Origin: an uncultured Coriobacteriaceae bacterium
Lineage (GTDB): Bacteria > Actinomycetota > Coriobacteriia > Coriobacteriales > Coriobacteriaceae
Reading direction: 5' to 3'
DNA: 64,000 bases
Assembly: GCA_944320725.1 (NCBI GenBank)
Contig: CALUIM010000014.1
Location: 1-64,000 of the forward strand
In this document: one piece after another, positions 1 to 64,000 of the stretch
Layout: each line of letters starts with the position of its first letter
Position numbering within the stretch: the first letter of the stretch is position 1
The notes under the pieces: model-generated
What the model was told of the DNA's origin: nothing
Seen by the model: only the letters and a program-made list of their open reading frames with translations
The model's database searches: none
Made by a program: the position numbers and the translations under genes

Positions 1-2
1 CA

Positions 3-314
3 AAGACCTCGACGATGACGACCATTGACCAAAAAAGCCTGCTGGATTGCGTCGTGAATTTGCCTCCAATTGAGAAGCAGGAGACTTTTCTCGTTTTTTT
101 GAATCAGATTAATAAACTGAGGTTTGATAGCTTGGCTGCACACATGATAATGGGCCAGATTTGCGCTGCGGCCAACGACGCAACTTTTGCTTGTGCACCG
201 GGTTCATGTTGTATGTGCACCAAAATGCGGTTTCATTCGGCGAAACCGCATTTTGGTGCACAGAGAAGCTGTGCGCGGTGCACAGACAATGCGGGCAGGT
301 GGGGTACGGACTGA
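3..314 (+). CDS. hsdS: C-terminal fragment of a type I restriction-modification specificity subunit (HsdS), end apparently rearranged
   Basis: The reading frame is already open at the window edge, so the start lies upstream. The first 40 or so residues have the HsdS conserved-region pattern: a TSTMTTIDQKSLL segment, then NLPPIEKQETF and a FLNQINKLRF helix. HsdS is the DNA-recognition subunit that directs HsdM and HsdR of a type I system. In normal HsdS proteins the helix continues for another 20-30 residues ending in a KKSLMQ-like tail. Here the sequence after about position 131 becomes Cys/Ala-rich and runs through a DNA hairpin (214-262) before TGA at 312-314. I infer that the true 3' end was lost by recombination or deletion, so this is probably a remnant or one cassette of a variable hsdS locus. 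hsdM and hsdR are not in view. Confidence 0.55.
   Translation, partial: KTSTMTTIDQKSLLDCVVNLPPIEKQETFLVFLNQINKLRFDSLAAHMIMGQICAAANDATFACAPGSCCMCTKMRFHSAKPHFGAQRSCARCTDNAGRWGTD
214..262. repeat. Perfect 21-bp inverted repeat with 7-nt loop
   Basis: Arms at 214-234 and 242-262 are perfectly complementary; the left arm begins TGTGCACCAAAATGCGG. The 7-nt loop is ATTCGGC. No T-run follows, so it is not a classical intrinsic terminator, although RNA from it would fold strongly. Two further GTGCAC hexamers flank it at 193-198 and 279-284. It lies inside the abnormal tail of the hsdS fragment. Confidence 0.85.
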
Positions 315-330
315 GATCTCTGCATATATG

Positions 331-380
331 CATCTATACTTTCCTATATTTCACTATACTTAGTTATACTTGAGCTGTAC
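331..380 (+). repeat. Five 10-bp units in tandem carrying phased TATACT-like motifs
   Basis: Heptamers CTATACT, CTATATT, CTATACT, TTATACT and the weaker GCTGTAC begin at exactly 334, 344, 354, 364 and 374, one helical turn apart. TATACT is the -10 box form seen elsewhere in this window. The array ends about 30 bp before the ATPase start. It could be overlapping -10 elements, a phased regulator-binding array, or a slippage-prone repeat that varies in number. Confidence 0.75.
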
Positions 381-409
381 CAGCGAATTCGAAACTCTGC
401 GAGGTGCGT

Positions 410-1510
410 ATGGCGTCCATGAATCCGTTCAAACCGACTGCAGGCAAGATGCCTCCAGCCATCATCGGGCGTGACGGGATCGTCGATGAGTTCATCGAGG
501 GAATCGAGAATGGGGCCGGAGCACCGGGACGTCTCATGCGCATTTCCGGTGTGCATGGGACGGGTAAAACAGTTTTCTTGGGCGAGGCCGCAAAGATCGC
601 TGAGTCGTATGGTTGGCAGGTGATCGACGAAGTTGCGAGCGAGGGATTGTGCAAGAGAATTCTCGATTGCCTTGCAAGGAACCGAGTGCGGAAAGCATCT
701 CTTGAACCGACGGCGCTCGGTGTCTCCTTAGGTCGTGTTGAGGTGGACCTTGCGGGTCCAACGATTCGGGAGGCCATGGAAGATGCCATCGCTCACAATG
801 GCAATGGGTTGCTGATTACGCTCGACGAGGTTCAGGATGCTGCTTTAGACGAGCTTCGCGTCCTTGCTACGACGATTCAGCAGGTCATTGGCGACGACTT
901 GGATATTGCTTTTGTGTTCGCCGGCTTGCCCTCCATGATTGAGAACGTCATTAACGGCAAGACGCTTACATTTTTGCGTCGTGCTGTACCCTTTGAACTG
1001 AAACCGATCAACATTCCCGAGGTCGCTGCGTCTTTGAAGGAGACCGTGACGGAGTCGGGCATGCTCATCTCGCCTGAGACAGCTCACTACCTAGCGGAGG
1101 CATCATGCGGCTATCCGTTTCTCATCCAGCTGGTGGGCTATTATGCCTGGCAGAGGGCGAAGCGAAAAGGTCTTGCCGTGGTCGACGATGATGTTGCGCA
1201 TTCCGGCGTCGATATCGCCCTCGCACGTTTCGATGCGACGGTCATCGAGCCCGCTTTGCAGCGTGTCTCGGATTACGGCATCGCCTATCTTATGGCCATG
1301 GCACTCGATGACGGTCCTGTGAGCTCTACGGCAGAAATTTGTAAGAGGCTGGGAAAGAGTGCTCAACAGCTGAGTTCGCTGAGGGCAAGCCTCATACGGG
1401 ACTCTCTGGTGGAGGCCCCCTCGCGTGGCAAGATTCGGTTTGCGATACCCTATATGGCGAACTATCTGAATAATCATCGCGAGGAGCTGCAAAGCCATCT
1501 GAGCCAGTAG
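410..1510 (+). CDS. AAA-family ATP-binding protein of unknown role
   Basis: This 366-residue protein has a Walker A motif GVHGTGKT near residues 47-54 and a Walker B-like LLITLDEVQD near 134-143, followed by a sensor-like FVFAGLPSM segment and a C-terminal helical region that resembles a winged helix. This is the layout of stand-alone Orc/Cdc6-like AAA ATPases that often sit in accessory regions. ATG 410 is chosen because GAGG lies 5 nt upstream; GTG 404 is also in frame. The upstream DNA is the phased TATACT array. GC and codon use look lower than in the following housekeeping genes, which fits an acquired segment shared with the hsdS remnant. No biological process can be assigned from sequence alone. 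Confidence 0.8.
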   Translation: MASMNPFKPTAGKMPPAIIGRDGIVDEFIEGIENGAGAPGRLMRISGVHGTGKTVFLGEAAKIAESYGWQVIDEVASEGLCKRILDCLARNRVRKASLEPTALGVSLGRVEVDLAGPTIREAMEDAIAHNGNGLLITLDEVQDAALDELRVLATTIQQVIGDDLDIAFVFAGLPSMIENVINGKTLTFLRRAVPFELKPINIPEVAASLKETVTESGMLISPETAHYLAEASCGYPFLIQLVGYYAWQRAKRKGLAVVDDDVAHSGVDIALARFDATVIEPALQRVSDYGIAYLMAMALDDGPVSSTAEICKRLGKSAQQLSSLRASLIRDSLVEAPSRGKIRFAIPYMANYLNNHREELQSHLSQ

Positions 1511-1584
1511 TGTTTGGGCGGCGTTGGTGAAGCTACTGCCGCCGTCGCCTTTGGCTGCACCCCTTCCAACCACAAGGAGACACC

Positions 1585-1773
1585 ATGGACGAGCGCATCA
1601 CCATCGACGTTGACCGCCTGCGCGAAGCGCTGATCCGGGAGACCGGCCCCGCCGCGTTCGCGGGATCGCCATGGGCCATCGTGGATGTGGCCGCGCTGGA
1701 GGACGCCGGCCCCTACGAGCTCGCCCGCGAGGCCGAGCGCCGCGGCTGGGACCTCAGGCGCTTTGAGGCATAG
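1585..1773 (+). CDS. Small acidic hypothetical protein
   Basis: This 62-residue protein begins MDERITIDVDRLREAL and ends RGWDLRRFEA. An AAGGAGA Shine-Dalgarno site lies just before the ATG. It has no cysteines, signal peptide or membrane segment; it appears to be a compact, mostly helical cytosolic domain. Its high-GC codon use resembles that of the downstream core genes rather than the ATPase before it. No family was recognised. Confidence 0.65.
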   Translation: MDERITIDVDRLREALIRETGPAAFAGSPWAIVDVAALEDAGPYELAREAERRGWDLRRFEA

Positions 1774-1838
1774 CGCCGCTCACAGAAGCGCTTCCCCCAA
1801 CCCCCATAGATTCACGTATCGAGTGGCCGCGAACGCGG

Positions 1839-2006
1839 TACAATAATCGTGCATGCGGCTTTTTTGCATGCGGGCACGGTTCGACCTCATCGCCGGTCGC
1901 GCCCACGGGAGGGGTCACTGCCTGTTGTCTGGACATTCACACCCATCTCAGCCTGCGGAAATGCTGCAAGCGCCGTTGATTTGCCGGCGCACAGGGAGTG
2001 CGCCGG
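1839..2006 (+). promoter_or_regulatory. Probable promoter and structured leader of the PFOR gene
   Basis: A TACAAT -10 candidate lies at 1839-1844 with no convincing -35. If used, it gives a leader of roughly 190 nt. The leader contains a perfect 9-bp stem, CCGGCGCAC with GTGCGCCGG (1984-1992 and 1998-2006), around an AGGGA loop, and GCATGC direct/inverted copies flanking a T-run near 1851-1875. The hairpin ends 17 nt before the strong purine-rich ribosome-binding site. Confidence 0.4.
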
Positions 2007-2039
2007 GGTCTGTATACCTACACGAGAGGAGAGGGGTAT

Positions 2040-5000
2040 ATGGCGCGTAAGTTCAAGTCCATGGACGGCAACGAGGCCGCCGCATACGTATCGTATGCGT
2101 TCACCGAGGTGGCGGGTATCTACCCGATCACGCCGTCCAGCCCCATGGCCGATCACGTCGACCAGTGGGCAGCCCAGGGCAAGAAGAACATCTTCGGCAC
2201 GAAGGTGAACGTCATCGAGATGGAGTCCGAGGCTGGCGCCGCGGGCACCGTCCACGGCTCGCTGTGCGCGGGCGCGCTGACGACCACCTACACCGCGTCG
2301 CAGGGTCTTCTGCTCATGATTCCGAACATGTACAAGATCGCTGGCGAGCACCTGCCGGGCGTGTTCCACGTCTCCGCGCGTACCGTTGCTTCGCACGCGC
2401 TCAACATCTTCGGCGATCACTCGGATGTCATGGCCTGCCGCCAGACCGGTTTTGCCATGCTCGCCGAGACCAACGTCCAGGAGGTCATGGACCTCTCCGC
2501 GGTGGCCCATCTTTCCGCCATCCGCGGCAAGGTGCCGTTCCTGAACTTCTTCGACGGCTTCCGCACCTCGCATGAGATCCAGAAGGTCGCCATTTGGGAC
2601 TACAACGATCTCGCCGAGATGTGCGACATGGACGCCGTCCAGGCCTTCCGTGATCACGCGCTCAACCCTGAGCACCCCTCCAACCGCGGTACCCACGAGG
2701 ACGGCGACGTCTTCTTCCAGCACCGCGAGGCGTGCAACACCGCCTACAACGACCTGCCGGCCGTTGTCGAGGACTACATGAACCAGGTGAACGCCAAGCT
2801 CGGCACCAACTATCACCTGTTCGATTACTATGGCGCCGCCGACGCCGACCGCGTCGTCGTGTGCATGGGCTCCTTCTGCGACACGCTCGAGGAGGTCATC
2901 GACTACCTCAACGCTCATGGCGAGAAGGTCGGCCTGGTGAAGGTTCGCCTGTATCGTCCGTGGTCCGTGGAGCACTTCGTGGCTGCGCTGCCCGAGACCG
3001 TCAAGAAGATCGCCGTGCTCGATCGCACCAAGGAGGCCGGCTCCATTGGCGAGCCGCTGTACGAGGACGTCGTCGCCGCGCTCTACGAGACCGGCAAGAC
3101 CGACATCAAGGTCGTTGGCGGCCGCTACGGCCTCGGTTCCAAGGACGAGCCGCCTGCGGCTGCGTTCTCGGTGTACGAGGAGCTCAAGGCCGACGAGCCC
3201 AAGCGCGAGTTCACCATCGGTATCGTGGACGACGTCACCAACCTCAGCCTGCCCATGGACGCGGATGCTCCCAACACCGCTGCTGAGGGCACCATCGAGT
3301 GCAAGTTCTGGGGTCTCGGCGGCGACGGTACCGTCGGTGCCAACAAGAACTCGATCAAGATCATCGGCGACCACACCGACAAGTACGTCCAGGCCTACTT
3401 CCAGTACGACTCCAAGAAGACCGGCGGCGTGACCATTTCGCACCTGCGCTTTGGTGACAACCCCATCAAGAGCCCGTACTACATCAACAAGGCCGACTTC
3501 GTGGCGTGCCACAACCCGAGCTACATCGTCAAGGGCTTCAAGATGGTCCGCGACGTCAAGCCCGGCGGCACCTTCCTGGTCAACTGCCAGTGGAACGACG
3601 AGGAGTTCTCCCGTCACCTCGGCGCCGAGGCGAAGCGCTACATCGCTAAGAACAACATCAACGTCTACCTTATCGACGCCATCGACCTGGCCGAGAAGGT
3701 TGGCATGGGCAAGCGCACCAACACCGTGCTGCAGTCCGCGTTCTTCGCGCTCGCGCAGGTGCTCCCGGCCGAGGACGCCCTCCAGTACATGAAGGACGCC
3801 GCCGAGAAGTCCTACGCCAAGAAGGGCCAGGCCATCGTCGAGGCCAACTGGAAGGCCATCGACGCCGGCGCTACCGCGTTCCATAAGTTCGAGGTGCCCG
3901 CCGACTGGGCGACCGCCGAGGACAACGCTGCCGAGCCCGAGCTCAAGGGTCGCCCCGAGCTCGTCGAGCAGGTCAAGAAGATCATGCTTCCCATCAACCG
4001 CATGGAGGGCGACTCGCTCCCCGTGTCCGCGTTCAAGGGTCACGAGGATGGTCAGTTCGAGCAGGGCGCTTCCGCATACGAGAAGCGCGGCGTAGCCGTC
4101 ATGGTGCCGCACTGGGATGAGACCAAGTGCATCCAGTGCAACCAGTGCTCCTATGTCTGCCCGCACGCCACGATCCGCCCGTTTGGCCTCACCGAGGACG
4201 AGATCGCCGCTGCGCCCGAGAACCTGCGCACCATCGACATCAAGATGCCGAAGGACACCGGTCTCAAGTTCACCATGGCCATCAGCCCGCTCGACTGCAT
4301 GGGCTGCACCAACTGCGCCAAGGTCTGCCCGAAGGACGCCCTCACCATGGTTCCGCAGGAGCAGGAGGCTGCCGAGCAGGCCGTCTTCGATTACTGCGTC
4401 GAGCATGTCGAGCCCAAGCCGGTCCTCGAGACCAACAACCTCAAGGGCAGCCAGTTCAAGCAGCCGCTGCTTGAGTTCTCCGGCTCCTGCGCCGGCTGCG
4501 CCGAGACTGCCTACGCGCGTCTCGTCACGCAGGTCTGCGGCGAGCGTATGTACATCTCCAACGCCACCGGCTGCTCCTCCATTTGGGGCAACCCCGCGGC
4601 CCGCAGCCCCTACACCGTCAACAAGGACGGCCATGGTCCTGCGTGGAACAACAGCCTGTTCGAGGACAACGCCGAGCACGGTCTGGGTATGGCTCTTGGT
4701 TACGAGGCCGTCCAGAACAAGCTCGTTGCCGAGACCGAGGCGCTCATCGCTGCCGACGGCACGCCCGAGGCTGTGAAGACCGCTGGTCAGGCGTGGCTCG
4801 ACGCTCGCAACGACGCCGAGGCTTCCAAGACCGCCGCTGCCGCCTACGTCGAGGCTCTCGAGGCCTGCGGCTGCGACGCTGCCAAGGCGATCCTCGCCGA
4901 CAAGTCCTTCCTCACCAAGAAGTCCTTCTGGATCTTCGGTGGCGACGGCTGGGCGTACGACATCGGCTTCGGCGGCCTCGATCACGTGCTCGCCTCTGGC

Positions 5001-5579
5001 CACAACGTCAACGTCTTCGTCTTCGACACCGAGGTGTACTCCAACACCGGTGGCCAGGCTTCCAAGGCGTCGAACCTCGGCCAGGTGGCTCAGTTCGCTG
5101 CTGCTGGTAAGCACACCAAGAAGAAGAGCCTCGCCGAGATTGCGATGAGCTACGGTTACGTCTACGTGGCGCAGGTCGCCATGGGCGCCAACCCCGCTCA
5201 GACCCTCAAGGCCATCCAGGAGGCCGAGGCCTACGACGGTCCGTCCATCATCATCGGCTATGCTCCCTGCGAGATGCACTCCATCAAGAAGGGCGGCATG
5301 CAGAACTGCCAGGCCGAGATGAAGAAGGCCGTGGACTGCGGTTACTGGAACCTCTTCCGCTTCAACCCCGCCGCCGAGGTGGGCAAGAAGTTCACGCTCG
5401 ACTCGCGTGAGCCCAAGGGTGGTTACCAGGAGTTCCTGATGAACGAGGCCCGTTACACGTCGCTGGCCCGTGTCCTCCCGCAGGACGAGGTCGACGCGCT
5501 GTTCAAGGCCAACGAGGAAGCTGCTATGGCGCGCTATCAGCACCTCCTCAAGCTCAAGGACGTCTACGCGGAGGTCTAA
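2040..5579 (+). CDS. nifJ: Pyruvate:ferredoxin (flavodoxin) oxidoreductase, single-chain
   Basis: This 1179-residue enzyme oxidatively decarboxylates pyruvate to acetyl-CoA and CO2, passing electrons to ferredoxin; it is central to anaerobic fermentation. The N-terminal pyruvate-binding domain has YPITPSSPMAD. Two 4Fe-4S clusters are seen at CIQCNQCSYVCP (about residue 697) and CMGCTNCAKVCP (about 753). The CAGCAETAY motif (about 817) and the GDGWAYDIG thiamine-diphosphate region (about 967) complete the PFOR order. Length is typical for homodimeric PFORs. ATG 2040 is chosen because GAGAGGAGAGGGG precedes it directly; upstream in-frame codons lack such a site. Strong codon bias suggests high expression. 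It stands as a single transcription unit ending in a large hairpin. Confidence 0.97.
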   Translation: MARKFKSMDGNEAAAYVSYAFTEVAGIYPITPSSPMADHVDQWAAQGKKNIFGTKVNVIEMESEAGAAGTVHGSLCAGALTTTYTASQGLLLMIPNMYKIAGEHLPGVFHVSARTVASHALNIFGDHSDVMACRQTGFAMLAETNVQEVMDLSAVAHLSAIRGKVPFLNFFDGFRTSHEIQKVAIWDYNDLAEMCDMDAVQAFRDHALNPEHPSNRGTHEDGDVFFQHREACNTAYNDLPAVVEDYMNQVNAKLGTNYHLFDYYGAADADRVVVCMGSFCDTLEEVIDYLNAHGEKVGLVKVRLYRPWSVEHFVAALPETVKKIAVLDRTKEAGSIGEPLYEDVVAALYETGKTDIKVVGGRYGLGSKDEPPAAAFSVYEELKADEPKREFTIGIVDDVTNLSLPMDADAPNTAAEGTIECKFWGLGGDGTVGANKNSIKIIGDHTDKYVQAYFQYDSKKTGGVTISHLRFGDNPIKSPYYINKADFVACHNPSYIVKGFKMVRDVKPGGTFLVNCQWNDEEFSRHLGAEAKRYIAKNNINVYLIDAIDLAEKVGMGKRTNTVLQSAFFALAQVLPAEDALQYMKDAAEKSYAKKGQAIVEANWKAIDAGATAFHKFEVPADWATAEDNAAEPELKGRPELVEQVKKIMLPINRMEGDSLPVSAFKGHEDGQFEQGASAYEKRGVAVMVPHWDETKCIQCNQCSYVCPHATIRPFGLTEDEIAAAPENLRTIDIKMPKDTGLKFTMAISPLDCMGCTNCAKVCPKDALTMVPQEQEAAEQAVFDYCVEHVEPKPVLETNNLKGSQFKQPLLEFSGSCAGCAETAYARLVTQVCGERMYISNATGCSSIWGNPAARSPYTVNKDGHGPAWNNSLFEDNAEHGLGMALGYEAVQNKLVAETEALIAADGTPEAVKTAGQAWLDARNDAEASKTAAAAYVEALEACGCDAAKAILADKSFLTKKSFWIFGGDGWAYDIGFGGLDHVLASGHNVNVFVFDTEVYSNTGGQASKASNLGQVAQFAAAGKHTKKKSLAEIAMSYGYVYVAQVAMGANPAQTLKAIQEAEAYDGPSIIIGYAPCEMHSIKKGGMQNCQAEMKKAVDCGYWNLFRFNPAAEVGKKFTLDSREPKGGYQEFLMNEARYTSLARVLPQDEVDALFKANEEAAMARYQHLLKLKDVYAEV

Positions 5580-5605
5580 GAGCTAAGGGTTAACTCCCAT
5601 CGGGA

Positions 5606-5688
5606 GGCCCCTGCAGGCGTTCCCGCGCGAACGTCCTCGCTGCTTCGCAGCTGCGGATGATTCGCGCCGGGAAGCCCCTGCAGGGGCC
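5606..5688 (+). terminator. Gene-end hairpin with conserved inner core, copy 1 (after PFOR)
   Basis: The outer stem GGCCCCTGCAGG (5606-5617) pairs with 5677-5688, extended inward by TTCCCG with CGGGAA. The inner core at 5627-5665 contains GTCCTCGC...GCTGCGGA, shared with copies near 8786, 11927 and 33824, whereas the outer stem is unique. A weak T stretch follows. It lies at the 3' end of the PFOR unit and probably acts as terminator or mRNA-end protector. Confidence 0.65.
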
Positions 5689-5836
5689 TTCCTGCGTTAA
5701 ACCCGCTCGATAACCTTGTATATGGGTGCCGGAAATACAAGGCTGTTGGATAACCTTGTATTTTCAAGCTCGAAAAACCAGGTTATTCAACAACTTAGGT
5801 TCGAAATCAGGTAGGCAAAAGTGCTATCAAATTAGA

Positions 5837-5984
5837 AACATATGCGAAGTGTGGATGAATTGCTGGGTCGTCATTGGCAGCAGATACTCGAGCCGGATTT
5901 GCAAGCTTTGTACCTGCGCTAATGTCAGATAGAAATAGCGCCATGAGGCTCGCGCAGCAAAAACGTCCACACTTCGCATATGTT
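5837..5984. repeat. 148-bp element bounded by perfect 19-bp inverted repeats
   Basis: The arm AACATATGCGAAGTGTGGA at 5837-5855 recurs as its exact reverse complement at 5966-5984. The 110 bp between has no credible gene. The rest of the 466-bp gap from 5580 to 6045, between two convergent genes, holds the copy-1 hairpin and repeated AACCTTGTAT/AACCAGGTTAT-like text near 5710-5785. A MITE-like remnant or a regulatory/structural element is possible. Confidence 0.6.
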
Positions 5985-6045
5985 ATATATGAGATGGCAT
6001 TTCGCACCGCGCAATTCACGGTGCGTATGAGGGCGCGGACGCGTG

Positions 6046-7380
6046 CTAGCGTTGTGTGGTGAGCTCGATGGTGCCGGATGCTTCGTCAATGCGGTAGGTG
6101 CAGTCCAAGAGCTTGGCGAAAAGGTCGACATCGATGTAGGTGAACACCGTGCCTGTGTGGACGCCGCTATCGTTGTCGAGCTCATACGTATTGCCGTTCG
6201 CTTCGAGTATGAAGCGCGGGCTGTCGCTGGGGCCGTCACCGCGAATGCTGCCGGTTGCGCTACCAATGATCCAGCTGCACGAGGAGTCACCGGCTAGATA
6301 GGTGCCGCCGGCAAGCTCGACGGTGTGCTGTAGAAGCCAGGACTCAGGCAGGAAGATGCGCCCTTCTTCCTCCAAGCCCTCCCATGCGGCTTCTTCCAGC
6401 CGACCCAGATCGAGGTAGACCCCGTACGAATTCGTTTCATCATTCCATCGCGCGGCACAAGGGCTGCCGCTTGAGATGTATTCACGCTGGTACAGGTTGC
6501 ATTCGCTGTAGGATTGACCCTCGTCTACCTCGTCGAAGCCAAACGGAACCTCGACGCCATCGATGGTGATGTGCGAGAGCACGCTGCGGTGCAGTCCGTC
6601 GAGATAGCGTGCAGGGAGCGAGGCGTCTGCAGGAATCGTGCCGTCTACAATGAGTTGCGCATAGCTGCCGGCGAGCTTATCGAGCTGCGGCGCGGCATCG
6701 AACGCGCCGCTTAAGGCGAAGCTGCCGCCAATGGTCTCCCAATGCTTATGTGCTACGAGCGATTCGTCATCGGGCACCCAGCCCACATGGACGCTCATCG
6801 CAGCGTGCTCACGAATCCAGTCGGCAGGGTTATAGGCAAGCTCGCGCTCATATATCGCATCGGCGCGCTGCGCTGCCTCAACGACTGCCTCGAGATCCTC
6901 ATAGGAACGAAAGAGGGTCATACCATTGGATTCGTTGTACGCGGTGGTATCGGGGCGCAGCTGGGCAAGTTCCGCACGGTAGGCTGCAAGCGCCTCGTCG
7001 TTGTAGAGATCACCGACCTGCTCGGCGTAGTCGCATGAAATCAATGGGTATGGCGCCGTGGGGAACTTGGGGTCGGGATCGGGATCGACAATCTCGCTCG
7101 TAGCGGTAAAGGAGAGCTCGCGTTCGGTCGAGGTAAAGCGATATACCACCTTTTGCGGCAGCTCGTTAACCTCTTCGACCGAGACAAGCTCATACGCCTC
7201 GTGCGGGCAGGCCTCCTCGACATACGCAAGCACCTCGTCCTTGCCAGGAGCGGGGGAGTCGAGCGGCACGCCGCAGCCCGTAATGAGCGCGGCAATGAGT
7301 GCAAGCGCAAAGCACACGACAGCACAAACAACCCGGCGACGGCCGGCGAGACCGCGGTTCGTGAGGTCGAGGTGAGGCAT
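6046..7380 (-). CDS. Predicted secreted lipoprotein of unknown function
   Basis: This 444-residue protein starts with basic residues (RRRVV) followed by a hydrophobic stretch and an LITGC lipobox, so the mature protein should be lipid-anchored at a cysteine near residue 36. The remaining 400 residues are acidic and rich in Tyr and Asp, with no recognised enzyme motif; several pairs of cysteines could form disulfides outside the cell. The start is supported by AAAGGCGG seven bases or fewer upstream on the minus strand, and a TATAAT -10 (minus strand, 7409-7414) lies about 30 bp ahead. It converges with the PFOR gene and diverges from arcC. Confidence 0.75.
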   Translation of the reverse strand: MPHLDLTNRGLAGRRRVVCAVVCFALALIAALITGCGVPLDSPAPGKDEVLAYVEEACPHEAYELVSVEEVNELPQKVVYRFTSTERELSFTATSEIVDPDPDPKFPTAPYPLISCDYAEQVGDLYNDEALAAYRAELAQLRPDTTAYNESNGMTLFRSYEDLEAVVEAAQRADAIYERELAYNPADWIREHAAMSVHVGWVPDDESLVAHKHWETIGGSFALSGAFDAAPQLDKLAGSYAQLIVDGTIPADASLPARYLDGLHRSVLSHITIDGVEVPFGFDEVDEGQSYSECNLYQREYISSGSPCAARWNDETNSYGVYLDLGRLEEAAWEGLEEEGRIFLPESWLLQHTVELAGGTYLAGDSSCSWIIGSATGSIRGDGPSDSPRFILEANGNTYELDNDSGVHTGTVFTYIDVDLFAKLLDCTYRIDEASGTIELTTQR

Positions 7381-7703
7381 GTGCCGCCTTTCTTAGAGGG
7401 TTCTCTCAATTATAGGGGAGCGCGTTTCTGGAAGCGGTGCCACCGGTGCGCCTTATATCGCTCGCGCGGCGTGCGCAAGCGATGTATCGGTGAACGGTCG
7501 ATTGCGGCCCACCGGCGTTTGCAAATTCAGGAGCATCTTGGATCGAGTTGAATAGCGAAAACCGCAAACCGAATATAAACCAACATAATCCTGCGGTTTC
7601 GTGACTAATGAGATGCATTGGCGGTACAACGTAGATGTGGCGCACGGTCGCAGCGGCTGTGCGCGTTGTTTTTTACGCCTTGCGAGATAGAAAGGATCAA
7701 GCT
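7381..7703. other. Intergenic region between divergent lipoprotein and arcC genes
   Basis: This 323-bp gap holds a minus-strand TATAAT at 7409-7414 for the lipoprotein gene. On the + side it has an imperfect inverted repeat AAACCGCA / TGCGGTTT (7559-7566 and 7592-7599) around an A/T-rich stretch with TATAAA and CATAAT, the likely arcC promoter region. The 13-mer AATCCTGCGGTTT here recurs inside the element at 47365-47514. No gene is visible. Confidence 0.45.
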
Positions 7704-8666
7704 ATGTCCAAGCCTTACGGAAAGCCTGACCGCATCGTCGTCGCGCTGGGTGGCAACGCCCTCGGCGACACCCCAACCGAGCAGATCGAGCGCGTGAACA
7801 GCGCCGCCCATGCCCTCCTCGGCCTGATCGAGCAAGGCAACGAGATCATCATCACCCACGGCAACGGCCCGCAGGTCGGTATGATCCAGAACGCCTTCGC
7901 CGCCGCCCACGATGCCATCGGTACCCCCTCCATGGACCTGCCCGAGTGCGGTGCCATGAGCCAGGGCTACATTGGCTATCACTTGCAGCAGGGCATCGGC
8001 CGCGAGATGCATCGCCGCTATAAGCGCTGGCACGTGGCCACCGTCGTCACCCAGATCGAGTGCGATCCGGACGATCCCGCGTTCCAGAACCCCACGAAGC
8101 CCATCGGTCCGTTCTACACCGAGGAGCAGGCCAAGGAGCTCATGGCCGAGAATCCCGAGATGACTTTCGTCGAGGACTCAGGCCGCGGGTGGCGTCGTGT
8201 GGTGGCAAGCCCCGAGCCCAAGAAGATCGTCGAGGCCACCTCGATTCTAAATCTGCTTGACAACGAGTTCATCGTCATCGCCTGCGGTGGCGGCGGCATC
8301 CCCGTGGTGCGCGACTACAACGACAAGGGCTGCTATAAGGGCGTTGCGGCCGTTATCGACAAGGACATGGGCGGTGAGCTCCTCGCTGAGGATTGCGACG
8401 CTCAGGTGCTGTTTCTGCTTACTGCGGTTGAGCACGTTGCCATCAACTTCGGCAAGCCCAATCAGGAGAACCTCACTGAGATCTCTGCCGACGAGGCCGA
8501 GAAGCTTGCCGACGAGGGCCAGTTCGGCAAGGGTTCCATGGAACCCAAGGTCCGCGCTGCCATCAAGTTCGCTCGCAGCCGCAAGGGCCGCGTGTGCATC
8601 ATCGGAGCACTTGAGAAAGCCGCCGAGACCATGGCTGGCCTCTCCGGCACCCGCATCTACGCGTAA
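7704..8666 (+). CDS. arcC: Carbamate kinase
   Basis: This 320-residue enzyme transfers phosphate from carbamoyl phosphate to ADP, giving ATP, CO2 and ammonia, and is the energy-yielding last step of the arginine deiminase and related citrulline pathways. It shows the amino-acid kinase fold signatures VVALGGNALG near residue 10, THGNGPQVG near 54 and ACGGGGIPVV near 195. Length is typical for the family. ATG 7704 is chosen because GAAAGGATC precedes it; the frame is open further upstream but without a site. Arginine deiminase and ornithine carbamoyltransferase are not adjacent. A citrulline-producing hydrolase lies about 3.4 kb downstream. A hairpin with CCCGGCGA/TCGCCGGG ends the unit. Confidence 0.93.
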   Translation: MSKPYGKPDRIVVALGGNALGDTPTEQIERVNSAAHALLGLIEQGNEIIITHGNGPQVGMIQNAFAAAHDAIGTPSMDLPECGAMSQGYIGYHLQQGIGREMHRRYKRWHVATVVTQIECDPDDPAFQNPTKPIGPFYTEEQAKELMAENPEMTFVEDSGRGWRRVVASPEPKKIVEATSILNLLDNEFIVIACGGGGIPVVRDYNDKGCYKGVAAVIDKDMGGELLAEDCDAQVLFLLTAVEHVAINFGKPNQENLTEISADEAEKLADEGQFGKGSMEPKVRAAIKFARSRKGRVCIIGALEKAAETMAGLSGTRIYA

Positions 8667-8720
8667 GGTGCGAGCAGGTCGGCTACGTGTCGGCCTGCAA
8701 TCAAAGCCCCTCTCTGTGAC

Positions 8721-8760
8721 CCCGGCGAACCTGCATGCAGGCTCGCCGGGACCTTTGTTG
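8721..8760 (+). terminator. Terminator-like hairpin after arcC
   Basis: CCCGGCGA (8721-8728) pairs with TCGCCGGG (8743-8750), with an inner palindrome CCTGCATGCAGG, followed by ACCTTTGTTG. It precedes the copy-2 conserved-core hairpin by about 20 bp. Confidence 0.6.
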
Positions 8761-8770
8761 TAACGAGCGG

Positions 8771-8840
8771 CCCCGCTGTGCTCTCGCGAACGTCCTCGCC
8801 GCTGCGCGGCTGCGGATGGTTCGCTCCGAGCACTGCGGGG
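8771..8840 (+). terminator. Gene-end hairpin with conserved inner core, copy 2 (after arcC)
   Basis: The outer arms 8771-8783 and 8828-8840 (CCCCGCTGTGCTC with one mismatch) enclose a 39-nt core at 8786-8824. The core begins GCGAACGTCCTCGCC and ends GCGGATGGTTCGC and can fold by itself. It is the same core as copies 1, 3 and 4. Confidence 0.65.
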
Positions 8841-8874
8841 CATTTGCGCTGCGATTTCTGATAGTCCGTATTCG

Positions 8875-8887
8875 TTGTACAGTACAA
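8875..8887. promoter_or_regulatory. 13-bp palindrome overlapping the -10 box of the LuxR-type gene
   Basis: TTGTAC and GTACAA flank a central A (8875-8887), and the TACAAT -10 candidate is at 8883-8888. Transcription from it would start near 8895. A regulator bound here would block the promoter, so autoregulation by the downstream LuxR protein is a reasonable guess. Confidence 0.5.
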
Positions 8888-8925
8888 TGAGGAAAGTCGA
8901 GCTTGGAGCATCGAGGAGCATCGCG

Positions 8926-9891
8926 GTGGAGGCGGCGTTTTACCTATATGGGATTCTGTTCATCCTTATATGTATGATTGCATGCTGCGTATCGGCGTGC
9001 ATCTGGCTGGTAACGCGGCAAAAGCTCTGGGTTGGCATGGCGGGCTACCACTTCTTCTATCTCATCGAGGCCGCGCTTATCTTTTTTGAGGAGTACATCG
9101 GCAACAAGCCAATTTGGATCTTTGCGGGCGAGAACCCGCAGCTCACCTATCCTTTTATAAAGCTCATAGTGTCTGTGGGGATCGTTTCGAGCGTCTGGTA
9201 CATGATCCAGCAGCTTACCAGCAGATATGCCTATCGCCGCTGGCTCATCGTGACGGTGGGGACATGTCTTGCTGAGGCGATTTCACTTGCCATTTCCGAT
9301 GGCGACCTGCAGCAGTTTGCCTTTTATATACTGCGGGACCTGCTCATTCTTGGCTGTGTGCTGTATGCGGTCGTGATTCATCGCGCAACGAAGGAGCAAT
9401 CCCTCGCCGACTATCTTGGCGCGTATCGCGGTGTACTCGGCATCTCAACTGCACTCATGCTGCTCACGCTGCTTCAAGATGTCGTGACCATGGGATTCAA
9501 AATGCCGCTGCTCTATATCGGCTCTGTGTGGGCGCAGTTCATTTCGGGAAGGAATATCGCCGAGAACGCTGCGGTTATTGTTCTTGCCGTGCTCACCGTA
9601 AGGCACGCGATCGAGGTTCTCGTCCTGCGTTTTAAGGAGCCGCCAAATGCCGAGATGGCGCAGCAGGGGAGCGTGCTGGAGGTTCGCCTTGCTCGTTTTT
9701 GCGAGCATCATGATATTTCGATTCGAGAGCGCGATATTGTTCAGGGAATGCTTGAGGGGAAGAGCAACCGCCAGATGGCGGGTGATTTGTTTATCTCCGA
9801 GGGCACGGTGAAGGCCCATGCGCATTCCATCTACAAAAAATGCGGCGTGTCGTCGCGCAAAGAAGTCCAGCAACTGTTCTGGTCGGAATAA
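8926..9891 (+). CDS. Membrane-bound LuxR-family transcriptional regulator
   Basis: The protein (321 residues) has about seven hydrophobic segments in its first 235 residues and a C-terminal LuxR/GerE helix-turn-helix: SIRERDIVQGMLEGKSNRQM followed by GTVKAHAHSIYKK. This membrane-sensor/LuxR arrangement is widespread in Coriobacteriia, where such genes often sit next to the metabolic genes they are thought to control. GTG 8926 is the preferred start because AGGAG lies 7 nt upstream and the alternative TTG 8875 falls inside a promoter palindrome. Its neighbours are carbamate kinase upstream and an exported amidohydrolase plus dimethylargininase downstream, which are plausible targets. The inducing signal is unknown. 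Confidence 0.85.
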   Translation: MEAAFYLYGILFILICMIACCVSACIWLVTRQKLWVGMAGYHFFYLIEAALIFFEEYIGNKPIWIFAGENPQLTYPFIKLIVSVGIVSSVWYMIQQLTSRYAYRRWLIVTVGTCLAEAISLAISDGDLQQFAFYILRDLLILGCVLYAVVIHRATKEQSLADYLGAYRGVLGISTALMLLTLLQDVVTMGFKMPLLYIGSVWAQFISGRNIAENAAVIVLAVLTVRHAIEVLVLRFKEPPNAEMAQQGSVLEVRLARFCEHHDISIRERDIVQGMLEGKSNRQMAGDLFISEGTVKAHAHSIYKKCGVSSRKEVQQLFWSE

Positions 9892-10093
9892 CGGGTCACT
9901 CCATTTTGCTACGCCTTGTGGGTGTGCGCCGGGGAAGCTATGCTGCGCATGCCGTTTATCCTCCGTACATGCTCGTTCACACTGCCTAACCCGGAATCTA
10001 TCTAGGTGTTTTCGCAGGTAAACGCTTCGATGGGTTTACGGATAAGCGCACGGGTGAATTTGTTTCCCCGTGCTCGAGAGAAAGGTGGACAAC

Positions 10094-11878
10094 ATGAAAC
10101 GAGATCTGACAACGCTTTCGCGCAGAGGCTTCATCGGTTTGGGAGCGGCTGGCGCGAGCGTGCTCGCAGCAGGGTGCAGTGCCGGTACCGGTGCGGGCAG
10201 TGGCAGCGCTGCCGGAAGCGCATCGGCCGAAAGCGTGGCCTCGATTGTGTTCCGCAACGGTACCATCCAGACGATGGTTTCTGAAGACGATACCGCCGAG
10301 GCGCTCGCCGTAGCAGGCAACAAGATCGTCTATGTGGGCGACGATGCCGGCGTCGAGGATTGGATTGGCGAAGACACGGAGGTCATCGATCTCGATGGCG
10401 GCATGGTGATTCCTGGTTTCATGGATGGTCACATCCACGCCCCCGGCGACTGGCTCACCAAGCTCTATGAGATCGATCTGAGCCAGGGCACCACGATCGA
10501 GGAGTACAAGCAGATCATCAGCGATTTCGTCGAGGCGAATCCCGACGATGAAGCTTATACGGGTCATCCGTTCATGATTAACGCATTCGAACTTGAGGAC
10601 GGGACAAACCCTGGTCCCAATAAGGAGATTCTTGACGAAATATGTCCCGACAAGCCGATCTTCCTTTACGACACCTCGCATCATGCGATGTGGTGCAACT
10701 CCAAGGCGCTTGAGATGGGCGGTATCACCAACGATACTCCTGATCCCACTGGTGGCGTCATCACCCGCGATGAGTCAGGCGAGGCGACGGGCTACCTCAT
10801 TGACGGCGCTTGCTCGTTTATTGGAGATGCGGTGAGTGTCGAACATACCGATGAGGAATACAAGGATGCTATCGACAAGTATCAGGAGGTGGCTTCTGAG
10901 TATGGCATCACGGGCATCACGAATCTCACCGCCGTCGATCCGCACTTCTACACGGATCTCGAAAAGGACGGGAAACTCAACCTCCGTATGCGCGTGTTGC
11001 CTACCATTACGCCGGGTACATCGCATGAGGAAGCAATCGAAACCATTCGAAATCTTGAGCAATATAACAGCGATATGATTTCTACCGGCACTGCCAAGAT
11101 TTTTGCTGACGGTGTAACTGAGGGCGGTACGGCCGTCATGCTCGAACCTTATACCGAAGCTGCCGGTAAGGGGTCTGAGTGGTACGGTGAATCCGTATGG
11201 GATCAGCAAGAGTTCTCGGATATGGTTGTGGCGCTGGACAAGGAGGGCATCCAGGTACATGTTCACGCCATTGGTGACGGTGCGGTCCACAATACGCTCG
11301 ATGCTTACGAACGTGCAGTCGAGGAGAATGGCGAGCGTGATGACCGCCGCAACACCATGACGCATGTATGCGCTGTGACCGACGAGGACGTTCAGCGCAT
11401 CGCCGACCTGAATGTGCTCTGCGCGCTGCAGTTCCTCTGGATGTACCGCGATCCGCTGTGTGAGCTCGAGATTCAGTTCATTGGCGAAGAGCGCGCGATG
11501 GCGATGTATCCGGTCAAGAATATGCTCGAGGCCGGTTGCTTCGTCTCCGGCGCGAGCGACGGCCCGGTAACCGGCTATGTGCCGCTCGAGGAGATCGAGG
11601 TTGCAGTGACGCGCAACAGCCCGTATCCCGAGGAGCAGGATACCGATATGTACCGCTGGCCCGAGCAGGGGATCACGGCCTATCAGGCGCTCGAGGCGTA
11701 CACCAAAAACGTTGCCTTCGAGAATTACATGGAGGACATCGTGGGCACGCTCGAAGAGGGCAAGTTCGCCGACATCACCGTGCTCGACCAGAACATCCTC
11801 GAATGCGATCCCAAAGACATCGCCGAGACCAAGGTGCTCTACACCATCTCCGACGGCCGCATCGTGTACCAAGCATAG
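10094..11878 (+). CDS. Tat-exported lipoprotein amidohydrolase (YtcJ-like, amidohydrolase_3 family)
   Basis: This 594-residue protein starts with a twin-arginine signal (LSRRGFIGLGAAGASVLAAGC), so it should be exported folded by the Tat system and lipid-anchored at the cysteine near residue 28. A Ser/Gly/Ala linker follows. The catalytic domain has the metal-binding GHIH motif near residues 112-115, a DTSHHAMWCNSKAL segment and later HVHAIGDGA and SDGPV motifs, all typical of the amidohydrolase_3 branch that hydrolyses amide bonds in small substrates. A good AAAGGTGG site precedes ATG 10094. The cofactor-loading need of a metal enzyme fits Tat export; the tat genes are at 42514. The substrate cannot be read from sequence. 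It lies between a LuxR gene and a dimethylargininase. Confidence 0.85.
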   Translation: MKRDLTTLSRRGFIGLGAAGASVLAAGCSAGTGAGSGSAAGSASAESVASIVFRNGTIQTMVSEDDTAEALAVAGNKIVYVGDDAGVEDWIGEDTEVIDLDGGMVIPGFMDGHIHAPGDWLTKLYEIDLSQGTTIEEYKQIISDFVEANPDDEAYTGHPFMINAFELEDGTNPGPNKEILDEICPDKPIFLYDTSHHAMWCNSKALEMGGITNDTPDPTGGVITRDESGEATGYLIDGACSFIGDAVSVEHTDEEYKDAIDKYQEVASEYGITGITNLTAVDPHFYTDLEKDGKLNLRMRVLPTITPGTSHEEAIETIRNLEQYNSDMISTGTAKIFADGVTEGGTAVMLEPYTEAAGKGSEWYGESVWDQQEFSDMVVALDKEGIQVHVHAIGDGAVHNTLDAYERAVEENGERDDRRNTMTHVCAVTDEDVQRIADLNVLCALQFLWMYRDPLCELEIQFIGEERAMAMYPVKNMLEAGCFVSGASDGPVTGYVPLEEIEVAVTRNSPYPEEQDTDMYRWPEQGITAYQALEAYTKNVAFENYMEDIVGTLEEGKFADITVLDQNILECDPKDIAETKVLYTISDGRIVYQA

Positions 11879-11907
11879 CGACATGTAAGCGCCGTGACAG
11901 GATTTAG

Positions 11908-11983
11908 AGGCCCCGGTGCATCCGGAGCGAACCATCCGCAGCCGCGCAGCGGCGAGGACGTTCGCGAGGATGCACCGGGGCCT
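11908..11983 (+). terminator. Gene-end hairpin with conserved inner core, copy 3 (reverse orientation)
   Basis: A perfect 16-bp outer stem (11908-11923 with 11968-11983, starting AGGCCCCGGTGCATCC) encloses the conserved core at 11927-11965 in reverse-complement orientation relative to copies 1, 2 and 4. TTGTGT follows. It closes the amidohydrolase unit before the ddaH gene. Confidence 0.7.
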
Positions 11984-12060
11984 TTGTGTAACTCGGTTTG
12001 CGTTGTTGCGGTATGCTGGAGCATATGAAGTTGAGAAAGCGCTTGCAGGAGGTTGTCGCT

Positions 12061-12837
12061 TTGACTCGGTTCAACCACGTTATCGTTCGTCGTCCTGGTC
12101 GTTCGCTGGCAGAGGGTATCACCAGCGCATCCGAGCTCGGCCGTCCCATCTACGAGCGCGCACTCGAGGAGCACCGTGACTACGTGCATGCGCTCGAGCG
12201 TTGCGGTGTCGACATCACCATCCTGTCGGCGCTCGAGGCATATCCCGACAGCTGCTTTGTCGAGGATCCTGCGGTCATCACGCGCTGCGGCGCCATCATC
12301 ACCAATCCCGGCGCCCCCAGCCGCAATGGCGAGAAGGCAGAAATCGAGCCGGTGATCAGGCGCTTTTTCTCCGACGACCAGATTGCGCGCATCGAGGCGC
12401 CCGGCACGCTCGAGGGCGGTGACGTGATGATGGTGGGCGACCACTTTTTCGTGGGTCGCTCGGCGCGTACCAACGAGGAGGGCATCCGGCAGTTCCTGGA
12501 CATTTTGAACAGCTGGGGCCTTGAGGGATCCGAGGTGCCGCTGCGGCACGTGCTGCATCTCAAGACCGGCGTCAACTATATCGAAGACGGGAATATGCTC
12601 GTCTCGGGTGAATTCATCAACCATTCGGCGTTTGCGTGCTACAACAAGATCGTGGTGCCCGACGAAGAGGCCTACGGTGCCAATTGCATCTGGGTGAACG
12701 GTACTGTGATCGTTGCGAAGGGGTATCCGGCGGTGCTTCGCGCGGTGCAGGAGTTGGGGTACGAGACAATCGTGGTGGATACCTCGGAGTTCCGCAAGGT
12801 GGACGGCGGTTTGTCCTGTCTGTCGCTTAGGTTCTAA
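12061..12837 (+). CDS. ddaH: Dimethylarginine dimethylaminohydrolase (dimethylargininase)
   Basis: This 258-residue enzyme of the guanidine-modifying superfamily hydrolyses N-omega-methylated arginines to citrulline and dimethylamine or methylamine. The sequence follows the bacterial DDAH pattern: VIVRRPGRSL at the start, FVEDP near residues 66-70, EAPGTLEGGD near 116, catalytic His166 in LHLKTG and the catalytic Cys253 in DGGLSCLSLRF at the C-terminus. Arginine deiminases have a different Cys motif. The start is TTG 12061, since AGGAGG lies 8 nt upstream and the protein then begins exactly where the family does; ATG 12025 would add 12 residues with a poor site. With carbamate kinase nearby, citrulline could feed ATP formation if an ornithine carbamoyltransferase exists elsewhere. 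Confidence 0.9.
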   Translation: MTRFNHVIVRRPGRSLAEGITSASELGRPIYERALEEHRDYVHALERCGVDITILSALEAYPDSCFVEDPAVITRCGAIITNPGAPSRNGEKAEIEPVIRRFFSDDQIARIEAPGTLEGGDVMMVGDHFFVGRSARTNEEGIRQFLDILNSWGLEGSEVPLRHVLHLKTGVNYIEDGNMLVSGEFINHSAFACYNKIVVPDEEAYGANCIWVNGTVIVAKGYPAVLRAVQELGYETIVVDTSEFRKVDGGLSCLSLRF

Positions 12838-12869
12838 AGCAAGGTGTCGGGCGTGTTGGGCCCACGTGC

Positions 12870-14081
12870 TTAGGCGCTGAACGCCCACGCGGCTTTCATC
12901 TGGTGCAGCAACTCTACGATGCCCCAGGTGCGCGAGCTGCGTGCGCTGCTGTTGGGGTCGTGGACGGTGACCATGCCGTTCTCGTCGATCGCAGAGAGCA
13001 CGATAAAGTGGCCGAGCACGGTAAAATCGCCGGGCGCCATGCTGCAGATGACCGGTTTGCCCTCCTCGAGTGCCTGCGTGATGGCGCTCCGGGAGAGACC
13101 CACCTGCTTGCCGGTGATACCCAGGCTCGCGGCACCCTCGGTCATGAAGCTCCATTCGGTGGCACCGGTGGGGCAGTAGCCGCCGGCATCGGAAAACGTG
13201 CTCATGCTGCCGGGGTTGTAGGCGGTGCTGCCCGTGAGATAGGTGTAAACCATGGTCATGCAGGTGGTGGCGCAGCCGTTATCGCGCACGGTGCCGCCGC
13301 CGTAGGGCTTGAGCGACCATGCCGGATCGGTTTGGTAGAGATAGGGCATCTCGCCCTGTGTCCAGCTGGCGCGCGGGGTTGAGGCGGGCAGCTGCGCGGT
13401 GTTGCGTGTGGGCATGTCGAGCATCGCGACCTCGGTGTCGGGACCGATGCCCGCGGTGGGCGCGAAGAAGAGCACTCCAGCCACGATGACGACGGCAAAC
13501 GCGCCGGCGAGCTTGGGAAGCGCGATGATGCCTTGGATGCTGGGGATTGCCGCGGCAGCAGCTGAGCGGTTCTGCGCCCCGCCTCCCATCCGGGTGGCGT
13601 AGGACCCCGCTTGCTGGCGGCGCGGATTGCTGCCGAGGCGCGACGCGGTCACGTTGCCGCGTGAACGGGGGTGTGCTGTAGAGCGGTTTTGGTAGCGCTG
13701 CACGAGGTTGCCGATGCCGGTGCCAATGAGGGCAGCAAGGGCGCTGAGCAGTCCGATAAGTGCGGTGATACCCCTCGAGAGCACCTCGAGTATCTGCTGG
13801 GGGATGCTGGCAGACGCAGCGGTGCGCGTGCGGTTTTGGGGCCGCGTTGCCTGCCGCGTCGCGCTGAGCCTGTGCGCACCCGGAGCGTTTCGTCGGGCTG
13901 CCGTGCCTGTTGATGAGGCGGTCGTGCACGCGGGGCGTGTTGCGGCGTACGAACGGTTCGCTGGGGCCGGGCGGCTCGTGGCGGACGTTCTTCGGGCGGA
14001 GGTTTGTCGCGCCCCGGTGGCAGCGCGCTTGCGCGGCGTGGGCCGCTGCGTGCCCGATGGCGAAGATCCGTTACCCGGCAT
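12870..14081 (-). CDS. Membrane-anchored C39-type (papain-like) peptidase
   Basis: The 403-residue protein has a long basic, Arg/Thr/Ala-rich N-terminus, two hydrophobic stretches (ALIGLLSALAALIGTGIG and LAGAFAVVIVAGVLFF), then an extracellular domain. That domain has a papain-like arrangement: NGCATTCMTMVYTYL with the putative catalytic Cys, and GHFIVLSAID with the His, followed by HDPNS. This matches the peptidase_C39_2 family, often cell-wall-associated hydrolases. The start at 14081 has GGAAAGGGGGC just upstream; longer in-frame extensions overlap the divergent promoter region. It diverges from the phospholipase-like gene and converges with ddaH. The substrate is unknown; the name peptidase is a family inference. 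Confidence 0.75.
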   Translation of the reverse strand: MPGNGSSPSGTQRPTPRKRAATGARQTSARRTSATSRPAPANRSYAATRPACTTASSTGTAARRNAPGAHRLSATRQATRPQNRTRTAASASIPQQILEVLSRGITALIGLLSALAALIGTGIGNLVQRYQNRSTAHPRSRGNVTASRLGSNPRRQQAGSYATRMGGGAQNRSAAAAAIPSIQGIIALPKLAGAFAVVIVAGVLFFAPTAGIGPDTEVAMLDMPTRNTAQLPASTPRASWTQGEMPYLYQTDPAWSLKPYGGGTVRDNGCATTCMTMVYTYLTGSTAYNPGSMSTFSDAGGYCPTGATEWSFMTEGAASLGITGKQVGLSRSAITQALEEGKPVICSMAPGDFTVLGHFIVLSAIDENGMVTVHDPNSSARSSRTWGIVELLHQMKAAWAFSA

Positions 14082-14281
14082 GGCTGCCCCCTTTCCGCGT
14101 ATCGGCGTTGCGCGTACGATATGCTCCATACTACTCGAATCAAGGCGTGGTGCGCATGTGTTTGGGCGGGATATGCCGCGTGCGTGCGGATGGAGGATGC
14201 GGCAACGGGGCATAATCTTGAGCGTTGTCTTGGAGCGCCGTGCGGGCGGATTGCTCGCAGGGGCGTGAACGGAGGGGCCGT

Positions 14282-15226
14282 ATGCCAGCACTTATTACGC
14301 ATCGTCTGTTCGGCGAAGAGAGCATGAATCTTCTACCTGCGGGAATCGTCTCGACAGAAGACGAACGCCTTGCATTTTTGCTGGGCAACCAAGGCCCCGA
14401 CCCCTATTTCTTCCGCATGCGCACCCCCGAGACCCGCTCGTGCACCGAGTTTGGCCGTCGTATGCACCGCTGCCGCATGACGCGCCAGTTCGCAACGCTG
14501 CGCGAGGGCGTGGGGCGTCTGGTGCCTGCCGATGCCGGTGTGGGCCGCGCCTACGTGCTCGGCCTCCTCTCGCATTACGTGCTCGACCGCACCGCGCATC
14601 CGTTCGTCTATGCGCAGCAGTGGGGTGTGCAAGCGGTCGACCCCAGTCTCGAGGCGGCGGCATCGCAGGTGCATGCCATTATCGAGAGCGACCTCGACTT
14701 GCTCATGCTCCAGCGCAAACGCGACGGTGCCACGGTTGAGGAGTGCCCGCCTGTGGCGGAGCTTGTAACAAACGAGCGGATCAACAAGGTCGCGGGCGCT
14801 CTTATGAGCTTTACGGCGCGTTCGGTCTACGACCTCAAGGTGAGCGCAAACCAGTTTGGCGGCGCGGTTGGTGATATGCAGCTGGCGTATCGCGTTATAG
14901 AGCCTGCCGGCTCGGCTGCTTCCAATATGATCGGTACGCTGGAAGGCTTGGTGCGCGGCTACTCGCTGCTCGGGTCGCTCGCCCATCGCGTCACGCACGT
15001 ACCGCCGGCGGCAGCGGGCAATCTTGCCCATAAGCCGTGGGAGGATCCGTTCACCGGTACGTCGTCGTCTGAGAGTTTTCCCGAGGTATTCGACCGCGCG
15101 CTTCGCGATTATGCAACGGTGGCGGCGTGCTTTGTCGACCAGGGCGATATCGTGCGCGTGACGGGGCATATCAACTACTCGGGCCGCCCACTCGATGAGA
15201 CTGAGGAGTTTGATCGGGAAGAGTAG
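14282..15226 (+). CDS. Zinc-dependent phospholipase C / S1-P1 nuclease-fold family protein
   Basis: This 314-residue protein starts MPALITHRLFGEES and has the helical, His-rich pattern of the zinc-dependent phospholipase C family (Pfam PF00882). Putative metal ligands are the His in LITHRLF, and LLSHYVLDRTAHPF with an H-x3-D-x3-H spacing, the family hallmark. There is no signal peptide, so unlike secreted phospholipases it probably acts inside the cell; many Gram-positive anaerobes carry such cytosolic members of unproven function. GGAGGGG lies directly before ATG 14282. The gene diverges from the C39 peptidase gene with a 200-bp shared upstream region. Confidence 0.75.
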   Translation: MPALITHRLFGEESMNLLPAGIVSTEDERLAFLLGNQGPDPYFFRMRTPETRSCTEFGRRMHRCRMTRQFATLREGVGRLVPADAGVGRAYVLGLLSHYVLDRTAHPFVYAQQWGVQAVDPSLEAAASQVHAIIESDLDLLMLQRKRDGATVEECPPVAELVTNERINKVAGALMSFTARSVYDLKVSANQFGGAVGDMQLAYRVIEPAGSAASNMIGTLEGLVRGYSLLGSLAHRVTHVPPAAAGNLAHKPWEDPFTGTSSSESFPEVFDRALRDYATVAACFVDQGDIVRVTGHINYSGRPLDETEEFDREE

Positions 15227-15343
15227 ACGCTGCAGGACCGAGCGCCGTGGCAGCCTTCCTTACCAATTCATGACGCGCGCGGGCCGTGCGGTGTCGTAGC
15301 ATAGTGCGTAACTGCAACGCGGACGACAGATGGAAGGCAGCAC

Positions 15344-16594
15344 ATGAGATACACCAAGCTCGAGCGCAACTGGGTTATGTACGACGTCGGCAACTCGGCG
15401 CTCGTGCTCTTTAACACCTCGGTGGTGCCCATCTACTTCGACGCGATCAACACCGGCGCCAGCGCGGCCGAGCTTGTGGCGGCATGGGCGAACGCCCAGA
15501 CGGTGGCGTCGCTCGTGGTGGCGCTGCTCATGCCCATTCTGGGTTCACTGGCCGATTTTGCAGGCAACAAGATCAAGTTCTTCCTGGGCTTTTTCCTCAC
15601 GGGTTTGGTGCTGTGCTTTGCGCAGGCCATCCCCATGGGCGCGATGCCGTTTTTGGTGGTGTACGTGCTCTGCACCATCGGGCTTAACTCGTCCATGACG
15701 TTCTACGACGCGATGCTGCCCGACGTAACCACCGATGAGCGCATGGATGCGGTTTCGTCGTCCGGCTATGCCTGGGGCTATATTGGCTCGTGTGTGCCGT
15801 TCATCGTGTGCATCGCGCTCATCCTGGGTGGGCCGGCGGTGCTGGGGCTCGACATGCTGCTGTGTGTGCAGATCTCGTTTGTCATCACCGGCATCTGGTG
15901 GCTCGCGTTCACCGTGCCGCTCGTGCGCACCTATCGCCAGCGCTACGCCAAGGAGCTCGCGCCGGGCGAGACGTTTGGCAGTGAGGTGCGCCGCACCATC
16001 ACCGGGCTTGGTGCCACCATGCGCCGCATCGCGCACGATAAGGCCATCCTCATCTACATGATCGCGTTTTTCTTCTACATCGACGGCGTGCACACGGTCA
16101 TCTCGATGGCTACTACCTATGGCACGTCGCTCGGCATCGATTCCACGCAGCTCATCCTAGCCCTGCTCGTTACGCAGTTTGTGGCGTTTCCCTCGGCCAT
16201 CATCTACGGCCGCCTTGCCAAGAGCCAAGGCACGCTCAAGATGATCATCATCGCCGTTGCCGCCTACGTGCTCATTGTGCTGTTCGCTGCGTTCTTCTTA
16301 AAGTCCGCGGTCGAGTTCTGGATTCTCGCCATTGTAGTGGGCATGTTCCAGGGCGGCATCCAGGCGCTTTCGCGCAGCTACTTTGGCAAAATCATCCCCA
16401 AGGAGCGCGCCAACGAATACTACGGCTTCTTTGATATCTTTGGCCGTTATGCGAGCGTGATGGGAACTCTGCTAGTATCTGTCGTGACATCGCTCACGGG
16501 GGATGCTTCTTTAGGAGTGCTTTCCATCGGGATCCTGCTGGTCGTGGGCTTTGTCATGCTCGTGAGACTGTCTCGCATACGGGGTATGGCCTAG
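15344..16594 (+). CDS. MFS transporter of the UMF1 (Atg22-like) family
   Basis: This 416-residue integral membrane protein has about 12 hydrophobic segments. The N-terminal ERNWVMYDVGNSALVLF segment is the UMF1/Atg22 signature, and a conserved GLNSSMTFYDAMLPDVT loop follows helix 4. Members of this family in bacteria are efflux or uptake carriers of unknown substrate, with Atg22 of yeast exporting amino acids from the vacuole. A GGAAGGCAGCAC site precedes the ATG. It is followed by a GC-rich stretch and the queT leader, so it is probably monocistronic. Its substrate cannot be inferred from the neighbours. Confidence 0.88.
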   Translation: MRYTKLERNWVMYDVGNSALVLFNTSVVPIYFDAINTGASAAELVAAWANAQTVASLVVALLMPILGSLADFAGNKIKFFLGFFLTGLVLCFAQAIPMGAMPFLVVYVLCTIGLNSSMTFYDAMLPDVTTDERMDAVSSSGYAWGYIGSCVPFIVCIALILGGPAVLGLDMLLCVQISFVITGIWWLAFTVPLVRTYRQRYAKELAPGETFGSEVRRTITGLGATMRRIAHDKAILIYMIAFFFYIDGVHTVISMATTYGTSLGIDSTQLILALLVTQFVAFPSAIIYGRLAKSQGTLKMIIIAVAAYVLIVLFAAFFLKSAVEFWILAIVVGMFQGGIQALSRSYFGKIIPKERANEYYGFFDIFGRYASVMGTLLVSVVTSLTGDASLGVLSIGILLVVGFVMLVRLSRIRGMA

Positions 16595-16632
16595 CGCCGC
16601 GGCGCGGGCCCGCTTTAGATAGGCGCAGTCTG

Positions 16633-16698
16633 GAGAGATCCGCCTGCGGGGGTTTCACGGCATTAGTAAAGCCCTCCATGTACAGAAGGTGATCTCTC
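16633..16698 (+). promoter_or_regulatory. Candidate structured RNA leader of queT
   Basis: GAGAGATC (16633-16640) is perfectly complementary to GATCTCTC (16691-16698), which lies between the AAGG ribosome-binding site and the queT start codon. Inside is a second hairpin (GGGGGTTT near 16648 with AAAGCCCTCC near 16668). Closing the outer helix would hide the initiation region. queT genes are often under preQ1 riboswitches, but the known preQ1-I and II core sequences were not recognised here. Confidence 0.4.
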
Positions 16699-17298
16699 AT
16701 GAAATCGAACGATCTTGCCCGTATGGGCGCCATCGCTGCCGTGTACGCGGCGTGCACGCTCATGACCATGCTCTTTTTGGGCAGCCTCGCCTGGGGGCCG
16801 GTGCAGTTCCGCGTCTCCGAGGCGCTCTGCGTGCTGGCGCTCTTCACGCCGGCGGCCGTGCCGGGGCTCACGCTGGGCTGTGCGATTGCCAACATCGCCA
16901 ACATCGTGCTTTCGGGCACCGGCATGCTCGGTATGCTCGATGTGGTGTTTGGTTCGCTGGCAACCTTTGCGGGGGCGCTCTTTACCTGGAAGCTGCGGAA
17001 GCACCCGCTCGTGGCACTGGCAGGCCCCGTGCTCGCCAACGCGCTCATCGTGCCGGCGTATCTGCCGCTGCTTTTGCAGGCAACGGGCTTTTATACCATC
17101 CCCTTCACCTCGATTTCGCTCGACGGCGCCTGGCCGTTCATGTATCTGTTCGGTCTGGTGAGCACGGGCGCGGGCGAAGCGGTTATCATGTATGTACTGG
17201 GGTACCCCCTCGGGCGTTCTCTTGCGCGCTCTGCGTATTTCAAGGACAGCTCGCCGTTCGACGCCGCTACCGCCTCGCGCGCAGGCGCGGTGCGGTAG
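16699..17298 (+). CDS. queT: QueT-type ECF transporter substrate-binding membrane protein (queuosine precursor uptake)
   Basis: QueT proteins are S-components of energy-coupling factor transporters and are thought to import queuine or preQ1, precursors of the tRNA base queuosine. This 199-residue protein has about six hydrophobic segments and the family motifs WGPVQFRVSEAL near residue 33 and PGLTLGCAIANI near 55. The ATPase and T-component genes of the ECF module are not adjacent, as usual for group II ECF systems that share one energizing module. The start is supported by AGAAGG 9 nt upstream, inside a predicted leader helix. It ends 37 nt before the next gene. Confidence 0.88.
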   Translation: MKSNDLARMGAIAAVYAACTLMTMLFLGSLAWGPVQFRVSEALCVLALFTPAAVPGLTLGCAIANIANIVLSGTGMLGMLDVVFGSLATFAGALFTWKLRKHPLVALAGPVLANALIVPAYLPLLLQATGFYTIPFTSISLDGAWPFMYLFGLVSTGAGEAVIMYVLGYPLGRSLARSAYFKDSSPFDAATASRAGAVR

Positions 17299-17335
17299 CC
17301 ATCGGGTGGCGCGCGCGGCAGGAGGACACAGGTAG

Positions 17336-18571
17336 GTGCGGCGACAGGGCGCCGTGCCGCAGAGGTTCTTAAGGCGTGATACTGCCATGGATGCCGCGAT
17401 CGTCATCCCAACATACTGGGCCGAGAGGCACACAAGCGCCCATGCGCCGGGCGCTTACGACCATTCAACGAGCCTTACAAGTGATACTCCGGAGCTCGAG
17501 CGATGCCTGTCGTCGCTCGACCAGGTGCGCCATGTGCCTCGCGTCATCCTGCTTGTGGTATGCCCTCCGTCTGCCACGGTCGAGGTGGCCCGCCGCGTGC
17601 ACCAGATTGCCGATGCGCATCCCGCGCTCAACATCACCATGGTCACCAATGTCGAGGCGGCGCGCGTGGCCGACCGTGTGGCCGAGCTCGCGCCCCACGG
17701 AACGGGGGAGTGCGTCTCGCTGCGCGGGTACGGCGCCATCCGCAACATGGGGCTTGCTGCCGCGGCGATTTTTGGCCACGATGCCGTGGTGTTCGTGGAC
17801 GACGACGAGGTCATCTTAAGCCCCGACTTCATGGATCGCGCGCTCTATGCGCTCGGTCAGCAGACGCGCCAGGGCCTGCCGATTCTTGCCAAGAGCGGCT
17901 TTTTCTACGACGAGAGCGGCTCACCGTTTGCCGCCGAGACCAAGGCCGATCTTTGCCATCGCTGGTGGACCAAGCGCCCCGAGTTTAATAAATGGATGAA
18001 ACGAGCCATGGCGGGCACGCGCATCTCGCGCTCCAACTACGTGTGCGGCGGCTGCTTCGCCGTGCATGCCCGCGCCTACGCCCGCGTGGCGTTCGATCCG
18101 TTCATCACACGCGGCGAAGACCTCGACTACCTCTTTAACCTGCGCCTCTATGGCTACGACGTGTGGTTTGACAACGAGTGGGCGGTGCGGCACTTGCCGC
18201 CGAAGGTCGAGCAGCGCGCGCCGCGCTTTATGCAGGATGTGTATCGCTGGTATTATGAACGGGCTAAGCTCGCATATGCCAACAGCCAAAACGATCTCAA
18301 CCCGGTGACGGCGGCGTCGCTCATGCCGTATCCGGGCCTGTGGATATCCGACGAGCTCGATGCCCGCGTAAGCAAAACCGCGTTCGCGCGCTTCATGCTC
18401 TCGGGCGAGCGCGCTGGATACGGGCGCATTTGGCGGCATGGTAGGGAGGAGGCGCAGCGCTACGCGCGCGATTATGCCGGCGCCTACTTCAAGCTGCAGA
18501 GCTTCTGGCCGTCCATCATCGACGGGCTATGGCGCCATGCCGAGCTCGCGCAGCTTCTGGAGGTTGCATGA
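17336..18571 (+). CDS. Glycosyltransferase family 2
   Basis: The protein (411 residues from GTG 17336) has a GT-A fold pattern: AAIVIPTYW at the start, an acidic VFVDDDEV metal/nucleotide-sugar motif near residue 150, and GEDLDYLFNLRLYG near 260. No membrane segment is evident, so it acts in the cytosol, perhaps on a cell-surface polysaccharide or glycolipid. GTG 17336 has AGGAGG 10 nt upstream; ATG 17387 is an alternative with a weak site and would remove 17 basic residues. Its stop overlaps the start of the histidine kinase gene (ATGA), so the two are translationally coupled, an unusual partner for a sensor kinase and a hint that the two-component system senses envelope state. Confidence 0.8.
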   Translation: MRRQGAVPQRFLRRDTAMDAAIVIPTYWAERHTSAHAPGAYDHSTSLTSDTPELERCLSSLDQVRHVPRVILLVVCPPSATVEVARRVHQIADAHPALNITMVTNVEAARVADRVAELAPHGTGECVSLRGYGAIRNMGLAAAAIFGHDAVVFVDDDEVILSPDFMDRALYALGQQTRQGLPILAKSGFFYDESGSPFAAETKADLCHRWWTKRPEFNKWMKRAMAGTRISRSNYVCGGCFAVHARAYARVAFDPFITRGEDLDYLFNLRLYGYDVWFDNEWAVRHLPPKVEQRAPRFMQDVYRWYYERAKLAYANSQNDLNPVTAASLMPYPGLWISDELDARVSKTAFARFMLSGERAGYGRIWRHGREEAQRYARDYAGAYFKLQSFWPSIIDGLWRHAELAQLLEVA

Positions 18572-19923
18572 GACCTGTCAGCACCTATATCAGCGGAGAG
18601 CACCGTCCCACCCTGCTCGTTGCGCTGTGGCTGGTCGCGCTCGCGTGCAGCATTGCGCTTGTGTTGTTCATCTTGAGCCTCATGCTCGAGGGCAGCCAGA
18701 CGCCAGCGGGCACCGTGGCGCTTGGCGCCCTGCTGGTGCTTTTGGGCCTCACCACGTATCTGTGGTTCAATCCCGATCTTCTGCGTTCGCGCTATACCGA
18801 GGAGACGCTCTCGGTGGCCTCGTCCATGCTCTCCGATCTGCATGAGGGCTTAAACGAGAAAAGCGCCGATGCCATCTGCCGTAAGCTCTTGCCCGAGACG
18901 CATGCCAGCACCATCGCCATCACCGATACCAAAAAGGTGCTCGCCTGCGTGGGCGACATGGTGGAGGATTTCCCGCCGGGCTCGCCCATCCATACGCCGG
19001 CTACGCACTACGCCATCGAGCACGGCATCATGCAGTCGTTCACGCACAGCGTCTACGTGCATGGCGAGACGGGCAACCAGCGCATGATCCCCGCGGGCAT
19101 CGTGGCGCCGCTCAAGGTGCGCGACGCCACCATCGGCACGCTCAAGTTCTACTTCTCGTCCTCGCGTGATGTCAACCGCACGCAGTACGCCCTCGTGACA
19201 GGTTTTGCCGAGCTCTTGTCCACGCAGCTCGCCATTCATGAGCTCGAACTGCAAGAAGAGCTTACCGCCCGTGCCGAGGTGCGCGCGCTGCAGGCGCAGA
19301 TCAACCCGCACTTCCTGTTCAACACCTTGAACACCATCGCCTCGTTTACGCGTACCGACCCCGGCCGCGCCCGCGAGCTGCTGCGCGAGTTCTCCTCGTT
19401 CTACCGCTCCACGCTCGACAACTCGGGCTCGCTCATTCCCGTCACGCGCGAGATTGCGCAAACCCGCCGCTATCTCACGTTTGAGCTCGCACGTTTTGGC
19501 GAAGACCGCATCAAGGCGACGTTCACCATCGAGCCGGGGCTCGAGGAGACGCTCGTGCCCGCGTTCATCATCCAACCGCTCGTTGAGAACGCCGTGCGCC
19601 ACGCCATGCGCGACGAGGGCACGCTCCATATCGCGGTGACGGTCACGTCATGCGACGATGGCGCTGTTACCATCGAGGTCGCCGATGACGGCGTGGGCAT
19701 GAGCGAAGACACCGCCCGCCGTCTATTTGGCGAGACGGGCATAACGCCCGATGCCTCCGCTCCGCAGGGCAGCGGTGCCGGCGTGGCCACGCATAACATC
19801 TCCGAGCGCATCAAGCTCTTCTATGGGCCGCACTCCTTCGCACGGGTCTCCTCGACGCCTGGTGAGGGTACGACGGTTACGTTGCATCTTGATTTGCTGG
19901 AGAGTATCTTCGTTGAGGGGTAA
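18568..19923 (+). CDS. LytS-type sensor histidine kinase
   Basis: This 451-residue membrane kinase has two hydrophobic segments (about residues 17-38 and 48-65), a GAF-like sensory stretch (about 95-215) and a His_kinase domain with INPHFLFNTLNTI, where the phosphorylated His is residue 248. An HATPase domain follows with ENAVRHA (N-box) and ADDGVGMS (G1). This is the LytS/YehU group, whose partners are LytTR regulators; one follows 58 bp downstream. The start ATG overlaps the preceding glycosyltransferase stop and has a TGGAGG site. No signal can be deduced; LytS-type systems commonly respond to envelope, carbon source or peptide cues. Confidence 0.92.
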   Translation: MRPVSTYISGEHRPTLLVALWLVALACSIALVLFILSLMLEGSQTPAGTVALGALLVLLGLTTYLWFNPDLLRSRYTEETLSVASSMLSDLHEGLNEKSADAICRKLLPETHASTIAITDTKKVLACVGDMVEDFPPGSPIHTPATHYAIEHGIMQSFTHSVYVHGETGNQRMIPAGIVAPLKVRDATIGTLKFYFSSSRDVNRTQYALVTGFAELLSTQLAIHELELQEELTARAEVRALQAQINPHFLFNTLNTIASFTRTDPGRARELLREFSSFYRSTLDNSGSLIPVTREIAQTRRYLTFELARFGEDRIKATFTIEPGLEETLVPAFIIQPLVENAVRHAMRDEGTLHIAVTVTSCDDGAVTIEVADDGVGMSEDTARRLFGETGITPDASAPQGSGAGVATHNISERIKLFYGPHSFARVSSTPGEGTTVTLHLDLLESIFVEG

Positions 19924-19981
19924 AATAGACAAATGCGCGCTTTGCGCGATCGTTTTGGCAAGCGAAGGGAATTAGTGGTAT

Positions 19982-20698
19982 ATGCTGCGTGCGATGATCG
20001 TTGATGATGAGGCCCCCGCTCGCTCCGAGCTGCGTTTTTTGCTCGAGCAGACGGGCAAGATGAGCTCTATCACCGAGGCATCGAGTGTGCGCTCTGCCAT
20101 CGAGACCCTCATGGAGGGCCGGGTCGACGTGGTGTTCCTCGACATCTCCATGCCCGGAGCATCGGGACTCCAGCTGGCCGAGGCGCTCCACAAGCTCAAG
20201 AACCCGCCCGCCGTGGTGTTCGTAACCGCCTACAGCGACCATGCGGTCGAGGCGTTCGACGTCGATGCGGTCGATTACCTGCTCAAGCCGGTTGAGGAGG
20301 AGCGTCTCGATCGCGCCATCAACAAGGTGCTTGCACGCGTGAAGCCGCAAAATGATAGCAAGGTTACCATCGAGCGCATCCCGGTGGAAAAGGGCGGTCG
20401 CAAGGTGCTCATTCCGGTCGATCAGATTCGCTACATCATGGCGAAGGACGACTACTCGTGCATCTTCACCGACGACGATCGGTTCCTCTCCACCACCTCG
20501 CTTGCGCAGTTCGAGACGAAGCTGGGCGATTTTGGCTTCTTCCGCGTGCATCGGCGCTATATCGTCAACCTCGCCTGCGTCGAGGATGTCGAGACGGTTC
20601 CCAGCGGCGCCATCCAGCTGGGTATCGCCGGAGTCGAGGAGCGGGTGCCCGTGTCGCGCCGTCGTGTGGTGCCGCTCAAGAAGGCGCTGAGTTTGTAG
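19982..20698 (+). CDS. LytTR-family response regulator
   Basis: The 238-residue protein has a receiver domain with the acidic pocket VDDE (8-10), phosphoacceptor Asp54 in VVFLDISMPG and the conserved Lys in YLLKPV near 101. A LytTR DNA-binding domain follows (about 130-235), with IRYIMAKDDYSCI and FFRVHRRYIVNL. LytTR proteins bind imperfect direct repeats upstream of targets and bend DNA. It is the cognate partner of the preceding LytS-type kinase. The spacing of 58 bp contains GAAGGGAA as ribosome-binding site. Targets are not identifiable here. Confidence 0.93.
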   Translation: MLRAMIVDDEAPARSELRFLLEQTGKMSSITEASSVRSAIETLMEGRVDVVFLDISMPGASGLQLAEALHKLKNPPAVVFVTAYSDHAVEAFDVDAVDYLLKPVEEERLDRAINKVLARVKPQNDSKVTIERIPVEKGGRKVLIPVDQIRYIMAKDDYSCIFTDDDRFLSTTSLAQFETKLGDFGFFRVHRRYIVNLACVEDVETVPSGAIQLGIAGVEERVPVSRRRVVPLKKALSL

Positions 20699-20722
20699 CT
20701 TCGGCGCGGTAAGGCAGGAATC

Positions 20723-21190
20723 GTGGACGTTCACAACGCCAAGCGCATTGATATCGTGTCCGATACGCATGGCCGGCTTTCGGCCCGTCTGGTTGAAGAG
20801 CTCGAGGGTGCCGATCTCATCGTGCATGCGGGCGACATCACGTCCGAGCATGATTGGGCGCACCTGTGTGTGATCGCGCCCATCAAAGCGGTGCTGGGCA
20901 ACAACGATTTCTATCGCGATTACGGGCCCGAGGTGGCGCGTCTCAACCAGTTCACGTATGAGGGGCTGCGCTTTGCGGTGGCGCACTACCGTGAGGATCT
21001 GCCCGTGGGCGCGGTGGATGTGGCCATCTGCGGGCACACGCACCGCTCCACGATCGCCGAGGTGGGCGACTGCTTGGTGATCAATCCTGGTTCGCCCACG
21101 TTCCCACGCGGACGGCGCGGGGCAACCATGGCGCGCATGTGGGTGCGTGAGGGCGAGATTCTCTCGGCCGACATCATCGATCTTGAGTAG
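20723..21190 (+). CDS. YfcE/MJ0936-type metallophosphoesterase
   Basis: This 155-residue protein is a minimal calcineurin-like phosphoesterase with all motifs in order: DTHG near residue 14, HAGDIT near 35, GNND near 59, and CGHTH near 106 followed by NPGSP. Such small enzymes hydrolyse phosphodiesters such as p-nitrophenyl phosphates in vitro; the physiological substrate is usually unknown. The start is GTG 20723 with an AGGAA site. It follows the response regulator by 24 bp, suggesting co-transcription. It ends before a short GC-rich tail that carries a partial match (GCTTCGCTGCGGATG) to the gene-end hairpin core. Confidence 0.88.
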   Translation: MDVHNAKRIDIVSDTHGRLSARLVEELEGADLIVHAGDITSEHDWAHLCVIAPIKAVLGNNDFYRDYGPEVARLNQFTYEGLRFAVAHYREDLPVGAVDVAICGHTHRSTIAEVGDCLVINPGSPTFPRGRRGATMARMWVREGEILSADIIDLE

Positions 21191-21289
21191 GTCGCTTCGC
21201 TGCGGATGCTCATCTGAGCAGGTCAAACGGCATGAAGCCCCTTTGATATATCGGCTTGGGGCGCTTGCATGCACCGCGGCTCAGAAATT

Positions 21290-21332
21290 TTGAGAAAAGT
21301 ACTTGCGCCGTTTCTCAACTTCTGTGTATACT
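21290..21332 (+). promoter_or_regulatory. Promoter of tRNA-Asp with flanking inverted repeat
   Basis: TTGCGC (21303-21308) and TATACT (21327-21332) are separated by 18 bp, giving a start near 21339, about 15 nt before the tRNA. TTGAGAAA (21290-21297) and TTTCTCAA (21311-21318) form an inverted repeat straddling the -35 box, a possible regulator site or coincidence. Confidence 0.6.
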
Positions 21333-21353
21333 ATCCATCGCAGCATTTGCTGA

Positions 21354-21431
<78 letters not shown>

Positions 21432-21442
21432 CTGCACAGATG

Positions 21443-21467
21443 GCCCCGCGGAAACGCGGGGCTTTTT
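21443..21467 (+). terminator. Intrinsic terminator of tRNA-Asp
   Basis: GCCCCGCG (21443-21450) and CGCGGGGC (21455-21462) form a perfect 8-bp stem around a GAAA tetraloop, followed by a T5 run. Confidence 0.95.
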
Positions 21468-21499
21468 GTTTATTGCTCCGTCGACCGAGGAGAAGCCGC

Positions 21500-21988
21500 A
21501 TGGATATCTCGAGGAAGACCGATTACGCCCTGCGCATCTTGTCGATGCTCGTGAACAACGAAGACCAGCTGCTCTCGGTTCGTGCGGCGGCGGAAGAGGT
21601 CGATGTGCCGTACTCCTTTGCGCGGTCAATCCAGCACGAGCTGGTGCGCGCCGGCATCATCGAGAGCCTGCGCGGTGTTCATGGCGGCATGCGCCTCAAG
21701 GTGGATCCTGCGAAGATCTCGATGCGCGAGGTGGTCGAGGCGGTGCAGGGGCCGCTGTGCGTGAACGACTGCACCGCGTCCGATGCATCATGCCCGCGTA
21801 TCTCGGCCTGCTGCTACCATCCGCTGTGGGCAGGTGCCCAGGCGCTGCTGGCAAGCTATCTCGACTCGGTGTCGCTTGCCGACGTGGTGAATGGCTCCGC
21901 CTTCCCGGCGGTCGACACGAAGTTTTGCGATCCGGCTGCGTTTCCCGGGTATGCGGGGTGCGCAAATCGCTCCGATAGCGGCAACTAG
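21500..21988 (+). CDS. Rrf2-family transcriptional regulator with Cys cluster
   Basis: The protein (162 residues) begins with the Rrf2 winged-helix signature MDISRKTDYALRIL and continues LRGVHGGMRL. Five cysteines at about 87, 91, 98, 104 and 105 lie where IscR/NsrR-type members bind an iron-sulfur cluster, so it may sense iron, oxygen or nitric oxide; the spacing differs from classical IscR. GAGGAG lies 7 nt before ATG 21500. It is followed directly by mutY (2 nt gap) and then by rubrerythrin, whose promoter carries a long palindrome, so a role in oxidative-stress control is plausible but unproven. Confidence 0.85.
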   Translation: MDISRKTDYALRILSMLVNNEDQLLSVRAAAEEVDVPYSFARSIQHELVRAGIIESLRGVHGGMRLKVDPAKISMREVVEAVQGPLCVNDCTASDASCPRISACCYHPLWAGAQALLASYLDSVSLADVVNGSAFPAVDTKFCDPAAFPGYAGCANRSDSGN

Positions 21989-21990
21989 GT

Positions 21991-22899
21991 ATGAGCAACG
22001 ATTCGTTCCGGACGCTTATTCGCCAGGAGGGCACGCGTCTGTATCGCGATCTGCCCTGGCGCCGGACGCGCGACCCCTACATCATCTGGCTTTCTGAGGT
22101 GATGCTGCAACAGACGCAGGTGCCGCGTGTCGAGGCGCGCATGCCTGAGTGGTTGGACCGATTCCCCACCATCGAGGCGCTTGCCGCAGCGAGCGCGGCC
22201 GATGTGCTCGCCGCCTGGCAGGGCATGGGCTATAACCGCCGTGCGCTCGCGCTCCATACGGCTGCTCGCCAGATTGTGGAGGAGCACCACGGGGTAGTTC
22301 CCCGCGAGACGGCAGCGCTTACGGCGCTTCCGGGTATCGGTCCGGCGACGGCGCAGGGCATCCGTGCGTTCGCATTCGATTTACCGGGCGTGTACCTCGA
22401 GACGAACGTGCGCACCGTGTTTTTGCATCATTTCTTCCCCGATGTGCCCGGGGTGCCCGACCGCGAGCTCACCGCTCTTATCGAGGCTGCCTGTCCGGCG
22501 GCGCCGGGGGCCACGGGCGATGTGGCGCCCTATGCCATGCCGCAAGATGAGCGGGACACGCCGCGCGCTTGGTACTATGCGCTGCTCGACTACGGCGCCT
22601 ATCTCAAAAAGACGATCCCCAATCCCTCGCGGCGTTCGGCGGGCTATACGCGTCAGTCGCGGTTCGAGGGGTCGCGGCGACAGAAACGCGCCGAGCTGGT
22701 GCGTGTGCTGCTTGCCGCACGTGACGAAGGAGAGCGCGCGCTGGCGCTCGATGAGATTACGCAGCGCTTGAGCGCTCGCGAAGTGGCGGCGGGGAGGGAC
22801 GCTGTGACCTCTGAGCTCGTGGTGTCGATTCTCGCCGATTTGGAGCGTGATGGGTTTTGCGCGCATGACGATGACGCGTGGTCGATCATTTCAGCATAA
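21991..22899 (+). CDS. mutY: A/G-specific adenine glycosylase (MutY-like), without Fe-S cluster and NUDIX domain
   Basis: This 302-residue HhH-GPD glycosylase should excise adenine opposite 8-oxoguanine. LPWRRTRDPY, SEVMLQQTQV with the catalytic Glu36, the helix-hairpin-helix LPGIGPATAQGIRAF and AFDLPGVYLETNVRTVF are visible. Three oddities are seen. The Asp of the classical LDGNV motif is Glu137 (LETNV); the four-cysteine Fe-S loop is absent, replaced by a basic NPSRRSAGYTRQ stretch; and there is no C-terminal NUDIX-like 8-oxoG-reading domain. Iron-sulfur-free MutY-like proteins are known in some anaerobes and lactic bacteria. It may be translationally coupled to the Rrf2 gene. Confidence 0.8.
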   Translation: MSNDSFRTLIRQEGTRLYRDLPWRRTRDPYIIWLSEVMLQQTQVPRVEARMPEWLDRFPTIEALAAASAADVLAAWQGMGYNRRALALHTAARQIVEEHHGVVPRETAALTALPGIGPATAQGIRAFAFDLPGVYLETNVRTVFLHHFFPDVPGVPDRELTALIEAACPAAPGATGDVAPYAMPQDERDTPRAWYYALLDYGAYLKKTIPNPSRRSAGYTRQSRFEGSRRQKRAELVRVLLAARDEGERALALDEITQRLSAREVAAGRDAVTSELVVSILADLERDGFCAHDDDAWSIISA

Positions 22900-22908
22900 A
22901 CGCAAAAA

Positions 22909-22929
22909 TATTGAGACAGTGTCTCAATA
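22909..22929. promoter_or_regulatory. 21-bp palindromic operator candidate upstream of rubrerythrin
   Basis: TATTGAGAC (22909-22917) and GTCTCAATA (22921-22929) are perfect reverse complements around AGT. A TATAAC -10 candidate follows at 22956-22961, so a bound dimer would sit near or just upstream of the promoter. The sequence is not an obvious Fur/PerR box. The Rrf2 protein two genes upstream is one candidate ligand. Confidence 0.55.
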
Positions 22930-23031
22930 AGAGCGTCTAAGTTCTCAAAAACGGGTATAACAAGGTCGACGGCACATATCGCCGTGTGCCGTTCGTTGTT
23001 TATCATCGTACAGAAAGCAGAGGTAGTACCC

Positions 23032-23571
23032 ATGGATTTCGAGAACTCGCAGACAAAGAAGAACCTCGAGGCCGCATTTGCCGGTGAGTCGCAGGCGCAC
23101 ACCAAGTATCGTTACTATTCCTCGCAGGCCAAGAAGGATGGCTACGTGCAGATCTCCGACATCTTCATGGAGACCGCGAAGAACGAGTCCGAGCATGCCA
23201 AGCTGTGGTTCAAGTATCTGCATGGCGGCGCTGTTCCGGGAACGCTTGAGAACCTGAAGGACGCTGCTTCTGGCGAGAACTACGAGTGGACCACCATGTA
23301 TGCCGAGTTTGCCGCCACCGCCGAGGAGGAGGGCTTCAAGGAGATCGCCGCCAAGTTCAAGGGCGTTGGCGCGGTTGAGAAAGCGCACGAGGAGCGCTAT
23401 CTCAAGCTTGCCGAGCGCATCGAGAAGGGCGAGGTCTTCGAGCGCGAGGGCGTGAAGGTGTGGAAGTGCCTGAACTGCGGCCATCTGCATGTTGGCCCCG
23501 CGGCTCCGGAGCTCTGCCCCGTGTGCAACCATCCGCAGAAGTATTTCGAGGAGCAGGTGGTCAACTACTAA
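23032..23571 (+). CDS. rbr: Rubrerythrin
   Basis: This 179-residue cytosolic peroxidase reduces hydrogen peroxide in anaerobes, receiving electrons from rubredoxin/NADH routes. The N-terminal ferritin-like domain carries diiron ligands in [22 protein letters not shown] and EEEGFKEIA / EKAHEERY. The C-terminal rubredoxin-like domain has CLNCGH and CPVCNHP, the FeS4 site. Length and domain order are canonical. AGAGG precedes the ATG by 9 nt. The gene has its own palindrome-bearing promoter region and an intrinsic terminator, so it is monocistronic. Confidence 0.96.
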
Positions 23572-23616
23572 GTCGCGCCCAAGGCTCGTTGAGCCTGCCG
23601 GCATAAGACACCGCTC

Positions 23617-23658
23617 GCCCCGGAGGGTGCTCGCTCGAGCCGCCCTCCGGGGCATTTT
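23617..23658 (+). terminator. Terminator of the rubrerythrin gene
   Basis: The 11-bp stem GCCCCGGAGGG (23617-23627) pairs with CCCTCCGGGGC (23643-23653) and is followed by ATTTTG. Confidence 0.8.
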
Positions 23659-23750
23659 GCTGCCGCTCGGCGGGTGCGCCTTGACGAGCAGCATGCCCAA
23701 GCGCATGCTTAACGTACCTCTCCACGCGCCCCCTCAGATGAGGAGGCCGT

Positions 23751-24140
23751 ATGAATCTGTTTATCGAGACACCTCAGCAGCGCGCGGACCGGCGCGAGCT
23801 GGAGGAACGCTGGCGTGATCGGTCGCACGGGGCCATCGAGGTCCCGGGCGCTACGCGGCCCGCCCGTGAGGCTGCAGGGCAGTCGCGCTATTCCCTCGAG
23901 CAGGAAACCTACCAAGAAGAACTTGCGTTTCACAAGCGGCGTCTACGCACGAGCCGCATCGCCTCGGTGGCGCGGATTGTGCTTGCGGTGGTGCTCATTC
24001 CGCTGGGGCTTGCGGCGCTGTTTATTGCGTCCTATGCGTTCACGTGCATCATCGACGGTGCCACCCCGAGTGAGGTGGTGGAGCTGCTCAAGGGGTTTGC
24101 AGGAAGGGTCTTTGCGCAGATTACCGGTGGCGCGGCATAG
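23751..24140 (+). CDS. Hypothetical membrane protein
   Basis: This 129-residue protein has a polar, Arg/Glu-rich first half (NLFIETPQQRADRRELEERW) that may form a coiled coil, then one long hydrophobic segment (VARIVLAVVLIPLGLAALFIASYAF) and a short C-terminal tail. A strong AGGAGG lies 5 nt before ATG 23751. It converges with endonuclease III, ending 19 bp from that gene's stop. It resembles no family I recognise; the topology suggests a cytosolic N-terminal domain anchored to the membrane. Confidence 0.7.
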   Translation: MNLFIETPQQRADRRELEERWRDRSHGAIEVPGATRPAREAAGQSRYSLEQETYQEELAFHKRRLRTSRIASVARIVLAVVLIPLGLAALFIASYAFTCIIDGATPSEVVELLKGFAGRVFAQITGGAA

Positions 24141-24159
24141 GATGCTGCTGCAGGGGTTG

Positions 24160-24822
24160 CTAGGCCATACGCGCGCTCGGGCAGATATCGGCGAGCGGGC
24201 ACTCGCCGCACCGTGGCTTGCGCGCGTCGCAGATTTCGCGGCCGAGCATGATCCACTGGTGGTTCACGTCGTTCCAATATGCGCGCGGCAAGATCTTCAG
24301 CAGGTCCTGCTCGGTTTTAAGCGGTTCTTTCTCATGCGTCTTGGGCGAGAGGCGAAGCCGGTGGGCGATGCGGTTCACGTGCGTGTCCACCGCGATGCCC
24401 TCGACGATGCCAAAGCCAACGTTGAGGACGATATTCGCCGTCTTGCGCCCCACGCCGGGGAGTTTCACGAGCTCGCTCATGGTGGCGGGCACCTCGCCGC
24501 CGTAGTCGGCCACGATCATCTGCGCGCACTCCACGGCGTGCTTGGCCTTGGATTTGTAGAATCCGAGCGAGTGGATGACCTCGCCCACCTCGGCAGGTGT
24601 GGCCGATGCCATGGCCTCAGGCGTGGGCCAGCGGCGGAAGAGCTCCGGGGTAACCTTGTTCACCTGAGCATCGGTTGTTTGTGCCGAGAGCAGCACGGAG
24701 ATAACGAGCCGGAACGGGTTCTCGTGATCGAGGAAGCATTCCACCGGACCATAGCGCCGGTTGAGGCGCTCGCATACCTCGATGGCGCGTTCACGTTTGG
24801 CGGCGTTGCTCTCTCGTGGCAT
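24160..24822 (-). CDS. nth: Endonuclease III
   Basis: This 220-residue DNA glycosylase/AP lyase removes oxidised pyrimidines in base-excision repair. Seen are the helix-hairpin-helix LPGVGRKTAN with catalytic Lys, the GPD loop VEGIAVDTHVNRI with catalytic Asp, and a complete C-x6-C-x2-C-x5-C iron-sulfur loop (CDARKPRCGECPLADIC). This contrasts with the neighbouring MutY, which lacks the cluster. The length is standard. It lies on the minus strand, upstream of nothing co-oriented; rmuC follows in the same direction on its 5' side (100 bp gap). Confidence 0.95.
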   Translation of the reverse strand: MPRESNAAKRERAIEVCERLNRRYGPVECFLDHENPFRLVISVLLSAQTTDAQVNKVTPELFRRWPTPEAMASATPAEVGEVIHSLGFYKSKAKHAVECAQMIVADYGGEVPATMSELVKLPGVGRKTANIVLNVGFGIVEGIAVDTHVNRIAHRLRLSPKTHEKEPLKTEQDLLKILPRAYWNDVNHQWIMLGREICDARKPRCGECPLADICPSARMA

Positions 24823-24922
24823 GGTTCCTCCGATGCAATGGCGGTGTGCTGCTTTCCTTAGTGTATACCGGCCGTGCCGCCGCCGGCTTCATGATGCCCT
24901 GCACGGCGGTGCGTGATGGATG

Positions 24923-26272
24923 CTAGGCGTCGTCGACTTCCTCAGCCGCATCCAGGCCCAGGATGCGCTCGGCCTCGGCCGGATCGTCGAGCTGCGTGAT
25001 GCTGCGCAGCTTGCGCTCCATGGCGCGCGAGCGGGTGCCCACAAGCGAATCGATCGTCTTGCTCGCGGTACCCAGCTGCCGCTGGGCGCGCTCAAGCATG
25101 CCCTGATAGGTGCTGAACTCGGTCTTCACCGCCGCGAGCACGGTTTGAATCTCGTTGGCGCGGCGCTGGATGGCAACGGTTTGGAACCCCATCTCGAGGC
25201 TGTTCAAGAGCGCCGCCATGGTGCTGGGGCCGGCGATGTTCACATGGAAGTCGCGCTGCAGCCGCTCGATGAGGCCGGCGCGACCGGCAACCTCGGCATA
25301 GAGGCCTTCAAAGGGGAGGAACATGATGCCGAAGGTTGTGGTCGCAGGCGGTGCGAGGTACTTGTCGTGGATATCTTTCGCCTCGGCGCGCAGACGCACC
25401 TCGAGCGCTTTCCAGGCGGCATCGATGCGCGCGGTGTCTCCGGCATCCTGGGCATCACGCAGATGCTCGTAGGCATCGCCCGGAAACTTCGAGTCGATGG
25501 GCAGGTACACCACCTCGTCCTGCTCGCCCGGGAGGCGCACGGCAAACTCGACGCGCTCGGTGCTGCCGGGAACGGTTGCCACGTTCTCCTCGTACTGTCC
25601 GGGCGCCAGAATCTCACGCAGAATGGCGGCGAGCTGTACCTCACCCACGATGCCGCGCGTCTTCACGTTCGAGAGCACGCGCTTGAGGCCGCCAACGTCT
25701 GCCGCGAGCGTCTTCATCTCGCCAAGGCCCTGATCAACCTGCTGCAGGCGATCGGTGACCAGGGCAAACGACTGCGTGATGCGCTCGTTCAGGGTCTTCT
25801 GGAGCTTCTCGTCAACCGTGGCGCGCATACGGTCGAGCTGGGTGTTGGTGTCGGTGCGAATGTCGGCAAGCTGGCGGTTCACCACGGTTTGCACCTGGCC
25901 CAGCCGCTCGCTCATGGCGGTGGACATGGTGCCCAGGCGCGCATCGACGGTCTGGCGCTGCTGCTCGAGCTGCTGCGCGATCTCGCGGCGTTGCTCCTCG
26001 GTGGCACGGCCGGTTTCGCGCACCTGCTGAACGAGCGTATCGAAGCGCTGCTGCTCGGCAGCGCTCTCGCCGGCAGCGTGGGTGGCAAGCGCTGCAACCC
26101 CGCTTTTGACCTCGCCAAGCGCATCGTTTGTTGCGGCTATCTGGCGCGAGAGCTCCTCGATTGTTTGCTGTTGCACGCGTTGCGTCCGGCTCGAGCGGGC
26201 CGCCTGCACGATCATCGCCACAAGGGCAACAACGACAAAGCCCGCAAGGCCGGCAAGGAGGTAGTCGTTCAT
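24923..26272 (-). CDS. rmuC: RmuC-family DNA recombination limiting protein
   Basis: The protein (449 residues) begins with one membrane anchor (LLAGLAGFVVVALVAMIV), continues with about 150 residues of Gln/Glu/Ala-rich coiled coil and ends with the RmuC nuclease-like core: RGIVGEVQLAAILREIL, LPIDSKFPGDAY and FLPFEGLYAEV. RmuC is thought to limit inversions at short repeats by cutting DNA structures; its PD-(D/E)xK-like fold gives that idea. The start at 26272 has GGAG about 10 nt upstream; ATG codons at 26287 and 26293 are alternatives. The gene is divergent from the toxin-antitoxin pair. Confidence 0.9.
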   Translation of the reverse strand: MNDYLLAGLAGFVVVALVAMIVQAARSSRTQRVQQQTIEELSRQIAATNDALGEVKSGVAALATHAAGESAAEQQRFDTLVQQVRETGRATEEQRREIAQQLEQQRQTVDARLGTMSTAMSERLGQVQTVVNRQLADIRTDTNTQLDRMRATVDEKLQKTLNERITQSFALVTDRLQQVDQGLGEMKTLAADVGGLKRVLSNVKTRGIVGEVQLAAILREILAPGQYEENVATVPGSTERVEFAVRLPGEQDEVVYLPIDSKFPGDAYEHLRDAQDAGDTARIDAAWKALEVRLRAEAKDIHDKYLAPPATTTFGIMFLPFEGLYAEVAGRAGLIERLQRDFHVNIAGPSTMAALLNSLEMGFQTVAIQRRANEIQTVLAAVKTEFSTYQGMLERAQRQLGTASKTIDSLVGTRSRAMERKLRSITQLDDPAEAERILGLDAAEEVDDA

Positions 26273-26374
26273 GGTATGAAGCTCCATTCGCATGCATGAG
26301 GACACGAGATGATCTTTATTGTACCGATGACCAGTGCCGCGTGGTGCAACAGATGGGCGGGGCAGCATCAGTGC

Positions 26375-26389
26375 GCTATACTGTATAGC
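26375..26389. promoter_or_regulatory. Operator palindrome over the -10 box of the toxin-antitoxin operon
   Basis: GCTATA and TATAGC flank CTG at 26375-26389, and TATACT overlaps it at 26378-26383. The antitoxin start is at 26413. Binding by the antitoxin dimer would occlude the promoter, the usual autoregulation of such operons. Confidence 0.6.
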
Positions 26390-26412
26390 ATACTGAAGCG
26401 AGGTGATGCGCC

Positions 26413-26766
26413 ATGTCGACGGTGCAGATGAACGTTCGCATCGATGCGAAAACGAAGGCGCACGGCGATGCCGTATTTGCACGGAGCGGCTTCACGCCGT
26501 CCCAGGTTGTTCGTGCCGTGTGGGAGTATGCGGGGCGCACGGGCACGCTGCCGCCTTGCATGCAGCAGGGCGCGTCGGACCAGCAAGACAAGCTTGTGCA
26601 GCAGCGCGTGCGCGATGGGTTTGGCCTGGCGCTCACGCTTGCAGGCGCGCAGGGTATTGACGTGGCGCCCGCCGGCAACGTGCTTCAAGGCGCAACGTGG
26701 CGCGAGATACGCGGCGACGTGTATGACGAGATGCTCGACGCGTTGGAAGGTGAGGCGGATGCGTAA
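26413..26766 (+). CDS. RelB/DinJ-type antitoxin
   Basis: This 117-residue protein starts with the ribbon-helix-helix pattern of RelB/DinJ antitoxins: TVQMNVRIDAKTKAHGDAVFARSGFTPSQVVRAVW. The rest is an acidic, probably flexible toxin-binding tail. It should neutralise the downstream PIN-domain toxin and repress the operon through the palindrome at 26375-26389. GAGGTGAT lies before the ATG. Its stop overlaps the toxin start by 8 bp, a tight coupling typical of toxin-antitoxin loci. RelB-type antitoxins more often pair with RelE/YafQ toxins, so the PIN partner is a hybrid pairing. Confidence 0.75.
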   Translation: MSTVQMNVRIDAKTKAHGDAVFARSGFTPSQVVRAVWEYAGRTGTLPPCMQQGASDQQDKLVQQRVRDGFGLALTLAGAQGIDVAPAGNVLQGATWREIRGDVYDEMLDALEGEADA

Positions 26767-27232
26767 AGGCCCGGTGCGGTATCTGCTCGACACGAACATC
26801 TGGCTCTACTATTTTCTCGGCGAGGATGCGTATAAGCACGAGATCATGGACCTTATCGCCTCCGGGCAGGATGATGGTGTCGATATCCTCTTCACCCCAA
26901 CAACAGCAAAAGATCTGTTCTACGTGTTACCACGAGCACTTCGTCGCGCAGGCGCGATAGGGCCAGACGAGACCATGGGCTCGATAGCCTGGGGTTGCTT
27001 GGAGCGCATGTTCGAGCTCGCCACACCGGCGCCTCAGAGTGCGGCAGAATGCCATATCGCCCGCATGCTGCGGTCTACGATTCCCGAATTCGAAGATGCC
27101 ATGATCATCGCGGCAGCCGAGACGGCGGGTGCCGATTACATCGTGACCCTCGATAAGGAGCTGCTCCGGGATATGCCCGAGGTGTGTGTAGACCCGGCGC
27201 GGGCGCGAGAGCTCGCGGCGCTCGGCCTGTAG
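26759..27232 (+). CDS. PIN-domain toxin (VapC-like ribonuclease)
   Basis: The protein (157 residues) has a PIN domain: an N-terminal YLLDTNIWLYYF with the first catalytic Asp (residue 11), a central acidic FEDAMIIAAAE and a C-terminal ADYIVTLDKELL with the last Asp. Such toxins cleave RNA, often tRNA or rRNA, when freed from the antitoxin. The start ATG lies 8 bp inside the antitoxin gene and is preceded by GAAGGTGAGG. It ends about 115 bp before the mfd start. Assignment as toxin rests on the PIN fold and the coupled antitoxin gene. Confidence 0.82.
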   Translation: MRKGPVRYLLDTNIWLYYFLGEDAYKHEIMDLIASGQDDGVDILFTPTTAKDLFYVLPRALRRAGAIGPDETMGSIAWGCLERMFELATPAPQSAAECHIARMLRSTIPEFEDAMIIAAAETAGADYIVTLDKELLRDMPEVCVDPARARELAALGL

Positions 27233-27349
27233 AACGGGCGCGCGTGGGGTAGGATAGGGGAAACGAATCACATGCGACCCGTCCGGTGTTGCCGGGCGGG
27301 TTTTCGGCGTGCGCGAGCGCGCCGGTATCTGCAAGAACGGGAGACTCGT

Positions 27350-30300
27350 ATGCTCATCCACCGCATCGCGGCGCAGCTGTATACGGCCGAGGCGCCGCGT
27401 GTTATCGAGGAGGCGCAGCTCGAGGGCAAAGATGCCACGCTCGCCGTGTCGCAGTCGGGCCGGGTGCTCATGCTTGCCGCGCAGTTCGCGCGGAATCCGC
27501 GTCCGTGCGTGTATGTGGTCTCGGGCGAGGATGCCGCCGACCGCGCCGCGCGCCAGCTAGCCGCCTATGTGGGAGCCGAGCGTGTGGCTCGCTATCCCGA
27601 GCGCGCCGATTACCCGTGGAGCGCCAAGACGTCGCCCGACGACGCCGTTATCGCACGGCGCTGCCATGCGCTGGGCCGCCTGGCGCGCGGGGAGGCATGC
27701 ATCATGGTGGCTTCGGCCCGCGCACTGTTGCGCTGCGTGCCGCCGCGCGAGAGCCGCTACTGGCAGGAGGCGCATTTCGCGGTGGGCGAGGAGGTGCCCT
27801 TTGACGAGGTGCCGCGCGCGCTGGTGGGCATAGGATACACCAGCGCGGATGCCGCCGATGCCCCGGGGCTGTTCCGTGTCCACGGCGATACGGTGGACGT
27901 TTTTCCCGCGCAGGGTGCGTCTGCGGTGCGTATCGAGTTTTTCGGCGACGAGATCGACCGCATTCGCCGCATGGTCACCTCGACCGGTCAGACCATTGGC
28001 GACGAGGACGCCGTCGACATCTTTCCCTGCCGTGAGCTTGCGCTTACCGATGATGCGGTGGAACGCATCCGGGCGGCGCTGTATCGCCCGGCGCAGGAGG
28101 ACAGCGAGCTGGCCGCGCTGCTCGAGCTGGTCGAGGCGCGTGTGGTCACGCCCGAGCTCGAGCGCTATCTTCCCATCATGTACGAGCATACGGTGAGTCC
28201 GCTTGCGCATATCGCGCCCGATACGCTCGTAGTGCTCTCAGAGCCGCGCTCGCTCTTCGACGACTGCGCTCGCGCCTACGAGGATCTCGAGCGCCGCGCG
28301 GGCGAGGCTGCCGTGGCGCGGCTCGACGGACTGTACGTGCGGCCGCAGCAGCTCGATTTCGGACGCCAACAGCGCCTGAACTACGTTTCGCTCATCCGCG
28401 CGGGCGGCGCGGTAACCGCCGAGCTCAAGATCGAGCAGCCCGCCATCGCAGGTTCGGACAACCGGTTTATCTCGCGCATCCAGGAGTGCGTGGCCAACCG
28501 ATTCGTCTGCGTGTTCGCCGCACCCGATCGCGGCGCGCGCGACTCGCTTGAGCTCACCTTTACCGATGAGGCCATCCCCTTCGAGGAGTCGCTACAGGCG
28601 GCGCCCGAGAATGCGGGCGCGGTGGGCGTGGACACGGTCGAGGTCACGCTCCTCAAACGCGATGCCGATCCGCTCAACGCACGCGCCATCGACGACGGCG
28701 CACCGGCCGGCACGGCGTCCCGTACGGTGCATACGACGCCCACGCTCACGCGCGGTCGCGTTACCTTTGTCGATCTGGCGCTGCCCCAGGGTGTGGTGGT
28801 GCCCGAGGCGCATCTGGCTGTGTTCTCGATCTCCGACCTCAATGCGCGCATGGACGCGCGCCGCGGCCGCCGCACGCGCCGCCGTGTTGATGTCACCGAG
28901 GTGACCTTCCCCTTCAAACCAGGTGATTACGTGGTGCATGCCACGCACGGCATCGCACTGTTCTCCTCGATCGTGCGCCAGGAGGTTGCCGGCCGCGAGC
29001 GCGATTACTTCTTACTGGAATACGCAGGTGGCGACAAGCTCTACGTGCCGCTTGAGCAGGTTGACCGCATCACGCGCTACGTGGGGCCCGACGGCGACAG
29101 CCCGCGCCTCACGCGCCTCAACACCGCCGACTGGTCGCGCGCTACCAAGCGTGCGCGCAAGAGTGCCAAGAAGCTCGCTTTCGACCTCGTCGACCTCTAT
29201 ACGCGCCGCAGCTCTATCACCGGCGTTGCCTGCCCGCCCGACACGTCCGAGCAGATCGAGATGGAGGAGAGTTTTCCCTACGAGCCCACGCGCGACCAGC
29301 TTGATGCGATTGCCGACATCAAGGCCGATATGGAGTCCACCAAGCCCATGGACCGGCTGCTGTGCGGCGATGTGGGCTTCGGCAAGACCGAGGTGGCGCT
29401 GCGGGCGGCATTCAAGTGCGTCGATTCGGGCCGACAGGTCATGGTGCTCTGCCCCACGACCATTCTGGCGCAGCAGCACTATCAAACGTTTTTTGAACGC
29501 TTCGCGCCGTTTGGGGTCGAGGTCGAGGTGCTGTCTCGCTTTCGCACGCCGGCGCAGCAAAAACGCGCGCTCGCAGCGTTTGCCGAGGGTAAGGTCGACG
29601 TGCTCGTGGGTACGCACCGCCTGCTCTCGGCTGACGTCAACCCGGCGCGGCTGGGTCTTGTGATTATCGACGAGGAGCAGCGCTTTGGCGTGCAGCACAA
29701 AGAGCAGCTCAAGAACCTCCGCGAGCAGATCGATGTGCTCACGCTCTCGGCGACGCCCATTCCGCGCACCATGCAGATGGCCATCTCGGGCGTGCGTGAC
29801 ATGAGCCTCATCACCACGCCGCCCACGGGGCGCCGCCCTGTGATCGTGCACGTGGGCGAATACGACCCCGATGTGGTTTCGGCCGCCATTCGCCTGGAGC
29901 TCGAGCGCAAAGGGCAGGCCTACTACGTGTCCAACCGCGTGAAGACCATCGACGATGCCGTCGACCGCGTGCACGAGGTGGTGCCCGAGGCGCGCGTGGG
30001 CGTGGCGCATGGCAAGATGAGCCCGCGCGAGGTGGAAGATGTCATGATCGACTTTGCCATGGGCAGGATCGACGTGCTCGTGGCAACCACCATTATCGAG
30101 AGCGGCATCGACAACCCGCATACCAACACGCTCATCATCGAGGATTCGCAGCGTCTGGGTCTGGCCCAGCTCTACCAGCTCAAAGGCCGCGTGGGGCGCA
30201 GCGCCACGCAGGCATACGCCTACTTCATGTTCCCCGGCGAGATTCCGCTCACGCCAGAGGCCACCGAGCGCTTGACCGCGCTCGCCGAGTTCCAGGATCT

Positions 30301-30955
30301 GGGCAGCGGCATGCGCATCGCCATGCGCGACCTCGAGATTCGCGGCGCGGGGTCCCTCGTGGGAGCCGAGCAGCACGGCAACCTTTCGAGCGTGGGCTTC
30401 GACCTCTTCACGCAGATGCTGGGGCAAGCGGTGGCCGAGGCGCGCGGCGACGATAGCGCGCGTGTCGAGGAATCGGACGTGGCGATCAACCTGCCCGCCG
30501 ACTTCTTCCTCGACGAGGAGTATCTGCCTGCCGTCGACAAGCGCGTGCTGGTGTACCGCCGGCTTGCGGCGGCCGACGACCTGGCGGCGGTGGATGAGGC
30601 GCAGCAGGATTGCGAGGCGAGCTATGGCGAGCTGCCGCTGGCCGCGCGGAACCTCTTCGACCGCGCACGCATCCGCATCCGCGCGGACCGGCTGGGGCTG
30701 GAGAGCATTTCGCTTGCGGCGGGTCGCCTTACGTTCCAGGGCGTCGACGTGCCCAAGACGGTCGCGTTCGACCTGAAGAGCCGTCTCTCGGCGGTGGTGT
30801 TTCCCAAGAGCCGGAAGCTCTCGATTCCGTACAAGGCTGGTGCCGGCGGCGGCTCGGGCGTGGGTCGCGGGCTCGATGCCAACGACGAGCGCGGCCCCGT
30901 AGCAGCGGCGCTTGCGGTGCTTGAGCAGCTCGGCGCCTCCGGTGACGACGACTAG
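27350..30955 (+). CDS. mfd: Transcription-repair coupling factor
   Basis: This 1201-residue translocase displaces stalled RNA polymerase and recruits UvrA to lesions. The UvrB-homology N-terminal part (RVARYPERADYPWS..., FFGDEIDRIRRM) is followed by the RNA polymerase-interacting CarD-like domain (FKPGDYVVHATHGIALF, about residue 525). The helicase motor has Walker A GDVGFGKTEVA (about 673), DEEQRFG, and LSATPIPRTM, and the TRCF C-terminal domain follows. ATG 27350 is preferred: GGGAGA precedes it and an upstream in-frame extension is Arg-rich and unlike Mfd. It is followed, after 190 bp, by pcrA, giving a repair-gene cluster with nth and rmuC. Confidence 0.97.
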   Translation: MLIHRIAAQLYTAEAPRVIEEAQLEGKDATLAVSQSGRVLMLAAQFARNPRPCVYVVSGEDAADRAARQLAAYVGAERVARYPERADYPWSAKTSPDDAVIARRCHALGRLARGEACIMVASARALLRCVPPRESRYWQEAHFAVGEEVPFDEVPRALVGIGYTSADAADAPGLFRVHGDTVDVFPAQGASAVRIEFFGDEIDRIRRMVTSTGQTIGDEDAVDIFPCRELALTDDAVERIRAALYRPAQEDSELAALLELVEARVVTPELERYLPIMYEHTVSPLAHIAPDTLVVLSEPRSLFDDCARAYEDLERRAGEAAVARLDGLYVRPQQLDFGRQQRLNYVSLIRAGGAVTAELKIEQPAIAGSDNRFISRIQECVANRFVCVFAAPDRGARDSLELTFTDEAIPFEESLQAAPENAGAVGVDTVEVTLLKRDADPLNARAIDDGAPAGTASRTVHTTPTLTRGRVTFVDLALPQGVVVPEAHLAVFSISDLNARMDARRGRRTRRRVDVTEVTFPFKPGDYVVHATHGIALFSSIVRQEVAGRERDYFLLEYAGGDKLYVPLEQVDRITRYVGPDGDSPRLTRLNTADWSRATKRARKSAKKLAFDLVDLYTRRSSITGVACPPDTSEQIEMEESFPYEPTRDQLDAIADIKADMESTKPMDRLLCGDVGFGKTEVALRAAFKCVDSGRQVMVLCPTTILAQQHYQTFFERFAPFGVEVEVLSRFRTPAQQKRALAAFAEGKVDVLVGTHRLLSADVNPARLGLVIIDEEQRFGVQHKEQLKNLREQIDVLTLSATPIPRTMQMAISGVRDMSLITTPPTGRRPVIVHVGEYDPDVVSAAIRLELERKGQAYYVSNRVKTIDDAVDRVHEVVPEARVGVAHGKMSPREVEDVMIDFAMGRIDVLVATTIIESGIDNPHTNTLIIEDSQRLGLAQLYQLKGRVGRSATQAYAYFMFPGEIPLTPEATERLTALAEFQDLGSGMRIAMRDLEIRGAGSLVGAEQHGNLSSVGFDLFTQMLGQAVAEARGDDSARVEESDVAINLPADFFLDEEYLPAVDKRVLVYRRLAAADDLAAVDEAQQDCEASYGELPLAARNLFDRARIRIRADRLGLESISLAAGRLTFQGVDVPKTVAFDLKSRLSAVVFPKSRKLSIPYKAGAGGGSGVGRGLDANDERGPVAAALAVLEQLGASGDDD

Positions 30956-31060
30956 AAACACGGCCGTGCTCTGCACTCTTCGTGGGGGTGGGCGGGGCGT
31001 CGCTGCGTGTCTGCACGCATCGCTATACTAGACAGGCCGCGACGAAACGAGGTGAGCCGT

Positions 31061-31117
31061 ATGCTGAGCGCGATGTGCGCTTCGCGGCGCTCATCCGTAT
31101 CGCGTGGCAAGTTTTGA
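31061..31117 (+). CDS. Possible 18-residue leader peptide upstream of pcrA
   Basis: A TATACT -10 box at 31024-31029 is followed by GAGGTGA and then ATG 31061, opening an 18-codon frame ending in TGA at 31115-31117, 28 nt before pcrA. The peptide is Ser/Arg/Cys-rich. The good ribosome-binding site and placement in the leader argue for translation; the amino acid content gives no obvious attenuation signal. It could be a chance frame. Confidence 0.25.
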   Translation: MLSAMCASRRSSVSRGKF

Positions 31118-31145
31118 CCTGTCCCCATCCTGTCGAGGAGCGCGC

Positions 31146-33776
31146 ATGGCCGCATACGCCGTAGACATCGATTCGCTCAACCCCGCGCAGCGCGAAGCCG
31201 TGCTTACAACAGAAGGCCCGCTGCTGGTGCTCGCGGGCGCTGGCTCGGGCAAGACGCGCGTGCTCACCTACCGCATCGCGCACATGATCGCCGACCTGGG
31301 CGTGCGCCCGTGGCAGGTGCTCGCCATCACCTTCACCAACAAGGCGGCGGCCGAGATGCGCGAGCGCTTGGCGGCGCTGCTGCCAGAAGGCACGCGCGGC
31401 ATGTGGGTGTGCACCTTCCATGCCATGTGTGTGCGCATGCTGCGCGAGGACGCCGACCTGTTGGGTTATACCGGGCAGTTCACCATCTACGACGACGATG
31501 ATTCGCGCCGTATGGTGCGCGACATCATGCAGGCGCTCGGCATCGAGCAGAAGAGCTATCCGCTCAACATGATTCGCTCCAAGATTTCCTCGGCAAAAAA
31601 CGCCATGGTGGGTCCGGAAGAATATGCCAAGCTTGCGAGCACCCCGCCCGAGCAGAAAACGGCTCAGGTGTACCTTGAGTTGGAACGGCGGTTGCGGGCT
31701 GCCAACGCCATGGACTTCGACGACTTGCTCGTGCGCGCGCTTGAGCTTCTGCGCACGCGCCCCGAGGTGCTCGAGCGCTACCAGGAGCGGTTCCGCTACA
31801 TCTCGGTGGACGAGTACCAGGATACCAACCATGTGCAGTACGAGATTGCCAATCTGCTGGCGGCCAAGTACCAAAACCTCATGGTGGTAGGCGACGACGA
31901 CCAGTCCATTTACTCGTGGCGCGGAGCCGACATCTCAAACATCCTTGATTTCGAGCAAGATTTCCCCGAGGCCAAGGTGGTCAAGCTCGAGCAGAACTAT
32001 CGCTCGACCGGGCATATCCTTTCTGCCGCCAACGCGGTGGTGCGGCACAACTCGCAGCGCAAGGCCAAGCGTCTGTTCACGGCGGAGGGCGATGGCGAGA
32101 AGATTTGCGCCTACCAGGCCTCCGACGAGCGCGACGAGGGCCGCTGGATTGCCGGCGAGATCGAGAAGCTGCACCAGCTGGGCATGAGCTACGACGACGT
32201 GGCGGTGTTCTACCGCACGAATGCTCAGTCGCGCATCTTGGAAGACATGTTCTTGCGTGCGGGCGTGCCCTACAAGATCGTGGGCGGCACGCGCTTCTTC
32301 GACCGCGCCGAGATCCGCGATGTCATGGCGTATCTCAAGATGATCGTGAACCCAGCGGACGAGATGAGCGTCAAGCGCATCATCAACACGCCGCGCCGTG
32401 GCATCGGCTCGACGTCGATTGCCAAGATCGAGGAGCTGGCGCGTGAGAATCGGGTGAGTTTCTTCCAGGCGTGCGAGCTTGCAACGGCCGAGACCGGGCG
32501 CTTTACCGCCAAGGTGCGCTCGGCGCTGGCGGACTTTGTGAACATCGTGCGCGAGGGGCGTCGCTGCGACGGCGAGCTCATGCGCGTGGTCGAGGCGATT
32601 GTCGAGAAGAGCGGCCTCATGCAGGCGCTGCGTGCCGAGGGCACCATGGAGGCCGAAGGGCGCCTGGAGAACATTCAGGAGTTCTTGGGCGTGGCGGCCG
32701 AGTTCGAGGAAAGCCACGACGACATCGAAGGCACGCTCGAGAGCCTCGAGGAGCTGCGTGCCGCCGGCGTGGCGGATGCGCCGCAGGCTCAGACCTCTGT
32801 GCCCGCACCCGCGCCGGACGCTTCCGTTGCGGTGCCGGCACCCGCCGCGAACGCGTCCGAGCAGCCGCTCACCGAAGCGCAGGCAACGCTTGCGCAGCTC
32901 ATCGCGAACAATCCGCTCGCGGCAGGTGCCGCGCCGGTGAGCGCTGCCCAAACCGCTGCCGAGATTGAGCGCACCTATGGGCCGCTGGCCTGCAAGGCCC
33001 TGCCCGTGCTGCTAGAGTGGCTGGCGCTCCGCAGCGACCTCGACGCGCTGGCGGGCGAGACGCACGCCATCACGATGATGACGGTGCACTCGGCCAAGGG
33101 CCTCGAGTTCCCGGCGGTGTTTGTGGCCGGTCTCGAGGAGGGGATCTTCCCCCATGTCGCCGGATTCTCAGATGACCCCGCCAAGCTCGAGGAGGAGCGT
33201 CGTCTGGCCTATGTCGCCATCACGCGCGCTCGCCAGCGGCTGTTTCTCACCTACGCGGCAACGCGGCGCACCTATGGCTCCACGCAGGCAAATCCGCGTT
33301 CGCGCTTCGTGAACGAGATTCCCGAGGAGGACATCGAGTTCACTGGCGTGGGCTCGTCGGGATTCTCGGGTACCGGCTGGGAGAAGCGCGGCGACCGCCG
33401 GGGCACCTTCGGGTCCGGCATGGGGTCCGACATGTACGGCGGTAACGTGTTCGGCTCGTACACCCGCTCCACAGGCGGCGTCTCGCGCCACACCGGCATC
33501 AGCCCCGATGCCGGCCGCAAGCCCGCCACGTTTGGCAGCGGCTCGCCGCGGCACCGCACGCCCACGGGGGCGGACGGGCACGCGGTCGAACAGCGCCGGC
33601 CCGATGCCGCCAAGGCGGCCGAGACATTCGCCGTGGGCGATACCGTGAGCCATAAGACGTTTGGCACGGGTCGCGTGATTGGCGTGTCGGGCGATATGAT
33701 AGAGGTCACGTTCGATAAGAGCGGTCAGACCAAGAAACTCATGAAGGGCTTCGCGCCCATCGTGAAGATCGGCTGA
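31146..33776 (+). CDS. pcrA: UvrD/PcrA-family ATP-dependent DNA helicase
   Basis: This 876-residue SF1A 3'-5' helicase unwinds DNA in excision repair and replication-conflict resolution. Motif I is AGAGSGKTRVL near residue 35; DEYQDTN is motif II, GDDDQSIYSWRGA motif III, TVHSAKGLEF motif V and AITRARQRL motif VI. A low-complexity Pro/Ala/Val insert sits around residues 545-605 within the 2B region, which is unusual. The C-terminal VGDTVSHKTFGTGRV and FDKSGQTKKL segment is the Tudor-like RNA polymerase-binding domain. GAGGAG lies just before ATG 31146. A conserved-core hairpin ends the gene. Confidence 0.96.
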   Translation: MAAYAVDIDSLNPAQREAVLTTEGPLLVLAGAGSGKTRVLTYRIAHMIADLGVRPWQVLAITFTNKAAAEMRERLAALLPEGTRGMWVCTFHAMCVRMLREDADLLGYTGQFTIYDDDDSRRMVRDIMQALGIEQKSYPLNMIRSKISSAKNAMVGPEEYAKLASTPPEQKTAQVYLELERRLRAANAMDFDDLLVRALELLRTRPEVLERYQERFRYISVDEYQDTNHVQYEIANLLAAKYQNLMVVGDDDQSIYSWRGADISNILDFEQDFPEAKVVKLEQNYRSTGHILSAANAVVRHNSQRKAKRLFTAEGDGEKICAYQASDERDEGRWIAGEIEKLHQLGMSYDDVAVFYRTNAQSRILEDMFLRAGVPYKIVGGTRFFDRAEIRDVMAYLKMIVNPADEMSVKRIINTPRRGIGSTSIAKIEELARENRVSFFQACELATAETGRFTAKVRSALADFVNIVREGRRCDGELMRVVEAIVEKSGLMQALRAEGTMEAEGRLENIQEFLGVAAEFEESHDDIEGTLESLEELRAAGVADAPQAQTSVPAPAPDASVAVPAPAANASEQPLTEAQATLAQLIANNPLAAGAAPVSAAQTAAEIERTYGPLACKALPVLLEWLALRSDLDALAGETHAITMMTVHSAKGLEFPAVFVAGLEEGIFPHVAGFSDDPAKLEEERRLAYVAITRARQRLFLTYAATRRTYGSTQANPRSRFVNEIPEEDIEFTGVGSSGFSGTGWEKRGDRRGTFGSGMGSDMYGGNVFGSYTRSTGGVSRHTGISPDAGRKPATFGSGSPRHRTPTGADGHAVEQRRPDAAKAAETFAVGDTVSHKTFGTGRVIGVSGDMIEVTFDKSGQTKKLMKGFAPIVKIG

Positions 33777-33797
33777 TGGCACCCTTGAGGGTCGCCC

Positions 33798-33871
33798 GCC
33801 CCATACGACTTCCTGCTCGGGCAGTCCTCGCCGCTTTGCGGCTGCGGAACTCGCGATAAGTCGTATGGGGC
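33798..33871 (+). terminator. Gene-end hairpin with conserved inner core, copy 4 (after pcrA)
   Basis: A perfect 14-bp outer stem (33798-33811, beginning GCCCCATACGACTT, with 33858-33871) encloses the shared inner sequence GTCCTCGCCGC...GCGGCTGCGGA at 33824-33848. The outer arms are unrelated to those of the other three copies. Confidence 0.65.
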
Positions 33872-33938
33872 GAGCGCTCTCGAGGATTTCGGGCCGATCT
33901 TCACGATGGTCGACGACGGCGGAGGAGGAACGTACGAC

Positions 33939-35297
33939 GTGGTGTTAGATATGCGTGATAAGCAACACACTTCCACCGATAGCACAAGCTTGGGAGTACG
34001 GGAGAGCTTGGTGGTGGGAGCCACGCTCTTCTCGATGTTCTTCGGGGCGGGGAACCTCATCTTGCCGCCGCTGCTGGGCGTGCAGGCGGGCACGTCGACC
34101 ATCCCCGCGATGGTGGGATTCTTCCTGGCGGGCGTGGGGTTGCCGGTGCTGGGCATCGTGGCGGTTGCGCTTGCCGGCACGGTGCGCGAGCTGGCCGATC
34201 GCGTGCATCCGGTGTTCTCGCGCGTGTTCGTTGCGGCGGTTTACCTGGCCATCGGGCCGTGTCTTGCCATTCCACGTACCTCGTCCACCGCGTTTGAAAT
34301 GCTCACACCGCTGCTGCCGGCAGACGCACCGCTCGAGCTGGTGCGTCTAGCGTTCTCGGTGGCGTTTTTCGCGGTGGCCTTCCTGCTCGCCATGCACCCG
34401 GGGCGCCTGACGCGTCTGCTGGGACGCATTACGGGTCCGGCGCTTATCTTGCTCATCGTTGCGGTGGTAGGGGCATCGGTCGCATCGCTTGCGGGCATGG
34501 CGGAGCTGCCCGCGGCCTCGGCGGTTGCCCCATACAACGCGCGACCGGCGGTGCAGGGGTTCCTCACGGGCTATCAGACCATGGACCTGCTTGCCTCGCT
34601 CACGTTTGGCATCGTGATTGCGCGCAATATCCAGCAGCTTGGAGTAACCGAGCCGGGCGGCATCACGCGCGAGGTGTGCCGATCCGGCGTGGTTGCCGGT
34701 GTGCTGCTCATGGCGGTTTACGGCGGGCTTGCCGCTGTGGGATTCGAGCAGTCTGAGGTGCTTGCCGGCGTGGGTAACGGCGCTGCGGTGATTACGGCTT
34801 CGGCGACGGCGCACTTTGGCTGGGCGGGCACGCTCGTGGTTGCTGCGATCTTTTTGCTTGCCTGCTTAAACGTGTGCATCGGCCTTATCAGCTGCTGCGG
34901 CAGCTATTTTGCCGAGGAGGTTCCGCGCGTGCCGTATCGCGCGTGGGCCATCGGGTTTGCGCTGTTCTCCTGCGCGCTGTCAAACATCGGGCTCGATGCT
35001 ATCCTGGCGTTCTCGGTGCCGCTGCTGGGAGCGCTTTATCCCATTGCGATTGTGCTGGTGGTGATGGGTATGCTGCATCGCGTATGCGATGCGGTACCCG
35101 CGGTGTGGCGCTCGGTGGTTGGTCTGACCGCCGTGGTGAGCGTGGCGTGCGCGCTGCGCGATGCCCTGGCACCCGAGCTGTGGATGCTGTTCGACGCGCT
35201 GCCGCTCGCAGATTGGGGCATGGCGTGGGTCGTGCCGGCGCTTGCGGGCGCGCTCATTGGTGCCGTCGCCTCTGCGATGCGTCGCCGCACTGCCTAA
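33939..35297 (+). CDS. brnQ: Branched-chain amino acid transport system II carrier
   Basis: This integral membrane protein of about 452 residues belongs to the LIVCS family, importing leucine, isoleucine and valine with sodium or protons. It has about 12 hydrophobic segments and the family start ESLVVGATLFSMFFGAGNLILPPLLG, followed by a conserved RTSSTAFEM region near residue 115. GTG 33939 is chosen because GGAGGAGG lies about 10 nt upstream; ATG 33906 lacks a site and ATG 33951 is too far away. It stands alone between pcrA and the ROK kinase. No leucine-rich leader or T-box was recognised. Confidence 0.9.
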   Translation: MVLDMRDKQHTSTDSTSLGVRESLVVGATLFSMFFGAGNLILPPLLGVQAGTSTIPAMVGFFLAGVGLPVLGIVAVALAGTVRELADRVHPVFSRVFVAAVYLAIGPCLAIPRTSSTAFEMLTPLLPADAPLELVRLAFSVAFFAVAFLLAMHPGRLTRLLGRITGPALILLIVAVVGASVASLAGMAELPAASAVAPYNARPAVQGFLTGYQTMDLLASLTFGIVIARNIQQLGVTEPGGITREVCRSGVVAGVLLMAVYGGLAAVGFEQSEVLAGVGNGAAVITASATAHFGWAGTLVVAAIFLLACLNVCIGLISCCGSYFAEEVPRVPYRAWAIGFALFSCALSNIGLDAILAFSVPLLGALYPIAIVLVVMGMLHRVCDAVPAVWRSVVGLTAVVSVACALRDALAPELWMLFDALPLADWGMAWVVPALAGALIGAVASAMRRRTA

Positions 35298-35454
35298 CGG
35301 GCGCATCGCCGCTTCCTGTCACAGGCAGCTTCATGCCGCAACCCGAACTTGCCGATGCCAGACGCTTGCACCATGGCACAATGGCAGATAGGCAATCACG
35401 CGGGGCGGTGGATGTCCCGCTTGATATCGCGATGATGTGATTTGGGAGGCGGCT

Positions 35455-36414
35455 ATGGCTGAGAAGCATCTGTTCATAGGGCTTGATGTTGGTGGTACGT
35501 CCGTCAAGATGGGCCTGTTCGACAAAGGTGGCGAGCTGCTGGGGAAGGGAAGCGTACCCACGCCACCGCTGATCGATGCAGACGGCTACCATGCGGTGAC
35601 CGATGGCATCGCAGCACTGCTTGCCGCGGCAAGCGAGTCGGCGGACAACGTGAACGGTATCGGTCTGGCTATCCCGTGCCCGGTGCCCGCCGACGGCGTG
35701 ATTCGCATGCAGGCCAATATCCAGATCAACGCCCCCGGCCTTGCCGATGCACTCGAGCGCGCCTGCCCGGCAGCGGCGGTGAAGTTTGAAAACGACGCCA
35801 ACGCGGCCGCGATGGGCGAGCTGTGGGCCGGTAGCGGCAAAGACTACCAAAGCCTCGTCTTCGTGACGCTCGGTACCGGCGTGGGCGGCGGCGTCGTGGT
35901 GGACGGTCATGTTGTGGGCGGCGTTGTGGGCGCCGGTGGCGAGATTGGCCATCTGTGCATGAACTCCGACGAGGAGCGTACCTGCGGCTGCGGTGGCAAG
36001 GGCCATCTCGAGCAGTATGCCTCGGCTACCGGCATCGTTGCGAGCTATAAGGCTGAGTGCGAGCAGCGTGGGCTCGAGCCGGTGGAGCTCGAGGGGCCGA
36101 GCGATTCGCGTTCGGTGTTCGCAGCCGCCTCTGCCGGCGACGAAGCCGCTTGGGCCGCCATCGACACCATGTGCGATTATCTCGGCCGCGCGCTCGCCAT
36201 CATTGCCTGCGTGGTCGATCCGCAGGCATTTGTGCTGGGCGGCGGCACCTCAAACTCATCCAATCTCTTTATGGAGCGCCTGCTGGCGAGCTATCGCCGC
36301 TACGCCTTTGCCGTTTCGGCCGATACGCCCATCGAGATCGCCTCGCTCGGCAACGATGCCGGCATCTATGGTGCCGCCTTCGTGGCACTGCAGGCCGCCG
36401 AGGACGCAGCGTAG
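35455..36414 (+). CDS. ROK-family sugar kinase (probable glucokinase)
   Basis: This 319-residue protein has the ROK ATP-binding start FIGLDVGGTSVKMGLF, the sugar-binding ENDANAAAMGELW near residue 117, TLGTGVGGGVV near 142 and the zinc motif CGCGGKGHLEQYAS near 180. The Cys-rich zinc site marks the ROK consensus. ATP-dependent glucokinase is the likeliest activity, since no DNA-binding domain precedes the kinase and no sugar-operon genes are adjacent; N-acetylhexosamine kinase is an alternative. GGGAGG precedes ATG 35455. The pyrophosphatase gene follows after 68 bp. Confidence 0.85.
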   Translation: MAEKHLFIGLDVGGTSVKMGLFDKGGELLGKGSVPTPPLIDADGYHAVTDGIAALLAAASESADNVNGIGLAIPCPVPADGVIRMQANIQINAPGLADALERACPAAAVKFENDANAAAMGELWAGSGKDYQSLVFVTLGTGVGGGVVVDGHVVGGVVGAGGEIGHLCMNSDEERTCGCGGKGHLEQYASATGIVASYKAECEQRGLEPVELEGPSDSRSVFAAASAGDEAAWAAIDTMCDYLGRALAIIACVVDPQAFVLGGGTSNSSNLFMERLLASYRRYAFAVSADTPIEIASLGNDAGIYGAAFVALQAAEDAA

Positions 36415-36482
36415 CCGCGCGTGCTACGATAACCAACAAGTCTGGTAGGCCGGCCGCGCCGGCATCGAAACACGGAGGAAGC

Positions 36483-37406
36483 ATGAGCAACGTTCTCGTC
36501 TTCGGACATCTCAACCCCGATAACGACGCCATCATGTCGGCGGTCGTTTTGTCGCAGCTTTTGAACCAGGTCAACTACAACGGCGACACCTACGAGGCGT
36601 GCTGCCTGGGCCCGCTGCCTGCCGAGTCGGCGAAGCTGCTGGCCGAGGTTGGCGTCGATGAGCCGCGCCTCATCGAGTGCGTTGAGGAGGGCCAGCAGGT
36701 GCTCCTGACCGATCACAACGAGGCCGGTCAGTCGGTGCAGGGCCTCGAGCATGCGCAGATCGTGGGCGTCGTAGACCATCATCGCTTCGGTGGCTTCACC
36801 ACTGCCGGCCCGCTTCATATCATCGCGCTGCCGTGGGGTTCGAGCTGCTCGATTGTGGCGAAGCTCTTCGACGTGCTTGGTCAGGAGATCTCTGACGCGC
36901 AGGCGAAGCTTTTGCTCTCGGCCATGATGACCGACACGCTCATGCTCAAGAGTCCTACCGCCACCGCCATCGATGCCACCATCGCCCAGCGCCTTGGCGA
37001 GCAGCTTGGCGTTGACCCCGTCAAGTTTGGCATGGAGGTATTCCTCTCCCGTCCCTCCGGTTCCTTCACGCCGGAGCAGATGGTGGGCAACGACATCAAG
37101 CTCTTCGAGGTGGGCGGCGGCAAACTGCTCATCGGCCAGTATGAGACGGTCGACAAGAGCCGCGCGCTTGGCATGATTCCCGAGATCCGCGAGGCCATGC
37201 GCGCCTACATGACGGAGAAGGGCGCCGACGGCATCGTGCTGTGCCTGACCGACATCATGGAGGAGGGCTCGCAGGTGCTGCTCGAGGGCGAGACCGCCAT
37301 CGCGCAGAAGGGCCTTGGTATCGACGACGTGGCCGAGGGCGTCTGGATGCCCGGCGTGCTCTCCCGCAAGAAGCAGGTGGCCGCGCCCATCATGGCGGCG
37401 GAGTAA
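36483..37406 (+). CDS. ppaC: Manganese-dependent (family II) inorganic pyrophosphatase
   Basis: This 307-residue cytosolic DHH-family enzyme hydrolyses pyrophosphate to phosphate, pulling biosynthetic reactions forward. Metal-binding motifs are GHLNPDNDAI near residue 8, TDHNEAGQS near 76 and the DHH signature VVDHHRFGG near 97. The C-terminal DHHA2-like half includes FLSRPSGSFTPEQM and ends VLSRKKQV with the substrate-binding SRKKQ. There is no CBS insert. GGAGGAAGC lies before the ATG. Terminator hairpins follow at 37417-37436 and 37513-37546. Confidence 0.95.
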   Translation: MSNVLVFGHLNPDNDAIMSAVVLSQLLNQVNYNGDTYEACCLGPLPAESAKLLAEVGVDEPRLIECVEEGQQVLLTDHNEAGQSVQGLEHAQIVGVVDHHRFGGFTTAGPLHIIALPWGSSCSIVAKLFDVLGQEISDAQAKLLLSAMMTDTLMLKSPTATAIDATIAQRLGEQLGVDPVKFGMEVFLSRPSGSFTPEQMVGNDIKLFEVGGGKLLIGQYETVDKSRALGMIPEIREAMRAYMTEKGADGIVLCLTDIMEEGSQVLLEGETAIAQKGLGIDDVAEGVWMPGVLSRKKQVAAPIMAAE

Positions 37407-37416
37407 CCCGCAGCGC

Positions 37417-37436
37417 GTCGAGCGCCTGCGCTCGAC
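37417..37436 (+). terminator. Hairpin after ppaC
   Basis: GTCGAGCG (37417-37424) pairs perfectly with CGCTCGAC (37429-37436) around CCTG, directly after the ppaC stop. No T-run follows; the stronger terminator is 80 bp downstream. Confidence 0.5.
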
Positions 37437-37512
37437 CTGTGGATTCCCTTTGTATCCGCTGCGCGCATCGCCGTGTGTTGGGTGCGCAAGGGGTAACAAT
37501 GTAGCAACGCGA

Positions 37513-37546
37513 GAGGCGAGGTGCCATATGCGCCTCGCCTCGTTTT
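37513..37546 (+). terminator. Intrinsic terminator between ppaC and nhaA
   Basis: GAGGCGAGG (37513-37521) pairs with CCTCGCCTC (37533-37541), extendable by three inner pairs, and is followed by GTTTTG. Confidence 0.75.
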
Positions 37547-37610
37547 GAGCGTCGACACCGCGGGCATGCGGCGGCGCAACGGTTTACGAGAGCTAAGGAG
37601 CACCAAAGAC

Positions 37611-39059
37611 ATGAGCAAGCGCCCCACCAGCAAGATTGCACGCAAGGCCGCAAAGGTGGCTGAGCGCAAGGCGCTTGCGTCCGAGGTGCCGCTGGGAGGC
37701 GTCACGGCGCCTGTGGCGCTCATCACGCCGCAGCAGCGCCGGCGGCTTGAGCGCCGGAGCATGTGGGAGTGCATCACCGGTAACGGCACCATCTCGGCCG
37801 CGGTGATGATTCTCGCGGCGGTGGCCGCAGTCATCTGCGCAAACCTGCCGATATACGAGCCTATTCACGAGTTTCTGCAGGAGCCGGTTACGCTTGCGTT
37901 TGGGCCGGCGAGCTTCACGCTCTCGGTTGAGCTGTTTGTAAACGATTTCCTCATGGCGATCTTTTTCCTGCTCGTGGGGATTGAGCTTAAGTACGAGATG
38001 ACCGTAGGCGAGCTTCGCCAGCCGCGGCAGGCGCTGCTGCCCATGCTCGCTGCTGTGGGCGGCGTGGTGGTGCCCGCGTGCATCTACGGTTTCGTGAACC
38101 GCGGCGGGGCGGTCTATGGGTGGGCCATCCCCATGGCAACCGATATCGCCTTTGCGCTCGGCGTGCTCTCGCTTCTGGGCAACCGCGTGCCGCCGGCGCT
38201 CAAGGTGTTCTTCTCCACGCTCGCCATTGCCGACGATCTCCTCGCCATCGCCGCAATCGCGCTGTTCTACGGCCACGCTCCGAGCTTGTCGTGGCTCGCG
38301 GCGGCGGCACTCGTGACCGCAGCGCTGGCCCTGCTCAATGTGCGGCGGCACTTTCGGCTGGCGCCCTATCTGGCACTCGGTCTCGTGCTGTGGTTTTGTC
38401 TGTTCCAGTCGGGCATTCATGCCACGCTTGCCGGCGTTATCTTGGCGTTCACCATTCCTGCCCGCTCCGATATCAACGCTTCCGAGCTGGTAGGGTGGCT
38501 GGAGTCGAAGCTGCCCGACCTCGATGATCGCTTCGACGACGAGGCGCATATCTTAGGCCAGCACGACTTCACGCACGCCGCGCGCGGCGTGGAACGCGTG
38601 ATGCATCGTGTGACGCCGCCTCTGCAGCGGCTCGAGCACTACATCTCCACGCCGGTGAATTTCATCATCTTGCCGATCTTTGCCTTCGTGAACGCGCAGG
38701 TGCGCTTGGTGGGCGTCGATCCGCTCTCGCTCGTGTTCGACCCCGTTGCCATCGGCGTGTATGCGGGTATGTTGGCAGGCAAGCCAATCGGCATCGCAGG
38801 TATGACCTTTATGCTGGTGAAGACCCATATCGCCGAGCTGCCCTCGGGTGTGGGTATGCGGCATATCGTGGGCGTGGGTATTCTCGGCGGCATCGGTTTC
38901 ACGATGTCGATCCTCATCGCGGGGCTTGCGTTTACCGAGATTCCCGCCGAGTTGCTTGCAGCCAAGACCGCGATTCTCGCCGGCTCGGTATCGGCCGCGC
39001 TCATAGGGCTCATCTACATGCATTTCGCCTGCCGGACATTGCCGACGAGGCAACCGTAA
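37611..39059 (+). CDS. nhaA: Na+/H+ antiporter NhaA
   Basis: This 482-residue membrane protein exchanges protons for cytoplasmic sodium. It has the NhaA pattern of 12 helices, with the first membrane segment near residue 60 after a basic Lys/Arg-rich N-terminal extension. Hallmarks include DFLMAIFFLLVGIELKYE, PMATDIAFALGVLSLLG and IADDLLAIAAIALFY, where two adjacent Asp residues are the ion-binding pair. The family usually has DDIGAI at this site; here it is DDLLAI. AAGGAG lies 10 nt before ATG 37611. It converges with a small minus-strand gene. Confidence 0.92.
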   Translation: MSKRPTSKIARKAAKVAERKALASEVPLGGVTAPVALITPQQRRRLERRSMWECITGNGTISAAVMILAAVAAVICANLPIYEPIHEFLQEPVTLAFGPASFTLSVELFVNDFLMAIFFLLVGIELKYEMTVGELRQPRQALLPMLAAVGGVVVPACIYGFVNRGGAVYGWAIPMATDIAFALGVLSLLGNRVPPALKVFFSTLAIADDLLAIAAIALFYGHAPSLSWLAAAALVTAALALLNVRRHFRLAPYLALGLVLWFCLFQSGIHATLAGVILAFTIPARSDINASELVGWLESKLPDLDDRFDDEAHILGQHDFTHAARGVERVMHRVTPPLQRLEHYISTPVNFIILPIFAFVNAQVRLVGVDPLSLVFDPVAIGVYAGMLAGKPIGIAGMTFMLVKTHIAELPSGVGMRHIVGVGILGGIGFTMSILIAGLAFTEIPAELLAAKTAILAGSVSAALIGLIYMHFACRTLPTRQP

Positions 39060-39073
39060 GCGGGCGATGGCGC

Positions 39074-39328
39074 CTACTCCACCGTGCCGTAGGTTCCGCC
39101 CCATCCATGTGCCGCGAGTGCGGAGTTCAGCTGGTCGCAGAGGCGCTGCCGCTCGTAGCGGCCGGGCGGCAGGAGCGTGACGATCTCGATGAGGTCGGCA
39201 TCAAGATCCTGCAGCTCGGCTTGTACAACGACATCGAGGCGCTCAACGGTCTTGCGTCCCGTGAACAAGGCGTCCACCAGGCGCTGGAGGTCGCCAAACG
39301 ATTCGGCTTGAAACGCGTTGAGCTCCAT
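39074..39328 (-). CDS. Small hypothetical protein
   Basis: This 84-residue protein, MELNAFQAESFGDLQRLVDA to the C-terminus GGTYGTVE, is compact, acidic and helical with no signal or membrane segment. The minus-strand start at 39328 has GGGAGG 6 nt upstream, the best start signal in any frame here, and the overlapping + frame has none. Its stop lies 14 bp from the convergent nhaA stop. The PPGRYERQRLCDQLNSALAAHGWGG segment looks conserved in style, but the family was not recognised. Confidence 0.65.
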   Translation of the reverse strand: MELNAFQAESFGDLQRLVDALFTGRKTVERLDVVVQAELQDLDADLIEIVTLLPPGRYERQRLCDQLNSALAAHGWGGTYGTVE

Positions 39329-39546
39329 AGGCTGCCTCCCAAATGAGTGCGGGTCCAAATGCATGCGGGTGTCTGTGCCGGCATTATAGCAAGGGAGCGC
39401 TTCAGGCGCAGAAACGCTGCGGCGCGGGTGCGCTGTGCCCGTTCATGGGGAAATCGTTACAACATGCGTTCTGGGCAGGCGCGCCGCACCACGGCGGCTT
39501 GTTGCGGCTATACTCGTACAGATTGATTCTTGCGGGAGGTTTGCGC

Positions 39547-40872
39547 ATGCTGACAAGCTACGAGAAGGCTGAAGTCGAACTTACGAAAAACGTCTACGAG
39601 AAAATGGAGTCCGCCGAGCTCGCACGCTGCATCGAGGAGCTCGAGCGCGAGGTGGAGCACGTCAAGGCTAAGGAGCTCAAGCTCGATATGGCCCGCGGCA
39701 AGCCGAGCCCGCAGCAGGTGGATATCTCGCGTCCCATGCTCGACATCTTGAGCCATGATTCCAATCTCTTCGACGAGGGCGTGGATTGCTCGAATTACGG
39801 GTGCTTCGACGGCATCCCCTCGGCGCGTCGTTTGGCCGGCGAGTTTCTGGGCGTGCCGCCCGAGCAGACCATCGTGCTGGGCTCCTCGAGCTTGAACATC
39901 ATGCAGTCGGTGCTCATCCACTACTGGGAGAAGGGCGTGCCCGGCTATACCCCCTGGTACAAGCTGCCCCACGTGAAGTGGCTCTGCCCGAGCCCCGGTT
40001 ACGACCGTCATTTTGGGCTCACACAGGATCTTGGCATCGAGAACATCCCGGTGCGCATGACCGACGAGGGGCCCGACATGGACCAGGTCGAGTACCTCTG
40101 CGCCTCCGACGAGTCCATCAAGGGCATGTTCTGCGTGCCCAAGTACTCCAACCCCACGGGCATTACCTATTCCGATGAGACGGTCCGTCGTCTCGCCGTC
40201 ATGAAGGCGGCACCGGATTTCCGCATCGTGTGGGATAACGCCTATGCGGTACACGATCTCTTCGATGAGTCGGATCAGCTGCTCAATATCCACGAGGCAG
40301 CCGCCGAGGTTGGCAACGAGGACCGCATCCTCGAGGTTGCCTCCACGTCTAAGATCACCTTCCCCGGTGCAGGCATCGCGTTTTTCGGGTCGAGTGTTGC
40401 CAACGTCGAGGAGGTGGCGCGCACCTTGCAGGTCGGCCTCATCTCGGCCAATAAGCTCAACCAGCTTATGCATGCGCGCTTCTTGCCCGATATCGATGCC
40501 GTGCATGAGCACATGAAGAAGCACGCTGCGTTTCTGCGTCCCCGCTTCGAGGCGGTCGAGCGCAAGCTTACCGAGGGCCTGAGCGGCTTGGGCTGCGCGC
40601 GCTGGACGCATCCGCGCGGCGGGTACTTTGTCTCGTTCGACGGTCCGCGCGGCTCTGCCAAGCGCATCTGGAAGCTCTGCCAGGAAATGGGCGTTACGCT
40701 CACGCCGGCCGGTGCCACCTGGCCGGGCGGGGAGGATCCCAACGACACCAATCTCCGCATCGCGCCCACCTACCCCAGCGTGGGGGAGCTCGAGGCCGCG
40801 CTCGACGTGCTTGTACTCGCAACGAAGCTTGTCTCGGCGCAGATTGCACAGGAGGAGCGCGCACAGGCGTAG
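39547..40872 (+). CDS. PLP-dependent aminotransferase (aspartate aminotransferase-like, MocR-related branch)
   Basis: This 441-residue fold-type I enzyme has LDMARGKPSPQQVDIS near residue 52, the substrate-side YGCFDGIPSARRLAGEFL, KYSNPTGITYSDETV, and the PLP lysine in VASTSKITFPGAGIAFF near 269. The sequence follows the aminotransferase family PF12897, often annotated as aspartate or alanine aminotransferase, without the GntR DNA-binding domain of true MocR proteins. GGGAGG lies 7 nt before ATG 39547. Substrate is uncertain; aspartate/glutamate transamination is the common inference. It is alone on its transcription unit. Confidence 0.85.
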   Translation: MLTSYEKAEVELTKNVYEKMESAELARCIEELEREVEHVKAKELKLDMARGKPSPQQVDISRPMLDILSHDSNLFDEGVDCSNYGCFDGIPSARRLAGEFLGVPPEQTIVLGSSSLNIMQSVLIHYWEKGVPGYTPWYKLPHVKWLCPSPGYDRHFGLTQDLGIENIPVRMTDEGPDMDQVEYLCASDESIKGMFCVPKYSNPTGITYSDETVRRLAVMKAAPDFRIVWDNAYAVHDLFDESDQLLNIHEAAAEVGNEDRILEVASTSKITFPGAGIAFFGSSVANVEEVARTLQVGLISANKLNQLMHARFLPDIDAVHEHMKKHAAFLRPRFEAVERKLTEGLSGLGCARWTHPRGGYFVSFDGPRGSAKRIWKLCQEMGVTLTPAGATWPGGEDPNDTNLRIAPTYPSVGELEAALDVLVLATKLVSAQIAQEERAQA

Positions 40873-40993
40873 ATTCGCGGGTATTTCGTGCCGCAGCCGC
40901 GAGGGCGCGCGGCGCCAGATACAATAGACCGATACCGCGTTGTTCACGGCGGCGCCTGCGCCGCCACGATGCATAGGGGAGCGAGCTGCTGCT

Positions 40994-41380
40994 ATGGCAG
41001 ACGAGTTTTTTGATGATGAGCAGGAGCTGATGGACCAGGCCACTGGCGCTGCCGAAGTGCCTGCTCAGAAGACGCGTACGAGCGCGTCGCGTGAGGCGCG
41101 TCCGGCGAAATCTGCGTCTGGACGCGAGGCACCGCCGTTTTGGATGGTGCTCGCCATCGCGGTCATTGCGCTGCTGCTTGGCATGGTAATCGGGTACCTT
41201 GCGGGTTCTTCCGCTACGCTGAGTGCGCTCGAAAGCTCGCAGGCGGCATCTGAGGAACAACTTGCGAGCGCTGCGGACGACGATTCGTACGCACTGCCGG
41301 AGGGTCATCCCGATGTCACCGTCGACGAAGACGGCACGGCGCACGTTGCCGAGGACGACGGCGCGGACGACGCGGCATAG
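40994..41380 (+). CDS. Hypothetical single-span membrane protein
   Basis: The protein has 128 residues: an acidic N-terminus (MADEFFDDEQELMD), a Lys/Arg/Ser/Ala linker, one membrane segment (FWMVLAIAVIALLLGMVIGYLAG) and an acidic tail ending in DDGADDAA. It appears to be a bitopic protein with both ends charged. GGGGAGCG lies about 10 nt before the ATG. It is followed 12 bp later by the TPR-like membrane protein, so the two are surely an operon. A TACAAT -10 candidate is at 40920-40925. The function is unknown. Confidence 0.7.
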   Translation: MADEFFDDEQELMDQATGAAEVPAQKTRTSASREARPAKSASGREAPPFWMVLAIAVIALLLGMVIGYLAGSSATLSALESSQAASEEQLASAADDDSYALPEGHPDVTVDEDGTAHVAEDDGADDAA

Positions 41381-41392
41381 GGGGGGCGTGCG

Positions 41393-42073
41393 ATGGCGTT
41401 TTCTACTCAGCAGGCCGGACGTGCTCGCGCGGCGATCGTGATCATCGCGCTGGTGGTGGTTGCGGGCATCGCCGTGGCGGTGTTCTCCGGAGCCTTCTCG
41501 CCTGCGACGCAGGCGACGTCGGGCGATGCTGCTTCTACGACGAGCGCCGAGGGCGATGCCTCGAGCGGTGACGCGCTCGAGGAAATCGATGCGCAGTACG
41601 GCACGGCGACAAACTCGCTGCTCTCGCAGTATGAGGCCGATCCTTCGAATCCTTCGGCGTTGCTCAATGTCGCGAACGGCTACTTCGACTGGGGCGTCGC
41701 CGTTATGAACCATGCTGCGAGCGATGAGGACAGCGCCCGCGCAACCGAGCTGCTGAACGATGCGATTGGCTACTACGATACCTACCTCGAAAGCAGCCCC
41801 GAGGCGAAGGCCGTTGTTGTTGACCGTGCCATCTGCCGGTTCTACACCGGCGACACCGACACGGCGATCGCCGAGCTCGAGGCGCTCACCTCAGACGATA
41901 GCGATTCCTTTGCGCCTGCCTGGGCAAATCTCGGCATGTTCTACGAGGCGGCTGGCCGCGTGGACGACGCTCGGAGCGCCTACGAAGCAGCGATCGACGC
42001 TGCAGGCGACGCCGATGCCTACAACGTGAAATCCTACGCGCAGGAGCGCTTGGACGCCCTGCAAGATTCCTAA
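41393..42073 (+). CDS. Membrane-anchored TPR-repeat protein
   Basis: The 226-residue protein has a single N-terminal anchor (AAIVIIALVVVAGIAVAVFSGAF), a Ser/Thr/Ala/Asp-rich linker, then tetratricopeptide-like helices: NPSALLNVANGYFDWGV, ATELLNDAIGYYDTYLE and FAPAWANLGMFYEAAGRVDDARSAYEAAID. TPR domains mediate protein contacts, here outside the membrane. A run of seven G precedes the start. It is co-transcribed with the preceding bitopic protein and probably with the STAS protein 21 bp downstream. Confidence 0.75.
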   Translation: MAFSTQQAGRARAAIVIIALVVVAGIAVAVFSGAFSPATQATSGDAASTTSAEGDASSGDALEEIDAQYGTATNSLLSQYEADPSNPSALLNVANGYFDWGVAVMNHAASDEDSARATELLNDAIGYYDTYLESSPEAKAVVVDRAICRFYTGDTDTAIAELEALTSDDSDSFAPAWANLGMFYEAAGRVDDARSAYEAAIDAAGDADAYNVKSYAQERLDALQDS

Positions 42074-42094
42074 CGCATACTGATTGGAGTACCC

Positions 42095-42409
42095 ATGGAG
42101 TTGACGATTGCAACCAAGCCTGCGCCCGAGGTGTACGGTGTAGCCGTAACCGGCGAGGTGGACATCTCGAACGCCGCGAAGCTGCGTGACGCCATCGATA
42201 TGGCGCTCGAGCAACCCACCGAGGCTGTTGAGCTCGATTTCGAGCACGTTGCCTACATCGATTCGACCGGTGTGGGCGTGCTTGTGGGCGCTGCTCATCA
42301 CGCGCAGGAGCACGGCAAGCGCTTCTCGATTGTGCATGCGCAGCCCGGCGTGATGCGTGTGGCCCAGCTGCTGGGCGTGGATAAAGAGATTTCCATCACG
42401 GCTCTGTAA
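42095..42409 (+). CDS. STAS-domain anti-sigma factor antagonist-like protein
   Basis: This 104-residue protein is a single STAS domain of the SpoIIAA/RsbV type: VTGEVDISNAAKLRDAI, then VAYIDSTGVGVLVGAA with the conserved phosphorylatable Ser57. RsbV-like proteins bind an anti-sigma kinase when unphosphorylated and release the sigma factor. No anti-sigma kinase or sigma factor is adjacent, so it acts on partners encoded elsewhere. A TTGGAG site precedes the start. It follows the TPR protein by 21 bp. Confidence 0.85.
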   Translation: MELTIATKPAPEVYGVAVTGEVDISNAAKLRDAIDMALEQPTEAVELDFEHVAYIDSTGVGVLVGAAHHAQEHGKRFSIVHAQPGVMRVAQLLGVDKEISITAL

Positions 42410-42513
42410 CGCGCTCGTCCGCGTCGCCGCTCATGCGGTGCTGCGCGGTATACTATTCCGGTTGACTCGTTGTACGGTATCTCGCGATACGGTTCGACCT
42501 TGGAGGTTTTCAC

Positions 42514-43101
42514 GTGAGTATCGGTGGAACCGAGCTTTTGATCATCGTTGTCTTTGGCTTTTTGCTCTTTGGTCCCGACAAGCTGCCGCAGATTGGCCGC
42601 ACGTTGGGGCGCGCGCTGCGTCAGTTCCGCGAGACGCAGCAGAAGATGACCGCTGTGGTGCAGTCTGAGGTCATTGACCCCATGTCTGCCGTGGTGAATG
42701 AATCCGCCGCAGGTAAGAGCGCGAAGGCAGCCGCCGCGATCGGCGACGACGCCGATGCCGAAGAAGACGCTGGAACCGATGCTCCCGCCCCGCGCAAGGA
42801 GACGTTTGCCGAGCGCCGTGCCCGTCTGGCTGCCGAGAAAGCCGAGCGCGAGGCTGCCAGCACCAGCGCTGAGGATACTGCCGCGACCGCTGCCGAGGCC
42901 GAGCCTGTCAACGCGGATGCTGCGAATGCGGCCGAGCCTGAGCCTGAGGCTGCTGCCGCAGACGCACCTGCTCAGGATCCTGCGCACACCACTGCCGATC
43001 TCTACGCCCGTCGTCCTCGTCGCAAGCGCGAGGCAGAGGACCAGCCCAAAGCGGATGAAGCAGCTATCGACGACACCGCTGCGGAAGGGGGTGAGCACTA
43101 A
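42514..43101 (+). CDS. Sec-independent translocase protein TatA/TatB family
   Basis: The 195-residue protein starts SIGGTELLIIVVFGFLLFGPDKLPQIGRTLGRAL, the TatA/B signature of a short membrane helix, hinge Phe-Gly-Pro and amphipathic helix. It is long for TatA (usually 60-90 residues) and has a Glu/Ala/Asp-rich tail of about 110 residues ending in basic residues, nearer to TatB. Only this one is adjacent to tatC, so it may serve both roles or pair with a TatA elsewhere. The start is GTG 42514 with GGAGG. A TATACT box lies at 42449-42454. It transports folded proteins such as the amidohydrolase at 10094. Confidence 0.9.
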   Translation: MSIGGTELLIIVVFGFLLFGPDKLPQIGRTLGRALRQFRETQQKMTAVVQSEVIDPMSAVVNESAAGKSAKAAAAIGDDADAEEDAGTDAPAPRKETFAERRARLAAEKAEREAASTSAEDTAATAAEAEPVNADAANAAEPEPEAAAADAPAQDPAHTTADLYARRPRRKREAEDQPKADEAAIDDTAAEGGEH

Positions 43102-43880
43102 TGCCCATCGGACCCGCGCGCATGCCGCTGCTCGACCATCTCGGAGAGCTGCGCCGTCGTCTTACCATCGTGGTGGTCACCGTGCTCATCGCCACGCTCG
43201 TGATGTACTTCGCGACCCCCGTCATCATCGACCTGCTCACCGATCCCATCAAGCCGTTTGTGCCCGAGGGCAAGTTCTATCTGGGCACGGCGCTCGGCGG
43301 CTTTACGACGCGTTTCACCATCGCGCTGCGCACCGCACTCGTGATGGCCTCGCCCATGATCGTGTGGCAGATCCTCGCTTTCTTCCTGCCGGCGCTCAAG
43401 CCCAATGAGCGCCGCTGGGTGGTGCCCACCGTCATCATGGCGACGGTGCTGTTCTTTGTGGGCATGACGTTTTGCTACTTCTTCATCGTGCCGCCGGCGT
43501 TTGAGTGGCTCACGGGCGAAGTCGATGCCATCGCCACGACGTGGGCTATGCTCGACGATTACGTGGGCACCGAGATGTTGCTCATGATTGGCTTCGGTGT
43601 TGCGTTCGAGCTGCCGCTCATCGTGTTCTATCTCGCGGTGTTCCACATTGTGCCGTACGCGTCGTTCCGTGCCGCGTGGCGCTACATCTACGTGGTGCTC
43701 ATCGTGGTCTCTGCCTCCATCACGCCCGATGCGAGCCCCATCACGATGCTCCTCATGTTTGCCGTCATGGTCTCGCTCTACGAGCTGTCGCTGTTCGTTA
43801 CGCGGTTCGTGATCTTGGCGCGCGAGGGCAAGAAGGGCCTCAAGACCAAGGGCGTGAGCCTGTTCGCCGACGACGAGTAG
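43101..43880 (+). CDS. tatC: Sec-independent translocase protein TatC
   Basis: This 259-residue, six-helix membrane protein is the twin-arginine signal receptor. LLDHLGELRRRL at the N-terminus, FALRTALVMASPMIVWQI-like helix 2, and FLPALKPNERRW with the conserved Glu and Arg pair in the first cytoplasmic loop are visible. SITPDASPITMLLMF near residue 210 is the conserved last-helix region. The start ATG shares its first base with the TAA of the preceding gene, so the two are translationally coupled. hypA follows 9 bp after the stop. Confidence 0.95.
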   Translation: MPIGPARMPLLDHLGELRRRLTIVVVTVLIATLVMYFATPVIIDLLTDPIKPFVPEGKFYLGTALGGFTTRFTIALRTALVMASPMIVWQILAFFLPALKPNERRWVVPTVIMATVLFFVGMTFCYFFIVPPAFEWLTGEVDAIATTWAMLDDYVGTEMLLMIGFGVAFELPLIVFYLAVFHIVPYASFRAAWRYIYVVLIVVSASITPDASPITMLLMFAVMVSLYELSLFVTRFVILAREGKKGLKTKGVSLFADDE

Positions 43881-43889
43881 GGGCACGCC

Positions 43890-44291
43890 GTGCATGAGAT
43901 GAGCGTCGTCTCCGGCATTCTCGAAAGCGTCATTCCCGTTGCCCGCGAGGCGGGGGCGTCGCGTGTGTGCACGGTGCATCTTCGTATCGGCGACATGCGC
44001 GAGGTTGTTCCCGAGGCGATGGAGCTTGCGTGGGAGGTGCTGAGCGAGGAGGATCCCCTCACGCTTGGCTGCACGTTCACCGTCGAAGAGGTGCGTCCGC
44101 GCAGTCGCTGCCTTGCCTGCGGCGCAATGTTTCCACACGATCGCTTCCATTGCCGCTGCCCCGAGTGCGGTAGCGCGGAGACCGAGCTCATGGCCGGCCG
44201 CGAGCTCGATATCATCTCAATTGAAATCGAAACGCCCGACGACAACGACAAGATGGGAACGGGTCAAAACCCGTCGGTGTCTGCGTTGTAG
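43890..44291 (+). CDS. hypA: Hydrogenase/urease nickel incorporation protein HypA
   Basis: This 133-residue metallochaperone delivers nickel during [NiFe]-hydrogenase maturation. The N-terminal MHEMSVV includes the invariant His2 nickel ligand, which fixes GTG 43890 as the start. The zinc finger is CLACGAMFP and CPECGS near residue 73-93. A C-terminal extension of about 15 residues (DKMGTGQNPS) goes beyond the usual end. It is 9 bp after tatC and 36 bp before hypB, forming a tat-hyp cluster; no hydrogenase structural gene or other hyp gene is in the window. Confidence 0.93.
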   Translation: MHEMSVVSGILESVIPVAREAGASRVCTVHLRIGDMREVVPEAMELAWEVLSEEDPLTLGCTFTVEEVRPRSRCLACGAMFPHDRFHCRCPECGSAETELMAGRELDIISIEIETPDDNDKMGTGQNPSVSAL

Positions 44292-44327
44292 TGCGGCCCG
44301 TTGGTTGGCGTGAAAGGAGCACAGGCT

Positions 44328-45005
44328 ATGTCCGAGCAAACGCTCACCATCGAAAGCCCTATTCTGAATCGAAACGAGCGCTTGGCACAGCAGCTGCGCG
44401 AGCGCTTCCGTGCGAGCGGCACTTACGTGGTCAACGTGCTCTCGAGCCCCGGATCGGGCAAGACCTCGACGATCCTCGCCACGAACGAGCGTCTGCGCGA
44501 CCGGTATCGCGCGGCCGTGATCGAGGGCGATATCGCCTCCGATGTCGATGCGCAAACCATGAAGGAAGCGGGGCTGCCGGCGGTGCAGATTAACACCGGC
44601 GGACTGTGCCACCTTGAAGGCAATGTGATCTCGCAGGCAGTCGACGCGCTCGACGCCGGCGTTGGGCTCGAGCATATCGACATCATCTTTATCGAGAACG
44701 TGGGCAACCTCGTGTGCCCCGTGGATTTCGACCTGGGCGAAAACCTTGCGGTGATGATTTTGTCTGTGCCCGAGGGCGACGACAAGCCGGTTAAGTATCC
44801 GGGCATTTTCCAGCATGCCGGCGCGCAGCTTCTCAATAAGGTCGATGTTGCTCCTGCATTCGATTTCGATCTGGATGCCTATCATTCCGTGCTTGACGAG
44901 CTCAATCCGCGCGCCCCGCGCTTCGCGGTGAGTGCACGCACGGGCGAGGGCATGGACGCTTGGTGCGCATGGCTGGCGGAGCAAATCGAGGCTGCTCGCG
45001 CGTAG
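44328..45005 (+). CDS. hypB: Hydrogenase nickel incorporation GTPase HypB
   Basis: This 225-residue SIMIBI-class GTPase drives nickel insertion with HypA. The P-loop VLSSPGSGKTSTIL (near residue 40), EGDIASDVDAQTM, the metal-site CHLEG segment in NTGGLCHLEGNVISQAV and the FIENVGNLVCP motif are all present. Most HypB have CHLDA at this place. There is no His-rich nickel-storage stretch at the N-terminus; interestingly, a His/Cys-rich tail appears on another protein in this window (60662). AAAGGAGCACAGG precedes ATG 44328. It is in an operon with hypA. Confidence 0.93.
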   Translation: MSEQTLTIESPILNRNERLAQQLRERFRASGTYVVNVLSSPGSGKTSTILATNERLRDRYRAAVIEGDIASDVDAQTMKEAGLPAVQINTGGLCHLEGNVISQAVDALDAGVGLEHIDIIFIENVGNLVCPVDFDLGENLAVMILSVPEGDDKPVKYPGIFQHAGAQLLNKVDVAPAFDFDLDAYHSVLDELNPRAPRFAVSARTGEGMDAWCAWLAEQIEAARA

Positions 45006-45049
45006 CGAGGCCGCGTGCTGCGTTGGTGACGACAGGGGGGGGCAGACAG

Positions 45050-45391
45050 GTGAACATCCAGATTTTCGGCACCAAAAAGAGCTTCGATACGAAGAAGGCG
45101 CAGCGATACTTCAAAGAACGGCGTATCAAATTCCAGTTCATCGATCTGGCGCAAAAGGATATGAGCAAAGGCGAGCTCCAGGCGGTCATGCGCGCCGTGG
45201 GCGGCATCGATGCGGTGATCGACCCCGATGCTCGCGATCAAGACACCGTGGCGCTGATTACCTATCTCGCCGAGAGCCAGAAGTTCGAAAAGCTGCTTGA
45301 GAACCAGCAGGTGCTACGCCAGCCCATAGTCCGCAATGGCCGTCAGGCGACAGTGGGCTATGAACCCGATGTCTGGAAGACGTGGGAGTAG
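45050..45391 (+). CDS. ArsC/Spx-family protein lacking all cysteines
   Basis: This 113-residue protein begins NIQIFGTKKSFDTKKAQRYF and contains DLAQKDMSKGEL and the late RQPIVRNGRQATVGY, the arsenate-reductase/YffB thioredoxin-like fold pattern. In family members the position at KKSFD is a catalytic cysteine (KxCDTxKKA); here it is Ser, and the protein has no Cys at all. It therefore cannot act as a thiol reductase and is more likely a binding or regulatory relative, as Spx is to RNA polymerase. The start is GTG 45050 after a run of G. It follows hypB by 44 bp. Confidence 0.78.
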   Translation: MNIQIFGTKKSFDTKKAQRYFKERRIKFQFIDLAQKDMSKGELQAVMRAVGGIDAVIDPDARDQDTVALITYLAESQKFEKLLENQQVLRQPIVRNGRQATVGYEPDVWKTWE

Positions 45392-45461
45392 CGGCGTTCT
45401 CGACCGCGCAAAGACGGTGTATCTGCGCGTTTCAAGCGGATAAACCTGCAGCTCAGCGCCT

Positions 45462-45545
45462 CCGCAACCGACAGTTGCGGAAATTCCTACCAGACGTGCT
45501 GGTGCGCTACGTACGACACCGGTAGGTTGAAATCAACGGTACCGG
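45462..45545 (+). promoter_or_regulatory. Leader with hairpin and two mutually exclusive stems upstream of the XRE gene
   Basis: Stem 1 is CCGCAAC/GTTGCGG (45462-45468, 45474-45480). Stem 2 pairs CCTACC (45486-45491) with GGTAGG (45521-45526). Stem 3 pairs CCGGTA (45519-45524) with TACCGG (45540-45545) plus an inner GTTGA/TCAAC. Stems 2 and 3 share 45521-45524, so only one can form. Known riboswitch cores were not recognised; DNA operator palindromes are an alternative reading. Confidence 0.4.
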
Positions 45546-45602
45546 AAGGATGTGCCAAGGCGTGCGTACGAGCTGGCATGAGTTGCGAGACAGGGAGTAA
45601 TG

Positions 45603-46277
45603 ATGAACGTTGAGGTGGCGCAGCGTTTAGCGGAGCTGCGGCGTAAGCGCGGATATAGTCAGGAATCGCTGGCGCATGAGTTGGGACTTTCGCGCCAAGC
45701 GGTGAGCAAGTGGGAGCGTGCGGAGAGCTCGCCCGACACCGAGAACCTTATTGCTCTCGCGAAGCTCTACGGCGTGAGCCTTGATGAGCTGTTGCGCGTG
45801 GATGAAGACGTCGAAGATGATATGGCGTTCGAGCGTGCGGAACGCGCCGATAGCGCCGAGCGCGCGCGGGAGGTTCGCGAGCGGGAGCAGGCGGCTCGAG
45901 AGCAGGATCGTGCGATGACGTCGCAGGCAACCGAAGCCGCGGCCCAGGCGAGCCGTGCCGCGGCACAGGCCGCCGAGGCGGCCGCGGCGGCAAGCAAGCA
46001 CGCCACCGAGGCTGCGGCGTGGCAGGCGCCGGAGCAGAAGAAAGGTCCGTGGCGTTCATTTCCCTATGGAATCGTGATGGTGATCCTCTTCTTCGTTTTG
46101 GGATTCATGGGGTCTTTTAAGGTTGCCTGGCTCGTCTTCCTTACCATACCGATCTATCACTGGGTTGCGCGCATTCTGGATGACGCGCATGCGCGCAACG
46201 AGGACGCCGCGCCGGTGCCGGCGGCAGATGTACCGCATGCACCGGATGTGCCGACAGTCTCGGAAGGGGGTCGATGA
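45603..46277 (+). CDS. XRE-family regulator with membrane-anchored C-terminus
   Basis: The protein (224 residues) has an N-terminal XRE helix-turn-helix (RLAELRRKRGYSQESLAHELGLSRQAVSKWERAESSP), then a long Glu/Arg/Ala-rich helical stretch (about 70-135) and two hydrophobic segments (YGIVMVILFFVLGFMG and WLVFLTIPIYHWVA). Such XRE-plus-membrane proteins are common in Firmicutes and Coriobacteriia and usually accompany a DUF4097-type protein, as here. ATG 45603 is preferred over ATG 45600 because of spacing from GGGAG. Its stop overlaps the next gene, so they are co-translated. A membrane-tethered, envelope-responsive repressor is an inference. Confidence 0.82.
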   Translation: MNVEVAQRLAELRRKRGYSQESLAHELGLSRQAVSKWERAESSPDTENLIALAKLYGVSLDELLRVDEDVEDDMAFERAERADSAERAREVREREQAAREQDRAMTSQATEAAAQASRAAAQAAEAAAAASKHATEAAAWQAPEQKKGPWRSFPYGIVMVILFFVLGFMGSFKVAWLVFLTIPIYHWVARILDDAHARNEDAAPVPAADVPHAPDVPTVSEGGR

Positions 46278-47200
46278 TGATGGCAAAGCTCACGCGCTCG
46301 GAGAAGATCAAAGTAGGCGTTGGCACGGTGCTCATCGTGCTCGTGATAGCGTTCGCGGCCGCTCCGGTATTTTCATCAAAATCTCCCTGGGACAGCATGG
46401 CAAGCTTGCTGCATATGGTGCCCACAAAAGACACGGTTGAGCTGGACGAGCCGCTTGTGCAATCCGATACCTATGCGGCGGCTGATGTCCGACGTCTCGA
46501 TATCGATTGGACGGATGGCGGCATCCGCTTCACCGCAGGGACCGGCGACGACATCACCGTTACCGAAACCATCGATGCTGGTACGTACCGTGCCGATTTG
46601 AAGCAAGCGGAAATCTCGCTGCAAGGGGATACGCTGCGCATCGATGATGCGCTCGACACGGATACCGTTACCTGGTTTGGCGATGGCACGGAAGACGGCC
46701 GTGCAAAGCACCTCGTTATCGAGCTGCCAGATTCGAATCGATGGCGATTCGATGCGGTTGATATTGCTACGTCGGATGCTCAGATAACCGGAGATGCGCT
46801 GACGTGTCGCGACCTCACCCTTTCTGCGATGGATCCCGTGGTTGCCATTGATCATCTCGATGCGAGCGGTGTCTCGCTCGATATGATGGATGGCGATGTG
46901 ACGCTCGCGGGCGCGATTTCGACATCCGTTGAGGCCTCGTACATGGACGGCTCCATCTCGCTCGCGCTTGGAAATGTGCCTCTGCCCGCGATGTCGTTCT
47001 CTGGGATGGACGGGAGTATTGCGCTTGATGTCTCCGATAATGCGGGATTCACGCTTTCAGTTGCCTCGATGTCGGGCAACGGTATCGAGGGCGCGCTCGC
47101 AGATAAGCTCAAGTCTTCGGGTGATGGAAGCTACGTATATGGCGACGGTTCTGCGCCGATCTCTATCGATAGCATGGATGGGTCGATTTCCATTTCATAG
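46274..47200 (+). CDS. DUF4097-like membrane-anchored beta-rich protein
   Basis: This 308-residue protein has an N-terminal anchor (IKVGVGTVLIVLVIAFAAAPVF) and then a repetitive beta-helix-like domain with alternating short strands (LDIDWTDGGIRFTAG, TLRIDDAL, SLDMMDGDVTLAG, SISLALGNVPLPA, DGSISIS), the pattern of DUF4097/DUF2154 proteins. These typically partner with XRE-membrane or PspC/liaG-like envelope-stress regulators. The start overlaps the XRE stop (ATGA); ATG 46277 and 46280 are alternatives after AAGGGGG. Function is unknown; an envelope sensor or adhesin-like role is inferred from family practice. Confidence 0.72.
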   Translation: MMMAKLTRSEKIKVGVGTVLIVLVIAFAAAPVFSSKSPWDSMASLLHMVPTKDTVELDEPLVQSDTYAAADVRRLDIDWTDGGIRFTAGTGDDITVTETIDAGTYRADLKQAEISLQGDTLRIDDALDTDTVTWFGDGTEDGRAKHLVIELPDSNRWRFDAVDIATSDAQITGDALTCRDLTLSAMDPVVAIDHLDASGVSLDMMDGDVTLAGAISTSVEASYMDGSISLALGNVPLPAMSFSGMDGSIALDVSDNAGFTLSVASMSGNGIEGALADKLKSSGDGSYVYGDGSAPISIDSMDGSISIS

Positions 47201-47268
47201 CGTAGGAAACCCATGATGGCCGCACGGAGCGAGTCGTCGCCACCGGGCCTACGGGGTTTTAACAGCGT

Positions 47269-47291
47269 CGGCACCGCGATACGCGGTGCCG
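47269..47291 (+). terminator. Hairpin after the DUF4097 gene
   Basis: CGGCACCGCG (47269-47278) and CGCGGTGCCG (47282-47291) form a perfect 10-bp stem with an ATA loop, followed by CTGCAGTTT. Probable terminator. Confidence 0.55.
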
Positions 47292-47364
47292 CTGCAGTTT
47301 ATGCATTCCGGCGGGCTTGCCGACCCCCATTTTGAAGGCGAGCGCCACGTTGGGTGGGCAATAA

Positions 47365-47514
47365 TGTGCAAAAATTACGGTAGTGCACGCCTGGCTTGTA
47401 AAACCTACTGAATGAGGTGTGCCGAGGACGTCAAATCCTGCGGTTTTTCATGAATAAAATTACAATAACAATGTATACGCGTTTTTACTCGTGCACTACC
47501 GCAATTTTTGCACA
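47365..47514. repeat. 150-bp element bounded by 25-bp near-perfect inverted repeats
   Basis: The arm at 47365-47389 begins TGTGCAAAAATTACGG and ends TAGTGCACG; its reverse complement at 47490-47514 matches 24 of 25 positions. The 100 bp between is A/T-rich (AAAATTACAATAACAATGTATACG) with the 13-mer AATCCTGCGGTTT. Size matches the unrelated-arm element at 5837-5984. No transposase is nearby. Confidence 0.65.
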
Positions 47515-47701
47515 CTGGAGAGCTAAAAATGTGCGCTGGGGCGGATATGCGTACGGAGGCATCGCCATCAAATGCCGCCGCGCAAGCCTGTTCGCGCGGC
47601 GGCGCGACACGCGCGCTGTGCCGTGTGCACCGCAATGCGCGATTTGTTGATATTTCGCATCTGGGGACAACTCGCGTATACTGTCCGGCGAGAAGGTTAC
47701 C

Positions 47702-47719
47702 CGCACTATATATAGTGCG
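47702..47719. promoter_or_regulatory. 18-bp palindrome in the topA leader
   Basis: CGCACTATATATAGTGCG is a perfect palindrome lying about 15 bp after the predicted transcription start and 27 bp before the TTG start codon. Supercoiling-sensitive cruciform extrusion or a repressor site are both possible for a topoisomerase gene. Confidence 0.5.
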
Positions 47720-47746
47720 TTGAACGTATACGTGAGGGGTCCCCCG

Positions 47747-50287
47747 TTGAAGCTCGTTGTTGCCGAGAAGAATATCGCTGCGCAAAAGATCGCGCAGCTG
47801 CTTTCTACCACCAAGCCTAAGACCGATAAGGTGTACAACACGCAGGTCTATCGTTTCGAGGTGGCAGGCGAAGAATGGGTTTCCATGGGCCTGGCGGGCC
47901 ACATCCTCGCGCCCGACTTCCCCGATGAGATTCTGTTCGATAAAAAGCAGGGCTGGTACTCCGTAACGGAAGACGGCGAGGTGCTCACCGCCGACGTACC
48001 CGATGGTCTCGCCCGCCCGCCGTATAGCACGAAGCGCAAGCCCTACCTGGCGAATGGCATTTCCATCAAGGGTTGGAAGGTCGAAAGCCTTCCCTATCTC
48101 ACATGGGCGCCTGTGCTCAAGAAGCCGGCAGAGAAGGAGATCATCCGCGTTCTGAAGAATCTTGCCAAGAAGGCAGACGAGGTCATCATCGCTACGGACT
48201 TCGACCGCGAGGGCGAGCTCATTGGCTCGGACGCGCTCGACATGGTACGCGAGGTCGCGCCGGATCTGCCGGCGTACCGTGCACGCTATTCGGCGCTTAT
48301 CAAGGGCGAGGTGACCGCCGCGTTCGAGAACTTGGTTACGCTCGATCAGAATCTGGCCGATGCCGGCGAGAGCCGCCAGTACATCGATCTCATCTGGGGC
48401 GCGGTGCTTACGCGCTATCTCACGCTCGCGCGTTTCGGCGGGTTTGGCAACGTGCGCTCGGCCGGCCGCGTGCAGACGCCCACGCTGGCGTTGGTGGTGG
48501 AGCGCGAGCGCGAGCGCATGGCGTTTGTACCCGAGGATTACTGGCAGATCCGCGGCTTGGCGACACCGGCGGGGTCAGGCGAGGAGCATGAGTTCAAAAT
48601 CGCCCACACCACGGCGCGCTTTACCGATAAAGCGGCGGCCGAGGCGGCGTTCGCGCATGTCGACGGCGCCACAACGGGTACCGTGACCGCCGTTGCCAAG
48701 CGTTCGCGCAAACAGCAGCCCCCGGCGCCGTTCAACACGACGAGCCTGCAGGCGGCTGCAGCGGCAGAGGGCATCAGCCCGGCGCGCACCATGCGCATCG
48801 CCGAGTCGCTCTATATGGCGGGTTTCATCTCGTATCCGCGCGTCGATAACACGGTGTATCCGCGTACGCTCGATCTTGCCGGTGTGGTAAACGGTCTCGC
48901 GGCAAACAGCCCCGCGCTGCGCCCCGTGTGTGCGAAGGTGCTTGCGGGCCCCATGAAGCCTACGCGCGGCAAGACCGAGACCACCGACCATCCGCCCATT
49001 CATCCCACCGGCCAGGGCAATCCGGAGACCCTCGACGGCGGACAGAAGAAGCTCTATTACCTTATTGCGCGGCGGTTTCTGGCGACCCTCATGGGTCCGG
49101 CGACCATCGAAAACACCAAGCTCACCATCGACGTTGCCAGCGAGCCCTTCCAGGCATCGGGCGACGTGCTGGTAGACCCCGGCTTCCGTGAGGCGTACCC
49201 TTATGGTCTCAAGCGCGACGAGCAGCTGCCTGCGCTTGCCGAGGGCGATGTGGTCGATGTGCGCGACATCAAGCTCGAAGCCAAGCAAACCGAGCCGCCT
49301 GCGCGCTATAGCCAGGGTCGCCTCGTGCAGGAGATGGAGAAGCGCGGCCTTGGCACCAAGTCGACGCGCGCGAGCATCATCGAGCGCCTCTATCAGGTGC
49401 GCTATCTCAAAAACGACCCCATCGAGCCTAGTCAGCTGGGTATGGCCATCGTCGATGCACTTCACGAGTTCGCGCCGCGCATTACCACGCCCGAGATGAC
49501 CGCCGAGCTCGATGAAGATATGACGCGTGTGGCCGAAGGCGCCGACACGCAGGAGCACGTGGTGGAACACTCCCGCGCCCTGCTGGCGGGCATGCTCGAT
49601 GCGCTCATCGAGCACAAGGACGACCTGGGTGATCGCATCGCCGACGCGGTAACGGCCGATGCCCGCGTGGGCGCGTGCCCCAAGTGCGGCAAGGATCTGG
49701 TCATGAAGACCTCGGCCAAGACGCGCGGCAGCTTCATCGGCTGCATGGGTTGGCCCGAGTGCGATGTGACCTATCCGGTGCCGAGCGGCGTGAAGGTGAG
49801 CCCGCTCGAGGGCGATGCCGCGGTGTGCCCTGAGTGCGGTGCTCCGCGCATCAAGTGCCAGCCGTTCCGTCAAAAAGCGTACGAGGTGTGCGTCAACCCC
49901 AAGTGCCCCACCAACTACGAGCCCGATCTCAAGGTGGGCGAGTGCTCGGTGTGCGCCGAGGCCGGCCGCCACGGCGACCTGATCGCACATAAGAGCGAGA
50001 AGAGCGGCAAGCGCTTCATTCGCTGCACGAACTACGACGAGTGCGGCGTCTCCTATCCCTTGCCCGCGCGCGGCAAGCTCGAGGCCACCGGCGAGGTGTG
50101 CGAGCACTGCGGCGCGCCCGTGGTGGTGGTCGAGACGGCGCGCGGCCCATGGCGCATCTGCGTGAATATGGATTGCCCCGGCAAGGAGAAGAAGCCCGCG
50201 CGCGGCCGCAACGGCGCGCGCAAGAGCACCGCGAAGAAGGCAACAAAGAAGAAGTCCGCAAAGCGTACGACGAAGAAAAGCTCATAG
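47747..50287 (+). CDS. topA: DNA topoisomerase I
   Basis: This type IA topoisomerase of 846 residues relaxes negative supercoils. The Toprim domain opens KLVVAEKN and includes DFDREGELIG near residue 155; the catalytic tyrosine is Tyr363 in GFISYPRVDNT; THPPIHPT-like TDHPPIHPTGQGNP follows. The C-terminus has four-cysteine zinc ribbons (CPKCGKD, CPECGAP, CSVCAEAG, CEHCGAP) and a Lys/Arg-rich tail typical of actinobacteria. The Toprim and overall layout resemble the archaeal-like topoisomerase IA class. TTG 47747 is chosen: GAGGGG lies 7 nt upstream and the protein then begins exactly at the family start; GTG/ATG alternatives upstream lack support. Confidence 0.93.
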   Translation: MKLVVAEKNIAAQKIAQLLSTTKPKTDKVYNTQVYRFEVAGEEWVSMGLAGHILAPDFPDEILFDKKQGWYSVTEDGEVLTADVPDGLARPPYSTKRKPYLANGISIKGWKVESLPYLTWAPVLKKPAEKEIIRVLKNLAKKADEVIIATDFDREGELIGSDALDMVREVAPDLPAYRARYSALIKGEVTAAFENLVTLDQNLADAGESRQYIDLIWGAVLTRYLTLARFGGFGNVRSAGRVQTPTLALVVERERERMAFVPEDYWQIRGLATPAGSGEEHEFKIAHTTARFTDKAAAEAAFAHVDGATTGTVTAVAKRSRKQQPPAPFNTTSLQAAAAAEGISPARTMRIAESLYMAGFISYPRVDNTVYPRTLDLAGVVNGLAANSPALRPVCAKVLAGPMKPTRGKTETTDHPPIHPTGQGNPETLDGGQKKLYYLIARRFLATLMGPATIENTKLTIDVASEPFQASGDVLVDPGFREAYPYGLKRDEQLPALAEGDVVDVRDIKLEAKQTEPPARYSQGRLVQEMEKRGLGTKSTRASIIERLYQVRYLKNDPIEPSQLGMAIVDALHEFAPRITTPEMTAELDEDMTRVAEGADTQEHVVEHSRALLAGMLDALIEHKDDLGDRIADAVTADARVGACPKCGKDLVMKTSAKTRGSFIGCMGWPECDVTYPVPSGVKVSPLEGDAAVCPECGAPRIKCQPFRQKAYEVCVNPKCPTNYEPDLKVGECSVCAEAGRHGDLIAHKSEKSGKRFIRCTNYDECGVSYPLPARGKLEATGEVCEHCGAPVVVVETARGPWRICVNMDCPGKEKKPARGRNGARKSTAKKATKKKSAKRTTKKSS

Positions 50288-50298
50288 GAGCTCTGCCG

Positions 50299-50323
50299 GC
50301 CTGCGCGTTGACGACGCGCAGGC
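50299..50323 (+). terminator. Hairpin after topA
   Basis: GCCTGCGCGT (50299-50308) pairs with ACGCGCAGGC (50314-50323), a perfect 10-bp stem with a TGACG loop, 12 bp after the stop. There is no T-run. Confidence 0.6.
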
Positions 50324-50556
50324 TGTGAGATGTGCCCTGCCGTGCGAGCCATCATTACGGCTTTCATAACCTATGTCGCCATACCGAGCCCGCCCCCTCT
50401 CCTTCGATTACAATAGATAGACCTCGAATCGACCGCGCAACGACGTGCTGCGTCGTGGCGTTGGGCCGTTTCAGGGGCTCTCGGCTTCGATGCCGAGAGA
50501 GCGTTCTGGCAACCCGGGAGGCGCAGCTGCGCCTTCGCGAAAGGGGAGTGATCACC

Positions 50557-51726
50557 ATGGCCTTTTGCTACAACTGCGGCAATCCGCTAGGCGATTCCGA
50601 TAAGTTCTGCGCGGCATGCGGTGCCGCCGTTATTGCATCTCAGCCGGAGGCTGCCTCTGCAGCCGAGGCGCCAGCTGAGCCGACCTCCGCTGCGTCCGAG
50701 CCTGCTGAAAACCCTGCTGAAGAGGCGGCGACGGAGCCGGTGGCCGAGTCCGCCGCTTCCGTCGGGGAAGCCCAGGCCGAGGGCCCGGTGACACCTGAGC
50801 AGCCACCGCAGGATTTCAGCTATCGGCAATACGCGACTCCCGGCAACGCGCAGGGCAGCATCCCTACTGGTCAGACCGTGCAGACGCCCGCCATCGTGCC
50901 GCCGCAGGGCCCGAGCCCGCTGTCGCGCGCATGGAGCGATTTCAAGGCGTCGCCCAGCAAATTCAAGATCATCCTCAAGCTTGCGGCGTTCCAGTTCGTT
51001 CCCGGCGTGGGCGGTCTCGTGACGAGTGGCTATATGTACACCTGGGCCAAGGAGCAGGCGTTCGGCAAACACGAGCCCATGCCCCAGAAGATCGTGCGCC
51101 CCGGTGTGCTCGATAGCGGCCTGTACGCCTATGGTGTAAACCTCATTATCATGGTGGCAACGTTCGCGCTGTTCTTCATCTTAGGGATGCTACTCGGCGC
51201 CATCAATCTCGACGGCCTCATGCCGCTGCTCTGGCTCGCCTTTGTCATCGCGTCCGGCCCGTTCATCACAATCATGCTCTTGAGGAGCGCCATCTGCGGC
51301 AAGGTTCGCGCAGGCCTCAACGTCAAGCGCGCTTGGGAGATGTTCGCTGCGCAGAACAAGACCGGCAAGGCCTTCACCTCGTATTGGGGTCCCATGGCCG
51401 CCGCATTCGGCCTGACCATCGTGGCGTTCATCATCTTCTTCATCCTGTTTGGCGTGGTTTTGGGAACGAGCCTTGCGCCGCTTGCCTTCTCGGGGTACGG
51501 CATGTCGTACGGATACGCCAGCGCCTATGCCGCGAGCACCGCGTTTGCTGCGATCATGAGCTTCTTCCCGCTGATCATCATCCTGTTGTTCGCGCTTTTC
51601 TTCATTGGCACGGCGGCCTCCATGGTAGCCACGCGCGCCTTCGGCTATTGGATGCAGGACTTCAATCCGCGCGATTGGCCTGAGTACCAGGAGAACGCCT
51701 GGTATTACCAGAACAGCGTATTGTAG
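50557..51726 (+). CDS. Zinc-ribbon DUF4013-type membrane protein
   Basis: The protein (389 residues from ATG 50557) starts with a zinc ribbon, AFCYNCGNPLGDSDKFCAACGAAV, then an Ala/Glu/Pro-rich linker of about 90 residues and a domain with about six hydrophobic segments (MVATFALFFILGMLLGA, LTIVAFIIFFILFGVVLG, FFPLIIILLFALFFIG). The membrane part resembles DUF4013. The GGGGAGTG site precedes ATG 50557; GTG 50548 is close by. It is followed 67 bp later by another zinc-ribbon membrane protein. A regulatory or channel role is a guess. Confidence 0.75.
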   Translation: MAFCYNCGNPLGDSDKFCAACGAAVIASQPEAASAAEAPAEPTSAASEPAENPAEEAATEPVAESAASVGEAQAEGPVTPEQPPQDFSYRQYATPGNAQGSIPTGQTVQTPAIVPPQGPSPLSRAWSDFKASPSKFKIILKLAAFQFVPGVGGLVTSGYMYTWAKEQAFGKHEPMPQKIVRPGVLDSGLYAYGVNLIIMVATFALFFILGMLLGAINLDGLMPLLWLAFVIASGPFITIMLLRSAICGKVRAGLNVKRAWEMFAAQNKTGKAFTSYWGPMAAAFGLTIVAFIIFFILFGVVLGTSLAPLAFSGYGMSYGYASAYAASTAFAAIMSFFPLIIILLFALFFIGTAASMVATRAFGYWMQDFNPRDWPEYQENAWYYQNSVL

Positions 51727-51793
51727 CGCGTACAACGGTGTGGCGCCGCCCGCGGCGCGGCTTCGTATGGCGAGAGAATCGGGGTGGTAGACG

Positions 51794-53308
51794 GTGTTCT
51801 GCACAAGCTGTGGACATGAGGTCAAACCTGGAAGCGCGTTTTGCACGGCGTGCGGCGCACCGGTGCAACAGCCCGACGCTGCCAGCGATACGGTAGCTGC
51901 AGCGCACGAGGAGCCCGAGGCAGCGCCCCAGGAGTCGGCAGCGCCCGAGGTACCAGTGCCGGACGAGACGCCAGCGCCAACGGACGCCCCGGGCGCTCCC
52001 GAGGAGCCGCAGGGCAAAACATCGCGTCGCGGCCTGGTTATCGCGCTCGTGGCAGCGGCCGTGGTGATCGTCGTTGCGGCAGCGGCTTTCTTGCTGCGCC
52101 CCCAGGGCACTGCCACGGTTTCGGGCATCGACGGCGCCACGCAAGCCTCAATCGTCACGCGTATTCGTCCGCAGGGCGAAGACGAGGTCTTCCTCACCTC
52201 GTATCGTGTGCGGCTCTATGCGCTCTCTGCTGCCAACGACAAGCTTGCCGAGGAACTCGCTCGCGAGGCCAAGGAGTCCGAGCCGGTACGCGAGGTGCGG
52301 GTAACCGGCGACGGCGGCTTTACCTTCGCCGATATGGACGATGTGCCCGATGGCGGCTACCTCGTGGTGATCGTCGACAACGATACAGAGATCGAGCAGG
52401 AGCTCATCGTCGAGTACGCCGAGGATAACGACTATGCGGTCGACGAGATCGTGGTGACGCCGCCGGCAGAGGGCGATGATGCTGCCAAGGATGAGCCTGC
52501 CGAGGACGTCGACCCGCGTGCCGCGTCGTATGCGCTCTACCTGGCCAAATGCCAAGAGCTCATCAATACATACGGCGAGGGCACCGCGATCGATATCTGG
52601 GGTGGCTCGGGTCGCGCGGCAACGGGCCTTGTGCTCGCGCAGACCATCGATTTCAACGGTGACGGCTTGGAGGAGCTGCTCGTTGTCTACACGACGAGCA
52701 ACCTCGCAGACTCGTTCCAGGTAACGGAGGACACCTATCGCGTTGAGGTCTGGGCGTTTGATCCGGAGGGCGGCGAGGACGGCGAGGGGTCCATTGCACT
52801 CGTGCACGAGCAGCGCACGTCGTATACCAACGGCGGCATGACGTTCCTCACGCAGTACGTGCGCGATAACAAGGTGTATTTGTTCTTCGACGGCTACGAT
52901 ACGATCGATTACGCGGCAGAGGGCCTGCCCGAGAGCACCGTCCGCTATATCGAGGGCCTGTGGGGCATGCAGGAAGACCAGACGTTTGCCAAGGTGCTGG
53001 AAACCTGGAACCAGTACGATTACGAGGTGCCGGGCGGTGCCTTCGATCGGTACTTCCTCAACGGAGGCGAAGCGGCGGCGGACGCCTATGAAGCCGAGGC
53101 GGCGCAGTACATGAACGCCTCGACGTACAACTTCCTGGAGTTCTCCCAGTATTCAGATGGTGGCGTCAATTCGCTGGGTTCGAGCGGTCAGTCTGAGGCG
53201 CGCTATAGCGTCGACCAGACGTTGCAGATCACGCGTGACACGCTTGCGCTGCTCGAGGCGGGTGCGGGTGCAGCAGACAACGATGCGCCGGCGGCCAGCG
53301 ACGCGTAG
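51794..53308 (+). CDS. Zinc-ribbon, single-span protein with large extracellular domain
   Basis: The 504-residue protein has an N-terminal CTSCGHEVKPGSAFCTACGAPV zinc ribbon, a Pro/Glu/Ala linker, one membrane segment (GLVIALVAAAVVIVVAAAAFLL) and an acidic outer domain of about 390 residues. The outer part contains a beta-rich half and an IDFNGDGLEELLVVY motif resembling a calcium-binding FG-GAP/EF-type loop. The start is GTG 51794. Cytosolic zinc ribbon plus outer domain suggests signalling or assembly across the membrane, but no function is known. It precedes the tmk operon by 17 bp. Confidence 0.72.
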   Translation: MFCTSCGHEVKPGSAFCTACGAPVQQPDAASDTVAAAHEEPEAAPQESAAPEVPVPDETPAPTDAPGAPEEPQGKTSRRGLVIALVAAAVVIVVAAAAFLLRPQGTATVSGIDGATQASIVTRIRPQGEDEVFLTSYRVRLYALSAANDKLAEELAREAKESEPVREVRVTGDGGFTFADMDDVPDGGYLVVIVDNDTEIEQELIVEYAEDNDYAVDEIVVTPPAEGDDAAKDEPAEDVDPRAASYALYLAKCQELINTYGEGTAIDIWGGSGRAATGLVLAQTIDFNGDGLEELLVVYTTSNLADSFQVTEDTYRVEVWAFDPEGGEDGEGSIALVHEQRTSYTNGGMTFLTQYVRDNKVYLFFDGYDTIDYAAEGLPESTVRYIEGLWGMQEDQTFAKVLETWNQYDYEVPGGAFDRYFLNGGEAAADAYEAEAAQYMNASTYNFLEFSQYSDGGVNSLGSSGQSEARYSVDQTLQITRDTLALLEAGAGAADNDAPAASDA

Positions 53309-53325
53309 GACATGATGGGAACAGC

Positions 53326-54021
53326 ATGGCTCAAGAGCTAGCAGAGAAAATCGCAGGCGCGCCGAAGGCGCCCGAACCGGCGTTCATCACCGTTGAGGGT
53401 ATCGACGGCTGCGGCAAATCGACGCAGGCGCGTCTTGCGTGCCAAGCGCTCGAGCGCGCCGGCTACGACGTGCTCGCCCTGCGCGAGCCGGGCGGTGCCG
53501 CTATCTCGGAAAAAATCCGTGCGCTGTTGCTCGATCCCGCCAACAGTGAGATGGGCGGTGTCTGCGAACTGCTGCTGTATGAGGCGGCACGTGCGCAGCT
53601 TGTTCACGAGGTCATCGAGCCGGCGCTCGCGGCGGGCAAGGTGGTCGTTTGCGACCGTTTCTACGATTCCACAACTTGCTACCAGGCGTTTGCCGGCGGG
53701 CTCGACCGCGATCGCGTGCGTGCGGCGAATGAGCTTGCCGTGGGTGCGTGTCGGCCGCTTGTCACCTTCGTGTTCGATATCGACGCGCAGGCGGCCGCCG
53801 CGCGCCGTTCGAAGCGTACCGAGGACCGCATGGAGGCCAAGGGTCTTGCCTTTCAGGCGCGCGTTGCCGAGGGGTTCCGCGCGATCGCGGAAGAGGAGCC
53901 GGCACGTGTGAAGCTCATTGATGCCGCGCGCACCATCAATGCGATCCATGCCGATGTGGTAGCCGAGCTTCGTGCGGCGGGCTTCAGCATCCCCGACGAT
54001 ACCGAGGAGGCCGGGCGATGA
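53326..54021 (+). CDS. tmk: Thymidylate kinase
   Basis: This 231-residue enzyme phosphorylates dTMP to dTDP. P-loop EGIDGCGKSTQAR lies near residue 26, after an N-terminal extension of about 20 residues; ALREPGG and CDRFYDSTTCYQA (DRF motif) follow, with the lid RSKRTEDRME. Its last four bases overlap holB (ATGA), so tmk-holB-ricT form a coupled replication operon, an arrangement common in Gram-positives. GGGAACAGC precedes the ATG. Confidence 0.95.
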   Translation: MAQELAEKIAGAPKAPEPAFITVEGIDGCGKSTQARLACQALERAGYDVLALREPGGAAISEKIRALLLDPANSEMGGVCELLLYEAARAQLVHEVIEPALAAGKVVVCDRFYDSTTCYQAFAGGLDRDRVRAANELAVGACRPLVTFVFDIDAQAAAARRSKRTEDRMEAKGLAFQARVAEGFRAIAEEEPARVKLIDAARTINAIHADVVAELRAAGFSIPDDTEEAGR

Positions 54022-55160
54022 CGCCGGCGCCTGAGCATGCAGCGCCCCGCTCGCTCATGGCGCAGCTCGATACGCAGCCGCGCGTGCGGGCGTTTTTGGA
54101 GCGTGCCATCGCGAGCGGCCGCGCCTCGCATGCCTATCTGTTTTTGGGTGCGCCGGGCTCTGGCAAGCTCGATGCTGCATGGGCGCTCGCGCAGGCGATT
54201 ATCTGCGACGAGGGCGGCTGCGGCGCATGTGATGCCTGTGTACGCGTGGCGCGCCACACGCATCCCGATGTGCACTATCTTGCGCCCGAGAGCGTGACGG
54301 GGTACCTGATTGCCCAGACGCGCGACCTTATCGACGACGTTGCGCTCGCACCCATTCGCGCGCGTTCCAAGGTCTATATTGTCGACCGCGCCGAACAGCT
54401 CAAGGCCGATTCCGCCAACGCGCTGCTCAAGACGCTCGAGGAGCCGCCGCAGGGTGTGACGTTCATCTTGCTGGGCACCTCGGCCGAGACGATTCTGCCT
54501 ACCATCGTATCGCGCTGCCAGTGCGTGCCGTTCCGCATGATCGCGCCCGAGGATGCGGCGCGCGCGGTGGAGCGGACGTGCGGCGCGCCGCTCGAGCGGT
54601 GCCGCATGGCGGTTGCGGTGGCGGGAAGCCCCACGCGCGCCGTGGCGTTTCTCAAAAGTGCGAGCAGGCAAGATGCCCGTCGTCGCATGCTGCGCGCCAT
54701 CGACGCGCTGCCCCATGCCGACAACCTCGATATTCTCGATGCTGCCAAGGAGCTCGTCGTTGCGGTGAAAGCCCCGCTCGACGAGGTGAAATCCACCCAG
54801 GAGGCGGTGCTTGCCGAGAACGCCGACTTCCTCTCGCGTGGAGCATTGAAGCAGCTTGAGGACAGGAACAAGCGCGAACTCAATGCGCGCGAGCGTTCGG
54901 GTATCATGGAAGTGCTAGCGAGCGCGCGCTCGCTGCTGCGCGACGTGCTCGCAACCCTTGAGGGCGTTCCCGGTGGCATCGTGAACGAAGACGCTGCCGA
55001 CATCGTGGAGCGCTTGGCGCACGCAACCGGTCCCGTGGGCGCACTCGCCGCCGTCGAGGCCGTGTCTGCTGCCGAGCGTGCCATCGCCCGCAACGTAACT
55101 CCCCAGCTGACCTTCGAGGTCATGCTCTTCGATATCAGGAAGGCGCTTCTATGCCCGTAG
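54018..55160 (+). CDS. holB: DNA polymerase III delta-prime subunit
   Basis: This 380-residue clamp-loader subunit has a P-loop-like GAPGSGKLDAA in which the Thr/Ser after Lys is Leu, matching delta-prime subunits that do not hydrolyse ATP. A zinc cluster CGACDACVRVARHTHPD, then KVYIVDRAEQLKADSANALLKTLEEPP and the SRCQ motif (sensor 1 arginine) follow. It belongs to the loader that places the sliding clamp. It overlaps tmk upstream by 4 bp and ricT downstream by 10 bp, so translation is coupled. Confidence 0.92.
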   Translation: MTPAPEHAAPRSLMAQLDTQPRVRAFLERAIASGRASHAYLFLGAPGSGKLDAAWALAQAIICDEGGCGACDACVRVARHTHPDVHYLAPESVTGYLIAQTRDLIDDVALAPIRARSKVYIVDRAEQLKADSANALLKTLEEPPQGVTFILLGTSAETILPTIVSRCQCVPFRMIAPEDAARAVERTCGAPLERCRMAVAVAGSPTRAVAFLKSASRQDARRRMLRAIDALPHADNLDILDAAKELVVAVKAPLDEVKSTQEAVLAENADFLSRGALKQLEDRNKRELNARERSGIMEVLASARSLLRDVLATLEGVPGGIVNEDAADIVERLAHATGPVGALAAVEAVSAAERAIARNVTPQLTFEVMLFDIRKALLCP

Positions 55161-56707
55161 TTGTACCTGTTAAGTTTCCGTTCGCCTCCCGCTCCTTGTG
55201 GTTTGATCCGCAGGGGCTGGACATCATAGAAGGCGACCACGCCGTCTGCTCCACCGAGCGCGGCACCGAGCTGGGCTTGGTGCTCGAGGATCCCTATGAG
55301 GTGGAGGAGCGCGATCTGGCAGCGCCGCTCAAGCCGGTGTTGCGCATCGCTACCGATGAGGATCTCGACCGCGCCGATGAGCTTGTGGACCGTGGCGAGG
55401 CGGCCATGTCGGATTTCCGGCGCCTTGTGAAGCAAAACGGCCTCGACATGAAGCCCGTGGGCGTAGAGTACCTCTTCGGGGGCGAGAAGGCCGTGTTCTA
55501 CTTCGCTGCCGAGGAGCGCGTGGACTTCCGCCAGCTGGTGAAAGACCTCTCCTCGTTCTTCCACATTCGCGTGGATATGCGCCAGATTGGTGTGCGAGAC
55601 GAGACGCGCCTGGCAGGCGGATACGCCCAGTGCGGGCAGGAGCTGTGCTGCACGCGGTTTGGCGGACAGTTCGAGCCGGTCTCCATTCGCATGGCAAAAG
55701 AGCAGGATCTGCCACTCAACTCGTCGAAGATCTCGGGCGTGTGCGGCCGCCTCATGTGCTGCTTGCGCTATGAGTTCGAGGCGTACAAGGATTTCAAGAG
55801 CCGCGCGCCCAAGAAGAAAGCCGTCATCGACACGCCGCTGGGTAAGGCGAAGATCCAAGAGTACGATACGCCGCGCGAGCAGTTGGTGCTGCGTCTTGAG
55901 AGCGGCAAGGTCTTCCGTGTGAATCTTGCCGAGATGAGCTGCTCGGATGCATGCAAGAAGCGCGCCGAGGAGCAGAAGTGCGCCTGCCGCCCCGATTGCG
56001 TGACGCGCGAGGTGCTCGAGAAGATCGAATCGCCCGATATCGCGCTTGCCCTCATGGAGCTCGATCGCGAGGCGGGCGTAGACGTGGGCGATGGGCTTGA
56101 CCAGGCAGACAGGATTACAACATCCGGTCCCACGCCGCGCCGCCGCCGCACGCGTGACGATAGCCAGAAGGCTGCGCAGCCCGGTCGTGGCACGCGCGGT
56201 GCTGGCAAGGGCAGGGGACAGGCCGGTCAGGCGGCAGGCGAGAGTGCCGCGCCAACGCGCAGACGCCGTAAGCGTGCCACCGCGCCCGAGGTGTCGGCAG
56301 CCCCCGCGCGCCAGGACGAGCGTGCGGAGGGCACGTCGCGCCGGCGTCGCCGCCATGTGAGCGGGCAGGATGTCGCCCCAGAGCAGCAGGCGTCCACGCA
56401 GAGGCGCGCTCAGGTAGCAGATGATGAGGCGCCGCGTCGCCGCTCGCGCCGTCGTCATGCCGCGCAGACCGCGAAGCCCGATGTGCCGTCCGTTGCCGAG
56501 CAGGTGCAGGAGGGCGAGGTGAAGGTGACGCGTCGCCGTCCCGGCGACGGGGGAGGCGCGGCCGCCAAGAACGCTCGTTCGCAGGCTTCAGCGCCCGCCG
56601 ACGCCGCTGCCGAGCAAACCCAGAAGCGCCGTCGCCGCCGTCGCTCGCGCAAGCCCAAGCAGGGCGGCGCCTCCGACCAGGGCACCCCGGCATCAACCGA
56701 AAGCTGA
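55151..56707 (+). CDS. ricT: PSP1-domain protein (RicT/YaaT-like) with long basic tail
   Basis: The first 310 residues form the PSP1 domain of RicT/YaaT (mRNA-decay and sporulation/competence factor in Bacillus): FDPQGLDIIEGDHAV, YFAAEERVDFRQLVKDLSSFF, GGYAQCGQELCCTRFGGQFEPVSIRMAKEQ, and SGVCGRLMCCLRYE, with conserved cysteines likely binding Fe-S clusters. The last 200 residues are low-complexity Arg/Ala-rich with repeated RRRRR clusters, an unusual actinobacterial-style nucleic-acid-binding extension. It overlaps holB by 10 bp. A 15-bp hairpin follows the stop. Confidence 0.85.
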   Translation: MPVVVPVKFPFASRSLWFDPQGLDIIEGDHAVCSTERGTELGLVLEDPYEVEERDLAAPLKPVLRIATDEDLDRADELVDRGEAAMSDFRRLVKQNGLDMKPVGVEYLFGGEKAVFYFAAEERVDFRQLVKDLSSFFHIRVDMRQIGVRDETRLAGGYAQCGQELCCTRFGGQFEPVSIRMAKEQDLPLNSSKISGVCGRLMCCLRYEFEAYKDFKSRAPKKKAVIDTPLGKAKIQEYDTPREQLVLRLESGKVFRVNLAEMSCSDACKKRAEEQKCACRPDCVTREVLEKIESPDIALALMELDREAGVDVGDGLDQADRITTSGPTPRRRRTRDDSQKAAQPGRGTRGAGKGRGQAGQAAGESAAPTRRRRKRATAPEVSAAPARQDERAEGTSRRRRRHVSGQDVAPEQQASTQRRAQVADDEAPRRRSRRRHAAQTAKPDVPSVAEQVQEGEVKVTRRRPGDGGGAAAKNARSQASAPADAAAEQTQKRRRRRRSRKPKQGGASDQGTPASTES

Positions 56708-56765
56708 TTGTGCCCCGAACCGGCGCATAGCGTGCCTGCGCCGCGGGTAGAACTCGTCTAAGCTA

Positions 56766-56797
56766 GCAACCCTTCCTCCGCACGGAGGGAGGGTTGC
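56766..56797 (+). terminator. Terminator-like hairpin that overlaps the comF start region
   Basis: GCAACCCTTCCTCCG (56766-56780) pairs with 56783-56797 (CGGAGGGAGGGTTGC), leaving only CA between, followed by GTTTGTTT. The right arm contains the GGAGGGAGG ribosome-binding site and TTG start of comF, so one sequence serves as terminator of the tmk operon and initiation site of the next gene. Confidence 0.65.
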
Positions 56798-57558
56798 GTT
56801 TGTTTGGTGTCAAGGGCATATCATCCACCTCGCGCGGTGCCCAGATCTTGGCGCATGCGGGGGAGCTCGTGCTCGAGGTGCTCTCGCCCACGCGTTGCGC
56901 GGGGTGCGAGCGTGCCGGCGCGCTCATCTGCGAGCGATGCCTCGACGCGCTCGAGCTTATCGACCCCAAGCAAAGCTGCTGTTCGTGCGGGGCGCCGTTT
57001 GGGGCGCTGCAATGTACCGAGTGCACCGGTGAGGTGCTGCCATGCGGGCGGTGCTTGGCGATGGCGGGGTTTTCCGGTCCACTGCCGCGTATCATCAGGG
57101 CGTACAAGGATGCCGGTGAGCGCCGCTTGGCGCCGGAACTCGCCGAGCTCATGCTGGCGTGCGTCGAACATGCCGAGTGCGTGGCGCCCGATCGCTATGG
57201 CGGCATGCTCACCCAGGCAGATGCAGTCTCGTTTGTCCCGGCTACGGCGGCGGCCTTCCGGCGGCGCGGGTTCGATCATATGGAGCAGATCGCGCAGGCG
57301 TTTTGTGCACTGGCTGGCGTGCCGCTGCTCGATGCGCTTGCCAAGCATGGCTCGTATGACCAGCGTGCGCTGGGGCGCGCCTCGCGCCAAGCGTACGCCC
57401 AGGGGGCCTACGAGGTGGTGACACCGGTTGCGGGGATGCACCTGTTGTTGCTCGACGACGTGATCACCACAGGCGCGACGATCTCGGCTGCAGCGGGGGC
57501 ACTTGGTAACGCCGGGGCCGCCACGGTGGATGCGCTTGCCCTCGCACGCGTCTGGTAG
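56794..57558 (+). CDS. comF: ComF-family phosphoribosyltransferase-like protein
   Basis: This 254-residue protein has the N-terminal ComF zinc motif (SPTRCAGCERAG, ICERCLDAL, SCCSCGAPF, CTECTG) and a C-terminal phosphoribosyltransferase fold with FVPATAAAFRRRGFDHMEQIAQA and LLLDDVITTGATIS (PRPP loop). ComF/ComFC helps pass transforming DNA into the cytosol in naturally competent bacteria. The start is TTG 56794, or TTG 56800 six bases later; both lie in the right arm of a strong hairpin. Other competence genes are not adjacent. An RNA gene follows 12 bp after the stop. Confidence 0.85.
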   Translation: MRLFGVKGISSTSRGAQILAHAGELVLEVLSPTRCAGCERAGALICERCLDALELIDPKQSCCSCGAPFGALQCTECTGEVLPCGRCLAMAGFSGPLPRIIRAYKDAGERRLAPELAELMLACVEHAECVAPDRYGGMLTQADAVSFVPATAAAFRRRGFDHMEQIAQAFCALAGVPLLDALAKHGSYDQRALGRASRQAYAQGAYEVVTPVAGMHLLLLDDVITTGATISAAAGALGNAGAATVDALALARVW

Positions 57559-57570
57559 CTGCAACGATGC

Positions 57571-57576
57571 TATAAT
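57571..57576 (+). promoter_or_regulatory. Extended -10 promoter of the comF-downstream RNA
   Basis: TGCTATAAT (57568-57576) is an extended -10 element with a perfect TATAAT, the strongest -10 in the window, placed 12 bp after comF. Transcription should start near 57583. Confidence 0.75.
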
Positions 57577-57582
57577 CGTTGC

Positions 57583-57785
57583 GTTCCCTCAGGCTGTGGT
57601 TGCGGGTGCTACACCCTAGTCCAAGACAGACGCGGTCGAAGGGACCCACGTAAGCGTGCGCGTGCGCGCGTGCGCGATCATGGCGCGTCCTAGAGGTAAG
57701 CCGCACCGTCCGTATACATCTTTGGGGCAATTCCGCCCCGCGGGCGAGCGGGCTAGTCGTGATGCCGTTGCGGCGGCTGAGCAAA
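57583..57785 (+). ncRNA. Candidate structured RNA, probably the raiA RNA motif
   Basis: A stretch of about 200 nt without a ribosome-binding site lies between comF and hpf (raiA), behind a strong promoter. It contains stable hairpins GGGTG-CTA-CACCC (57604-57616) and GGGGC-AATTCC-GCCCC (57724-57739), a CTAGTC box repeated near 57616 and 57753, and CTCAG (57588-57592) pairing with CTGAG (57777-57781) to close the ends. The raiA RNA of Firmicutes and Actinobacteria is about this size and commonly lies between comFC-like and raiA genes. The identification rests on synteny and size, not on a covariance match. The 3' end is approximate. Confidence 0.5.
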
Positions 57786-57835
57786 CGCCCCGGTGCGCAG
57801 GTGTGGGGTCAAAGACCAGGTCAGCTGGGGGATCT

Positions 57836-58813
57836 ATGGGAAAAGCAGGGCGCACGCCCTTGGATGAGGATCGAAGGTTCGGTGCTATGGTGAAAACGCT
57901 GAGCAGGGTAGGCGCGCGGATCGTTGCGGGGGTGTGTGCCGCGGCGGCTGTCGTGAGTCTGAGCGCATGCTCGCTCATGACGCCCACGCTCGACGAGGCC
58001 CCTTCGCACGAGGTCGAGCAGACGGTAGACGACGCGCTGCTCGTGCAACCCGGTGCCCTGACCGTTGCGGTCGATACGGCCGATGCGCCGCAGGCGATGG
58101 TGGGCACCGACGGCTCCATCGAGGGCTATGCGGTCGATGTGGCGGCAGACGTTGCCGCGCGCATGGGGCTCAAGCTCAAGGTTGTTTCTGCTGTGTCACC
58201 CACCGAGGTGCTCTCCTCGGGTGAGGCGGATGTGTTTCTCGGCGCACTTGCAACCGACGAGAATGCCGAGGTCGTGGTGTTTGGCGATTACCTCGAGACC
58301 GCGATTGCCATCTTTGGCAAGCCTGCAGAGGGCGCCACGGTGACGGCGAGCGACATCGCGGCGGCAACGGTTGGCGTGCAGGATGGTTCGGCCTCGCAGG
58401 AGGCGCTCGCGCGTGCGAACATCGTGGGTACGCAGCAAACCTATAGCAATGTGAACGAGTGCTTCGAGGCACTCGGTGCCGGCGAGGTTCAGTATGTTGC
58501 CTGCGATGCCGCCTCGGGCGCGTATCTCTCTCGCGCCTATCCGGGTACCTCGTTTGTCGGCGCGATTGGTGCCACGAGCGCCTACGGGTTTGCCATGAAT
58601 GCGCAGAGCACCGATCTTGCACAGGCGGTGAGCCAGGCGCTCGATGCAATCACAACCGATGGCTCTCTCGACGCGGTGCACGCATCGTGGTACGGCTCGC
58701 TGCCGTTGTCGCTTTCTGGCAACACCGTCTCGGGTGTCACCATCTCCGATGCGACCGAGACGGCGCAGGGAGACGGTGCCGAGGAGGGCGACGACCTCAA
58801 CTCGCTGTCATAG
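57836..58813 (+). CDS. Solute-binding lipoprotein (ABC transporter family 3-like)
   Basis: The protein (325 residues from ATG 57836) has a signal peptide ending in an LSAC lipobox near residue 46, then a periplasmic-binding-protein type 2 pattern: ALTVAVDTADAPQAM, IEGYAVDVAADVAARMGLKLKVV, and late VDEAASGAYLSRAY-like and AYGFAMNAQSTDLAQAV segments. This matches amino-acid binding proteins, but no permease or ATPase gene is adjacent, so it may serve another transporter or be a sensor. ATG 57887 is an alternative start giving a shorter, more usual signal peptide; 57836 has a GGGGGATC site. It lies between the RNA candidate and hpf. Confidence 0.75.
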   Translation: MGKAGRTPLDEDRRFGAMVKTLSRVGARIVAGVCAAAAVVSLSACSLMTPTLDEAPSHEVEQTVDDALLVQPGALTVAVDTADAPQAMVGTDGSIEGYAVDVAADVAARMGLKLKVVSAVSPTEVLSSGEADVFLGALATDENAEVVVFGDYLETAIAIFGKPAEGATVTASDIAAATVGVQDGSASQEALARANIVGTQQTYSNVNECFEALGAGEVQYVACDAASGAYLSRAYPGTSFVGAIGATSAYGFAMNAQSTDLAQAVSQALDAITTDGSLDAVHASWYGSLPLSLSGNTVSGVTISDATETAQGDGAEEGDDLNSLS

Positions 58814-59025
58814 TGCATCTATCCTGCACCTGAACCCGCTTACGCGGGCTAACTGTCATACGCTATCGCCTTCAGCGGCGCACACCGGCGCTCAATTCGG
58901 CGTGCGTCGCTGTTGCGTACGTAGACGGCTGCCGCACAGACGCGCGCATTGACTGAATGATGGGCGCGGACATATGGGTACAAACTTGATACACGTATTG
59001 TCCCCGGATAGAAAAGGAGCCAAGC
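58814..59025. promoter_or_regulatory. Upstream region of hpf
   Basis: This 212-bp stretch has a small hairpin CCCGC-TTAC-GCGGG (58835-58848), and TTGATA (near 58986) with TATTGT as possible promoter elements before the AAAAGGAG ribosome-binding site. No gene is visible. Confidence 0.35.
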
Positions 59026-59610
59026 ATGGAGATCATCGTATCGGGACGCAAGACCACGGTAACCGATGCCCTGCGCGCTCATGTTGACGAGAAGATCGGC
59101 GAGGCCCTCAAAGTTTTTGACATCGAGCCCATGACCTGCGACGTCGTACTTCGTTATGAGAAGAACCCTGCAAATCCCAAGCCGGCAATCGTTGAGGTTA
59201 CGGTGCGCGCCCGCGGCGCGGTGATTCGCGTGGCAGAGCATGGCGAGGACATGTACTCGGCCATCGATATGTCGGCCGACAAGGTGACCCGCCAGCTGCG
59301 CAAGTACAAGACCAAGGTGATCGACAATCGTCAGCAGGGCGCCTCTGCTGCCGAGGTTGCGCCTGTCGAGCGCGTTGATGATCTGGCCGACCTCCTCATC
59401 CCCGAGGAAGAAGACGATCAGCTCGTGCGCGAGAAGATCATTGAGATCACGCCCATGACCGAAGAGCAGGCGCTCATCCAGACCGATCTGCTGGGGCACG
59501 ACTTCTATGTCTTCGAGAATGCCACCACCGGCCTCATCAATGTGGTGTATCACCGTAAGAATGGTGGATATGGCATCATCAAGCCGAAGATTGAGGCGCT
59601 TGACGAGTAA
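59026..59610 (+). CDS. hpf: Ribosome hibernation-promoting factor, long form
   Basis: The protein (194 residues) has an N-terminal ribosome-binding domain (IIVSGRKTTVTDALRAHVDEKIGEAL ... MYSAIDMSADKVTRQLRKYKTK), a flexible acidic linker and a C-terminal dimerisation domain (MTEEQALIQTDLLGHDFYVFENATTGLINVVYHRKNGGYGIIKP). Long HPFs join two 70S ribosomes into inactive 100S particles in stationary phase. AAAAGGAG precedes the ATG. A terminator follows. A structured RNA candidate lies two genes upstream. Confidence 0.95.
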   Translation: MEIIVSGRKTTVTDALRAHVDEKIGEALKVFDIEPMTCDVVLRYEKNPANPKPAIVEVTVRARGAVIRVAEHGEDMYSAIDMSADKVTRQLRKYKTKVIDNRQQGASAAEVAPVERVDDLADLLIPEEEDDQLVREKIIEITPMTEEQALIQTDLLGHDFYVFENATTGLINVVYHRKNGGYGIIKPKIEALDE

Positions 59611-59637
59611 AATAACGCAGAAAGCATGCGTACAGGC

Positions 59638-59668
59638 GGCGGCCATCCATGCGGGTGGCCGCCTTGTT
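59638..59668 (+). terminator. Terminator of hpf
   Basis: GGCGGCCATCC (59638-59648) pairs with GGGTGGCCGCC (59653-59663) with one G-U, followed by TTGTTGTT. Confidence 0.8.
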
Positions 59669-59686
59669 GTTGAAAGGTGACATCGA

Positions 59687-60637
59687 ATGGCTGAGCACTC
59701 TGCCTCCGGTCACGCAAACCGTTACCGCATCGTGGTGGATACCTGCGCCGATCTCACGCCCGAGATCGCCGCGACTCTCGATGTGGATATCCTCGGGTTC
59801 CCGTATATCGTCGATGGCGTCGAGAAGACCGACGACATCTGGACCTCGATTACGCCCAAGGAGTTCTACGATCAGATCCGCTCCGGTGTGAAGATGTCCA
59901 CGTCGGCCATCTCGCTCGGCCGTTATCTGGAGTTCTTCACACAGTGCGCCGAGGAGGGCACGCCTACGGTGTATCTGTGCTTCACGAGTGCGCTCTCGTC
60001 GAGCTATGAGTTTGCGTGCCAGGCCGCCGAGCAGGTGCGCACCCAGTATCCCGCGTTCGAGCTCTACGTGGTAGACAACGCGCTGCCTTGTGCCTGCGGC
60101 GAGCTGCTGGCGCTCGAGGCGGTACGCCAGCGCGCCAACGGACTTTCCGCCGCTGAGCTCGCGGCATGGGCAGACGAGGCGAAGACGTACGTGCACGGGT
60201 ACTTTACCCTGGACAGCCTCGACTCGCTTGCTGCCGGCGGGCGCATCCCGCCTGCGGCGGCGCAGCTCTCCGCCAAGCTCGATGTGAAGGCATCGCTTTC
60301 GTTTGATCTGGCAGGCTCGCTCTCGCTCACGGGCGTGAGCCGCGGCCGCAAGAAGGCGCTCAAGGGCCTCGTCAAGTCGTTCCAAGAAAACTATGTGCTC
60401 GACACGTCGATGCCGCTCACCATCGTGACCGCCGATGCCGAGAAGGACGGCGACTGGGTGGAGGCTGCGGTGCGCAAGGAGCCGGGGTGCGCCGATCTCA
60501 CCATCATCCGCGGTTCGGTGGGACCCACCATCGGTGCCCACGTGGGTCCGGGTATGGTCGCCCTCATTTTCTGGGGCAAGAACCGTGCCGAGAAGATTTC
60601 GCTTTCAGACCGTATCGCCCGCCGCGTTCGCAGCTAA
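59687..60637 (+). CDS. DegV-family fatty-acid-binding protein
   Basis: DegV (FakB-type) proteins bind fatty acids and, with FakA kinase, feed exogenous fatty acids into phospholipids. This 316-residue protein has RIVVDTCADLTPEIA near residue 14, TSAISLGRYLEFF, the FTSALSSSYEFA segment near 105 that usually surrounds the lipid-binding Ser, VVDNALPCACG and SVGPTIGAHVGPG near 290. AAAGGTGA precedes the ATG. It is followed by a dehydrogenase 25 bp later, with no fakA gene in the window. Confidence 0.9.
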   Translation: MAEHSASGHANRYRIVVDTCADLTPEIAATLDVDILGFPYIVDGVEKTDDIWTSITPKEFYDQIRSGVKMSTSAISLGRYLEFFTQCAEEGTPTVYLCFTSALSSSYEFACQAAEQVRTQYPAFELYVVDNALPCACGELLALEAVRQRANGLSAAELAAWADEAKTYVHGYFTLDSLDSLAAGGRIPPAAAQLSAKLDVKASLSFDLAGSLSLTGVSRGRKKALKGLVKSFQENYVLDTSMPLTIVTADAEKDGDWVEAAVRKEPGCADLTIIRGSVGPTIGAHVGPGMVALIFWGKNRAEKISLSDRIARRVRS

Positions 60638-60661
60638 CAGGGCCTAACGAAGGAGAAGCAT

Positions 60662-61708
60662 ATGCAGAAGGTAGCGTTTATCGGAACCGGCATCATGGGC
60701 GCGCCCATCGCGGGGCACATCCTCGATGCGGGGTATCCGCTCACCGTGTTCAACCGCACACCCGAGAAGGCGCAGGGCCTCATTGAGCGCGGCGCGGTGT
60801 GGGCCGAGACCGCCGCGGACGCCGCGCGCGACGCCGACGTTGTGTTCACGATGGTGGGGTATCCCGAGGATGTCGAGGAGCTCTACCTGGCCGGTGCCGG
60901 CCTCATTGCCGCCTCGAAGCCCGGTGCCTACCTCATCGATCTCACGACGAGCGCGCCGTCGCTTGCGCGCGATATCGCCGAGGCATCGGCGGTTGAGGGC
61001 CGTGTCGCTTTCGACTGCCCGGTGACGGGCGGCGAGACAGGTGCCATCGCGGGGACGCTCACCGCGATCGTTGGCGCCACCGAGCAAACGATCGAGCCGG
61101 TCCGCGCGATTCTCGAGACGTTCACCTCGAAGATCTTCTGCTTCGGCCGCGCCGGGCAGGGACAGGCTGCCAAGCTTGCCAACCAGGTTGCGCTTGCCTC
61201 GTCGATGGTGGGCATGGCCGACGCGCTCTCGTTTGCCCAGCAGGAGGGGCTCGATCTGGCGCAGACGCGCGAGATGATCCTCGGCGGCACGGGCGCCTCG
61301 GGCGTGCTCGAGCAGTTGGCGCCTAAGGCGCTCGACGGCGACTGGAAGCCCGGCTTCATGGTCAAGCACTTCCTGAAGGACCTGGGCCTTGCGCTGGCAG
61401 ATGCCGAGGAGCGCGAGATCGCGCTGCCGGGCGCCGATACCGCGTTTGCCCTCTACGACATGCTCGATGCCATCGGCGGTGCCGAGTTGGGCACGCAGGC
61501 CATTACGTTGCTCTACCAGGAGGAAGCCGAGGCGGTTGCCGCGGGTCTCGACTGGTCGCTCTACACCAATGCCCATGAGCACGACGATGCATGCGGCTGC
61601 GGTCACGACCATGGCGACCACGATCACGAGTGCACCTGCGGTCATCATCATGGCGATGGCGACCACGAGTGCACCTGCGGCGAGGGCCATCACCACCACG
61701 GGGAGTAG
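60662..61708 (+). CDS. 3-hydroxyisobutyrate dehydrogenase-like NAD(P)-dependent enzyme with His/Cys-rich repeat tail
   Basis: Residues 1-300 are a complete 6-phosphogluconate/3-hydroxyisobutyrate-type dehydrogenase: Rossmann start KVAFIGTGIMGAPIA, DCPVTGGETGA near residue 119, GQGQAAKLANQ near 165 with the catalytic Lys region, and KDLGLALADA near 239. Such enzymes oxidise or reduce 2- or 3-hydroxy acids. The last 44 residues (305-348) contain 14 His and 6 Cys, arranged as three near-repeats of about 13 residues starting CxCG (CGCGHDHGDHDHE, CTCGHHHGDGDHE, CTCGEGHHHHGE). This tail should bind nickel, zinc or another soft metal and is not part of the family. AAGGAG precedes the ATG. Substrate is unknown. 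Confidence 0.85.
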   Translation: MQKVAFIGTGIMGAPIAGHILDAGYPLTVFNRTPEKAQGLIERGAVWAETAADAARDADVVFTMVGYPEDVEELYLAGAGLIAASKPGAYLIDLTTSAPSLARDIAEASAVEGRVAFDCPVTGGETGAIAGTLTAIVGATEQTIEPVRAILETFTSKIFCFGRAGQGQAAKLANQVALASSMVGMADALSFAQQEGLDLAQTREMILGGTGASGVLEQLAPKALDGDWKPGFMVKHFLKDLGLALADAEEREIALPGADTAFALYDMLDAIGGAELGTQAITLLYQEEAEAVAAGLDWSLYTNAHEHDDACGCGHDHGDHDHECTCGHHHGDGDHECTCGEGHHHHGE

Positions 61709-61714
61709 CGCCGC

Positions 61715-62173
61715 ATGACCGATCCGGCATTCATCATCTGTTTCGCCCTGCTGTTCGTCTTTAGCATCTATATTGGGTTTGCCATCGGCAACCGCGCGGG
61801 CGAGCACGCGCTCACCAACCGTGCGTACTGGCTCTATAACGCTGCAGCGATTGCAATCTGCGTACTCGTCACGGCGTTTGTGCCCCTGCCGGCGATGCTC
61901 TACGCAACGCCGTTGGGGTTGCTGGCAGGCGCGCTCATGGGGCTCAAGATGGGCTTTGGCGAGTCGATCGGCCCGTGGAAGATGGTCGATCGGTTCTTCA
62001 ATCGCAATCGTGGGCATCAGCGCACAACCGAGACGGGGAGCGGTCGTGCGCGCCGCGAGCGCCGGCGCACCGGCGAGCGCGAGCCCGATCTTATTTCGGT
62101 CGAATCTCGTAACACTACATCGCGTGCGGGGCAGCAGGACGCTTCCGCAGCAAACAAGCGCAAGAAGAGGTAG
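61715..62173 (+). CDS. Hypothetical membrane protein with basic tail
   Basis: This 152-residue protein has three hydrophobic segments (FIICFALLFVFSIYIGFAIG, LYNAAAIAICVLVTAFV and MLYATPLGLLAGALMGLKMG) and then a 60-residue hydrophilic Arg/Thr/Ser-rich C-terminus ending NKRKKR. The GGGGAG ribosome-binding site lies in the end of the preceding gene, whose stop is 6 bp before the ATG, so the genes are co-transcribed. A positively charged cytosolic tail suggests RNA, DNA or lipid contact. The family was not recognised. Confidence 0.7.
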   Translation: MTDPAFIICFALLFVFSIYIGFAIGNRAGEHALTNRAYWLYNAAAIAICVLVTAFVPLPAMLYATPLGLLAGALMGLKMGFGESIGPWKMVDRFFNRNRGHQRTTETGSGRARRERRRTGEREPDLISVESRNTTSRAGQQDASAANKRKKR

Positions 62174-62181
62174 GTACGTTT

Positions 62182-62877
62182 ATGGCAGAACAGAAGGAAC
62201 GCGAGCTCACACAGGAGGAAGCCGAGCAGCTGGGCAAGATCGAGCACGACGCCGATGCCCTGGCCGCCCTCATCGAGGATCTGGGCAGCTCGAGCAGGCG
62301 CAAACGTCAGCTTGCAGCACGCGTCGTGGCGCTCGTGGCAGAGCGCGATGCGGAGCTGCTTGCGCCCTATATCTCCGAGCTCATCGATGCCCTCTATCGG
62401 CCCGAGGCGCAGACGCGCTGGGAGGTGCTCGACGCGCTCGTGATCATGGTTCCCAACCATGCGAAGGAGATCGGCGCGGCATTCGAGGGTGCCGAGGCGG
62501 CGCTGTTCGACGAGCTCTCCTCGACGCTTCGTCTCTCGGCGTTCACCCTGCTTACCACCTGGGGTGCTACGGAGCGCGGCCGCTCCAAGAAGGTGTGGCC
62601 CGTGATCGATGAGGCTATCCAGTGCTATCACGGCGACCTTGAGTATCGCGATATGCTCGCCTGCTTGCACGCATTTGCCACGGGCAAGATCTCGGGCGAT
62701 GTAGCCGCCGAGCTTGCCGGTCGCTTGCAGTTCGATGCGCAAAACGGCAAGGGTGCCTACCTCAAGGCGCGCTCGGCCGAGATTTACGACATGCTCGTCA
62801 AGCGATTCAAACTCGAGGCGCCCAAGCGCCGTGTGCGCGCCGCGGCGACCAGCGACGACGTGGACGACGAGGAGTAA
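62182..62877 (+). CDS. Hypothetical HEAT-like repeat protein
   Basis: The 231-residue protein is entirely helical, with repeated Ala/Leu/Glu helix pairs (IEDLGSSSRRKRQLAARVVALVAERDAELLAPYISELIDALYRPEAQTRWEVLDALVIM in segments) typical of HEAT/armadillo folds, followed by DMLVKRFKLEAPKRRV and an acidic end. No membrane segment or catalytic motif is seen. AGAGGTAGG precedes the ATG; it is 8 bp after the membrane protein and 3 bp before isocitrate dehydrogenase, so all four genes form an operon. A scaffold role is inferred from fold only. Confidence 0.72.
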   Translation: MAEQKERELTQEEAEQLGKIEHDADALAALIEDLGSSSRRKRQLAARVVALVAERDAELLAPYISELIDALYRPEAQTRWEVLDALVIMVPNHAKEIGAAFEGAEAALFDELSSTLRLSAFTLLTTWGATERGRSKKVWPVIDEAIQCYHGDLEYRDMLACLHAFATGKISGDVAAELAGRLQFDAQNGKGAYLKARSAEIYDMLVKRFKLEAPKRRVRAAATSDDVDDEE

Positions 62878-62880
62878 CCC

Positions 62881-63972
62881 ATGGCGCATGACGTGGTGCT
62901 CATTCCCGGTGACGGCATAGGCCCCGAGATCTGCGACGCCATGTGCCGCGTGGTGGACGCTGCCGGCGCGGATATTGCTTGGCATGAGGTCGAGGCGGGC
63001 GCCGGTGCCATCGAGCACTATGGTACGCCGCTGCCGCCGCAGGTGATTGATGCGGTGCGCGAGGTGGGCGTTGCCATCAAGGGTCCGGTGACCACGCCGG
63101 TGGGCACGGGGTTCCGCAGCATCAACGTGGCGCTGCGCCAGGAGTTTGATCTCTATGCTTGCGTGCGTCCCTGCCATTCGCTTCCCGGCGACGGGTCGCG
63201 CTATCGGGATATCGACCTCGTGGTGATTCGCGAGAACACCGAGGATCTCTATGCGGGTATCGAGTTCGAGCCCGATGATCCGGCGGTCGAGCGTCTCGGC
63301 GAGCTTATCGAGGCGTCGGGACAGCGGCGCATGAAGGCGGGTTCCGCCATCTCCATCAAGCCTATCTCGCCGGAGGGCTCGCGGCGCATCGTGCGCTATG
63401 CTTTCGAGTATGCGCGGAGCCACGGCCGCCGCAAGGTGACCGCGGTGCATAAGGCGAACATCATGAAGGCCACGGACGGGCTGTTCTTGCGCATTGCGCG
63501 CGAGGTTGCGGCAGACTACCCCGACATCGCATTTGAAGACAAGATCGTTGACGCTGCCTGCATGGGGCTCGTTCAGCATCCCGAGGACTTCGATGTCCTC
63601 GTACTGCCTAATCTGTACGGCGATATCGTCTCCGATTTGTGTGCGGGGCTTGTAGGCGGGCTCGGCATGGCGCCGGGTGCCAATATGGGCGAGGGGTGCG
63701 CCGTCTTCGAGGCAACGCATGGCTCGGCGCCTGATATCGCGGGTAAGGATATCGCCAACCCCACCGCCGAGATTCTTTCTGCCGCGATGCTGCTCGACTA
63801 TCTGGGCGAGACAGATGCCGCGCAACGCGTGCGCAGCGCGGTTGCCGCAACACTTGCTGCCGGCGAGCAGGTAACTGCCGATGTGCGCCGTGCGCTCACG
63901 GGGTCTACCGAGGGCGCAGTAGGCACGCGCGCGTTTGCCGACGCCGTGATCGCCCATATCGCGCGGGCATAA
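62881..63972 (+). CDS. NAD-dependent isocitrate/isopropylmalate dehydrogenase family protein
   Basis: This 363-residue enzyme has the isocitrate/3-isopropylmalate dehydrogenase order: LIPGDGIGPEICDAM near residue 7, IKGPVTTPVGTGFRSINVALRQEFDLYACVRP near 72, VIRENTEDLYAGIE near 118, KANIMK near 195, the YGDIVSDLCAGLVGGLGMAPGANM catalytic Asp region near 245 and EATHGSAPDIAGK near 278. Serine-x-Asn in the RSINVALR region and ENTEDLYAG favour NAD-isocitrate dehydrogenase (eukaryotic IDH3-like) over LeuB. GAGGAG precedes the ATG. In an anaerobe it would serve 2-oxoglutarate synthesis. Its stop lies 28 bp before the window end. Confidence 0.88.
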   Translation: MAHDVVLIPGDGIGPEICDAMCRVVDAAGADIAWHEVEAGAGAIEHYGTPLPPQVIDAVREVGVAIKGPVTTPVGTGFRSINVALRQEFDLYACVRPCHSLPGDGSRYRDIDLVVIRENTEDLYAGIEFEPDDPAVERLGELIEASGQRRMKAGSAISIKPISPEGSRRIVRYAFEYARSHGRRKVTAVHKANIMKATDGLFLRIAREVAADYPDIAFEDKIVDAACMGLVQHPEDFDVLVLPNLYGDIVSDLCAGLVGGLGMAPGANMGEGCAVFEATHGSAPDIAGKDIANPTAEILSAAMLLDYLGETDAAQRVRSAVAATLAAGEQVTADVRRALTGSTEGAVGTRAFADAVIAHIARA

Positions 63973-64000
63973 CGCGCGTGGTGGTTCTGTCGCGGTTCGC

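Follow-up and report, generated by a model that had tools for sequence, protein, structure and literature searches.

The beta-hydroxyacid dehydrogenase encoded near the end of the analyzed sequence (a stretch of 64,000 nucleotides, hereafter the window) carries a His/Cys-rich C-terminal tail, which was present in 152 of the 177 orthologs inspected across the order (86%). By analogy with known metal-binding extensions, we regard it as on balance probable that this is a disordered, multi-site metal-binding tail on an active housekeeping dehydrogenase, and that the soluble enzyme would buffer or store metal, with zinc as the most likely candidate. The window belongs to a 2.07 Mb assembly in 20 contigs, from a genome of the Coriobacteriaceae (Collinsella/Enorma-type). 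The coordinates of the features are listed in Table 1.

Table 1. Features of the dehydrogenase locus and hydrogenase maturation genes within the window.
Feature	Position	Strand	Remarks
HypA gene	43890-44291		
HypB gene	44328-45005 (about)		TIGR00073 match
Ribosome hibernation factor (S30AE; HPF) gene, upstream	59026-59610	+	PF02482, PF16321; synteny
DegV-family gene, immediately upstream of the dehydrogenase	59687-60637	+	PF02645; synteny
NAD(P)-dependent beta-hydroxyacid dehydrogenase core, residues 1-293	60662-61540	+	Rossmann domain and all-helical domain, catalytic Lys171, NRT motif
Linker GLDWSLYTNAH... running to the tail	61541-61573	+	GLDW kept across the order, whether or not a tail follows
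His/Cys-rich tail HEHDDACGCGHDHGDHDHECTCGHHHGDGDHECTCGEGHHHHGE	61574-61705	+	44 residues; predicted disordered
Repeat unit 1 CGCGHDHGDHDHE	61592-61630	+	
Repeat unit 2 CTCGHHHGDGDHE	61631-61669	+	39-bp unit
Diverged repeat unit 3 CTCGEGHHHHGE	61670-61705	+	22/39 bases identical to unit 2 (over 61670-61708, stop included)
Dehydrogenase stop codon	61706-61708	+	TAG
Small probable membrane protein gene, downstream	61715-62173	+	Synteny in most of the family
HEAT-like repeat protein gene	62182-62877	+	Weak PF13513 match; synteny

Dehydrogenase core

The open reading frame (60662-61708, forward strand; 348 codons/residues) encodes a beta-hydroxyacid dehydrogenase in which both the cofactor motif and the catalytic motif are intact. 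The core matched PF03446 (E = 2.6e-45) and PF14833 (E = 1.1e-26), both above the cut-off, and membership in the HIBADH fold was indicated by the presence of both the N-terminal NAD(P)-binding and the C-terminal all-helical domain. The NRT motif is typical of NADP use. Twelve residues were invariant in 28 aligned sequences (G8, G10, M12, G13, R32, D118, P120, V121, G123, K171, N174 and Q175), among them the catalytic Lys (K171) and the D118, P120, V121 and G123 positions of the substrate-binding motif DxPV(T/S)GG. Because the catalytic motif is intact, the enzyme is predicted from its sequence to be active, and not a dead scaffold.

The best fold match was the L-serine 3-dehydrogenase of Pyrobaculum calidifontis (5xvh/3w6u; 41% identity), which shares fold, cofactor motif and catalytic Lys with the window protein, as do other beta-hydroxyacid dehydrogenases; the solved mutant of the Pyrobaculum enzyme is K170M. 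Among the fold matches, TM-scores normalized by target length reached 0.96. The match to the solved relatives (279-320 residues) covered the core only, however, and in homologs from other phyla the protein stops at around residue 290 and no tail follows. All NCBIfam equivalogs of the dehydrogenase family scored under their own cut-offs for the window protein, including those of 3-hydroxyisobutyrate dehydrogenase (TIGR01692, 181.6 bits against a cut-off of 291.6) and 2-hydroxy-3-oxopropionate reductase (TIGR01505, 217.1 against 340.75 bits), so that the name 3-hydroxyisobutyrate dehydrogenase, used in a first-pass annotation, was too specific.

Sequence and predicted structure of the tail

The tail lies in frame with the dehydrogenase and consists of CxCG...HE units; its translation agreed with the earlier count of 14 His and 6 Cys in the last 44 residues. 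The 39-bp repeats reported by the first-pass annotation were found at the positions given there, yet their description as clean was overstated: units 1 and 2 share just 30 of their 39 bases, which makes them diverged, not fresh, repeats. Among open frames of at least 100 codons, the tail was the window's richest 44-residue stretch in His and Cys (20 residues against a maximum of 14 elsewhere), and the other top scores apparently came from frames that are not real genes. When the whole genome was searched for such tails, the dehydrogenase was the single plausible coding-frame locus, with a second match on its antisense strand. In an AlphaFold2 model built on the 28-sequence alignment, pLDDT exceeded 90 across most of the core and fell to 37-67 from residue 301 onward, and the tail is thus predicted to be disordered next to a confidently modeled core.

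Distribution of the tail across the order

A single dehydrogenase ortholog per genome was found in all 67 genomes of the window's family (f1), and reading of every C-terminus revealed a tail (at least 6 His plus Cys; 48-107 residues counted from GLDW on) in 66 of them. The one exception, G043, ended in SRVHPGGDDADGVTAASAPERPEA. In another family of the same order (f2, probably Atopobiaceae-like), 83 of 104 inspected orthologs were tailed, as were 3 of 6 from other families. The possibility of chance or of a local sequencing or assembly artefact was ruled out, since orthologs in complete and isolate genomes are tailed as well. The first-pass annotation had also held that such tails do not occur on 3-hydroxyisobutyrate dehydrogenases, which is true of the outgroups from other phyla, whereas within this order tailed enzymes are the norm.

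When presence of the tail was mapped onto a FastTree phylogeny, 13 parsimony changes were required, against about 33 with shuffled labels, a pattern that fits an old gain followed by several losses; having been lost several times, the tail is dispensable in some lineages. To see whether the tail had moved to a different protein, 23 tail-less or weak-tailed genomes and 6 tailed controls were searched with a tail consensus; there was no match in the tail-less genomes, but the recovery of only 2 of the 6 controls shows a sensitivity too low to speak against such a move.

Individual tails varied widely in form. The longest in f1 included that of G057 (L118), with 103 residues past GLDW and 40 His, and that of G031 (L079), with 89 residues past GLDW, 25 His and 12 Cys, in a genome with neither HypA nor a hydrogenase match. 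Plain poly-His tails resembling a natural His-tag, with 7-9 consecutive His and no Cys, were observed in f2 genomes G112, G190, G191, G198 and G202 (loci L264, L263, L272, L218 and L217).

Gene neighborhood

At nearly all loci of the family the genes run in the sequence HPF, DegV, dehydrogenase, small membrane protein and HEAT-like protein, and in many cases an isocitrate-dehydrogenase-like gene comes next. This conserved neighborhood contains no gene for a metal transporter, metal regulator or metal chaperone, and the small membrane protein gave no Pfam match. In the window the run is closed by an isocitrate/isopropylmalate-dehydrogenase-like gene (62881-63972), which scored under all the NCBIfam equivalog cut-offs shown and is absent from that place in some relatives.

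The membrane-protein gene starts 6 bases past the dehydrogenase stop and shares its frame, with only TAG CGC CGC between the two (junction at 61706-61717). The shared frame recurred in many relatives, but not in the C. aerofaciens-type group. In G126 (L262:195-1670) no stop separates the tailed dehydrogenase from the membrane protein, and the two form one open frame, in which the downstream gene still has a Shine-Dalgarno-like sequence and a GTG start. The shared frame of the window and the G126 fusion hint at readthrough of the stop codon into the membrane-protein gene; as a conserved mechanism this was ruled out, given that the frame relation is lost in the C. aerofaciens-type group (offset of 1082 bases).

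Length variation and selection on His and Cys

The suggestion that the repeat array can expand or shrink was borne out across orthologs, where tails ranged from 21 to 107 residues and HEC-to-HEC spacing was mostly 12-14 residues. Composition was nonetheless retained, with H, C, D, E and G making up 81-85% of the tail and CxCG, CCGG and CCHG as motifs. C. aerofaciens-type tails could be aligned for 24 genomes; in these, 2 of the 528 residues at His/Cys positions departed from the consensus, while 13 of the 22 His/Cys codons varied synonymously and 10 of 28 other tail positions had changed (Fisher p = 0.045 against His/Cys). Pairwise NG86 dN/dS values, which are non-independent, were about 0.003 for His/Cys, 0.116 for other tail sites and 0.041 for the core. 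The seven His/Cys sites of the core likewise never change. Taken alone, the contrast between His/Cys and other tail sites is suggestive; combined with the finding that tails throughout the order keep their composition while their length changes, it makes a strong case, and the substitution patterns indicate that the tail His and Cys are under purifying selection.

These patterns bear on two alternatives to a metal-holding tail. A neutral, functionless expansion of low-complexity repeats would agree with length shifts by repeat units and with the repeated losses; it is nevertheless highly improbable, considering that His and Cys are hardly ever replaced although synonymous changes abound, and that most orthologs have kept the tail over deep divergence. 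The tail might instead act as a metal-responsive or redox switch, in which metal binding or tail oxidation alters how the dehydrogenase multimerises, how active it is or which partners it binds. The intact catalytic residues of the carrier, the capacity of Cys-rich tails to form disulfides and the single open frame shared by the tailed enzyme and its membrane-protein neighbor in G126 all speak for such a switch; however, the wide variation in length and spacing and the presence of the same core in tail-less orthologs argue against a precise allosteric contact, and we consider this explanation unlikely.

Relationship with HypA and [NiFe] hydrogenase

HypA and HypB are encoded 16-17 kb upstream of the dehydrogenase in the window, and many relatives have a HypA gene at a distance of about 12-25 kb from the dehydrogenase gene. 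As the first-pass annotation had noticed, the local HypB has no His stretch, and sequence reading together with its TIGR00073 match revealed no N-terminal extension. An Spx/ArsC-like gene (44960-45391) sits right behind HypB, with an open frame overlapping the HypB end. The SlyD/SlpA-class FKBPs in the family genomes read scored under the SlyD equivalog cut-off and lacked a metal tail at the C-terminus. A nickel store that replaces both the HypB His stretch and the SlyD-type FKBP tail, and that feeds [NiFe]-hydrogenase maturation, would account for these absences and for the proximity of the genes.

The distribution of the tail runs counter to this link, which the first-pass annotation had proposed. 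Of the 58 orthologs from genomes lacking HypA, 54 were tailed, compared with 98 of 119 from genomes carrying it. The search with PF00374 for [NiFe] hydrogenase was negative in 151 genomes (8 of f1, 140 of f2 and 3 others); all 140 f2 genomes were thus without a match, despite the tails of most f2 orthologs, and the 8 f1 genomes all retained the tail. Conversely, HypA and a strong match to [NiFe] hydrogenase are both present in the tail-less G043. No positive association of the tail with HypA or PF00374 was detected in presence/absence across orthologs, and a hydrogenase-dedicated nickel store is accordingly very unlikely. Most f1 matches to PF00374 were weak (E = 1e-11 to 1e-15); group-4 or complex-I-like proteins may account for them. 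Since the tail persists without HypA and [NiFe] hydrogenase, a general metal fits better than nickel destined for hydrogenase.

Many f2 genomes carry HypA without a PF00374 match, where HypA may serve another nickel enzyme. A buffer of nickel or cobalt for other enzymes, such as lactate racemase, glyoxalase, urease or cobalamin-related ones, would be in line with this observation and with similar His-rich stretches on nickel and cobalt proteins (PMC6821194, PMC7055735). On the other hand, the high Cys content and the CxCG/CCGG motifs suit zinc or copper(I) at least equally, and the neighborhood holds no nickel or cobalt gene, leaving little probability for this option.

Comparison with known metal-binding tails and proposed function

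The comparison with metallochaperone tails made by the first-pass annotation was supported. In both composition and predicted disorder, the tail is a C-terminal His/Cys-rich extension of the SlyD/HspA type and, by analogy, may work like those tails, on a carrier belonging to neither family. The SlyD tail of E. coli and H. pylori is likewise C-terminal and His/Cys-rich and binds nickel and zinc at several sites; each H. pylori SlyD protein binds 2.4 Ni or 3.3 Zn (PMC7055735). The dehydrogenase differs from it in being another carrier, with no sequence relation and a tail uncoupled from hydrogenase genes, in a family whose own SlyD/SlpA-type FKBP is without such a tail. In Helicobacter HspA (GroES), a His/Cys-rich extension of similar composition binds nickel or zinc, and, as here, it is confined to a single bacterial lineage and sits on a housekeeping protein (PMC4671568); that carrier is a chaperonin with a function tied to nickel and hydrogenase, whereas the present one is a metabolic dehydrogenase. 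The His-rich metal-binding stretch of HypB also resides on a metal-handling protein, but it is N-terminal, on a GTPase. No paper on the dehydrogenase tail was found in a search of the open full-text literature.

According to the favored reading, that of a metal buffer or store, the His, Cys and acidic side chains of the tail would coordinate several divalent metal ions at moderate affinity, and the soluble, probably multimeric, enzyme would double as an intracellular reservoir. The metal would most likely be zinc, or divalent metal in general. The array would lengthen and shorten by units of 12-14 residues, with selection keeping the ligand residues and not their exact spacing. Evidence against this reading comes from the lack of metal genes in the neighborhood, from the repeated losses of the tail and from the short, Cys-free poly-His tails of some f2 orthologs. 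We infer metal binding itself, the identity of the metal, a role in buffering rather than in catalysis or regulation, and the abundance and multimeric state of the enzyme. A broader and rather doubtful proposal is that, in this order of gut and oral bacteria, one core metabolic enzyme would be the main protein-borne metal reservoir, its ancestral, repeat-built tail setting capacity by its length and releasing metal possibly in step with the redox state of the enzyme.

Intracellular storage of zinc or nickel in gut bacteria such as Collinsella has hardly been described. If the favored reading is true, its conserved tail would make this core dehydrogenase a candidate metal store, and the untagged native enzyme would be expected to bind nickel resin. 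His-rich tails should not be taken as hydrogenase-linked by default.
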